Assembly (NCBI GenBank): GCA_902790525.1
Contig: CADASI010000084.1
Location: forward strand, 1 to 36,528
Length of the DNA: 36,528 bases
Direction: 5' to 3'
Origin: an uncultured Eubacteriales bacterium
Lineage (GTDB): Bacteria > Bacillota > Clostridia > Christensenellales > Aristaeellaceae
Shown one piece after another: positions 1 through 36,528 of the stretch (position 1 is its first letter; each line of letters opens with the position of its first letter). The notes under the pieces were generated by a model that was not told the DNA's origin, did no database searches, and saw only the letters and a program-made list of their open reading frames with translations. The translations under genes and the position numbers were made by a program.

Positions 1-1
1 C

Positions 2-1570
2 CCTGCCCCCGCGCCCGCGCCCGAACCGGCCCCCGCGCCCGAACCGGCCCCCGCCCCCGCGCCTGAACCGGCCCCCGCGCCGGAGCCTGCGCCGGAGCCC
101 GCGCCCGAACCGGCGCCCGAGGCGCAGATCGCGCTGCTGTCGCTGTTCGTGGCGCATGCCGAAGACGGCATCAACGAGGAATTCGTCAATGCGGAAGTGG
201 CGAAAAAGATGAATTCCCCCGAGGTCCAGGCGCAGATCAACGCGCAGGTGGAAGAAGAGATGAAATCCCCCGAGGTGCAAAGAAAGATCAGTGCCCTGAT
301 TCAGGAGCAGATGGAGAACCCCGACAACATCGCCGCGGCTCAGGCCGAGGGCGAGAGGATCGTGCGGGAAAAGGTGACCGCCGCCGTGCGCCAGAAGGTG
401 GAGCAGCAGGTCCGTGCGACGCTGAAGGGCATGAGCGAGGCGCAGATCCAGGCGCTGGTCGACGAGAAGCTGGCCTCCGACGCGGTGAAATCGCAGATCG
501 AGGCAGCCTATCAGCAGCAGCTCGCCTCCCCGGACACCCAGGCGCTGATCGCCGCGGAGACGGACAAGCAGATGGCCTCCGACGCGGTGAAGGCCCAGAT
601 CGAGGCGGAAATCGAAAAGCAGATGGCAAGCGACACCGTGCGGCAGATGGTGGAGGCAGAGGTCGAAAAGCAGATGAAGTCCGACATGGTCAAAAAGCTG
701 ATCAATGAAAACGTCAAGAAGCAGTTGAAGACCAAGAAGGTGCGCAAGCTGATCGACGCCACGATCTCCGAACAGATGTCCTCCGGCAAGGTCAAGCGGA
801 TCATCGAGGAGAACATCGAGGATCAGAAGCACAAGCCCGCCTACCTGAACGCGGTGGCGGACGCGCTGGAGGAAAACGGCAAGGACGGCGAGGCCTACAC
901 CACGCTGGCCGACCTGAAGCGCGACCTGGCGGACGTGGAGGAGTTCTACAACGGCGTGCAGGACTACACCGCGGCGGTGGGCCAGGCGGCGGACGGCGCG
1001 CGGACCATCCACAGCGGCTCGGACGACCTGCTCAGCGGCGTGCAGCAGCTCGACGAGGGCTCGGGCGCGCTCGAGGAGGGCGCGAGCCAACTCGCCGGCG
1101 GCGCGTCGGAGCTCTCCGACGGCGCATCGCAGTTGAGCGACGGCACTTTCAGCCTGCTGGACGGCGCGGAGCAGCTGAGCGGCGGCACCGGCGACCTGCT
1201 GGAGGGCACCCAGGCGCTGCTGGACGGCGCGGGCGACCTGCTGGACGGCGCGGAGCTGTTGGACCTGGGCGCATTGGACCTGTCCGACGGCGCGCACCAG
1301 CTCGACGAGGGCGCGAGCGCCCTGCTGGACGGCGCGAAGGAGCTCCACGAGGGCATGCAGTCGCTGAGGGACGGCCTGGAGACCTTCGATGAGGAGGCGA
1401 TCCAGAAGGTCGTCGACTACGTCGACAACGACCTCGGAACGGTGTCCGACCGCGCGCACGCCATGATCGACGCGATGCGGGACTACGGCGCCTATGCCGG
1501 AAACGCCGAGGGCAAGACCGCCCTGACGCAGTTCCTGATCAAGACCGAGGGCGTCGAAGCGGAGGAATAA
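2..1570 (+). CDS. Pro/Ala-Glu-rich, coiled-coil protein with L-x-x-G heptads (5' end outside window)
   Basis: The reading frame is open from base 2, so the N-terminus lies upstream of the window; a GTG at 149 is the first internal candidate start but is unlikely to be the true one. Visible order: a Pro-Ala-Pro-Glu tract (bases 2-118), a helical region with a 17-residue period (consensus like ASDAVKAQIEAEIEKQM, about 190-830), a short linker, then 17 uninterrupted heptads of the type L-x-x-G-x-x-x (LLDGAEQ, LSDGASQ and so on, 1028-1384), and a C-terminal part ending near KTALTQFLIKTEG. Such L-x-x-G heptads occur in YhgE/Pip-type proteins and in extracytoplasmic loops of some Firmicute MMPL/RND proteins. 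I infer an extracytoplasmic rod-like partner of the MMPL protein encoded next. The biochemical function is unknown, and any membrane segment or signal peptide would be outside the window. Confidence 0.8.
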   Translation, partial: PAPAPAPEPAPAPEPAPAPAPEPAPAPEPAPEPAPEPAPEAQIALLSLFVAHAEDGINEEFVNAEVAKKMNSPEVQAQINAQVEEEMKSPEVQRKISALIQEQMENPDNIAAAQAEGERIVREKVTAAVRQKVEQQVRATLKGMSEAQIQALVDEKLASDAVKSQIEAAYQQQLASPDTQALIAAETDKQMASDAVKAQIEAEIEKQMASDTVRQMVEAEVEKQMKSDMVKKLINENVKKQLKTKKVRKLIDATISEQMSSGKVKRIIEENIEDQKHKPAYLNAVADALEENGKDGEAYTTLADLKRDLADVEEFYNGVQDYTAAVGQAADGARTIHSGSDDLLSGVQQLDEGSGALEEGASQLAGGASELSDGASQLSDGTFSLLDGAEQLSGGTGDLLEGTQALLDGAGDLLDGAELLDLGALDLSDGAHQLDEGASALLDGAKELHEGMQSLRDGLETFDEEAIQKVVDYVDNDLGTVSDRAHAMIDAMRDYGAYAGNAEGKTALTQFLIKTEGVEAEE

Positions 1571-1576
1571 TACGCA

Positions 1577-1619
1577 CGCTCCCGCGCGTTCCGGGCCAAA
1601 TCCCCGGCGCGCGGGAGCG
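1577..1619 (+). promoter_or_regulatory. GC-rich intercistronic hairpin
   Basis: Arms CGCTCCCGCGCG (1577-1588) and CGCGCGGGAGCG (1608-1619) pair perfectly, with a further inner CCGGG/CCCGG pairing. No T-run follows, so it is not a standard intrinsic terminator. It ends just before the ribosome-binding site of the MMPL gene and could stabilise or attenuate the transcript; this role is inferred. Confidence 0.5.
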
Positions 1620-1648
1620 GCATGTTGACATCAATGGAGGCTTTGAAC

Positions 1649-3724
1649 TTGAAGCAGATCGGTAAACTCATCGCCAGGTTCAGGATACTGGTGATCATAC
1701 TGGCCGTGGCGCTGCTGGTGCCCTCCGGCATCGGCTACCTGAAAACCCGGGTCAATTACGACATACTGAGCTATCTGCCCGACAGCCTGGACACGGTCTA
1801 CGGCCAGGATGTGATGGTGGAGGACTTCGGCTCGGGCGCGTTCTCGATGATCATCGTCGAGGGCATGAATAAGAAGGACACCGCCGCGCTGGAGAAGCAG
1901 CTCGAGGGTGTGGACCACGTCAAGGAGGTGCTCTGGTACGACGACGCGCTGAGCATCGAGATGCCCGAGGCCATGCTGCCCAAGCGGGTGCGGGACATAT
2001 TCTTCCACGACGACGCCACCATGATGATCGCACTGTTTGACAACACCACCTCCTCCGAAAACACCATGAAGGCCATCGCCGACATGCGCGGCATCGTCAG
2101 CAAGCAGTGCTACATCAGCGGCATGGCGGGCATCGTCACGGACATCAAGAACCTGGCCATGCAGGAGATGCCGGTGTACGTGGTCATCGCCGCGCTGCTG
2201 TCGCTGTTGGTGCTGACGCTCACCACCACCTCCTTCGTGGTGCCGTTCCTGTTTCTGTCCAGCATCGGCGTGGCCATCGTGTACAACATGGGCACCAACG
2301 TGCTCCTGGGGCAGATCTCCTACATCACCCAGGCGCTGGTGGCGGTGTTGCAGCTGGGCGTCACGATGGACTACTCCATATTCCTGCTGCACAGCTACGA
2401 GGTGGCGCGCGAAGAGCACGAGGACCGCAACGAGGCCATGGGCGTGGCCATATCGGAGACCTTCGTGTCGGTCATCGGGTCCTCCGTCACCACGGTGGCG
2501 GGCTTCGCGGCGCTGATCTTCATGACCTTCGCCCTCGGCAAGGACCTGGGCATCGTCATGATCAAGGGCGTGGTGATCGGCGTGCTGTGCTGCATCACCT
2601 TCCTGCCCGCCATGATACTGACCTTCGAGGGCCTGATCGAAAAGACCCGGCATCGCGCCTTCCTGCCGAGCATGGACGGCGTGTCCGACTTCATCATGAA
2701 GCACACCGGGATATGGATCGTGATCTTCCTGCTGGTGGTCTACCCGGCCTTTAGGGGCAACAACGGCGTGCAGCTCTACTACAACATCGACAAGGGCCTG
2801 CCCGACACGCTGGACAGCGCCATTGCCAACAAGAAGCTGTCCGAGGAGTTCAACATGAGCAACGTGCACGTGCTGATGGTGGACAGCCAGCTCTCCGCCC
2901 GGGACAAGACGAAGATGATGGATGAGATCGAGGCGGTGGACGGGGTCCAGTGGGTGCTGGGGCTGAACAGCTTCACCGGCGACCTGCTGCCGGAGGACAT
3001 GCTGCCCGACAAGCTGACCTCCAAGCTGCGCACGAAGAACAACGAGCTGATGATGGTCTGCTCGGACTACTCCGCCGCTACCCCCGAGGTCAACGCGCAG
3101 ATCGCCGAGATCCAGGAGATCGCCCGAAGCTATGACCCCAAGTCCATGGTCATCGGCGAGGCGCCGCTGATGAAGGACCTGGAGGACGTCACCTCCGTGG
3201 ACCTGGTGACCGTCAACACCGTCTCCGTGGCGGCCATATTCATCATCGTGATGCTGGTGTTCAAGTCGCTGACGCTGCCGGCGATACTGCTGACGGTCAT
3301 CGAGTTCGCCATATTCATCAACATGGCCTGGGCCTACTACACCGGCGTGCACCAGCCCTTCGTGGCCCCCGTGGTGGTGGGCACCATACAGCTCGGCGCG
3401 ACGGTGGACTACGCCATACTGATGACCACCCACTACGTGCGCCAGCGCCAGGCCGGCAAGGGCAAGCGCGAGGCTGTGTCCGCGGCGCACCGCTCGTCCG
3501 TGGTGTCCATCATCACCAGCGGCCTGAGCCTGTTCGCGGCCACCGTGGGCGTGGCGCTGTACTCCAATGTGGATATGATCCGCGCCATCGTCATACTGCT
3601 CGCCCGCGGCGCGCTGATCAGCATGGTGGTCGTGATCGTGCTGCTGCCCGCGATGCTGCTGGCCTTCGACAAGGTGATCTGCTATACCACCGTGGGCATG
3701 AAGAAATGCGCGAAGAATACGTGA
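1649..3724 (+). CDS. MMPL/RND-family membrane transporter
   Basis: The protein has about 691 residues and two homologous halves: a first membrane helix (about residues 8-28), a large extracytoplasmic loop starting with KTRVNYDILSYLP, a bundle of five helices, then a seventh helix, a second loop and a second bundle. Repeated motifs QLGVTMDYSIFLLHSY and QLGATVDYAILMTTHY mark the paired proton-relay helices of the MMPL/RND superfamily. These proteins move lipids, peptides or drugs using the proton gradient; the substrate here is unknown. I chose the TTG at 1649 because a good ribosome site (GGAGG, 1636-1640) lies 8 bases upstream and the product then starts KQIGKLIARFRILVII as relatives do; ATG 1622 is the alternative. 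The upstream coiled-coil gene probably belongs to the same operon. Isoleucine codon choice is strikingly context dependent (see findings). Confidence 0.9.
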   Translation: MKQIGKLIARFRILVIILAVALLVPSGIGYLKTRVNYDILSYLPDSLDTVYGQDVMVEDFGSGAFSMIIVEGMNKKDTAALEKQLEGVDHVKEVLWYDDALSIEMPEAMLPKRVRDIFFHDDATMMIALFDNTTSSENTMKAIADMRGIVSKQCYISGMAGIVTDIKNLAMQEMPVYVVIAALLSLLVLTLTTTSFVVPFLFLSSIGVAIVYNMGTNVLLGQISYITQALVAVLQLGVTMDYSIFLLHSYEVAREEHEDRNEAMGVAISETFVSVIGSSVTTVAGFAALIFMTFALGKDLGIVMIKGVVIGVLCCITFLPAMILTFEGLIEKTRHRAFLPSMDGVSDFIMKHTGIWIVIFLLVVYPAFRGNNGVQLYYNIDKGLPDTLDSAIANKKLSEEFNMSNVHVLMVDSQLSARDKTKMMDEIEAVDGVQWVLGLNSFTGDLLPEDMLPDKLTSKLRTKNNELMMVCSDYSAATPEVNAQIAEIQEIARSYDPKSMVIGEAPLMKDLEDVTSVDLVTVNTVSVAAIFIIVMLVFKSLTLPAILLTVIEFAIFINMAWAYYTGVHQPFVAPVVVGTIQLGATVDYAILMTTHYVRQRQAGKGKREAVSAAHRSSVVSIITSGLSLFAATVGVALYSNVDMIRAIVILLARGALISMVVVIVLLPAMLLAFDKVICYTTVGMKKCAKNT

Positions 3725-3734
3725 AACACATAAA

Positions 3735-3776
3735 AAAGCCCCCGGCGCGTTCCTGTGGAACGCGCCGGGGTGCTTT
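3735..3776. terminator. Bidirectional intrinsic terminator
   Basis: CCCGGCGCGTTCC (3741-3753), a TGT loop and GGAACGCGCCGGG (3757-3769) form a 13-bp stem. An A-run precedes it (3732-3737) and GCTTTGTT follows, so it can end the MMPL transcript from the left and the small gene at 3779-3904 from the right. Confidence 0.88.
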
Positions 3777-3778
3777 GT

Positions 3779-3904
3779 TCACGAGGCGACCTCCTCGATA
3801 ATCCGGCTCTCGACGAGCATCTCGATGTAATCCTCAAATTCTGGATCATCCGCTGACGGAACCTGGTTAATCCGGCTGAGCCATCGGTTCAGTTTGTCGT
3901 TCAT
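3779..3904 (-). CDS. Small acidic protein, 41 residues, unknown
   Basis: A complete short reading frame starts MNDKLNRWLSRINQVPSADD and ends ESRIIEEVAS. A ribosome site (GGGGGAGA) lies 7 bases before the ATG, a TTGCCC-17-TATAAT promoter lies about 40 bases upstream, and the stop codon is followed by a shared terminator, so it looks like a real single-gene unit. The sequence is predicted helical, soluble and acidic towards the C-terminus, with no signal peptide or membrane segment. I do not recognise the family; a small regulator or stress protein is possible, but nothing in the sequence proves that. Confidence 0.7.
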   Translation of the reverse strand: MNDKLNRWLSRINQVPSADDPEFEDYIEMLVESRIIEEVAS

Positions 3905-3943
3905 GGAAGCGTCTCCCCCATATGTTGTGGTCATCCATACGAT

Positions 3944-3972
3944 ATTATACCGTATAGGGGAGGGTAGGGCAA
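3944..3972 (-). promoter_or_regulatory. Sigma-A promoter of the 41-residue gene
   Basis: On the minus strand, TTGCCC (3967-3972) and a perfect TATAAT (3944-3949) are separated by 17 bases. The same hexamer pair occurs before the HAD gene (24191-24219). Confidence 0.8.
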
Positions 3973-4030
3973 TGGCGCGGGGCGAAATGTCAAATTATTG
4001 TCGAAAGCTGGCCCGCGCGCGCATCTGTGG

Positions 4031-4432
4031 TCAGAACCGCAACTCCTCCGGCGCCGCCGTAAAGGAGGCGAACGTGGCGACCGCGTCCCTGAAGTACAGC
4101 ACCTGGGTGTTGCCGTCGTCGGGGCTGTACATGGCCTTGAGGGTGGGGTACTTCTCCAGCATGGCGACCTTCGGCTCCCGGCGGTCGTCGTTCACCAGCT
4201 CGCCCGCGACGCGCAGCCACTGGCCGCCGTGGAAGGCGCAGATCTCGACCTTCGGGTTTGCCGCGATCTGCCGGGAGACGGGCTTTGCCTTGCCGGTCTG
4301 GATGTACAGCCTGCCCTCGTAGACCATGGCCGTGCCAAAGGGGCGCACCCGGGGCTGATCCCCCTCCGATGTCGCCAGATAATAGGTCTTTGCGTCGTCC
4401 AGGAACTGGCACACGCGCTCGATGTTGCTCAT
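4031..4432 (-). CDS. Pyridoxamine 5'-phosphate oxidase-like flavoprotein
   Basis: The 133-residue protein has the split-barrel PNPOx pattern: an N-terminal helix, a strand with TYYLATSEGDQPRVRPFG, then LYIQTGKAKPVSRQIAANPK and ICAFHGGQWLRVAGE. Members of this size bind FMN or F420 and act as small oxidoreductases or reductase-like proteins; true vitamin B6 oxidase activity is not implied, because the full PdxH C-terminal substrate region is absent. A good ribosome site (AAGGAGA) sits 8 bases before the ATG. It lies 38 bases downstream of the SH3b gene on the same strand, so the two are probably co-transcribed. The cofactor and substrate are not determinable here. Confidence 0.85.
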   Translation of the reverse strand: MSNIERVCQFLDDAKTYYLATSEGDQPRVRPFGTAMVYEGRLYIQTGKAKPVSRQIAANPKVEICAFHGGQWLRVAGELVNDDRREPKVAMLEKYPTLKAMYSPDDGNTQVLYFRDAVATFASFTAAPEELRF

Positions 4433-4470
4433 ATCGCGTCTCTCCTTTCAAAAATGTGCACCGGGTACGC

Positions 4471-4944
4471 TCAGCCCGCCTTTTTCAGCAGGTCCGAGCG
4501 CACGTAGCCCTTCTTGCCCTCGACGGTCTTGACGTGCGTCCAGCCGCCGGAGACGGACAGCACCTTCACATAGGTCCCCGCCTTGAGGGTCTTGATCAGC
4601 GTCGAACCGGCCCGGGGCTTCCTGCGGAGGTTGACCTTGCCGGTCGTCTTGTACACCTTGCCCGAATCGGCCGAGCCAAGCGCCCTGACGTGGTCGCGGA
4701 AGATGTAGCCGACCCGCCCGTCCGGGGTGATGATCTTGTAGTAGGCCTTGTTGGCCCGGGCCGTGGAGATCACCTTGGTCCCCTTGTCGAGGGAGGTGAT
4801 GATGTCGGAGGGACCGGGGCTCTTGCGGACCCGCGCGTCCTGTACGATCACCTTCATGTACGTCCACTTCGCGGCGGACGCAGACAGGGTGGGCAGGGTC
4901 AGCACGACGATGAGCAGCAGGGACACAATCAGTTTTCTCTTCAT
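4471..4944 (-). CDS. Secreted protein with two bacterial SH3 (SH3b) domains
   Basis: The 157-residue protein starts with a signal peptide (MKRKLIVSLLLIVVLTLPTL, cleavage probably after SASA). It is followed by two SH3b repeats: residues about 30-85 (VRKSPGPSDIITSLDKGTKV, then YYKIITPDGRVGYIF) and about 93-155 (KVNLRRKPRAGSTLIKTLKA, then WTHVKTVEGKKGYVRSDLL). SH3b domains usually bind peptidoglycan or other wall polymers. There is no attached hydrolase domain, so it is likely a wall-binding or accessory protein. A possible -10 box TACAAT lies at 4983-4988 on the minus strand, with only a poor -35. It is the first gene of a likely two-gene unit with the PNPOx-like gene. Confidence 0.85.
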   Translation of the reverse strand: MKRKLIVSLLLIVVLTLPTLSASAAKWTYMKVIVQDARVRKSPGPSDIITSLDKGTKVISTARANKAYYKIITPDGRVGYIFRDHVRALGSADSGKVYKTTGKVNLRRKPRAGSTLIKTLKAGTYVKVLSVSGGWTHVKTVEGKKGYVRSDLLKKAG

Positions 4945-5031
4945 AAAAAACCCTCCGTACGGCGCGTCTGTGTTTCAACAGGATTGTAACACAAAAGGCT
5001 GGAAATGCTACAACAATCCTATGACAAATGA

Positions 5032-5060
5032 TTGACTTTTTGAGCGTTTTGCGCTATAAT
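5032..5060 (+). promoter_or_regulatory. Strong sigma-A promoter of the secreted 174-residue gene
   Basis: TTGACT (5032-5037) and TATAAT (5055-5060) are 17 bases apart, one mismatch from full consensus. Confidence 0.9.
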
Positions 5061-5121
5061 GTCGCGTGGTTGAGACAACCGAATATCGAGTGGGGAGCGA
5101 ACCCCGGAAGGAGAAAACACC

Positions 5122-5646
5122 ATGAAGAAGTTTTTGGCTGTCGTTCTGGCACTGTGCCTGATGATGACCGTCGCGCTGGCTGAGGAGTCCAACACGATAA
5201 ACTGGGAAGACATTGAGCCCGCGCTGGAGGCCGGCGGCGTGACCGGTCAGTTCTACACCTTCGACGAGATCTCCATCAAGATGTGGCTGCCCGACGGCAT
5301 CAATGCCACCGAGCTCACCGACGAGGACAAGGCGAACGGTTACATCGGCTACTTCATGCCCGACGATCAGTCCGGCGCTGTCGCCGTGATGTATGTCGAC
5401 GTGCAGGGTATGACTCTCGAGCAGTACGCCGAGCAGCTGGCCACCATGGACGGCGTGACCGAGGTCGAGACGGGCACCGTGAACGGCTTCCCCTGCGTCA
5501 CCTACAAGATGCCCGAGCAGGACAGCGTGAGCGTCACCTTCACCACCGAGGCCGGCTATGCGCTGGAAGTGACCTGCACGCCCATGTCCGTAGAGAATGC
5601 CGATCTGGTTTGGGGCGCTGTCATCGCGTCCATTCAGGCGGAATAA
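5122..5646 (+). CDS. Secreted protein of unknown function, 174 residues
   Basis: A clear signal peptide (MKKFLAVVLALCLMMTVALA) precedes a soluble, acidic domain of about 150 residues. It contains FDEISIKMWLPDGINATEL, a stretch like MYVDVQGMTLEQYAEQLA and a strand pair near YALEVTCTPMSVENADLVW. The layout (a central helix after a strand, and a C-terminal ASIQAE helix) resembles small exported proteins common in gut Clostridia that lack an assigned function. It is transcribed alone from a near-consensus promoter, with ribosome site GGAAGGAG, and ends at a strong terminator, so it is probably well expressed. No catalytic motif is visible. Confidence 0.85.
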   Translation: MKKFLAVVLALCLMMTVALAEESNTINWEDIEPALEAGGVTGQFYTFDEISIKMWLPDGINATELTDEDKANGYIGYFMPDDQSGAVAVMYVDVQGMTLEQYAEQLATMDGVTEVETGTVNGFPCVTYKMPEQDSVSVTFTTEAGYALEVTCTPMSVENADLVWGAVIASIQAE

Positions 5647-5664
5647 GGCACCCATATCGCATAC

Positions 5665-5696
5665 AAAAAAAGCGCGTCCAGCGGGACGCGCTTTTT
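5665..5696. terminator. Bidirectional intrinsic terminator
   Basis: AGCGCGTCC (5671-5679), an AGCG loop and GGACGCGCT (5684-5692), flanked by an A-run before and a T-run after. It serves the two convergent genes at 5122-5646 and 5707-6837. Confidence 0.93.
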
Positions 5697-5706
5697 GTCA
5701 TGCTTG

Positions 5707-6837
5707 TCATGCTTTTTTCTTCGCCTCGTAAAGCCTGCGGTCGGCGGCATCGAGGGCGTCCTTCAGGCTCTCCCCGCGCCGCGCCGTGGCCACGCCGACG
5801 CTCACGCTCAGCGCGTAGGGCGCGCGGGCCTTTTCGTTCAGCCTTGCCAGCGTATCGTGGATGCGCTCCGTCAGCGCGTCGACGACGGACGGGGACTCGG
5901 CGCTGACCAGCACCACGAACTCGTCCCCGCCGTACCGGGCGATATTGGCCTGCCGGGCAAGGCCGCCGCAGGACTGGCGGAGGGCGTCGGCGATGCGGCA
6001 CAGCGCCGCGTCCCCCTGGATGTGCCCGTAGGTGTCGTTGATCGACTTGAACTTGTTGGCGTCGATCAGCATAACGTACAGCGGCGTCGGGTCGGCGGAG
6101 GCCTGCCACTGTTCATAGTGATACATGAGCTGCTTGCGGTTGTTCAGGTGGGTCAGCGGGTCGACGGCGATCATCGCGTCCAGCCAGTTCTGGTAGAGGA
6201 TCAGCGTGGCCATCGACAGCGCGGCGCAGGCCAGCGGGACCTGCGGGTAGAGGAACTGCACGATGCCCGCCCCGGCGGGGGCCACCGGGAACAGCGACAG
6301 CGCGATGAGGGTCTTCCGGTCCGCGCCCGGCCGGTGGGTGAGCACGCCGATCAGCGCGTGCCCCGAGGCGGCCAGCACGTAGACGTAGGCCAGCAGGTAC
6401 TGCACGGCGAACAGCGGGCCGCGGCGGTAGACGTTGCCCGCGTCCACGCTGAACAGCACGCCGGTGAATGCGTTGACCACCAGCAGCAGGCCCTCCGCCC
6501 ACACCAGCGCGGAGGACAGCCACACGTAGCGCCGCCGCTTCACAAACTCCGAGCCCTGGAGGTGCTCGAAGTAGATGAACCAGAAGTAGCACATCAGGGC
6601 GGTGCTGAAGAAGTACACGGTCTTCGCGGCCATCAGGCCGAAGCGGGAAAACGGCAGCGCCCCCAGCACGATCAGCGCCGCCGCGGTATCCGACAGAAAG
6701 AACACCACCTGGGCGTCGATGGCGTTGGAAAAGTTCCTCTGGGAGACCATCTTGGAGATGCCCAGGGTCTTGAAGCGTATGAACAGCACCAGCAGCACGG
6801 CCATGAGGTTGATTTCCAGATAGAGTACCGAAACCAT
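5707..6837 (-). CDS. Membrane diguanylate cyclase (GGDEF)
   Basis: The 376-residue protein has about six hydrophobic helices in residues 1-215 and a C-terminal GGDEF domain. The domain opens with DPLTHLNNRKQL, carries IDANKFKSINDTYGHIQGD, and has an intact YGGDEF signature (GGDEF at residues 303-307), so it should make c-di-GMP from two GTP at the cytoplasmic face. The usual inhibitory RxxD site seven residues before the arginine of RYGGDEF is not present (RQAN region instead), which suggests no classical product inhibition. A strong ribosome site (AGGAGG) and a minus-strand promoter (6886-6914) lie upstream. It is divergent from the EAL gene at 7169, a plausible antagonistic pair. Confidence 0.93.
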   Translation of the reverse strand: MVSVLYLEINLMAVLLVLFIRFKTLGISKMVSQRNFSNAIDAQVVFFLSDTAAALIVLGALPFSRFGLMAAKTVYFFSTALMCYFWFIYFEHLQGSEFVKRRRYVWLSSALVWAEGLLLVVNAFTGVLFSVDAGNVYRRGPLFAVQYLLAYVYVLAASGHALIGVLTHRPGADRKTLIALSLFPVAPAGAGIVQFLYPQVPLACAALSMATLILYQNWLDAMIAVDPLTHLNNRKQLMYHYEQWQASADPTPLYVMLIDANKFKSINDTYGHIQGDAALCRIADALRQSCGGLARQANIARYGGDEFVVLVSAESPSVVDALTERIHDTLARLNEKARAPYALSVSVGVATARRGESLKDALDAADRRLYEAKKKA

Positions 6838-6885
6838 GGCGGGTTCACCTCCTGCGCGTGGGCCGCATGTGTCTCATTTGTGATT

Positions 6886-6914
6886 AGTATAGCATGAAAA
6901 AACACGGCGCGCAA
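6886..6914 (-). promoter_or_regulatory. Promoter of the GGDEF gene
   Basis: On the minus strand TTGCGC (6909-6914) and TATACT (6886-6891) are 17 bases apart. The -35 box coincides with the start of the dispersed repeat that continues to 7030. Confidence 0.65.
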
Positions 6915-7030
6915 GATGGGCGAAAGCGTCGCCAGGGCTCACGCATGAATGACAGAACACTGTTCCCGATACCGCGAACCCAACGTAGGGACGCCCCATG
7001 GGGCGTCCGCGGACGCGCCGTGGCGCGTCC
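6911..7030. repeat. Dispersed palindromic repeat, copy 1
   Basis: This stretch recurs at 24216-24336, nearly identical over about 95 bases. It contains a perfect 20-base palindrome (6989-7008, GGACGCCCCATGGGGCGTCC), two bases, then a second near-perfect one (7011-7030, arms GGACGCGCC and GGCGCGTCC). It fills most of the 331-base gap between the GGDEF and EAL genes, lying between their divergent promoters. It looks like a REP- or MITE-type element with no coding capacity. Confidence 0.85.
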
Positions 7031-7073
7031 CTGAAGCGCCGCTGAATCGCCGTGCGCAGATCATCATTAGGGC

Positions 7074-7103
7074 TGGACAAACATGCCGTTAACGTGGTAT
7101 AAT
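7074..7103 (+). promoter_or_regulatory. Promoter of the EAL gene
   Basis: TGGACA (7074-7079) and TATAAT (7098-7103) are separated by 18 bases, just downstream of the palindromic repeat. Confidence 0.75.
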
Positions 7104-7168
7104 CAATAAGTATAACCTATACCCTGACGCGCGCGAAGGGATGCCATTACCAGGAGAGCGGGATTGAC

Positions 7169-9076
7169 ATGTCACAGGTGAGCTTCGACAACTACACGCG
7201 ATCGGGCGATGTGGCGGTGATCGCCATCTGCGTCGTTATGATCATACTATTGACGACGTCCTATGTCAGCCGCACCCGCAGCTTCCGCATATTCATGAGC
7301 ATCATCGTCCAGCTGGTCTGCGCCGCGATGGTCAACATATCGTACCACACCCTCCTGATGGCGCAAAACCCCATATACCATCCCCTGATCTACGTGCAGC
7401 GCATACTGTACCACGCGCTGCTGTTGGACGTGCTGTTCCTCTTTACGCTGTACACCACCGTGGTCTCCGGGCTGGAGCACCGGAAGGCGCGGGTCGTGGC
7501 GGTCATATCCTCCGTGTTGCTCATCGGCATCATAATCATCGACATCGTGCTGACGTCCACCGGCATGGGCTTCCGCATCGGGCGAGACGGCACGGTGCTG
7601 CACAGGACGAACCTCTTTCTGATCGGCTATACGCTGTTCATAATCGTGCTGGTGGTGCTGATGAACCGCGCGAGAAAGCTGCTTTACAGGCGGGTCATGT
7701 ACGGCTTTTACGGCACCATGGCCGTCTCGCTGATCGTGCGGTTCACGCAGGTGGCGCTGAACCAGTCCTCCCTGACCACCATGACCTTCGTGTTCCCCGT
7801 GATCGCCATGATGTACATCATGCACTCCAATCCCTACAACGTGACCCTGGGCTCGGTGGACATCCACGCCATGGAGGACATGGTGCGGAACATGTACGCC
7901 CGGAAGGCGGCGTTTGTCTACCTGAGCATACTGCTGCCGGAGTACGACGAGGAGGGCAAGGAGCTGCCGCCGGAGGTGCGGGCGGTCATCCGCCGCTTTA
8001 CCGGGGATTACTTCCGAAGCAGCGTGCTGTTCCAGGTCGACAACGGCCACATGGTACTGATCGCCCCGAAGCGCCGCAACCCGGACTACGAGCGCCGGTT
8101 CGAAAACATATTGAAGGGCTTCGACAAACAGTACGCGCGCTTCCACATCCCCTACAAGATCGTTATCGGCGAGTCCATGGAGGAGATCAGCCGCAAGAAC
8201 GAGTACGTCAGCCTGATCAAGAGCATCCAGAAGGGCATGCCGGAGAACGCGGTGCACCGGACGTGCCAGGAGGACATCGACCGCTTCAACCGCAGCGAGT
8301 ACATCCTGCGGGAGTTGACGGACATCTACAACAAGCGGGATCTGGACGACCCGCGGGTGCTGGCCTTCTGCCAGCCGGTGTACAACCTCCAGACCGGCCG
8401 CTTCGACACGGCGGAGGCCCTGATGCGCCTCAGGCTGGACGAGACGGGGCTGGTGTACCCGGACCAGTTCATCCCGCTGGCGGAGAACTACGGCTTCATA
8501 CACGTGCTGACGGAGATCATACTGCACAAGACCTGCCGGGAGATCAAGCGGCTGACGGACGAGCGCTTCCAGATCAGCCGCATCAGCGTGAACGTGTCGG
8601 TGCTGGAGCTCAAGGACGACGCCTTCTGCGGCGACATCAACCGGATCATCGGCGACAACCGCGTGTCTGGCGACAAGATCGCCATCGAGCTGACCGAGTC
8701 TCGCAGCGAGGCGGACTTCATGCTCATGAAGGAGAAGATCGAGGAGCTGCGCGGCAGGGGCATCAAGTTCTACCTGGACGACTTCGGCACCGGCTATTCC
8801 AACATGGAGCGCATCATGGAGCTGCCCTTCGACATCATCAAGTTCGACCGCTCCCTGGTCATCGCCAGCGGCGCGGACCGGCGCTCCGAAAAGATCGTGG
8901 AGAACCTGGCGCACCTGTTCAGGGACATGGAGTACTCCGTGCTCTACGAGGGCGTGGAGGACGACGGGGACGAGGAGCGCTGTCGGGAGATGTCCGCCTC
9001 CTATTTGCAGGGCTATAAGTATTCCCGCCCCGTGCCCATCGAGCGGCTGAGGGAGTATCTGCCGAAGGCTGGATAA
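7169..9076 (+). CDS. Membrane c-di-GMP phosphodiesterase (EAL)
   Basis: The 635-residue protein has about seven hydrophobic helices (residues 15-220), then a region (about 225-385) that resembles a worn-out GGDEF fold (FQVDNGHMVLIAP where FRIGGDEFVVL is expected), and an EAL domain (about 390-630). The EAL motif is EALMR (E416). Other catalytic landmarks are NVSVLELKD, ELTES, LDDFGTGYSN (D537, D538), IKFDRS, YEGVED and QGYKYSRP, so hydrolysis of c-di-GMP to pGpG should be intact. The ATG has ribosome site AGGAGAG. It is divergently transcribed from the diguanylate cyclase, suggesting joint control of one local c-di-GMP pool. The signal sensed by the membrane part is unknown. Confidence 0.93.
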   Translation: MSQVSFDNYTRSGDVAVIAICVVMIILLTTSYVSRTRSFRIFMSIIVQLVCAAMVNISYHTLLMAQNPIYHPLIYVQRILYHALLLDVLFLFTLYTTVVSGLEHRKARVVAVISSVLLIGIIIIDIVLTSTGMGFRIGRDGTVLHRTNLFLIGYTLFIIVLVVLMNRARKLLYRRVMYGFYGTMAVSLIVRFTQVALNQSSLTTMTFVFPVIAMMYIMHSNPYNVTLGSVDIHAMEDMVRNMYARKAAFVYLSILLPEYDEEGKELPPEVRAVIRRFTGDYFRSSVLFQVDNGHMVLIAPKRRNPDYERRFENILKGFDKQYARFHIPYKIVIGESMEEISRKNEYVSLIKSIQKGMPENAVHRTCQEDIDRFNRSEYILRELTDIYNKRDLDDPRVLAFCQPVYNLQTGRFDTAEALMRLRLDETGLVYPDQFIPLAENYGFIHVLTEIILHKTCREIKRLTDERFQISRISVNVSVLELKDDAFCGDINRIIGDNRVSGDKIAIELTESRSEADFMLMKEKIEELRGRGIKFYLDDFGTGYSNMERIMELPFDIIKFDRSLVIASGADRRSEKIVENLAHLFRDMEYSVLYEGVEDDGDEERCREMSASYLQGYKYSRPVPIERLREYLPKAG

Positions 9077-9080
9077 GATT

Positions 9081-9122
9081 AAAGGGTTGCTGCACTTCTG
9101 CCGGTGCAACAACCCTTTTTTT
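9081..9122 (+). terminator. Intrinsic terminator after the EAL gene
   Basis: GGGTTGCTGCAC (9084-9095) pairs with GTGCAACAACCC (9104-9115), with one C/A mismatch, followed by seven T. The A-rich other side may also help end sbcC from the right. Confidence 0.88.
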
Positions 9123-9132
9123 GTTTGCAGTA

Positions 9133-11754
9133 TCACAGTATCTTCGATCCCATCGGGGTCTTGGTCACGACGATCTGCTGCTCGATGCGCTCCTCGAGCT
9201 CGCGCACGTGCGATATGATGCCGATCAGCCGCTTGCCGTCGGCCAGGTCGGCGAGCACCCGCAGGGCGTTGCGCAGGGCGTTGTCGTCCAGCGTGCCGAA
9301 GCCCTCGTCGATGAACATGGCGTCCATGCGGATCGCGCCGCTCTGGGCCTGCACGACGTCTGAAAGCCCCAGCGCCAGCGCCAGGCTGGCCAGGAACGAC
9401 TCGCCGCCGGACAGCGTGCTCACGTCGCGCCACTGGCCGGTGCCGCGGTCCAGCACGTCCAGGTCCAGGCCGCTCTGGCGCACACGGTCCCGGGCCTCCT
9501 CCTTGCAGCGCAGCGTGAACAGCCCGTCGGTCAGCACGCTCAGCCGCCGGTTGGCCGCGGCCACCACTTGCTTGAAGTGGTACTGCTGCACGTAGGCCTC
9601 GAACGTCAGCTTCGCCCGACGGTTGCCGCCGGCGATGCCCGCGCAGCAGTTGTACAGGTCCCGCACCACCGCCCAGTGCGCCTCCCGCCGCTTCTGCTGC
9701 CTGCGGGCGTCCCGGATCTCCATAAGCGCGTCCTCGTGCAGCGCCAGCTTCTTCATCAGCGCGGCCTCCGTCGCCTCGGCGGCCGCCTTTTTTGTCTTCC
9801 ATTCCCGCTGCCGCCGCTCCATGTCGGAAAGATCGACGCGCGCCTTCCCGAACAGCTTTGCACTGAGATTGGCGGTCTGGTCGGACAGCGATTGCCGCTG
9901 CTCGCCGTAGGTCTTCAACCGCACTTCGATCCCATGGATGTCCCTCTCCGGCAATTTGGCCAGCCGGTACGCCGGTGCGTCCTCAAACCCGGCGGCGGCG
10001 AGGTGCGCCCGGAACTGTCTTTCCAGATGATCCTTTGTTTCCGCCAGGGAGGCAAGGTGTTGCTGTCCCTGTTCCACGATGGTTTGGCTCTTTTCCAGCG
10101 ATATCCTCAGATCGTTGCACGCCTTCCGGCACTCTTCGATGGCGTCCCGGCACTGCTTTGCCCGGGACTCCATGTCGCGGACGCGCTCTGCCAAATGCTT
10201 CTCCGTCTCCCCCTCCGCGACGTTCATATCCCGCAGGCGCGCCGCGCCTGCGTCCACCGCGGCCTGGAGGGCGGCCAGATCGTTGTCCGCGCGGTGCAGC
10301 GCGTCGGCGGCCTCGCGGTGGCGCCGGTCCGCCGCCTCCATCTCCTCCTTCGTGACGGCGTCGTCGGTCAACTGTGCCTTGTGCGGGTGGGACAGCGCGC
10401 CGCACACCGGGCAGGGCTTTCCATCCTCCAGCTCCGCGGCCAGCAGCCCCGCCTGGCTGCGGTAGTAGCCCTCCTTGGCCGTGGCATAGGCGAGATCGGC
10501 CTGCCGGCTCGCCTCCAACAGCTTCGCCATCTGTTGCTTTTGCTTTGCCAGCTTCTTCTGCTGCTTCTCAAGGTCCCTCAGCACCGGGATGCAGTCGGAC
10601 AGCTTCCGCGCGTCCGTCAGCAGCGCGTCCGCCTCCGGCGCGCGGGCCTCCGCCTCCCGCTGCCGAGCCTCCGCCCCGGGCAGGGCCTCTTCCGCGGAGG
10701 CCACGTCCGCCGCCGCCGCGTCCAGCGCCTTCTGCTGCCGCTGGATGTCGTTGGCGTTGCCGCACAGCAGCGCCTCGTCCGACTTGAGCTTCTCCGCCCT
10801 GCGCGCCCGGTCCAGCCTCTCCGCCAGGTCGTCCATCTCCGCCTGCCGGTCCGCCAGCGCCGCCAGCGCCGCCCCCGCCTTGTCCAGCGCGCCGAAATCC
10901 GCGTTGACCGCCCGGCCCTGCTCGACGGCGGCGATGAGGGCGTCCGCCTGCGCCCCGGCCTCCTTCTTGTCCCGTTCCGCCCTCTCGCGGGCGGCGCGCT
11001 CCGTGTCGATCAGGCGCGACAGGCACTCCGCGAGCAGATCGGCGTACTTGGCGTCGGCCTTGTAGCGCTCGACATCCTCCCGCTCCGGGAAATCGGGCTC
11101 CGGGTCGATCTTCCCCGCCGCGATGCCGATGCGCCGGCTCAGGTCCTCCTTCTCCTTGCAGCAGGCGGCGTTCATGTCCTTCAGCTTCCACTGTAAATCG
11201 GCGTAGATCGAGGTGTTGAACAGCTTTTGAAACAGCGCCCGCCGGTCGTCGGAGGAGGCGTTGAGGATTTTTAAAAAGTCCCCCTGCGCGATCATCACCG
11301 TCTGGGTGAACTGGTCCTGCGTCAGTCCCAGGAGATCGTACACCCTGTCGCCGACGTCCTTCAGGCCCTCGATCACCTCGCCGGTGTCCAGGTTGGTCAG
11401 GCTCGCGCCGGCCGTCTGGGTGGTGGTGCCCTCGCCGGACTTCTTGGGGCGCTCGTATTCGGGATTGCGCCGGATGCGCCAGGTATCGCCCCTGTGCCGG
11501 AAGGTCAGCTCCACGAAGGTCTCCGCCCGGGCGGAGGCGTAGTCCGACCGGAAGGACTTGCTCCTGCGCCGCTCCCTGCCGCCGGAGGCCTCGCCGTAGA
11601 GGGCGAAGCTGACGGCGTCGAAGATGGTGGTCTTGCCCGCGCCGGTGTCCCCGGCGATCAGGTAGATGCCGTCCTCGCCGAACCGGGTGAAGTCTATCTC
11701 CGTCTCCCCGGCATACGGGCCGAAGGCGGAGAGGATCAGTTTCAATGGCTTCAT
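9133..11754 (-). CDS. sbcC: Exonuclease SbcCD, ATPase subunit SbcC
   Basis: This is an SMC/Rad50-like protein of 873 residues, shorter than the roughly 1050 of E. coli. It shows a Walker A GDTGAGKTT (residues 35-43), the Q-loop region FTQTVMIAQGDFL, two long coiled-coil arms around a CPVC zinc hook (448-451), an ABC signature LSGGES (781-786) and a Walker B MFIDEGFGTLD (813-823). With SbcD it cleaves hairpins, palindromes and blocked DNA ends in an ATP-dependent way. Its ATG overlaps the sbcD stop codon by four bases (ATGA at 11751-11754), so the two are translationally coupled in the usual sbcD-sbcC order. The shorter coiled coil is the only deviation from the classic form. Confidence 0.97.
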   Translation of the reverse strand: MKPLKLILSAFGPYAGETEIDFTRFGEDGIYLIAGDTGAGKTTIFDAVSFALYGEASGGRERRRSKSFRSDYASARAETFVELTFRHRGDTWRIRRNPEYERPKKSGEGTTTQTAGASLTNLDTGEVIEGLKDVGDRVYDLLGLTQDQFTQTVMIAQGDFLKILNASSDDRRALFQKLFNTSIYADLQWKLKDMNAACCKEKEDLSRRIGIAAGKIDPEPDFPEREDVERYKADAKYADLLAECLSRLIDTERAARERAERDKKEAGAQADALIAAVEQGRAVNADFGALDKAGAALAALADRQAEMDDLAERLDRARRAEKLKSDEALLCGNANDIQRQQKALDAAAADVASAEEALPGAEARQREAEARAPEADALLTDARKLSDCIPVLRDLEKQQKKLAKQKQQMAKLLEASRQADLAYATAKEGYYRSQAGLLAAELEDGKPCPVCGALSHPHKAQLTDDAVTKEEMEAADRRHREAADALHRADNDLAALQAAVDAGAARLRDMNVAEGETEKHLAERVRDMESRAKQCRDAIEECRKACNDLRISLEKSQTIVEQGQQHLASLAETKDHLERQFRAHLAAAGFEDAPAYRLAKLPERDIHGIEVRLKTYGEQRQSLSDQTANLSAKLFGKARVDLSDMERRQREWKTKKAAAEATEAALMKKLALHEDALMEIRDARRQQKRREAHWAVVRDLYNCCAGIAGGNRRAKLTFEAYVQQYHFKQVVAAANRRLSVLTDGLFTLRCKEEARDRVRQSGLDLDVLDRGTGQWRDVSTLSGGESFLASLALALGLSDVVQAQSGAIRMDAMFIDEGFGTLDDNALRNALRVLADLADGKRLIGIISHVRELEERIEQQIVVTKTPMGSKIL

Positions 11755-12863
11755 GTTCTTTCCTCCAGTTCCCTCAGCACCTTTTGAAGCACCTTCATGT
11801 GGGCCTCGCCCGGGGCCTGATCGTTGTTCTGCAAGCGGTAGAAGTCGGTGAACAGCTCGGGGACGGTCTTGTTCTCCATGCGCTGGGCGGCCAGCACGTC
11901 CACGTCGACCTTCGTCCGGGAGTTGACGACGGAGAACTTCAACAGGTTGGGGAAGTTGACACTCAGCGTCACCCGCGCGTCCGGCGGCGGCAGCTCGTCG
12001 TGCACCGTCGCCCAGACGTAGTCCTCGGAGTAGGGCAGCTTCATCAGATCGTCCAGCATGCCCTCGACCAGCCGCACGTCGCGCTTCGGCGCAAGCGGCA
12101 CGGTGCGCACGGCGATGTCGCCTTTTTTGCGCGCGTCGACAACGGCCACGCTCTTTTTGTGATCGACCTCGGAAAAGGAGTACTTGAGCGGCGAACCGGC
12201 GTAGCGCAGGGTGTCCCGGAGCACCCGCTGGGGCTTGTGGATGTGCCCGAGGGCGACGTAGTCGAAGGCGTCGAACACCTTGGCGGCGATGTCGTCCAGC
12301 CCGCCCACGGCGCGCTCCTCGGAATCGGAGGTCTCGCAGCCGGTGATGAACTGGTGGCAGAGCAGTATGTTCAGCTTCTCAGGGTCGACGTCCGCCTGCC
12401 GGAGCACCGCCTCCACGGCGTCCTGGTAGGTGGCGATCTTCGCCTCCGGCAGCGCGCGCTTCACCTGCGAGGGCCGCAAAAACGGCAGCATCCACACGAC
12501 GATGCCGTCCTCCAGCGCGACGCATTGAAGCTTCCCGTCGAACGCCTCCGTCACGTACACCCCGGAGGGCCTGATGAGCAAGGCGAAGTAGGAGATGCGC
12601 AGCGCGGAATCGTGGTTGCCGCTGATGACGAACACCCTTTTCCCAAGCGCCGCCAGCCGCGACACGAAGGCGTCGAACAGCGCCATGGCCTCCGCCTGCG
12701 GGGAGGAGCGCTGGTACACGTCCCCGGCGACCAGCACGGCGTCGACCCGCTCCGCTTCCGCGATGGAGACGATCTGATCCAGTATGTCCGCCTGGTCCGG
12801 CAGCAGGGACAGGTCGTTCATCTGCCTGCCCAGATGAAGATCCGCGATGTGAAGAAAGCGCAT
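11751..12863 (-). CDS. sbcD: Exonuclease SbcCD, nuclease subunit SbcD
   Basis: The 370-residue calcineurin-like metallophosphoesterase starts MRFLHIADLHLGRQMND. Metal-binding motifs are visible in order: DLHLG, GDVYQRSSP, ISGNHDSALR, CHQFITG and ALGHIHKPQ. These define the Mn-dependent Mre11/SbcD nuclease core, which forms the catalytic half of SbcCD. A ribosome site (AAGGAGG) lies 6-7 bases before the ATG. The promoter must be in 12864-13000, but no convincing minus-strand -35/-10 pair is seen. The C-terminal part (about residues 270-370) is the expected capping and SbcC-binding region. Confidence 0.97.
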   Translation of the reverse strand: MRFLHIADLHLGRQMNDLSLLPDQADILDQIVSIAEAERVDAVLVAGDVYQRSSPQAEAMALFDAFVSRLAALGKRVFVISGNHDSALRISYFALLIRPSGVYVTEAFDGKLQCVALEDGIVVWMLPFLRPSQVKRALPEAKIATYQDAVEAVLRQADVDPEKLNILLCHQFITGCETSDSEERAVGGLDDIAAKVFDAFDYVALGHIHKPQRVLRDTLRYAGSPLKYSFSEVDHKKSVAVVDARKKGDIAVRTVPLAPKRDVRLVEGMLDDLMKLPYSEDYVWATVHDELPPPDARVTLSVNFPNLLKFSVVNSRTKVDVDVLAAQRMENKTVPELFTDFYRLQNNDQAPGEAHMKVLQKVLRELEERT

Positions 12864-12964
12864 GGGCAGTCCTCCTTGATGTCCGTATCGGTAAAACAGT
12901 TCTCTGTGGCGCGGTTTAATGCGAATTTAACGTCGGGTTTGTGGGCGGCCCTCCGCGGGGATGC

Positions 12965-12970
12965 TATAAT
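12965..12970 (+). promoter_or_regulatory. -10 box for the LTA-synthase-like gene
   Basis: A perfect TATAAT lies 82 bases before the chosen start. The -35 region is poor (TTGTGG at 12939-12944, 20-base spacing), so the promoter may be weak or activator dependent. Confidence 0.5.
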
Positions 12971-13051
12971 GACAGTATATCACGGCCGCGCCGGGACAAA
13001 CGGCACGCCGACCCTATCACAAAAGACGCTTACAGTGACAGGAGAACCGCC

Positions 13052-15388
13052 ATGCGAACGCGACTGAAAAAGACACTGCCGGCCCTCATGGTGACATTGC
13101 CGCTGGTATTTGTCATGGTATTCTTCGGGTACTTTCCCGTCCACTACGATATCCTTTTGAAGGTGGACAACGTGGTCGGCGAGGGGATCTGCACGTCCTA
13201 CGGCTCGCAGCTGGACGGCCGCACCATGCCCAACAAAACCACCTTCTACTTCGGCAGCGCGCTCAAGACCGCCACCCTCCGGGGCACGTATTACGACGTC
13301 GGCGGACTGAACCTCGACATCTCGGACGTCTCCGAATTTGATCTTCTGGAGATCGATTCGTACATCCGCGGCATCCGCCTGACGCACACCGACCTGGGCG
13401 ACCTCTTCGAGGACGGCACGGTCGTAGAAGCCCCAAACTACACGCTGACGGCGCGGGACGGCAGGCTGCACGTGGACGTGATCAACCCCAATGAGGACAC
13501 GAACATACTCTTTTCCTTTGACTTTGTGCCGCCGTGGTTCTGGATCGCCTACGGGGCGGCCATACTGGTCGCGGCGATACTGCTCGCCGTGCTGTTTGCC
13601 CTCGTCATGGACCGCTTTCCCGTCGTGCGGCTCCCGCTGATGAGCGCGGCCTGCGTCGCGGTGACCCTGCTGGCGGGCTGCTTCTTCTGCGGTAGCCTGG
13701 CCTATATGCGGTACGCCAACTTCCTGCTGAACTGGCTTCTGCTGTTCGCGGCGGCGCTTGCCCTGAACGCCCTGACGCTGCCGTTTCTCGGCACGGTGCT
13801 CGTCATGGCGTTCACCACGTTTTGGTATATCGCAAACTATTTCGTCATCCCCCTGCGCGGCAAGCCCATCATGCCCGCCGACCTCAAGGCCATCGGCACG
13901 GCGGAGGACGTCATGGGCCGGTATTCGTTCATCCCCGACTGGCGGATGGTCGCGGGCGTCGCCGTGGCGCTGGCCTACGGCATCGTGCTCGTAAGGCTGT
14001 GGAAGCGCTCGAAGCCGGCGGAGAAGCCGCCGCTCGGGAAGCGGCTGCTCAGGCGGGGGATCGCGCTCGCCGCGGCCGGGGCGCTGTTCTTCATCGGCGT
14101 GAACACGGAGACCTTCCGCTCGCTGGAGACCTTCGCCTGGGACGCCACGCTGATGCGGAGCTTCCACGAGGAGGGCATGCTGCTGACCTATCTCAAGAGC
14201 GCGTTCAACTCCAGCGTCCACGCGCCGGAGGGCTATTCCCGCGCGCAGGTCGACACTTATCTCGACGAATACCGGGCGCAGGCGCCGGAGGCCGTCGAAG
14301 GCGTCCGCCCCACCCGGATCATCATGGTGATGAACGAGGCGTTTTCCGACCTGCGCACCGTGGGGCTCGACCCGAAGATCGACGTCATGCCCTTCATCGA
14401 CAGCCTGCGCGAGAACACCGCGGAGGGCAGCGTGTACGTGGGCGTCTTCGGCGGCGGCACCTGCAACACGGAGTTTGAGGCGCTGACCGGCAACACGCTG
14501 GCGTTCCTCGGCGTCGGGGCCTATCCGTTCACGGAGAACGTGACAAAGCCGCTGTTTTCGCTGGCGGCCTACTTCCGCGATATGGGCTACCTGGCCGAGG
14601 CGTTCCATCCCAACGAGGCCGACAACTGGAACCGCGACATGGCCTATCCGAACCTGGGCTTTGACGCCTTCCACAGCATTGAGGATTTCAACGCCTTCGG
14701 GGAAGTGGTGGATCTCCACGACCTCCCAGCCGACGTGAACGACTACCGCTATATCGAGGCCGTGGACGCCGAAAACCGGGGCTCGCCCCGCTTCCTGTTC
14801 GACGTCACCATGCAGAACCATTCGCCCTATGAGCGCTGGCAGAACGTGGAGAAGGCCGACTCCGTGGCGGAAAACGGCGGCGGGCTCTATATGGATACCC
14901 AGATCTACCTGTCGCTGGTCAAGGCCTCCGACGACGCGGTGAAGCAGCTGGTGGAGACCTGCCGCGACAGCGACGAGCCGACCATGATCGTATTCTTCGG
15001 CGACCATCAGCCCGGCCTGCCGGGCGTCGCGATGGAGGAGATCTATACCGACACCCGCGGCAGCCTCGATTACTACAAGGCGAAGTTCTTCGTCTGGACG
15101 AACTACGACACCCCGGAACAACACGACGCGCAAATCAGCGCCAACTTCCTGCCCTGGCTCATACTGGAGCGCGGCAACTTCCCGCTGCCGCCCTACGTGC
15201 GTTTGCTTGGGGAGGTGCATGAGAAGTACCCGGTCGTCACGTCCCAGGGCGTGATGGACAGCGCGGGCAACCTCTATGCCAGCGTGGCGGAGGTGGCGGA
15301 CGACCCGCTGATCCAAAAATACCGGTACGTGCAGTACGCCAACCTCTTTGACGAGATCGACCCGGCGTGGTTTGAGGTCACAAAGTAG
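13052..15388 (+). CDS. LTA-synthase-like sulfatase-fold phosphoglycerol transferase
   Basis: The start is the ATG at 13052, with ribosome site AGGAGA 6 bases upstream; a longer upstream frame has no such site. The 778-residue product has an N-terminal membrane helix (LKKTLPALMVTLPLVFVMVF), an extracytoplasmic domain of about 130 residues, four or five further helices (about 165-320), and a C-terminal sulfatase fold. Catalytic landmarks of the LtaS/MdoB family are present: MNEAFSD (metal-binding Glu), GGGTCNTEFEALTG (nucleophile Thr), TMQNHSPY and FFGDHQPG (metal-binding Asp-His). It should transfer glycerol-phosphate or a similar headgroup at the outer membrane face, for lipoteichoic acid or glycan decoration. 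The extra domain between helix 1 and the helix bundle differs from the classic five-helix LtaS, so the acceptor may differ too. Confidence 0.9.
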   Translation: MRTRLKKTLPALMVTLPLVFVMVFFGYFPVHYDILLKVDNVVGEGICTSYGSQLDGRTMPNKTTFYFGSALKTATLRGTYYDVGGLNLDISDVSEFDLLEIDSYIRGIRLTHTDLGDLFEDGTVVEAPNYTLTARDGRLHVDVINPNEDTNILFSFDFVPPWFWIAYGAAILVAAILLAVLFALVMDRFPVVRLPLMSAACVAVTLLAGCFFCGSLAYMRYANFLLNWLLLFAAALALNALTLPFLGTVLVMAFTTFWYIANYFVIPLRGKPIMPADLKAIGTAEDVMGRYSFIPDWRMVAGVAVALAYGIVLVRLWKRSKPAEKPPLGKRLLRRGIALAAAGALFFIGVNTETFRSLETFAWDATLMRSFHEEGMLLTYLKSAFNSSVHAPEGYSRAQVDTYLDEYRAQAPEAVEGVRPTRIIMVMNEAFSDLRTVGLDPKIDVMPFIDSLRENTAEGSVYVGVFGGGTCNTEFEALTGNTLAFLGVGAYPFTENVTKPLFSLAAYFRDMGYLAEAFHPNEADNWNRDMAYPNLGFDAFHSIEDFNAFGEVVDLHDLPADVNDYRYIEAVDAENRGSPRFLFDVTMQNHSPYERWQNVEKADSVAENGGGLYMDTQIYLSLVKASDDAVKQLVETCRDSDEPTMIVFFGDHQPGLPGVAMEEIYTDTRGSLDYYKAKFFVWTNYDTPEQHDAQISANFLPWLILERGNFPLPPYVRLLGEVHEKYPVVTSQGVMDSAGNLYASVAEVADDPLIQKYRYVQYANLFDEIDPAWFEVTK

Positions 15389-15429
15389 CCGTCGTCAAAG
15401 CGCGCCATGGCGCAGGCGTCGTAAAAATA

Positions 15430-15458
15430 TTGCTTTTTCATGGTAAATCATATATAAT
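15430..15458 (+). promoter_or_regulatory. Promoter upstream of two degraded genes
   Basis: TTGCTT (15430-15435), 17 bases, TATAAT (15453-15458). It still looks intact although the two genes behind it are broken; it may now drive the large PAS-GGDEF-EAL gene. Confidence 0.8.
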
Positions 15459-15511
15459 AACAATGTATAATCGTATTGTTTAGACAGGGTTAATTAACGG
15501 AGGGGTTCCCC

Positions 15512-15897
15512 ATGAACAGGATCGCTGCCGTGCTGCTTGCCGGGATCATGCTCATCGGCCTGTGCGCCGCCGCCGTCGCCGAGGAATGGACGTTTGAGCG
15601 CGGCATCACCATCGTGTGCACTGGGGGCTGGGCGGGGGCGCGGACAGCACCATCCGCCCCATGAGCGAGCTGCTGGAGGAATACCTGGGCGTCCCCGTGG
15701 AGGTGCGCAACGAGACGGGCGGCAGCGGCGTGGTCGGCGCGACCTACGCCTGCGAGCAGCCCGCGGACGGCTACATCTTCCTGCTGGGCACCCAGTCCCT
15801 CTACATACAGGACCTGCTGGGCAAGATGGACTTCGACTTCAAGGACGCCTTCACCTGCGAGGGCGTGCTGGAGAAGGACTACGATGATTTGAAGTGA
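15512..15897 (+). pseudogene. Remnant of a TctC/Bug-type substrate-binding protein
   Basis: The start is well formed: ribosome site GGAGGGG and a signal peptide MNRIAAVLLAGIMLIGLCAA. After GITIVCT the frame shifts near 15619-15622 (one base apparently lost) and stops at 15662-15664. The other frame continues the family pattern (WGLGGGADSTIRP, NETGGSGVVGATYA, PADGYIFLLGTQS), typical of TctC proteins that bind carboxylates for tripartite transporters. It then jumps to a C-terminal-looking EKDYDDLK and stops at 15897. Only about 125 of the usual 310-330 residues remain, so an internal deletion has occurred besides the frameshift. It is almost certainly non-functional. Confidence 0.82.
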
Positions 15898-15934
15898 TTT
15901 GACGCCCCGCCAGTGTTTCCGAGGAGGTCTGAAT

Positions 15935-16210
15935 ATAAGCTTATCCAGGCGCATTTTCCCGACGCGGCTCACGGCGCTTCTCATGTGCCTGGCGCTGCTG
16001 TCGGCGCTGCTGATGCCCGTCGCCGCCCGCGCCATCCGCGAGCTCAGTCGGCCCGACGCGAAGGAGATCCCCATCATCGCCATGACGGCCAACGCCTTCG
16101 ACGAGGACGTGCAGCTCTCCCTCCAGGCGGGCATGAACGCGCACCTCTCCAAGCCCGTGGAACCGGAGCGGCTGTATGAGACGCTGGAGCAGATGATCGG
16201 CAGGCGGTAA
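15935..16210 (+). pseudogene. Internally deleted hybrid kinase/receiver remnant
   Basis: The frame joins an N-terminal membrane or signal segment (SLSRRIFPTRLTALLMCLAL, then LSALLMPVAAR) directly to the C-terminal half of a response-regulator receiver domain (IPIIAMTANAFDEDVQLSLQ, then AGMNAHLSKPVEPERL). The receiver lacks its phospho-accepting Asp half but keeps the conserved Thr/Ala and Lys-Pro regions. A strong ribosome site (GAGGAGG, 15921-15927) sits 7 bases before an ATA codon at 15935, which may be a mutated ATG; the only upstream start in frame is TTG 15899. I read it as a hybrid histidine kinase that lost its whole middle. A short translated product is possible, but signalling is not. 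Confidence 0.75.
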
Positions 16211-16259
16211 TAAAAAAGAGACGGGCAACCCGATCCCCGAGGACCCTGCGAGGTGGCTT

Positions 16260-19200
16260 ATGACGACACAGGAAAACATTTTCATGAAGATCGCACAGGC
16301 GCTGCTGGTGGACTATACCAGCGTGTACTACGTCAACGCGACGACCAACGAGTACTGTTGGTATTCCGTGGACCCGCGGTATCAGGCCCTCAACCTCGAA
16401 AAGGGCGGGGACGACTTTTTCAGGGACATCATACGGGACTGCAAAAAGGTGATCTACCCCGGGGATCAGCACATCTTCCTGGACGAGATCCGGAAGGACA
16501 AACTCCTCAGCAGCATGAGAAAGGGGACGATGCAGCGCGTCGAGTACCGCCTGATGATCGACGGCGCGCCCGTGTGGCACGCCCTCAGGCTCATTCGCGG
16601 CCTGGAGAACGACGCGGACTACTTCGTGCTGGGCGTCATGAACATCGACGCGGAGTACCGGCAGCGGGAAAACGAGCGGGAGATCGAGCGGCAGAAGGAG
16701 CTCTACGACCAGATCACCACCAGCCTCACCGAGCAGTACGACACGCTGTACTACATCGACATCGACACCAACACCTACGTCGAGATCTCCTCCACGGACG
16801 AGTACAAAAAGCTGAACGTGCCCGCCACCGGCAACGACTTCTTCGTCGAGAGCCGCAGGAGCATCCGCAAGTTCGTGCATCCCGAGGACCAGGACAAGGT
16901 GATGCGCCTGCACTACAAGGACGTGATGCTGAACAACTTAAAGGGCGGCAGCTCCTTTTCGATGGCGTGGCGGCTGGTGGTGAACGGGCAGGTCAGGCAC
17001 ATCCGGCACACGGAGATCATGGCCAGGGACGGCAGGCACATCATCGTGTGCATCGAGAATATCGACGCGGAGGTGCAGGCCGGGCTCGCCATGAAGGAGG
17101 ACCAGAAGAAGAACGTCACCTTCACGCAGATCGCCGAGCGGCTGGCCTCCCACTACGACCTGATCTACTACATCGACTGCAAGACCTCCCAGTACGCGGA
17201 GCTCTCCGCGAAGCGCAAGTCCGGCGAGCTGAAGATCCAGGAGGAGGGGGAGGACTTCTTCGCGGCCGCGTGGAAGAACGCGGGGCGGCTGATCCATCCC
17301 GAGGACCGCAACCGCATACGGCTCTTCCTGGACCGGGACCACCTGATCTCCCAGCTCGAGAACCGGCGGCAGCTGACCGAGGACTACCGCATGGTCGTCG
17401 ACGGCGGAAAGGCCCAGTACACCCGCATGACGGTGACCTACTCCTCCGACCACAGCCACTTCATCATCTGCGTCGAGAACCGCGAGGAGGACGTGCGCCG
17501 GGAGAAGGAGCACCTGGCGGCGCTCTCCATGGCCAACGAGATGGCCCGGCGGGACGAGCTGACGGGCACCAAGAACAAGACGGCCTACCACGAGATGGAA
17601 AAGGAGCTCGGGCGGCAGCTGGAGGCGGGGGGCGACCCCTTCGGCATCGTGGTCTGCGACATCAACGGCTTAAAGCACATCAACGACACCGAGGGCCACA
17701 AGGCGGGCGACGACTACATCCGGGCCGCGTGCAGGCTGGTGTGCCGGGTGTTCCACCACAGTCCCGTGTTCCGCATCGGCGGGGACGAGTTTGTCGCGGT
17801 GCTCCGGGGCCAGGATTACGCCAACCGGGAGAGCCTGATCTCCGGACTCAAGCGGCAGGCGGAGGAGAACATACGCATCGGCGAGGGCCCGGTGATCGCC
17901 TCCGGCCTGGCGGAGTACCAGCCGTACAAGGACCGCTCCGTCGAGGACGTTTTCAACCGCGCCGACAACCAGATGTACGATGAAAAGGCACGGCTCAAGC
18001 GCGAGAAGCTGTTGCAGGAGAGCCACACCTACAAGGAGAAGGCGAACATACGGATCATCACCGAGGAGCGGCGCCTGCTGCTGGACGGCCTGTTCAAGTC
18101 CTTCGAGGTGGTCTCGGACGGCACCTACGTGTACCTGTGCGACATGAAGTACGACTTCTCCCGCTGGTCCAAGAGCGCGGTGGACACCTTCGGCCTGCCC
18201 TCCGAGTACATGTACGGCGCGGGGGACATCTGGGAAAACCGCATCCACCCGGAGGACCGCGCGGCCTACCACAAGGGCATCGACGAGATCTTCTCCGGCG
18301 ACGCCGCGGGCCACGACATGCAGTACCGCGCCATGCGGGTGTCCGGGGAGTACGAGGTGTGCACCTGCCGCGGCGTGGTGATCCGCGACCTCAACGGCGA
18401 GCCGGACTACTTCGCCGGCACCATACGCAACCACGGCGTGCAGGGGCACATCGACGCGCTGACGGGGCTTCGCAACCAGTACGGCTTCTTCGAGGACCTG
18501 GACGGCTGCATCAAGCGGAACACCGAGTTCAACGTGGTGTTGTTCGGCATCAGCCGGTTTTCCGAGATCAACGAGATGTACGGCTACCACTTCGGCAACC
18601 GCGTGCTGCAGCGCTATGCCAGAAAGGTGTTTGAGACGGTGGGGAACACCGGCCACACCTATCGCATCGACGGCACGAAGTTCGCGGTGATCACCAACAC
18701 GCTCTCCATCGCGGAGATGCAGGAGCACTACAACCGCTTCCGCGCGTTCCTCCACGAGAGCTTCCAGGTGGACAAGCGGAAAATACTGCTGGACCTGCAC
18801 TGCGGCGCGCTGCGGGTGGACCGCTTCGACGTGGATTCCCAGACGGTCTACGCCTGCCTGAACTTTGCCAACGAGGAATCCAAGTACCGCCAGCAGGGCA
18901 ACCTGGTGGAGTTCCAGAACGATTTAAACGAGGAAAACCACCAGCGGCTGGAGAAGCTGCACGCCATACGCGCCTCCATCATGCGCGGCTACGAGGGGTT
19001 CTACCTGCTCTACCAGCCGGTGGTGGACGCGAAGACCGAAAAGCTCATCGGCGCGGAGGCGCTGCTGCGCTGGAAGAACGACCAGTACGGCATGGTGCCG
19101 CCGGACCTGTTCATACCGCTTCTGGAGTCGGACCCGCTGTTCCCGGAGCTCGGGGAGTGGATCATACGCGAGGCCATACTGTCGGCGCGGCGCATCCTGA

Positions 19201-19730
19201 GCACGAATCCCGGGTTTGTCGTCAACGTCAATCTGTCCTACACGCAGATCGAGAAGCCGGACTTCGTGGATATGGTGCTGCGCATACTCAATGAGCTGGA
19301 GTACCCGCCGGAGCATCTGTGCTTTGAGGTCACGGAGCGCTGCCGCCTGCTGGATCTCGAGCTTCTGAAAAACGTGATCATCAACCTCAAGTCCCGGGGC
19401 GTGCTGGTGGCGCTGGACGACTTCGGCACCGGGTTCTCCTCCATCGGCATCCTCAAGGAGATCCCCTTCGACATCATCAAGATCGACCGCAGCTTCGTCA
19501 GGCGCATCGAGAAAAACGACATCGACCGGCAGCTCATACGCAGCATCGCCGACCTCGCCTTCATATTCGGCGCGAAGGTCTGCGTCGAGGGCATCGAGAC
19601 GGAGGGCATGCGGGACATCCTCATGCGCTTCCACGTGGAGAGCTTCCAGGGCTACTACTACGCCAGGCCGCTGCTGATCGAGGACTTCGGCCTGTGGGCA
19701 AACACCGCCCAGGAGTACAAGAGCAACTGA
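16260..19730 (+). CDS. Large soluble multi-PAS GGDEF-EAL c-di-GMP protein
   Basis: The 1156-residue protein has no membrane segment. Order: three similar PAS-like sensor modules (about 10-130, 150-275, 290-410; each has a Y-Y-x-D/N strand and a HPED/YPGD-type motif), GGDEF 1 with intact RIGGDEF (507-511), a fourth PAS-like domain (605-725, RIHPEDRAAYH), a degenerate GGDEF (RIDGTKF, 804-808) and an EAL domain with EALLRW (933-938), NVNLSYTQ, EVTER, DDFGTGFSS, KIDRSF, EGIE and QGYYYARP. It therefore should both make and break c-di-GMP, with the second GGDEF likely a GTP-sensing regulator. No RxxD inhibitory site precedes GGDEF 1. The ribosome site is GAGGTGG shortly before the ATG. It lies 50 bases after the receiver remnant and probably shares the upstream promoter. 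Confidence 0.92.
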   Translation: MTTQENIFMKIAQALLVDYTSVYYVNATTNEYCWYSVDPRYQALNLEKGGDDFFRDIIRDCKKVIYPGDQHIFLDEIRKDKLLSSMRKGTMQRVEYRLMIDGAPVWHALRLIRGLENDADYFVLGVMNIDAEYRQRENEREIERQKELYDQITTSLTEQYDTLYYIDIDTNTYVEISSTDEYKKLNVPATGNDFFVESRRSIRKFVHPEDQDKVMRLHYKDVMLNNLKGGSSFSMAWRLVVNGQVRHIRHTEIMARDGRHIIVCIENIDAEVQAGLAMKEDQKKNVTFTQIAERLASHYDLIYYIDCKTSQYAELSAKRKSGELKIQEEGEDFFAAAWKNAGRLIHPEDRNRIRLFLDRDHLISQLENRRQLTEDYRMVVDGGKAQYTRMTVTYSSDHSHFIICVENREEDVRREKEHLAALSMANEMARRDELTGTKNKTAYHEMEKELGRQLEAGGDPFGIVVCDINGLKHINDTEGHKAGDDYIRAACRLVCRVFHHSPVFRIGGDEFVAVLRGQDYANRESLISGLKRQAEENIRIGEGPVIASGLAEYQPYKDRSVEDVFNRADNQMYDEKARLKREKLLQESHTYKEKANIRIITEERRLLLDGLFKSFEVVSDGTYVYLCDMKYDFSRWSKSAVDTFGLPSEYMYGAGDIWENRIHPEDRAAYHKGIDEIFSGDAAGHDMQYRAMRVSGEYEVCTCRGVVIRDLNGEPDYFAGTIRNHGVQGHIDALTGLRNQYGFFEDLDGCIKRNTEFNVVLFGISRFSEINEMYGYHFGNRVLQRYARKVFETVGNTGHTYRIDGTKFAVITNTLSIAEMQEHYNRFRAFLHESFQVDKRKILLDLHCGALRVDRFDVDSQTVYACLNFANEESKYRQQGNLVEFQNDLNEENHQRLEKLHAIRASIMRGYEGFYLLYQPVVDAKTEKLIGAEALLRWKNDQYGMVPPDLFIPLLESDPLFPELGEWIIREAILSARRILSTNPGFVVNVNLSYTQIEKPDFVDMVLRILNELEYPPEHLCFEVTERCRLLDLELLKNVIINLKSRGVLVALDDFGTGFSSIGILKEIPFDIIKIDRSFVRRIEKNDIDRQLIRSIADLAFIFGAKVCVEGIETEGMRDILMRFHVESFQGYYYARPLLIEDFGLWANTAQEYKSN

Positions 19731-19759
19731 CCGCCCTGCGGTTGGGGATGACGTGAAAG

Positions 19760-19924
19760 ACGGGGCTGTCTCAAAACGCATAATCATTCAGATGTGTGCA
19801 TGCCGTAGGGGCGGCGATACGCCGCCCACCCATGAAGTACGTTGCATTTCGTACCCGGGCGGGCGCCGCATCGGCGCCCCTACGCAGGTTTCATGAATCC
19901 ATATGCATTTTGAGACAGCCCGGT
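19760..19924. mobile_element. MITE-like element with 20-bp inverted ends
   Basis: The ends GGGCTGTCTCAAAACGCATA (19763-19782) and TATGCATTTTGAGACAGCCC (19902-19921) are inverted repeats with one mismatch; the pairing extends outward as GAC/GTC. The inside holds a CGTAGGGGCGG...CGCCCCTACG inverted pair with smaller hairpins. There is no reading frame. It occupies half of the 332-base gap between the PAS-GGDEF-EAL gene and adhE. A transposase in trans would be needed for mobility; the family is not assigned. Confidence 0.8.
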
Positions 19925-19980
19925 CATGTCCCACGGTAGATCAATAGTAGCCGTCCATGAAAAAATTAACAGCCAACATA

Positions 19981-20010
19981 TTGTATTCAACAGCGTCAAT
20001 CGCCTATAAT
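19981..20010 (+). promoter_or_regulatory. Promoter of adhE
   Basis: TTGTAT (19981-19986), 18 bases, TATAAT (20005-20010). The MITE-like element ends 57 bases upstream. Only a half-site resembling the Rex redox operator (TTAACA, 19966-19971) is seen. Confidence 0.75.
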
Positions 20011-20062
20011 GACAGTGTAAACGTCGGGGGCGACGCCCTGACAGGAAGGATGTGCGTAAACT

Positions 20063-22687
20063 ATGGAGAAAACGATAGCGCATGTGGCGACGATTGAGGA
20101 GCTCGAGGCGCGACTGGCCGTCATGCGGGCGGCGCAGCGCAGGTTTGCCACCTACACGCAGGCGCAGGTGGACGAAATCTTCCGCGCCGCGGCGATGGCC
20201 GCGAACAAGGCCAGGATCCCGCTGGCCAAGATGGCGGTGGCGGAGACCGGCATGGGCGTGGTGGAGGACAAGGTCATCAAGAACCACTACGCGGCGGAGT
20301 ACATCTACAACACCTATCGCAGAACCCAGACCTGCGGCGTGATCGAGGAGGATCAGGCCTTCGGCATCAAAAAGATCGCCGAGCCCATCGGCCTGGTGGC
20401 GGCGGTCATCCCGACCACCAACCCCACCTCCACGGCGATCTTCAAGACGCTTCTGTGCCTGAAGACCCGCAACGCCATCATCATCAGCCCCCATCCCCGG
20501 GCCAAGAATTCCACCATCGAGGCCGCGCGGATCGTCTACGAGGCGGCGGTGGCGGCGGGCGCGCCGGAGGACATCATCGGCTGGATCGACGTGCCCTCGC
20601 TGGAGCTCACCAACCGGGTCATGAAGGAGGCCGACATCATACTCGCCACCGGCGGTCCCGGCATGGTGCGCGCGGCGTACTCCTCCGGCAAGCCGGCGCT
20701 GGGCGTGGGCGCGGGCAACGTGCCCGTGATCATCGACAGCACGGCGGACATCCGGCTGGCCGTCAATTCCATCATACACTCCAAGACCTTCGACAACGGC
20801 ATGATCTGCGCCTCGGAGCAGTCCGTGACCGCGCTTGCGGACGTCTACGACGAGGTTCGTGCCGAGTTTGAGCGCCGCGGCTGCTACTTCCTCAAGGGGG
20901 AGGAGATCAAGAAGGTCGGCAGCACCGTGATCATCAACGGCGGCGTGAACGCGAAGATCGTCGGCCAGAGCGCGTATAAGATCGCGCAGATGGCGGGGGT
21001 CGAGGTGCCCGAGAAGACGAAGATACTGATCGGCGAGGTCACCTCCACCGACATCTCCGAGCCCTTCGCGCACGAGAAGCTCTCGCCCGTGCTGGCCATG
21101 TACAAGGCCGACACCTTCGAGCAGGCACTGGACATGTCCGAGCAGCTTTTGATGGACGGCGGCCCCGGCCACACGGCGTCGCTGTACATCGCCACCACCG
21201 AGAAGGAGAAGATGGCCGCGCACGCCGCGCGCATGCACGCCTGCCGCATCGTGGTGAACACCCCGTCCTCCCACGGCGGCATCGGCGACATCTACAACTT
21301 CCGCCTCACGCCCTCGCTGACGCTGGGCTGCGGCTCCTGGGGCGGCAACTCCGTGTCCCACAACGTGGGGGCCATGGACCTGCTGAACATCAAGACGGTG
21401 GCGGAGAGGAGAGAGAACATGCTGTGGCTGAGACTGCCTGAGAAGGTGTACTTCAAGCGGGGCTGCATGCCCGTGGCCCTGGACGAGCTGGGCACGGTGA
21501 TGCACAAGAAAAAGGCGTTCATCGTCACCGATACGTTCCTCTACAAGAACGGCTATGTGAAGCCCATCGAGGACAAGCTCAACGCCATGGGCATACAGCA
21601 CACCTGCTTCTGGGACGTGGCGCCCGACCCGACGCTCCAGTGCGCGCAGGAGGGTGTCAAGCAGATGTGCGCCTTCGAGCCGGACGTGATCATCGCGCTG
21701 GGCGGCGGCTCCGCCATGGACGCGGCCAAGATCATGTGGGTGATGTACGAGCACCCGGACGCCAACTTCGAGGACATGGCCATGGACTTCATGGATATCC
21801 GCAAGCGCATCTACACCTATCCCGAGATGGGCAAAAAGGCGTACTTCGTGGCCATTCCCACCTCCTCCGGCACCGGCAGCGAGGTGACGCCGTTCGCCAT
21901 CATCACCGACGCGACCACCGGCACCAAGTGGCCGCTGGCCGACTACGAGCTGATGCCCGACATGGCCATCGTCGACGCCGACAACATGATGAACCAGCCC
22001 AAGGGGCTGACCAGCGCCTCGGGCATCGACGTGATGACCCACGCGCTGGAGGCGTATGTGTCCGTGATGGCCTCCGACATGACCGACGGACTGGCCCTGC
22101 AGGCCACCAAGCTGGCGTTCGACTACCTGCCGGACGCCTACAACCTGGGCGCGAAGGCCCCGAAGGCCCGCGAGCACATGGCGCTGGCCTCCACGCTGGC
22201 CGGCGAGGCGTTCGCCAACGCCTTCCTGGGCGTCAACCACTCCATGGCGCACAAGCTGGGCGCGTACCACCACATCCCCCACGGCGTGGCCAACGCGCTG
22301 ATCCTCACCTACGTGATGCGCTACAACGCCAGCGAGGTCCCCACCAAGATGGGCACCTTCCCGCAGTACGAGTACCCGCACGCCCTCCAGCGCTACTGCG
22401 ACGTGGCGCGCTACAACGGCCTGGTTGGCAAGGACGACCATGAGACGTTCGACATGCTGATCGACAAGCTGGAGGAACTCAAAAAGACCATCGGCATCCC
22501 GGCTTCGATCAGGGATTTCGGCGTGAAGGAGGAGGACTTCCTCGCCACGCTGGACGAGATGACCGAGAACGCCTTCAACGACCAGTGCACCGGCGCGAAC
22601 CCCCGCTACCCGCTGATGGACGAGATCAAACAGCTCTACCTGCTGGCCTACTACGGCAAGGACACCCGCGAGGCCGGGAAGATCTGA
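20063..22687 (+). CDS. adhE: Bifunctional acetaldehyde-CoA/alcohol dehydrogenase AdhE
   Basis: The 874-residue protein is full length for AdhE. The N-terminal aldehyde dehydrogenase half (about 1-440) has the catalytic cysteine in NGMICASEQS (Cys249) and NAD-binding GPGMVRAAYSSGKPALGVG. The C-terminal iron-dependent alcohol dehydrogenase half (about 455-874) has ALGGGSAMDAAK, SGTGSEVTPFA and the iron-binding NHSMAHKLGAYHHIPHG. It reduces acetyl-CoA to ethanol with two NADH through acetaldehyde and forms spirosomes in other bacteria. The ATG is preceded by GGAAGGA at a rather long 13-base spacing. It is followed after 18 bases by a phosphotransferase gene and marks the host as an ethanol-forming fermenter. 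Confidence 0.97.
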   Translation: MEKTIAHVATIEELEARLAVMRAAQRRFATYTQAQVDEIFRAAAMAANKARIPLAKMAVAETGMGVVEDKVIKNHYAAEYIYNTYRRTQTCGVIEEDQAFGIKKIAEPIGLVAAVIPTTNPTSTAIFKTLLCLKTRNAIIISPHPRAKNSTIEAARIVYEAAVAAGAPEDIIGWIDVPSLELTNRVMKEADIILATGGPGMVRAAYSSGKPALGVGAGNVPVIIDSTADIRLAVNSIIHSKTFDNGMICASEQSVTALADVYDEVRAEFERRGCYFLKGEEIKKVGSTVIINGGVNAKIVGQSAYKIAQMAGVEVPEKTKILIGEVTSTDISEPFAHEKLSPVLAMYKADTFEQALDMSEQLLMDGGPGHTASLYIATTEKEKMAAHAARMHACRIVVNTPSSHGGIGDIYNFRLTPSLTLGCGSWGGNSVSHNVGAMDLLNIKTVAERRENMLWLRLPEKVYFKRGCMPVALDELGTVMHKKKAFIVTDTFLYKNGYVKPIEDKLNAMGIQHTCFWDVAPDPTLQCAQEGVKQMCAFEPDVIIALGGGSAMDAAKIMWVMYEHPDANFEDMAMDFMDIRKRIYTYPEMGKKAYFVAIPTSSGTGSEVTPFAIITDATTGTKWPLADYELMPDMAIVDADNMMNQPKGLTSASGIDVMTHALEAYVSVMASDMTDGLALQATKLAFDYLPDAYNLGAKAPKAREHMALASTLAGEAFANAFLGVNHSMAHKLGAYHHIPHGVANALILTYVMRYNASEVPTKMGTFPQYEYPHALQRYCDVARYNGLVGKDDHETFDMLIDKLEELKKTIGIPASIRDFGVKEEDFLATLDEMTENAFNDQCTGANPRYPLMDEIKQLYLLAYYGKDTREAGKI

Positions 22688-22705
22688 CGAAAGGATGGGA
22701 TCAAA

Positions 22706-23455
22706 GTGGCAGACAGGATCATTTTGGAGGAGAAATCCTATAAGACCGTCTATCGGGAAGGGAACGTGATCGTCAAGGAGTTCACCGCCTCCCATCCCAA
22801 GTCCAACGTGTTCAACGAGGCCTACATCCACGCCTGCGTGGAGGACGCCGGCGTGCCGGTGCCCAAGCTGCTGGGGGTCAATCCCGTGCACGGCGGCTGG
22901 GCCATCGCCACCGAGTACGTGGCCGGCCAGACGCTGGAGGCGCTGATGAAGGCGCATCCCGAAAAGGCGGACGAGTACCTTGAAAAGCTGGTGGACGTGC
23001 AGCTCGAGGTGGGCAGCTACCGCGTGCGGAACCTGCGCAACACCCGGGTGAAGATGGAGGACGCTATCAAGACGCTCACCGCCATCGACGCCTCCACCCG
23101 CTACGAGCTGCTGCAGCGCATCCACGGCATGGCCCAGCACTCCAAGCTGTGCCACGGCGACCTGGTGCCCTCCAACATCATCATCAAGGAGGACGGCAGC
23201 TACTGCGTGCTGGACTGGGCCCACGCCAGCGCGGGCAACGCCGGGGCGGACGCCGCCATCACCTACCTGCGCTTCTCGCTGGACGCGCCGGAGCTTGCGG
23301 AGAGGTATTTGAGGCTGTTCTGCAAGAAGGCCGACATGGCCATACAGTACGTGCAGACCTGGATGCCCGTGGTGGCCGCCGCGCAGATGACCAAGCACAT
23401 CGAATCCGAGCGCGCGCTGCTTGAAAAGTGGATCAGCGTGGCCGAATACCAATAA
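22706..23455 (+). CDS. Aminoglycoside/choline-kinase-like phosphotransferase
   Basis: The 249-residue protein begins at GTG 22706 with ribosome site AAGGATGGGA. It has the APH/choline kinase fold: an N-lobe with NVIVKEF and LEALMKAHPE, a catalytic CHGDLVPSNII loop (Asp152) and a metal-binding VLDWAHA (Asp170). These kinases phosphorylate small alcohols or amino-sugars such as choline, homoserine or fructosamines. It lacks any leader or membrane part. Close spacing (18 bases) to adhE suggests one operon, so the substrate could be an alcohol or a metabolite repaired in fermentation, but this is only an inference from context. Confidence 0.85.
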   Translation: MADRIILEEKSYKTVYREGNVIVKEFTASHPKSNVFNEAYIHACVEDAGVPVPKLLGVNPVHGGWAIATEYVAGQTLEALMKAHPEKADEYLEKLVDVQLEVGSYRVRNLRNTRVKMEDAIKTLTAIDASTRYELLQRIHGMAQHSKLCHGDLVPSNIIIKEDGSYCVLDWAHASAGNAGADAAITYLRFSLDAPELAERYLRLFCKKADMAIQYVQTWMPVVAAAQMTKHIESERALLEKWISVAEYQ

Positions 23456-23464
23456 TCACTTCGT

Positions 23465-24148
23465 TCACGGTTGCAGGGCGATCCCGACGCACTCGCGGAT
23501 ATCGGAGATCTCATACTCCGCGTGGATGTCGTCGGGCAGCGCCCTGCCGTTTGTATTGAGCCAGCAGGCGTCGATGTGGGCGTTGTTCGCGCCGCGGATG
23601 TCGCTGCCGACGCCGTCGCCGATCATCAGCGCGTCGCCGGGTTCGACGCCCTGCCGCGAAAGCGCCAGCAGGAAGAGCTCGGGCCGGGGCTTCGACGCGC
23701 CTACCTCCTCGGAGATCACCACGTCGGAGACGTACCGCATTAGCGGCGAGCGGGCGAAGCGGCTTTTCTGGACGGAGGTGATGCCGTTGGTGACGATCAC
23801 CACCGGCAGCGCCGCGGCAATTTCCCGCACCACGTCCAGCGCGTGGGGCAGCAGTATGCTCTGCTCGCCCAGCAGCGTCACGAAGCGCTCCGCCGCCCGG
23901 ACAGGGTCCCCCGGCACGGGGTAACGTTCAAAGAAGCGGATGAAGCGCTCCTGCCGAAGCTGGCCCTGGGTGAGCCGCCCCTGCTCCAGCTCCGCCCAGC
24001 ACTCGAGGTTGACCGCCTCGTATTGATCGTAGCGGTCGGGGTCATGATAGCCCAGCTCATCCATCAGCCGGTTCACCGCGATGCGGTTCCCCGCCTGGAA
24101 GTCCATCAGCGTGTCGTCGTTGTCGAAGAGTATGACCTTATAGCGCAT
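23465..24148 (-). CDS. yjjG: HAD-family nucleotidase, YjjG type
   Basis: The 227-residue protein carries the haloacid dehalogenase motifs in order: I VILFDNDDTLMDF (nucleophile Asp), II VIVTNG, III KPRPELF and IV IGDGVGSDIRGA, with a helical cap in residues about 18-95. The sequence matches the YjjG/YfnB group of 5'-nucleotidases that remove noncanonical pyrimidine nucleotides (house-cleaning). It is convergent with the phosphotransferase gene, with only 9 bases between stop codons. It has its own TTGCCC-17-TATAAT promoter (24191-24219). Precise substrates cannot be read from the sequence. Confidence 0.9.
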   Translation of the reverse strand: MRYKVILFDNDDTLMDFQAGNRIAVNRLMDELGYHDPDRYDQYEAVNLECWAELEQGRLTQGQLRQERFIRFFERYPVPGDPVRAAERFVTLLGEQSILLPHALDVVREIAAALPVVIVTNGITSVQKSRFARSPLMRYVSDVVISEEVGASKPRPELFLLALSRQGVEPGDALMIGDGVGSDIRGANNAHIDACWLNTNGRALPDDIHAEYEISDIRECVGIALQP

Positions 24149-24190
24149 GGCAAAGCCCCTTCCGGTCTATCCGTTTATATTCATGGAATC

Positions 24191-24219
24191 ATTATACCAT
24201 GCCGGCGTCGCCGGGGCAA
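24191..24219 (-). promoter_or_regulatory. Promoter of the HAD gene
   Basis: TTGCCC (24214-24219) and TATAAT (24191-24196) with 17-base spacing on the minus strand. Its -35 box overlaps the edge of palindromic repeat copy 2, as in copy 1. Confidence 0.85.
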
Positions 24220-24336
24220 GGATGCGCTACAGCATCGCCACGGCTCACGCATGCATGACAGAACACTGTTCCCGATACCGCGAACCCAACGTAGGGACGC
24301 CCCATGGGGCGTCCGCGGACGCGCCGTGGCGCGTCC
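24216..24336. repeat. Dispersed palindromic repeat, copy 2
   Basis: Nearly identical to 6911-7030, most strongly from CGGCTCACGCATG onward. It has the same perfect palindrome (24295-24314) and second near-perfect palindrome (24317-24336). It lies between the HAD promoter and the 3' end of a convergent small gene. Confidence 0.85.
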
Positions 24337-24353
24337 TTTTTGAAATGATCTCT

Positions 24354-24599
24354 TCATTCATGCGCAAGTCCCGACAGCACCGCCGTGTCGCCGCGGCCCG
24401 TCAGGCGGTCGAAGAAGAGCTTCCACCCGCCGTCGCGCCGGACGGCCTTCGCGGCCACCCGCGCGCGCGACTGCTCCCGCTGCAGAAGCCGCGCCGCCTC
24501 CGGCACGTTCCAGTCCCGCGCCTCCAGGGCGGCCTGCGCCGCCTCCGGGCTTACGCATATGGTCTGGGAGAGCATTTCCGTCATTCTGGCCTGCGTCAT
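24354..24599 (-). CDS. Small UBA-like protein, 81 residues
   Basis: The N-terminal half (SQTICVSPEAAQAALEARDW, then NVPEAARLLQRE) has the three-helix UBA-like pattern seen in DUF4342 proteins and EF-Ts. The C-terminal half is basic (KAVRRDGGWKLFFDRLTGRG) with no membrane segment. Ribosome site GGGAGGA lies 7 bases before the ATG. It is a shorter paralogue of the upstream gene at 24737-25345, whose UBA-like domain is close in sequence (ARDTLEVSDWNMLTATHLLE). A role in protein-protein contact is plausible; nothing more specific is visible. Confidence 0.75.
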   Translation of the reverse strand: MTQARMTEMLSQTICVSPEAAQAALEARDWNVPEAARLLQREQSRARVAAKAVRRDGGWKLFFDRLTGRGDTAVLSGLAHE

Positions 24600-24689
24600 G
24601 GTTGTTTCCTCCCTCGGATGTCATATTCCATGGGTTGGACGGCGACGTCCGCGTTTCGTTACAGGGGATTTTTGATTTAACATTGCAGT

Positions 24690-24722
24690 AAAACTCCCGC
24701 CCGGCACCCGTGCCGGGCGGGA
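24690..24722 (-). terminator. Intrinsic terminator of the DUF4342-like gene
   Basis: TCCCGCCCGGCAC (24695-24707) pairs perfectly with GTGCCGGGCGGGA (24710-24722); on the minus strand it is followed by GTTTTAC. It lies between the two UBA-like genes. Confidence 0.75.
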
Positions 24723-24736
24723 ATCGTATGCTCTCA

Positions 24737-25345
24737 TCAAGCCTGGGCGACGGCCTTCTTCACCTGCTCGGCGACGCCGGCGGCCTTGTCGAGGGCGCCG
24801 TTGATGTCCCTCCGGCCGAGCTCCCTGCCGTCGAAGCTGTAGCGGCAGCCCGCGAACAGGCCGATCACCAGAAGCGGCACGCACACCCAGAAGGCGCACA
24901 GCAGAAGCAGCGCGAGCACCGTCACCGGCAGCTGCATCATGGCCGCGTCGCCGCGCCGCACCACGAAGCGGTTGCGGTTGCCGAAGGCCACGACCTGGCG
25001 GATGACGCGCTTCAGGCCCTTGTGGCCCCGGCGGCGCTTCGGGGCTTCGACGCGCGCGGTGTCGTCAGTCGCGGCGTCGAAGGCGGTTTCCTCCGTCGCG
25101 GCGGCTTCGGCGTCGAGTGCGATCTCCTCCGTGGCGGCTTCCTCCTCGGTCGCGTACTGCACCGCCATGCCCCCGCAGTCCGAGGCGACCTCGTTGAGCT
25201 CCTGCATTTTGCGGAACTGCTCCTGCTCCAGCAGGTGCGTCGCCGTGAGCATGTTCCAGTCGCTGACCTCCAGGGTATCCCTGGCCTTCTCCAGGGTCAC
25301 ATTGCACTTCTCAGAGAGCTTTTCAACCATTTCATACTGCGACAT
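24737..25345 (-). CDS. DUF4342-like membrane protein with UBA-like domain
   Basis: The 202-residue protein begins with a UBA-like helix bundle (residues about 3-45). Then comes an acidic Ala-Glu-Thr linker (about 65-100), a basic patch (KRRRGHKGLKRVI), a DUF4342-like strand region (GNRNRFVVRRGDAAMMQLPV), one long or two short hydrophobic helices (VLALLLLCAFWVCVPLLVIG), and a C-terminal amphipathic tail (INGALDKAAGVAEQVKKA). Function is unknown; the domain pair is typical of DUF4342 proteins. The promoter at 25377-25404 and ribosome site GGAGGA are good. The gene downstream is a UBA-only relative, which suggests a local duplication. Confidence 0.83.
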   Translation of the reverse strand: MSQYEMVEKLSEKCNVTLEKARDTLEVSDWNMLTATHLLEQEQFRKMQELNEVASDCGGMAVQYATEEEAATEEIALDAEAAATEETAFDAATDDTARVEAPKRRRGHKGLKRVIRQVVAFGNRNRFVVRRGDAAMMQLPVTVLALLLLCAFWVCVPLLVIGLFAGCRYSFDGRELGRRDINGALDKAAGVAEQVKKAVAQA

Positions 25346-25376
25346 GTTTTTGTCCTCCGTTCGATTTGATGGACAC

Positions 25377-25404
25377 AGTATAACCCACGAACATGAAATG
25401 GCAA
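25377..25404 (-). promoter_or_regulatory. Promoter of the DUF4342-like gene
   Basis: TTGCCA (25399-25404) and TATACT (25377-25382) on the minus strand, 16 bases apart. Confidence 0.78.
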
Positions 25405-25455
25405 GAAAAACGGATTAGAGAATCATTAGAAAAGAGAGAGGGCTTTTCATGGAAT

Positions 25456-25638
25456 CTTGCGGGACAACCACCTCATCCGTCAGCATCAAAGGATGCTGCC
25501 ACCTCCCTCAAGGGGACCTCGAAAAACCTCACTTTGCCGCATACATTACTTCGGAAAACCCTGTAAAACAAGGTTTCTTTTCGAGGCAATGCTTGCGAAA
25601 ACAGGGTTTTTCGAAGTTGCCTCAAGGGGAAGGCTTCA
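25456..25638. repeat. Clostridial-type intergenic repeat (CACCTCATCCGTCAG...)
   Basis: The segment starts with ACCACCTCATCCGTCAGCAT and ends with CCTCAAGGGGAAGGCTT, a pattern recalled from many intergenic repeats of clostridial genomes. Inside are inverted pairs such as TCGGAAAACCCTGT with ACAGGGTTTTTCGA. There is no coding capacity. The right end runs into the 3' end of mutY and supplies its last codons and stop. Confidence 0.7.
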
Positions 25639-26632
25639 GCGCGGCGGCGCGGTAGGTTCTCAGCGCGCTGGGGAAGGCGAGGGCGTCGAGGTCGTCGGCG
25701 GGGGCGTAATCCGGGGGATAGGCCGCGCAGACGGCGCGCCAGCCCCGCATGCGCCAGACGAGATGGGTGAAAACGTGCTTCGCGTCGGGCAGGGGCTCCA
25801 GGATCTCCACCCCCGCAAAGCCCTTTTCCCCGAGGCGGGCGGGCAGCGCGTCGCGGTCGGGGTGCCCCTCCAGCGCGACAAATTCATAGAGGCCCCCCAG
25901 GAGCCCCGCGGGACGGCGGCGCACCAGCGTCCTGCCGCCGCAGGTGATCAGCAGGATCGTCCAGTCCTGCTGCTTTTTCGCGACGGGCGCGACCTTGCGA
26001 GGGTAGTCGAGGGCGGCGTCTGCCTGACAGGCGCGGCACCACGGCATGACCGGGCAGCGGTCGCAGTCCGGCTGCTTGGGCGTGCAGATCATGGCCCCCA
26101 GGTCCATCAGCGCCTGGTTGTAGTCGCCGGGGCGGTCCCTCGAGATCAGTTCGAGGGCGGGGGAGAGCAGGTCGAAGGGGGTCCTGAGCGGCTCCTCCCA
26201 GGCCAGCAGCCGGGAGAGCACCCGCGCCTGGTTGCCGTCCAGCGCCGGGGCGACCTCCCCGTAGGCGATGGAGGCGATGGCGTTGGCCGCGTAGGGCCCG
26301 ACGCCGGGCAGCCTCCGAAGCCTCGCCGCGTCCGCGGGGAAGACCCCGCCCGACGCCGCCACGGCCTTCGCCGCCGCGTGCAGGTTGCGGGCGCGGGCGT
26401 AGTAGCCCAGGCCCTCCCACAGCTTGAGCACCTCGTCCTCCCCGGCGGCGGCGAGCGCCTCCACCGTGGGGAAGCGGGCCAGGAAGCGGGCGTAGTAGCC
26501 CTTTACCGTCTCGGCCTGTGTTTGCTGCAGCATGATCTCCGAAAGCCAGATCCGGTAGGGGTCGCTAACGCCGCGCCAGGGCAGGTCGCGGCGGTTTTGG
26601 TCGTACCAGGCGAGGAGGGATTGTGATAACAT
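25622..26632 (-). CDS. mutY: A/G-specific adenine glycosylase MutY
   Basis: The chosen start (ATG 26632, product MLSQSLLAWYDQNRRDLPWR) has ribosome site GAGGT 8 bases upstream; a longer version from 26668 has none. The 336-residue enzyme has the catalytic Glu in WLSEIMLQQTQ, the helix-hairpin-helix LPGVGPYAANAI, the catalytic Asp in ALDGNQARVL, and an iron-sulphur loop with spacing C-x6-C-x2-C-x5-C (CTPKQPDCDRCPVMPWC). A C-terminal NUDIX-like domain (about 220-336) recognises 8-oxoguanine. It removes adenine mispaired with 8-oxoG. Its last codons (KPSP and stop) lie in the intergenic repeat, so the natural tail may have been altered. Confidence 0.96.
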   Translation of the reverse strand: MLSQSLLAWYDQNRRDLPWRGVSDPYRIWLSEIMLQQTQAETVKGYYARFLARFPTVEALAAAGEDEVLKLWEGLGYYARARNLHAAAKAVAASGGVFPADAARLRRLPGVGPYAANAIASIAYGEVAPALDGNQARVLSRLLAWEEPLRTPFDLLSPALELISRDRPGDYNQALMDLGAMICTPKQPDCDRCPVMPWCRACQADAALDYPRKVAPVAKKQQDWTILLITCGGRTLVRRRPAGLLGGLYEFVALEGHPDRDALPARLGEKGFAGVEILEPLPDAKHVFTHLVWRMRGWRAVCAAYPPDYAPADDLDALAFPSALRTYRAAALKPSP

Positions 26633-26657
26633 AGGGCGTACCTCAGAGTGCAGAGTA

Positions 26658-26691
26658 TAAACAGACAAACCCCGCGCATTACGGCGCGGGG
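26658..26691 (-). terminator. Intrinsic terminator of the CapA-like gene
   Basis: CCCCGCGC (26670-26677) pairs with GCGCGGGG (26684-26691). On the minus strand a GTTTGTCTGTTT tail follows. Confidence 0.75.
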
Positions 26692-26707
26692 CAGGCTCGT
26701 TTTGCTT

Positions 26708-28006
26708 TTATTCCGCCGCGATGGTGGCCACGTCGGTCCCCATGATATTCTGGATCTCGGACCACACGCCGCGCATGCGGGTGACATCGGTGTAGGCCAT
26801 GTTTTCGGGCTGGTCCTCGCGCCACTGGCCCACGGCCAGGGTGTGGTAGGCGTAGTTGTCGCCCTCGCCCTGCGCGCGCCAGACGTAGGTTGGGATGTAG
26901 GTCGGCGCGGTGATGGTGTACTTGCCGGTGGCCGGGCCGGTCTCCTGGATGGTGAACTCAAATATCACGCCGGAGTCGAAGTACTGGTCCCGCTGGTCGG
27001 ACAGGAAGTTGCCGGTGGAGCACATGATCAGCGTGCGGTGCACGTTGCCCTCGGCGTCCTTCGGGCCGTCCACCCACGCGGCGGGCTGCACGCAGTGGGG
27101 GCCGTAGCCGATGATCACGTCCACGCCCGCCTTGACCAGCACCTTCATGATGGTCTTCTGGTTGGCGGTGATATCGCGCTTGAGCATCTTGCCCCAGCTG
27201 ACGTAGCACACGATCACGTCCGCGCCCGCGGCCCGGGCGGCCTTGACGTCGGCGCTGGCGTTGGACTTGGTGACCAGGTTCACGGCGTTCAAAAGGCTCT
27301 TGGACGCTTCCTTTTCCTTGCCGCCGAGGTCCTCGGTGTAGGCCAGGAAGGCCACCTTGATGCCGTTGATCTCCACGATGACCGGGGTTTTCTTTTCCTC
27401 GGCGGAGGCCGCCGCGCCGATGTAGGCCATGTCGGCGTCCTGCAGGTTCTGCATGGTGGCCTTCAGCTCGTCCGCGCCGCCGTCCAGGGCGTGGTCGTTG
27501 GCCAGCGTCAGCATGTCCACGCCGCACTCCTTCAGCGTGTCGATAAGCGAGGGCGGGGTGATCATCTCGGACAGGTTGCCCTTGACGCCCGCGACGCCGC
27601 CCAGGGTGCCCTCCACGTCGGCCACGGTGTAGTCCGCGTTGCCCATGATCTCGCTGACGTAGCTGAACATTTCGCTGAAATCGAAGTCGTTGCCGTTGGC
27701 CACGGATTTGAGCAGGTTGAGCTGCATGGCGATCTCGCCCAGCGAGCGGATCCTGGCGGTCTTCGGCTCAGGCTCCGGCGTGGGGGAGGGCGACGGCGAC
27801 GGCGAGGGCGTGGGCGTCACGCTGGCCGGGTCGATTGTCGGCGTGGGCGTTTCCTTCACGAAGGGGTTGTCCATCCCGCCGAAGGGGTTGAACACCACCA
27901 TCACCACCACGCCTATTAAAATAAGTAAGAGTATCGCCAGTGTAATCAGGCCCAGCGGCGTGATGCGGTAATTGCCGACCCGCAGGCCTCTTACCTGTTT
28001 TGACAT
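26708..28006 (-). CDS. CapA/PgsA-like membrane-anchored metallophosphatase
   Basis: The start ATG 28006 has ribosome site GGAGGT 6 bases away; a longer frame upstream lacks one. The 432-residue product has a single N-terminal membrane helix (ITPLGLITLAILLLILIGVV), a Thr/Pro/Ser-Pro linker (residues about 52-80), and a PGA_cap metallophosphatase domain. Motifs are DYTVADVEGTLGG, LTLANDHALDGG, IIGYGPHCVQPAAW and CSTGNFLSDQ. CapA/PgsA relatives take part in poly-gamma-glutamate capsule synthesis, but many lone copies in Firmicutes have unknown substrates. There are no capB or capC partners in view. The gene is divergent from the 13-repeat His/Cys protein, sharing a 313-base control region. Confidence 0.9.
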   Translation of the reverse strand: MSKQVRGLRVGNYRITPLGLITLAILLLILIGVVVMVVFNPFGGMDNPFVKETPTPTIDPASVTPTPSPSPSPSPTPEPEPKTARIRSLGEIAMQLNLLKSVANGNDFDFSEMFSYVSEIMGNADYTVADVEGTLGGVAGVKGNLSEMITPPSLIDTLKECGVDMLTLANDHALDGGADELKATMQNLQDADMAYIGAAASAEEKKTPVIVEINGIKVAFLAYTEDLGGKEKEASKSLLNAVNLVTKSNASADVKAARAAGADVIVCYVSWGKMLKRDITANQKTIMKVLVKAGVDVIIGYGPHCVQPAAWVDGPKDAEGNVHRTLIMCSTGNFLSDQRDQYFDSGVIFEFTIQETGPATGKYTITAPTYIPTYVWRAQGEGDNYAYHTLAVGQWREDQPENMAYTDVTRMRGVWSEIQNIMGTDVATIAAE

Positions 28007-28054
28007 AACACTACCTCCAATAATCCCGTAATGATTCCGCAAAATTATGGATAT

Positions 28055-28083
28055 ATTATAACACAATCGAAATTCACAGGCAA
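28055..28083 (-). promoter_or_regulatory. Promoter of the CapA-like gene
   Basis: TTGCCT (28078-28083), 17 bases, TATAAT (28055-28060) on the minus strand. Confidence 0.85.
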
Positions 28084-28123
28084 TGGAAGAATGTGATCTT
28101 TCGGCATATTTTTTGCGATAATA

Positions 28124-28141
28124 TTTCGATATATTACGAAA
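28124..28141. promoter_or_regulatory. Possible operator between divergent promoters
   Basis: TTTCG and CGAAA flank an 8-base AT-rich centre inside a very AT-rich stretch between the CapA-like and His/Cys-repeat promoters. Regulator unknown; this is a weak suggestion. Confidence 0.25.
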
Positions 28142-28189
28142 CTGTTGCATTAAATTATGACAAAATTTCACTTTTTGTGCTCTAACCGA

Positions 28190-28218
28190 TTGACATTGCC
28201 CAATAGATGTTGTATGCT
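28190..28218 (+). promoter_or_regulatory. Promoter of the His/Cys-repeat gene
   Basis: A perfect TTGACA (28190-28195), 17 bases, then TATGCT (28213-28218). Confidence 0.82.
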
Positions 28219-28274
28219 TGTAATGGCATCAAGTATCATAGGTTTGTAATGGCAGCCCGCGCTGCCCGTAAAGC

Positions 28275-28296
28275 CGTCCGCCGCGCCTGGCGGACG
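28275..28296 (+). promoter_or_regulatory. Leader hairpin before the His/Cys-repeat gene
   Basis: CGTCCGCC (28275-28282), a 6-base loop and GGCGGACG (28289-28296) form an 8-bp stem in the untranslated leader, about 10 bases before the ribosome site AAGGTGG. It may stabilise the mRNA. Confidence 0.45.
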
Positions 28297-28319
28297 CGGA
28301 GATATAAGGTGGTAAAAAT

Positions 28320-31300
28320 ATGGCAACACATGCGATTGGAAAATTGAAATTCAATCTGTCGAAGCAGGGTCTGGCCTACCGCTGGGGCGAGGGCGAGATC
28401 CATCGGCTGTTTGCCGGAAAGCCCAAGGCGGGCGATGCGGATAATGAGGAGAACTACACCGGCTACGAGGGCGAGGACTACGACGCCGACTACGCCGACG
28501 ACAGCAATGCGGATCCCGGCTACGACGACGGCTATGACGACGACGGCCAGGACTACGCCGACGATCCCGGCTTTGACGACGGCTACGACGATAGGTATGA
28601 CGACGGCTACGACGATAACGGGGACGGCTACGACGACGATCCCGGCTACGACGACGGCTATGACGACGCGGACGCCGGCGAGAGCTACGACGACGGCTAT
28701 GACGACGGCTACGACGACGAGACCTACGACGAGGGCGGCGAGGGCTACGACGATTCCGACGGCTACGACGACCGCTATTCCGACGAGGACGCCGGCGACG
28801 GCTACGGCGAGGAGGGCTACTACGCCAGCGAGAGCCCGCTGATGCGGTATGTGGACGAGAACGACTGGGTCACCTTCCTGCTTCTGTTCCTGTTCCCGCC
28901 GCTGGGCATCTACCTGCTGTGGCGCAGGAACCGGTTTGATAAGCCCATACGCTACGCCATCAGCGCGGTGTCGGCCATCTGGTTCATCGTGGCGCTGATA
29001 CTGTTGTTCCACAACCTGTTCGGCGGCTCAAGCGACAACCCCACCGACGCCACCATCACACTGGCCCCCTCCGCCACGGTCTCGGCGCTCAACCTGGACG
29101 GCTCGTCCGGCTCCGACCTTGACCTGACGGTGGACAACCTGGGCGGTGACGAGACCGGCGACAAGGCCGGCGACGAGACCGGCGACGAGGCGGACGACAG
29201 CGGCGACGATGGCAGCGACGAGGCCGCCGTGGCGCCCTCGCCCACGCCGCTGACCAGCTCCGGCGCCTCCGGCGCGGCCAGCAGCTCGGCCTACGTGTAC
29301 AGCCCGGCTACCGGATTGTACTACCACAGCAAGAGCGACTGTACCAACATCGACAAGGGCGTGTCGGTCTCCCGCGTGCCCAAGGACGTGGCGGAAAACA
29401 ACCGCAAGCAGTCCGCCTGCCCGGTGTGTATCGGCGCGGCGACGGACGGCGACACCACCACCTACTACGCCACCCGCGGCGGCACCTACTACCACGTGGA
29501 CCGCACCTGCCAGGGCATGACCGACGCCACCACCTACACCAAGGAGGCGGCTGAGCGCGCAGGCAAGACGCCCTGCCCGGTGTGCATCCTCAAGACCGCG
29601 CAGAGCCTGAAGTCCGGGTCGGTGAAGTTCATCACCTCCTCCACCCGGGACCGCAGCAACATCAACGTCTACTACACCAAGAAGGGCAAGTACTACCACA
29701 TGACCAGTACCTGCTCCGGCATGACCGGCGCGAGCCGCAACTCCCTGAAGAACGCCCTGCTGGCCGGCAAGGAAGCCTGCCCCACCTGCTGCAAGGCGGC
29801 GGGCAGCGATGTGTACTGCACCAAGAACGGCGAGAAGTACCATCTGGACAAGGCCTGCTCCGGTATGACCAACGCCATGGAGGTCACGCTGGCCGAGGCC
29901 ATGGTCATGGGCAAGAAGCGCTGCGACGTGTGCATCAAGAACGGCGCGCTGCCCACCGCGAGCCAGCTGGCCAAGCAGGCCGAGGAGAACTCGCTGGACA
30001 CCTACGTCTACGGCACGCCCAAGGGCCAGTACTACCACACCGACCAGTACTGCTCCGGCATGAAGGACGCCCAGCGCTACACCCTCAAGAGCATGCTGCT
30101 GCAGAAGCGCGCGCCCTGCCCGGTGTGCGCCTCCGCGTCCAACACCGTGGTGTACGCCAAGGAGGGCGGCACCTACTACCACAGCTACGCCACCTGCTCC
30201 GGCATGAGCAACGCCTCCAGCGGCACCATGGCCCAGGCCATCGCCGCGGGCTACAAGCGCTGCCCGCGCTGCTGGAGCGAGACCGGCGCCACCGGCACGC
30301 TGTCCACGGGCGTGGCGTCCACCACCTCCGCGGCGGCCACCGCCACGGCGGGCAACACCTACGTGTACGCCACCCAGGCGGGCGCCTACTACCACCTGAC
30401 CAGCAACTGCTCCGGCATGAAGAATGCCAGCCGCATCACACTCAAGCAGGCCATCGACGCCGGCAAGAAGGCGTGCCCCACCTGCGCGGGCGCGGCCAAC
30501 CGCAAGGTGTACTCCACCAAGGAGGGCAAGAACTACCACTCCGCCCCGGCCTGCAAGGAATCCGGCATGAAAAACGGCGAGGCGCGGACGCTGGCCCAGG
30601 CGCTGATGCTCAACCAGACGGCCTGCAAGTACTGCATCGGAAAGAAGAGCGGCGCATCGTCGAAATCCTCGGCGAAGAAGGCCAGCAGCAAGACCGTGGA
30701 GTCCATCAAGGCCGCGGCGAAGAAGCTCAAGAACAGCCACACCTACAAGAGCGGCAAGTCGGGCATCAAGGTCTACGCCCGGGCCGACGGCAAGTACTAC
30801 CACCGCCGGAAGAACTGCTCCGGCATGACCCACGCCAGCCGCATCACCCTGGAGCAGGCGATGAACTACGGCAAGCACGCCTGCCCGGTGTGCTGCTCCA
30901 CGGCGCGGCGCACGGTGTACGCCACGCGGGGCGGCAGGTATTACCATTACAGCAGGACCCACGCGGGCTCCGGCGCCAAGAGCGGCACCCTGGCCTCCGC
31001 GCTGGGCTACGGCTATGATCCCTGCCCGTACTGCGTCACCAAGACCAAGCGCCTCTCCCGCGTGGCCAGCTACAAGTCCGGCACCAGCGGCATCAAGGTG
31101 TACACCACCGCGGGCGGCAAGTACTACCACTCCAGGCGGGGCTGCTCGGACATGAAGAACCCCTCCCGCGTGACGCTGGAGACCGCCATGAACTACGGCA
31201 AGAAGCCGTGCCCGAAGTGCATGGCCTCCGCCAGCAAGAAGGTCTACTCCTCCTCCGGCGACCGGTACTACCACTACTACAAGATGCACGCCGGCTCGGG

Positions 31301-31697
31301 AGCCCAGGCGGGCACGCTGGCCAAGGCCAGGGCGATGGGCAAGAAGCTGTGCCCCACCTGCGCCAAGGGCAAGACCGTGGGCATCACCCTGAGCAACAAG
31401 GAGGCCAAGAACATCAGCAAGGCCGTGGCCGCGGCGCAGAAGCTGGGCACCGGCATCTCCACCAAGAGCGCCATCGCGTACAGCAAGGCGGTGGCCTCCC
31501 AGACCAAGTACTCCGCCCCCGGCAACACCAAGGTGTACGTCGATCTCACGGGCAAGCAGTATTACTACTACCACAAGTCCTCCAAGTGCTCCAAGACGGG
31601 CATGAAGAAGGGCACCAAGATCACCCTGCAATACGCCAGGGATTGGGGCTATAAGGCCTGCCCCTTCTGCCAGCCGCCGACGAAGGTGACGAAGTAG
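28320..31697 (+). CDS. Giant protein with acidic Tyr-Asp-Gly tract and 13 His/Cys-motif repeats
   Basis: The 1125-residue protein has four parts. Residues 38-168 are an acidic low-complexity tract of GYDDGYDD units. Residues 183-201 and 211-234 are two membrane helices joined by a basic loop (WRRNRFDKPIR). Residues 235-322 form a Ser/Thr/Asp linker. Residues 324-1125 hold 13 repeats of about 45 residues plus spacers, consensus VY-x3-GKYYH-x4-CSGM-x6-TL-x8-CPxC. Each has one His and three Cys, fitting a small zinc site as in Ada-like or YH-x-C...CxxC modules of Firmicute nucleases. In repeats 10 and 12 the first Cys is His. Repeats 9-10 and 11-12 are a duplicated pair. No signal peptide or catalytic domain is seen. 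It has its own promoter, leader hairpin and terminator, so it is a single-gene unit. Function is unknown; surface metal binding or scaffolding is inferred. Topology is uncertain. Confidence 0.93.
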   Translation: MATHAIGKLKFNLSKQGLAYRWGEGEIHRLFAGKPKAGDADNEENYTGYEGEDYDADYADDSNADPGYDDGYDDDGQDYADDPGFDDGYDDRYDDGYDDNGDGYDDDPGYDDGYDDADAGESYDDGYDDGYDDETYDEGGEGYDDSDGYDDRYSDEDAGDGYGEEGYYASESPLMRYVDENDWVTFLLLFLFPPLGIYLLWRRNRFDKPIRYAISAVSAIWFIVALILLFHNLFGGSSDNPTDATITLAPSATVSALNLDGSSGSDLDLTVDNLGGDETGDKAGDETGDEADDSGDDGSDEAAVAPSPTPLTSSGASGAASSSAYVYSPATGLYYHSKSDCTNIDKGVSVSRVPKDVAENNRKQSACPVCIGAATDGDTTTYYATRGGTYYHVDRTCQGMTDATTYTKEAAERAGKTPCPVCILKTAQSLKSGSVKFITSSTRDRSNINVYYTKKGKYYHMTSTCSGMTGASRNSLKNALLAGKEACPTCCKAAGSDVYCTKNGEKYHLDKACSGMTNAMEVTLAEAMVMGKKRCDVCIKNGALPTASQLAKQAEENSLDTYVYGTPKGQYYHTDQYCSGMKDAQRYTLKSMLLQKRAPCPVCASASNTVVYAKEGGTYYHSYATCSGMSNASSGTMAQAIAAGYKRCPRCWSETGATGTLSTGVASTTSAAATATAGNTYVYATQAGAYYHLTSNCSGMKNASRITLKQAIDAGKKACPTCAGAANRKVYSTKEGKNYHSAPACKESGMKNGEARTLAQALMLNQTACKYCIGKKSGASSKSSAKKASSKTVESIKAAAKKLKNSHTYKSGKSGIKVYARADGKYYHRRKNCSGMTHASRITLEQAMNYGKHACPVCCSTARRTVYATRGGRYYHYSRTHAGSGAKSGTLASALGYGYDPCPYCVTKTKRLSRVASYKSGTSGIKVYTTAGGKYYHSRRGCSDMKNPSRVTLETAMNYGKKPCPKCMASASKKVYSSSGDRYYHYYKMHAGSGAQAGTLAKARAMGKKLCPTCAKGKTVGITLSNKEAKNISKAVAAAQKLGTGISTKSAIAYSKAVASQTKYSAPGNTKVYVDLTGKQYYYYHKSSKCSKTGMKKGTKITLQYARDWGYKACPFCQPPTKVTK

Positions 31698-31711
31698 TTT
31701 GGGCAGACAGA

Positions 31712-31747
31712 CAGGGACCGCGACAGAATCGCGGTCCCTGTTTGTTT
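31712..31747 (+). terminator. Strong intrinsic terminator
   Basis: CAGGGACCGCGA (31712-31723), loop CAGAA, TCGCGGTCCCTG (31729-31740), then TTTGTTTT. It ends the His/Cys-repeat transcript. Confidence 0.93.
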
Positions 31748-31760
31748 TGCGCGGACGGGC

Positions 31761-32285
31761 TTACAGCTCGATGCCCTTGCGCGCGGGCAGCTTTTTTTCC
31801 TGATAATAGTGCTTGATCAAGCGCATCTCGGTGGCGAGGTCGGCGCGGCGGAGTATGGCGTCGGTGGCGCCGCGTCCGGTGAACACCAGCTCGGTGCCCT
31901 CGGGCCGCAGCTCGGCGAGGCGAAGCAGGTCCGTCTCACTGAGCAGGCCGCACATCAGGGCGCAGTTGATCTCGTCGGCGATCACCACGTCGTAGTTCCC
32001 GGAGGTCAGCGCGTCGGTCAGCGCCTCATAGCCCGCGCGGGCGCAGGCGACGTCGGCGTCCTCCTTTTCGCGGTAGGTGAGTATGCCCTTGCCGGTGCCG
32101 AACTGCCGGACGGTTACGTTGGGCAGCATGCCCAGTGCTTTGATCTCGCTGTACGGCTGATCCTTGATAAACTGGCAGAAATACACCCGCATCCCCGCGC
32201 CGCTGGCCCGAAGCGCCAGTCCGAGGGCGGCGGTGGTCTTGCCCTTGCCGTTGCCGGTGTAGACCTGGAATTGTCCGATCTTCAT
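31761..32285 (-). CDS. cobO: Cob(I)yrinic acid a,c-diamide adenosyltransferase (CobO/BtuR type)
   Basis: The 174-residue protein starts MKIGQFQVYTGNGKGKTTAA with the family P-loop GNGKGKTT, followed by YFCQFIKDQPYSE, DVVIADEINCAL and VFTGRGA, all typical of CobA/CobO/BtuR enzymes. It adds the adenosyl group from ATP to Co(I) corrinoids, making adenosylcobamide intermediates. The start has ribosome site AGGAGGT 6 bases before the ATG, and only 2 bases separate it from the stop codon of the phosphatase gene before it. It is the last gene of a cobU-cobC-cobO set. No cobalamin riboswitch is seen ahead of the set. Confidence 0.94.
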   Translation of the reverse strand: MKIGQFQVYTGNGKGKTTAALGLALRASGAGMRVYFCQFIKDQPYSEIKALGMLPNVTVRQFGTGKGILTYREKEDADVACARAGYEALTDALTSGNYDVVIADEINCALMCGLLSETDLLRLAELRPEGTELVFTGRGATDAILRRADLATEMRLIKHYYQEKKLPARKGIEL

Positions 32286-32287
32286 GC

Positions 32288-32857
32288 TCAAACCTCCTGA
32301 AAGCCTGCGGGCCGTCCGTCGGCCACGTCGATTCTGTACCCGCCGCAGGGCCCGGGCTGCCACTGGTAGAAGTTGCGCGCCTCCCCCGGGAACCACGCCT
32401 GCATCAGGTTGACGATCACCCCGCCGTGGCACACCGCGCAGGCGGTTTTCTCCGCAAGCGCGATGAGCCGCGCGCCGTCCGCAAGCACCCGCGCTCTGAA
32501 GGCGTTCAGATTTTCCCCGCCGGGGCAGCGCACCGTGCCCGTCTGATCTTCGATCCATCGGATGTAGTCGGGGTCGTCCTTCAACTGCGCATAGGAGCGC
32601 ATCTCGAACGCGCCGAAGTCCATCTCCCGAAGCCCGGGCAGCGTGAGATCGGCTTCCCGGCCCGTCATCAGTCGAAGCGTCTCGTCGGCGCGGCGCATGC
32701 CGCTTGACACGTACAGGCCGCAGGCGGGTACGACGCCCCGCCGCTCCAGTGCGATCTTGCGGCCCTCCGCCGTGAGCGGGCTGTCGGTGCTGCCGCCGTA
32801 GAGCCTCAGGGCGTTGGCCTCGGTCAGGCTGTGCCGGATCAGATGGAGCGCGTTCAT
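32288..32857 (-). CDS. cobC: Histidine phosphatase, probably alpha-ribazole phosphatase
   Basis: The 189-residue protein has the phosphoglycerate-mutase-like fold: LHLIRHSLTEAN (catalytic His, with Ser where RHG is usual), LYGGSTDSPLTAEG, SSGMRRADETLRLM, GLREMDFGAFE and VCHGGVIVNL (second His). The family is broad, but the cobU and cobO neighbours make alpha-ribazole-5'-phosphate phosphatase the best guess, the enzyme that dephosphorylates the lower-ligand nucleoside or the finished cobamide phosphate. Its ATG overlaps the cobU stop codon by four bases (32854-32857), so translation is coupled. Confidence 0.85.
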   Translation of the reverse strand: MNALHLIRHSLTEANALRLYGGSTDSPLTAEGRKIALERRGVVPACGLYVSSGMRRADETLRLMTGREADLTLPGLREMDFGAFEMRSYAQLKDDPDYIRWIEDQTGTVRCPGGENLNAFRARVLADGARLIALAEKTACAVCHGGVIVNLMQAWFPGEARNFYQWQPGPCGGYRIDVADGRPAGFQEV

Positions 32858-33219
32858 TTGAGCCTCTGGGGGATGCCGCAGAACAGCCGCCAGACCTCGT
32901 CCGACTGGGACGCCAGGGTGCTGTTCATGCGTCCGCAGGCCTCCCGCCAGGCGCGCAGCACCGGGTCCATGGGCACGACGCCGCCGGAGATGTCCGTGGT
33001 GATGACGATGCGGTCCCGAAGCGCGTCGATGTTCTCCCGGAAGATGTCCGCGGGCTCTTCCCCCGCCCGGACCGCCTCCAGCGCGTAGCGCTCCACATAA
33101 GCCAGGCACTTTTTGTCAAAGTCTACCCCGCCCAGGCAGATGTCCGCGTCTGTCAACCCGAATCGCGCCTTCGCGTAGCTTAGCTTGCCCTGATAGCTCC
33201 CGCCGGTGATCAGTATCAT
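32854..33219 (-). CDS. cobU: Short CobU-like adenosylcobinamide kinase
   Basis: The 121-residue protein starts MILITGGSYQGKLSYAKARF and ends like CobU (TDISGGVVPMDP, ACGRMNSTLASQSDEVWRLF). CobU normally has about 180 residues and is both kinase and guanylyltransferase; here the middle segment with the guanylylated His is missing. The P-loop is GGSYQGKL, where a Ser or Thr normally follows the Lys. So it may be a reduced kinase-only form or a divergent enzyme. The ribosome site GGGGAGG lies 6 bases before the ATG. It is the first gene of the cob set; the upstream AATTAGG repeat abuts its leader. Confidence 0.75.
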   Translation of the reverse strand: MILITGGSYQGKLSYAKARFGLTDADICLGGVDFDKKCLAYVERYALEAVRAGEEPADIFRENIDALRDRIVITTDISGGVVPMDPVLRAWREACGRMNSTLASQSDEVWRLFCGIPQRLK

Positions 33220-33237
33220 GGGAAACCTCCCCGTATA

Positions 33238-33349
33238 ATTAGGAATTAGGAATGAGGAATTAGGAATTATAGTGTGCGCTGTCTATGATGTTCGCTCAAC
33301 GCGGCAGAGGGCAATTCAATTCCTAACTCCTAATTCCTAATTCCTCATT
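33238..33349. repeat. AATTAGGAATT-type inverted repeat element
   Basis: Tandem AATTAGG-like units (33238-33270) are inverted at the other end (33313-33349), around a short unique centre. Such elements are scattered in clostridial genomes. The right arm forms the last codons and stop of the 99-residue gene, and the left arm borders the cobU leader. A relic of the same motif lies at 36420-36436. Confidence 0.85.
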
Positions 33350-33622
33350 TCCCCGCGCCATTCCGATCAGCATCCCCAACCTCTCCGCAACCTCGCGGGC
33401 GCTTGGTATGCGGGCGTAATCAGCGCGGAGGGCGTCGAACTCGTCCATGGCGTCCATGAACTCCTCGGGGGCGTCGTCGGCACGGGGGTCGATCTGGGAC
33501 AGCATGAACAGCGCGTCCTCGAACTCGGCGTTGAGCTCCTCCATGTCCTCGCCGTCGGCGAGGTCGTCCAGCGCCGCCAGGAGCTTACTGAACCGCGCCT
33601 CGTATTCCGCGATGGGCAGCAT
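33323..33622 (-). CDS. Small acidic helical protein, 99 residues, unknown
   Basis: The product starts MLPIAEYEARFSKLLAALDD and is rich in Glu, Asp and Ala (DGEDMEELNAEFEDALFMLS), with no membrane part. It has a promoter (33650-33678) and a weak ribosome site (AAGGGG). The last residues (NEELGIRS) and the TAG stop are read from the AATTAGG repeat, so the original C-terminus was probably lost or replaced. The family is not recognised. The helical acidic layout would suit a small adaptor or regulator, but this is a guess. Confidence 0.72.
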   Translation of the reverse strand: MLPIAEYEARFSKLLAALDDLADGEDMEELNAEFEDALFMLSQIDPRADDAPEEFMDAMDEFDALRADYARIPSAREVAERLGMLIGMARGNEELGIRS

Positions 33623-33649
33623 GGGCCGTCACCCCTTTCATACAGAACC

Positions 33650-33678
33650 AGTATAGCCCCATTTGCCCCGCCTTTCAA
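33650..33678 (-). promoter_or_regulatory. Promoter of the 99-residue gene
   Basis: TTGAAA (33673-33678) and TATACT (33650-33655) on the minus strand, 17 bases apart. Confidence 0.8.
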
Positions 33679-33750
33679 GGAAAATTTTCGTTTTCGGCAG
33701 GGAAAAGCGCCTCTTTTATAGAATATCACAACGTTACGGAGGTTTGAATT

Positions 33751-34026
33751 ATGAACAGGAGTTTCATCCGCACGGCGCTGAGCCTGCTGATCGTCATACT
33801 GTATGTGGTGGGGCTGGTGGCGATGTTCATGGGCAACGCCCGGCTGGGCATCGACCTGTGGGTGGCGTCCACCCTGGGCGGCATCGGGCTTTTATACTGG
33901 ATCCACGTGATGAAGAGGCGGGCGGAGGACGCCGAAAAGATCGCCAAGGGCATGCCCTACGGCGACCCGGACGATCCCGCCGCGCCGGTCAATCCCGTGG
34001 TCCCGAAGGCGGACGACGATCCATGA
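33751..34026 (+). CDS. Small membrane protein, 91 residues
   Basis: The product has two hydrophobic helices (LSLLIVILYVVGLVAMFMG and IDLWVASTLGGIGLLYWIHV) and a charged C-terminal tail with a Pro-Asp-rich end (YGDPDDPAAPVNPVVPKADD). Ribosome site ACGGAGG sits about 8 bases before the ATG. Its stop codon overlaps the trmB start (ATGA, 34023-34026), so the two are translationally coupled. The function is unknown; it may be a small integral membrane factor that happens to precede trmB. Confidence 0.83.
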   Translation: MNRSFIRTALSLLIVILYVVGLVAMFMGNARLGIDLWVASTLGGIGLLYWIHVMKRRAEDAEKIAKGMPYGDPDDPAAPVNPVVPKADDDP

Positions 34027-35771
34027 GGATGCGCAGGAAGCCCTGGACGGAGATCGAGCTGGCGGCCTGCCCCTTCATGATCGACCGGCCCTCCACCCAC
34101 ATCGGCCGGTGGCGGGCGTTCTTCAAGAAGGACCAGCCCGTGCACCTGGAGATCGGCTGCGGCAAGGGCGTCGCCACGGCGAAGATGGCGCGGGAGCATC
34201 CGGAGATCAACTACATCGCCATCGACGAGGTGCGGCACGTGCTGGCCGTGTCGGTGCGCAACGTCCGCGCGGCCTACGGCGATGCGCCGATCGACAACAT
34301 CGTGTTCTCCGCCGTGGACGCCATGATGATCCACGACACCTTCAACGCCGAGGACGGCATCGGGCGCATCTACATCAGCTTCCCCAACCCCTGGGACGAG
34401 CGGGCCAAGCACCACAAGCGGCGGCTGACGCATCCGCGGCAGCTCAACCAGTACCGGGCGTTCATGAAGCCCGGCGGCGAGATCTGGTTCAAGACCGACG
34501 ACGACGCGCTCTTCACGGCCTCGAAGCGCTACTTCCGGGAGGCGGGGTTCGAGGTCACCTACGCAACCGACGACCTGCACGCCTCGGGCTTTGAACCCAA
34601 CTATATCAGCGAACACGAAATGCTCTACGCGCAACAGGGCAAGAAGATACACTTCATGATCGCAAGGATGAACGACGGAGGGATGAAAGACATGGGCAAT
34701 TTCTTTGAAGACAACGCCAAAGCGCTTGAAAATTTCACCCGGGTCTCCACCGAGGTGGGCGCGCGGGCCGACTACGTGCAGGGCGGCGGCGGCAATACCT
34801 CGGCCAAGCTCTCGGGAGGGCTGATGGCCATCAAGGCGTCGGGCTACTGTTTAAAGGACATCCGGCCCGACAGGGCCTACGCCGTGTTGGACTACGAGGC
34901 GCTGCGCAAATTCTACTATGGCGCGGATCCCGCCGGGCTTGAGGACGTGGAGAAGGCCGGCAGCGACCAGGCGAAGGCCAACACCCGGGTGATCGAGGGC
35001 CTGCCGGCGCTTCGGCCGTCCGTCGAGGCGGGCTTCCACTCCATACTGGACACCTACGTGGCCCACAGCCACAGCGTGTACGCCAACCTGTGCACCTGCT
35101 CGAAGGAGCTGCCCGAGATCGCAAGGAAGGCCCTCGAGGGCGCGGACTACACCTGGGGCTGGGTGCCCTACGTCGATCCCGGCGCGCGGCTGACGTTCTC
35201 CATCCGCGACGAATTGAAGCGCGTGGAGGCCGAGACGGGCCGCCGTCCCGCCGCCATATTCATGCAGAACCACGGCCTGATCGCCCATGCCGACGACCCC
35301 GACGCATGCGTGCGCATCCACACCGACGTCAACGACCGCATCGCCCGGGCCTTCGGGCTTGAAAACGGCTGCTTCCCGGCGGTGTCCGTCAGGGACCTGG
35401 GCGGCGGGCTGTGCGAAGCGGTGTGCCCGTACCTGACCGAGGCGTTGAAGTCCGGCGCGTTCACCGAAAAGTTCCTGCTGGAGTCCCCGCTCTACCCCGA
35501 CCAACTGGTGTTTTTGACCGGCAGCTTCGCCTTCGGCGAGGGCGCGCCCGCGGAGGGCATGGCCGTGGCCAACCCCGTGACCGGCGCGGTGACCTTCAAC
35601 ATGCCCGCGGCCAAGGCGCAGGTCATCGCCGAGACGCTGTGCGCCATCGTGTTCATCGTCAAAAACATCGAAGCGAGCGGCTACACCCTGTCCACGCTGG
35701 GCGAGAAGGCCAAGCAGTTCATCGCCAACTGGGAGAGCGAGAAGTACCGCAAGTCGCTGGCGGGGAAGTAG
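34023..35771 (+). CDS. trmB: TrmB tRNA methyltransferase fused in frame to a class II aldolase
   Basis: One uninterrupted frame of 582 residues. Residues 1-216 are TrmB: SAM-binding LEIGCGKGVATAKM, YIAIDEV, and the signature ISFPNPWDERAKHHKRRLTH; it methylates G46 of tRNA at N7. A TrmB-like end (GKKIHFMIARM) passes without a stop into a class II aldolase/adducin domain (about 224-582) with VQGGGGNTSAKL, metal-binding AHSHSVYAN and MQNHGLIAH, as in rhamnulose- or fuculose-phosphate aldolases. Inside the junction GGAGGG (34677-34682) lies 9 bases before ATG 34692, so the aldolase may also be made separately. The TGA at 34684-34686 in the next frame suggests an earlier ATGA overlap joined by a one-base change. 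The TAG stop (35769-35771) is formed by the MITE. Confidence 0.85.
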   Translation: MRMRRKPWTEIELAACPFMIDRPSTHIGRWRAFFKKDQPVHLEIGCGKGVATAKMAREHPEINYIAIDEVRHVLAVSVRNVRAAYGDAPIDNIVFSAVDAMMIHDTFNAEDGIGRIYISFPNPWDERAKHHKRRLTHPRQLNQYRAFMKPGGEIWFKTDDDALFTASKRYFREAGFEVTYATDDLHASGFEPNYISEHEMLYAQQGKKIHFMIARMNDGGMKDMGNFFEDNAKALENFTRVSTEVGARADYVQGGGGNTSAKLSGGLMAIKASGYCLKDIRPDRAYAVLDYEALRKFYYGADPAGLEDVEKAGSDQAKANTRVIEGLPALRPSVEAGFHSILDTYVAHSHSVYANLCTCSKELPEIARKALEGADYTWGWVPYVDPGARLTFSIRDELKRVEAETGRRPAAIFMQNHGLIAHADDPDACVRIHTDVNDRIARAFGLENGCFPAVSVRDLGGGLCEAVCPYLTEALKSGAFTEKFLLESPLYPDQLVFLTGSFAFGEGAPAEGMAVANPVTGAVTFNMPAAKAQVIAETLCAIVFIVKNIEASGYTLSTLGEKAKQFIANWESEKYRKSLAGK

Positions 35772-35907
35772 AGTGTGTTTCTAAAATGCCTGAAGCGCAT
35801 TTTCGGCGTCTTTGGCTGCATTTCTGCGTTGATTTCCCTTGACTTAGCCCCACTAAGCCTGCGGAAAGCTCGAAACTGCATCTCCCGGCATTTAGAAACA
35901 CACTCTA
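35769..35907. mobile_element. TA-flanked MITE, copy 1
   Basis: The inverted ends GAGTGTGTTTCTAAAATGCC and GGCATTTAGAAACACACTC differ by one base in the A-run and are flanked by TA on both sides, as for Tc1/mariner/IS630-type insertion. Length 139 bases including both TA; no reading frame. Its first TAG is the stop codon of the aldolase domain. A second copy begins at 36435. Confidence 0.87.
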
Positions 35908-35941
35908 GTTTCCGCGCCGGATAGATACCAAGGAGACGCCT

Positions 35942-36415
35942 ATGCGCAGAAAAGCCCTGTTGATCCACTGCGTCACCCGCCGCCTGGCGGCGTGCCTGAC
36001 GCTCATCACGCTGCTGTTCACCGGCCTGACCCAGGGGGAGCGCATGGTGATGACGGCGCTTGAGCACCTGGGTCAGCCCTACGTGTTCAACACCGCGGGG
36101 CCGGACCGGTTCGACTGCTCGGGCCTGGTGCTGTTCGCCGCGGCGCGGGAGGGCCTGCCGGCGCTGCCCCACGCGGCGAAGGAGCTGTACCACCTCGGGC
36201 GTCCGGTGGCGCTTCATGCGCTGTTGCCGGGGGACATGCTGTGCTTCGACACCGTGCGCGACTCGGACCCCAGCGACCACGTGGGCTTCTACATGGGCGG
36301 GAACATGTTCGTGCACGCCTCGTCCTCCAAGCGCCAGGTCACCGTCAGCGCGCTGGAGGGATACTATCTTGAAAAATGCACCGGGGCGCGGCGGCTGGGC
36401 TGCGCCTATATATGA
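35942..36415 (+). CDS. NlpC/P60 cell-wall peptidase with signal anchor
   Basis: The 157-residue protein has an N-terminal hydrophobic segment (LAACLTLITLLFTGL) and an NlpC/P60 domain with the catalytic Cys in DRFDCSGLVLFA, the catalytic His in SDHVGFYMGGNMFVHAS, and ALLPGDMLCF between them. These enzymes cut the D-Glu-mesoDAP or related bond of peptidoglycan peptides. It has no SH3b or other wall-binding part, so a partner may provide binding. Ribosome site AAGGAGA lies before the ATG. The gene sits between two MITE copies, and its stop is followed by an AATTGGGAATTA repeat relic. Confidence 0.92.
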   Translation: MRRKALLIHCVTRRLAACLTLITLLFTGLTQGERMVMTALEHLGQPYVFNTAGPDRFDCSGLVLFAAAREGLPALPHAAKELYHLGRPVALHALLPGDMLCFDTVRDSDPSDHVGFYMGGNMFVHASSSKRQVTVSALEGYYLEKCTGARRLGCAYI

Positions 36416-36419
36416 AAAA

Positions 36420-36436
36420 TCAGGAATTGGGAATTA
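36420..36436. repeat. Relic of the AATTAGGAATT repeat
   Basis: TCAGGAATTGGGAATTA resembles the arms at 33238-33270. The second MITE copy begins at its terminal TA (36435), a nested insertion. Confidence 0.6.
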
Positions 36437-36528
36437 GAGTGTGTTTCTAAAATGCCTGAAGCGCATTTTCGGCGTCTTTGACTGCATTTCTGCGTTGCTT
36501 TCCCTTGACTTTTACGCACTGCCGCTAC
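36435..36528. mobile_element. TA-flanked MITE, copy 2 (cut by window end)
   Basis: It matches copy 1 almost base for base for about 75 bases (two differences seen) and then diverges in the centre. The other end is beyond the window. Confidence 0.85.

Follow-up and report, generated by a model that had tools for sequence, protein, structure and literature searches.

A membrane protein with thirteen paired Ada-type His/Cys units, a possible zinc-stapled scaffold of the clostridial cell envelope

The DNA considered here (the window, 36,528 nucleotides from an uncultured Eubacteriales bacterium) carries a gene for a large protein with thirteen His/Cys units. In our opinion, to which we would give about an even chance, this protein is anchored in the membrane, displays thirteen Ada-type zinc modules as an extracytoplasmic array and serves as a constitutive scaffold or tether of the cell envelope. 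The analysis supports this explanation through the units themselves, their pairing, the conservation of their ligands, the relation to Ada-type domains, a conserved promoter and a conserved neighbouring gene; we infer zinc as the metal, the topology, the tether role and the ligand that the array would hold. Each module most likely folds round one Zn2+ coordinated by a His and three Cys residues, of which the first is sometimes exchanged for His or Asp, and zinc rather than disulphides would staple each small domain, which would suit an anaerobe. The modules would form six tight doublets and a final single unit, joined by variable and probably flexible linkers. The Asp/Tyr/Gly tract at the beginning of the protein is probably cytoplasmic, and the array would hang outside after the second helix, where many similar weak sites may hold an envelope polymer or partner proteins.

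The coordinates of the gene and the number of thirteen units in a preliminary description of the window agreed exactly with one open frame, in which all the units are present (Table 1). The chain runs from an N-terminal segment through an Asp/Tyr/Gly tract, two hydrophobic segments and an acidic linker to the array, which continues to the end of the protein. The acidic tract, described earlier as having about 130 residues, comprises 128 (36% Asp, 18% Tyr and 18% Gly). Two membrane helices had also been proposed; both hydrophobic segments were found, the first of them interrupted by a Pro-Pro pair. The units have the form H-x4-C(or H)...C-x2-C, their His residues being located at positions 336, 392, 460, 508, 573, 621, 692, 740, 828, 876, 937, 985 and 1085, and Cys accounts for 40 of the 1125 residues of the protein. 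Several units deviate from the narrower formula given before, YYH-x4-C(SGM)...CPxC, among them unit 1 (CTNI in place of C-SGM), unit 4 (KYH and CDVC) and unit 8 (NYH and CKYC).

Table 1. Coordinates of the array gene, its parts and its surroundings in the window
Feature	Position	Strand	Basis
Promoter TTGACA-17-TATGCT	28190..28218	+	pattern scan; conserved upstream
Divergent CapA-like (PGA_cap) neighbour	26708..28171	-	Pfam PF09587, E 9.7e-53
Likely ribosome-binding site AAGGTGG	28306..28312	+	sequence, inferred
Gene for the 13-unit array protein, 1,125 aa, ATG start	28320..31697	+	one open frame
Conserved N-terminal segment, residues 1-31, predicted small beta-meander	28320..28412	+	alignment, model pLDDT about 68-75
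Disordered Asp/Tyr/Gly tract, residues 45-172	28452..28835	+	composition; model pLDDT about 30
Hydrophobic segment 1, residues 182-203, helix broken at Pro193-Pro194	28863..28928	+	sequence, full-length model
Transmembrane helix 2 (predicted), residues 208-234	28941..29021	+	sequence, full-length model
Disordered acidic linker preceding the array	29022..29285	+	charge table, full-length model
Doublet 1, units 1-2	29286..29594	+	ligand alignment, spacing
Doublet 2, units 3-4, extra Cys pair C491/C500	29658..29942	+	ligand alignment, spacing
Doublet 3, units 5-6, modelled at pLDDT 93	29997..30281	+	ligand alignment, spacing, model
Doublet 4, units 7-8	30354..30644	+	ligand alignment, spacing
Doublet 5, units 9-10, unit 10 C1 = His	30762..31043	+	ligand alignment, spacing
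Doublet 6, units 11-12, unit 12 C1 = His	31089..31370	+	ligand alignment, spacing
Unit 13, single, C-terminal	31533..31679	+	sequence, ligand alignment
Terminator-like hairpin between convergent genes	31711..31741	.	folding

Conservation of the putative ligands was studied in 31 aligned sequences, namely the array protein and 30 loci (pairwise identity 41-97%, median 54%). The His and the second and third Cys (C2 and C3) of the thirteen units were invariant in 1209 of 1209 cells. At the position of the first Cys (C1), Cys was found in 346 of 403 cells, His in 44 and Asp in 13, and a residue unable to serve as a ligand never; all the exchanges were confined to units 9-12. The His-for-Cys swaps noticed earlier in units 10 and 12 of the array protein recur in the family, with 11 His, 11 Asp and 9 Cys in unit 10 and 29 His and 2 Cys in unit 12. 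Within the units, 48 of 52 ligand columns were invariant versus 81 of 565 others (Fisher p about 1e-31, the rows being related), and such counts are taken over related rows, in which cells are not independent events. The ligand columns hold 1152 of the 1239 Cys of the alignment. The scan that collected the loci relied on a pair of short peptide patterns. As YYH of unit 6 lies within one of them, the conservation of this unit was partly selected for. The letters of 11 of the 41 loci, left out of the count, were inspected afterwards and, in every unit that aligns in full, read H, C/H/D, C, C; other letters occurred only at an absent unit or a broken frame (loci L061 and L071).

Cys, His and Asp are all able to bind zinc, and a disulphide can be formed with Cys only. 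The exchange of C1 for His or Asp alone therefore favours metal sites over disulphides, as the preliminary description had argued from the two swaps, and the loss of His and Cys in homologues, which it had named as a possible refutation, did not occur. The thirteen units are probably metal sites, and the metal is probably zinc.

The distances between the units are uneven. The gap between the closing Cys of a unit and the His of the following one is 18-19 residues in pairs 3-4, 5-6, 7-8, 9-10 and 11-12 and 16-22 in pair 1-2, versus 25-102 outside pairs; the array is therefore composed of six doublets and one single unit. The units also have individual identities. The same-numbered unit of the array protein was the best match for 298 of 377 orthologue units, 29 being expected at random, a feature more in keeping with a scaffold than with a store of interchangeable units.

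The structure of doublet 5-6 was predicted by AlphaFold2 from 150 aligned doublets with pLDDT 93.1 and pTM 0.82. In the full-length model, built with 30 sequences (pLDDT 63), all thirteen units show the order strand-strand-strand-helix, the acidic tract is disordered and the first membrane segment is interrupted at Pro-Pro; the pTM of 0.27 leaves this model silent on the relative placement of the doublets. A Foldseek search of the doublet model against BFVD, a collection of predicted viral proteins, gave 49 matches, of which one had E <= 0.001. This best match was named 'Metal binding domain of Ada' (E 4e-4, probability 1.00, rmsd 7.8 over 122 columns). Seven matches carried the name of the Ada domain or the methyl-phosphotriester repair domain (probability 0.96-1.00), those to single units superimposing at 1.4-1.5 A over 43-48 columns, and the remaining good ones were DUF4236 or nameless. 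Three matches were obtained in the PDB, the first of which was E. coli Ada (1zgw), although weak (E 5.8, probability 0.14). The fold of the Ada zinc domain was recognised through BFVD, the Ada structure in the PDB being top but weak. The confident doublet model and these fold matches suggest that His and Cys would converge in space.

Sequence searches were less direct. The whole array protein gave nothing over threshold in Pfam (DUF5658, E 0.017, was below the cut-off), NCBIfam (E 0.54) or the sequences of the PDB, which were also searched with the doublet profile. Ada_Zn_binding (PF02805) was absent from the whole-protein matches in Pfam, and PF09587 (CapA/PGA_cap) matched the neighbour only and not the array protein. 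The Pfam search with a repeat that had been proposed earlier did not reach the cut-off of PF02805, doublet 5-6 scoring 12.2 bits (E 0.19) versus 23 bits. Over 150 doublets, PF02805 stood outside the 25 families matched by most members, and the top families were other zinc fingers with weak E-values. PF02805 itself had no match in the host genome and matched in 17 of 99 genomes of the class. Among the 23 matches listed, 17 modules were read: 15 had H-x3-C...C-x2-C, one was a true Ada with C-x3-C and one was another C-x3-C. A loose pattern, to which the Ada protein responds as well, found a lipobox-like start in 8 of 16 non-Ada proteins, and of six tailed proteins analysed in Pfam five have metallo-beta-lactamase domains and one a DNA/RNA non-specific endonuclease domain.

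Alignment of profiles by hhalign gave a clearer result. When the unit profile, made from 91 of the 143 listed units, was aligned to the 14 tails retrieved by PF02805, the score reached 29.5 (probability 91); in 100 column shuffles it did not exceed 16.9. With the single true Ada domain (L088), 17 columns round C-x2-C were aligned (probability 33). A relation of the units to the PF02805-found proteins is thus indicated at the level of sequence profiles, and the kinship to nuclease-type tails and Ada-type sites suggested before is borne out by these tails, the hhalign result and the BFVD matches. The kind of module is known and the thirteen-unit array is a new variant; no description of it was found in literature searches, and one may still be in print.

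The topology may be deduced from charges. A strongly basic loop joins the two hydrophobic segments and should face the cytoplasm, which would put the array, following helix 2, on the outer side. Two paralogues are basic ahead of segment 1 as well, which points to a broken or re-entrant segment 1 and to an N-terminal tract inside. Under the positive-inside rule and from these paralogues, the array would be located outside the membrane and the tract inside. The N-terminal acidic region has a net charge of -39 to -64 in 30 of 30 sequences.

Of 100 related genomes searched, the host's own included, 48 gave a match. A match at E <= 1e-140 was present in 25 of 27 other genomes of the same genus, and the two others (G016 and G025) have a shorter relative only. 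The 41 loci come from named contigs, mostly of gut and rumen among the sample names given, with titles of uncultured or metagenome-assembled Clostridia, Clostridiales or Eubacteriales, Ca. Pullichristensenella, Ca. Faecivicinus and one Firmicutes bacterium. These loci and the strong matches within the genus mean that the array is not a chance product. The PHROGs search gave phrog_14556 (E 5e-9), a family of unknown function. The sole record of the phage search, MT835924, resembles a bacterial tad locus when read by eye, and among viral contigs 5 stretches fit a pattern and none was confirmed.

The doublet is also found in other proteins, which have the look of exported ones. The host genome encodes two further unit-bearing proteins, one with a single unit and the second, a membrane protein with a Pro/Thr linker and a doublet, with four by eye and two by pattern. 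When 398 genomes drawn from the phylum, the host's among them, were searched at E <= 1e-6, 4 others proved to have doublets; these belong to a single family, and their doublets terminate TadE-like proteins, 2 of the 4 being matched by Pfam TadE and one of them over the cut-off. In one genome of the same genus, a single-pass membrane protein with a doublet is encoded directly after a sigma-factor gene and looks like a putative anti-sigma factor, although no anti-sigma domain was recognised in it by Pfam. Both the TadE-like and the sigma-linked contexts suggest that doublets lie outside the membrane. A wider proposal, which we consider possible and offer tentatively, is that the doublet is a general binding module used by Clostridia outside the cell, in secreted enzymes, pseudopilins, anti-sigma sensors and arrays, with one common envelope ligand; the thirteen-unit protein would then be a new zinc-stapled tether between membrane and wall, and the divergent CapA-like protein its partner.

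The number of units is well kept, not absolute. All thirteen were found in 32 of the 41 loci, including L032 and L042, which stood outside the ligand count. In uncut frames, L060 lacks two units and retains 11, and L067 ends after unit 6. The pattern applied detects 11 units in each of two divergent loci, L071 and L072. Contig ends truncate four loci (L063, L065, L066 and L068), and the reading of L061 is split into two frames. Other members of the family have 5 units in six stretches of the same genus, and 7, 10, 12 and 14 units, by a similar pattern, in other genera.

The promoter is of the sigma-70 type, near-consensus and housekeeping in character. A scan of the window found one site versus 0.6 expected in shuffles, so the case for it rests on conservation: TTGAC(A/G)-17-TAT(G/C)CT, a pattern chosen after reading the upstream sequences, is present in 29 of the 30 regions compared, among them that of this window; L055, with a short upstream, was left out. 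The sole region without it, that of L036, has different DNA there. Of 36 loci in which the upstream DNA extends for 1 kb or more, 34 have the divergent capA-like gene beside the array (L055 and L057, with short upstream, and the cut L042, L063 and L068 were left out), mutY being also present in 31 of these 34; L071 and L072, both divergent, are the two loci that lack the capA-like gene. Within the flanks examined, the cobalamin genes that lie downstream occurred in L032 and L033 only. The stretch 31700-31752 folds at -37.9 kcal/mol (z -8.8), and the hairpin in it was not listed by the pattern scan.

These data bear on the possibility that the protein is an extracellular buffer or store of zinc or another soft metal, loading and releasing it like a surface metallothionein. 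The thirteen conserved ligand sets per molecule and the conserved near-consensus promoter would suit such a function, and the variation of unit number in part of the family would be tolerable for a store. However, the units are predicted to be folded and individual, the full thirteen are kept in most loci, Cys is sparse in the chain, and the neighbours were matched as CapA-like, MutY-type and cobalamin genes, not metal transporters, so that we regard storage as improbable. Unit identity, the well-kept number and the housekeeping-type promoter together fit a scaffold or tether better than a metal store; of the two roles first proposed, metal array or surface scaffold, the second is thus preferred over simple storage. 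The exceptions in unit number weaken this argument a little and leave our estimate unchanged.

No more probable is a surface array that binds nucleic acids in an Ada-like manner and holds extracellular DNA for uptake, nutrition or matrix. The fold relation to the DNA-binding zinc domain of Ada, the metallo-beta-lactamase and endonuclease company of the tails and the basic array of this window's protein (pI 9.7) speak for it. Against this, 7 of 30 sequences, those of Ca. Pullichristensenella and Ca. Faecivicinus among them, have an acidic array (pI 4.5-6.1) with the same thirteen units, and the net charge of the array ranges from +96 to -42 (L037, with X letters, was left out of alignment A3 and the charge table). 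The charge of the array is not conserved, which means that no charge-based ligand is common to the family, and binding of polyanions by charge was dropped as a family-wide role.

Passages of PMC4999995 and PMC4437013 describe the zinc-bound Cys of Ada as reactive. Zinc thiolates outside the cell could by analogy detect oxidants or electrophiles, and the doublet of the putative anti-sigma factor could report inside; the gene order in the one genome with the sigma-linked doublet agrees with such a sensor. We find it quite unlikely, given that thirteen units are not needed for sensing, that Pfam recognised no anti-sigma domain and that the methyl acceptor of Ada, Cys38 according to a passage of PMC4437013, corresponds by motif order to the His found in 403 of 403 units. 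With His at this place, alkyl transfer of the Ada type is unlikely, and assignment to the methyl-phosphotriester repair domain with its reactive first Cys was rejected.

Extracytoplasmic Cys-rich repeats are often disulphide-bonded, and the extra pair C491/C500, jointly present in 27 of 31 sequences, could be a disulphide, but a metal-free disulphide-bonded repeat protein is very improbable with an odd number of three ligand Cys per unit, a first Cys exchanged only for His or Asp and an invariant His.

If the envelope scaffold explanation is true, thirteen near-perfectly conserved predicted metal sites arranged in pairs outside the cell would represent an unusual, disulphide-free way to build a surface protein. 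The family is testable, since its doublet of 98 residues may be expressed for studies of metal, structure and ligand. The same doublet on TadE-like and putative anti-sigma proteins suggests that a number of uncharacterised proteins in gut Clostridia could be explained by one envelope ligand.

Compared with known systems, the units resemble the PF02805 domain and the N-terminal zinc domain of E. coli Ada (1zgw) in the order of ligands, the closing C-x2-C, the A-x3-G-x2-(P/A)-C type segment ahead of it, the fold matches and the profile relation. They differ in having H-x4-C...C-x2-C instead of the four Cys of Ada (C-x3-C...C-x2-C in L088) with its reactive Cys38. The C-terminal tails of proteins with the metallo-beta-lactamase fold and of a DNA/RNA non-specific endonuclease share one His and three Cys with the units; such tails are single and of the H-x3-C type, whereas the array has thirteen H-x4-C units, doublets, membrane segments and an acidic tract. 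The TadE-like proteins (L075-L078) have two units of the H-x4-C...C-x2-C type in the same doublet layout and, unlike the array, carry only one doublet on a pilin-like stem. Metallothioneins are short Cys-dense chains without a folded core, and have several soft-metal sites per chain. By this general definition, the array is similar to them in the multiplicity of such sites and different in its folded domains, its 40 Cys per 1125 residues and the His ligand of every unit; membership in that group was rejected in view of this Cys content and the doublet pLDDT of 93.

The acidity of the Asp/Tyr/Gly tract of the array protein was held in 30 of 30 sequences despite varying letters, and the additional residues C491 and C500 are both Cys in 27 of the 31 aligned array sequences, where they possibly form a disulphide or a second site. 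The two-domain frame downstream has counterparts in two other array loci, L032 (702 residues matched) and L033 (673 residues matched). In a third array locus, L036, the stretch upstream of 8001 is without the conserved array-gene promoter; inverted CCTTCCCCTCAAGGGGAAGG-like repeats are found there.

Positions of the features in the window
Feature	Window	Location
Asp/Tyr/Gly tract	28452-28835	array gene
Extra Cys pair, C491 and C500	29790-29819	between units 3 and 4 of array protein
Single open frame encoding a TrmB-like methyltransferase domain and a class II aldolase domain	33663-35771	

Single His/Cys doublets were observed in other settings. In a same-genus genome (L152:146-1929; G026:C2), a sigma-factor gene, the product of which carries the Pfam domains Sigma70_r2 and Sigma70_r4_2, is followed by a gene for a single-TM protein bearing one doublet and also Pro/Thr repeats, which is probably an anti-sigma factor. 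Other same-genus genomes give matches of comparable size.

A doublet also forms the C-terminus of TadE-like proteins in four genomes, all belonging to a single family (L075-L078). Record MT835924.1 (L073) is labelled Bacteriophage sp., a label that may be wrong; by eye, it resembles a bacterial tad pilus locus, within which an FHA-like protein was likewise read.
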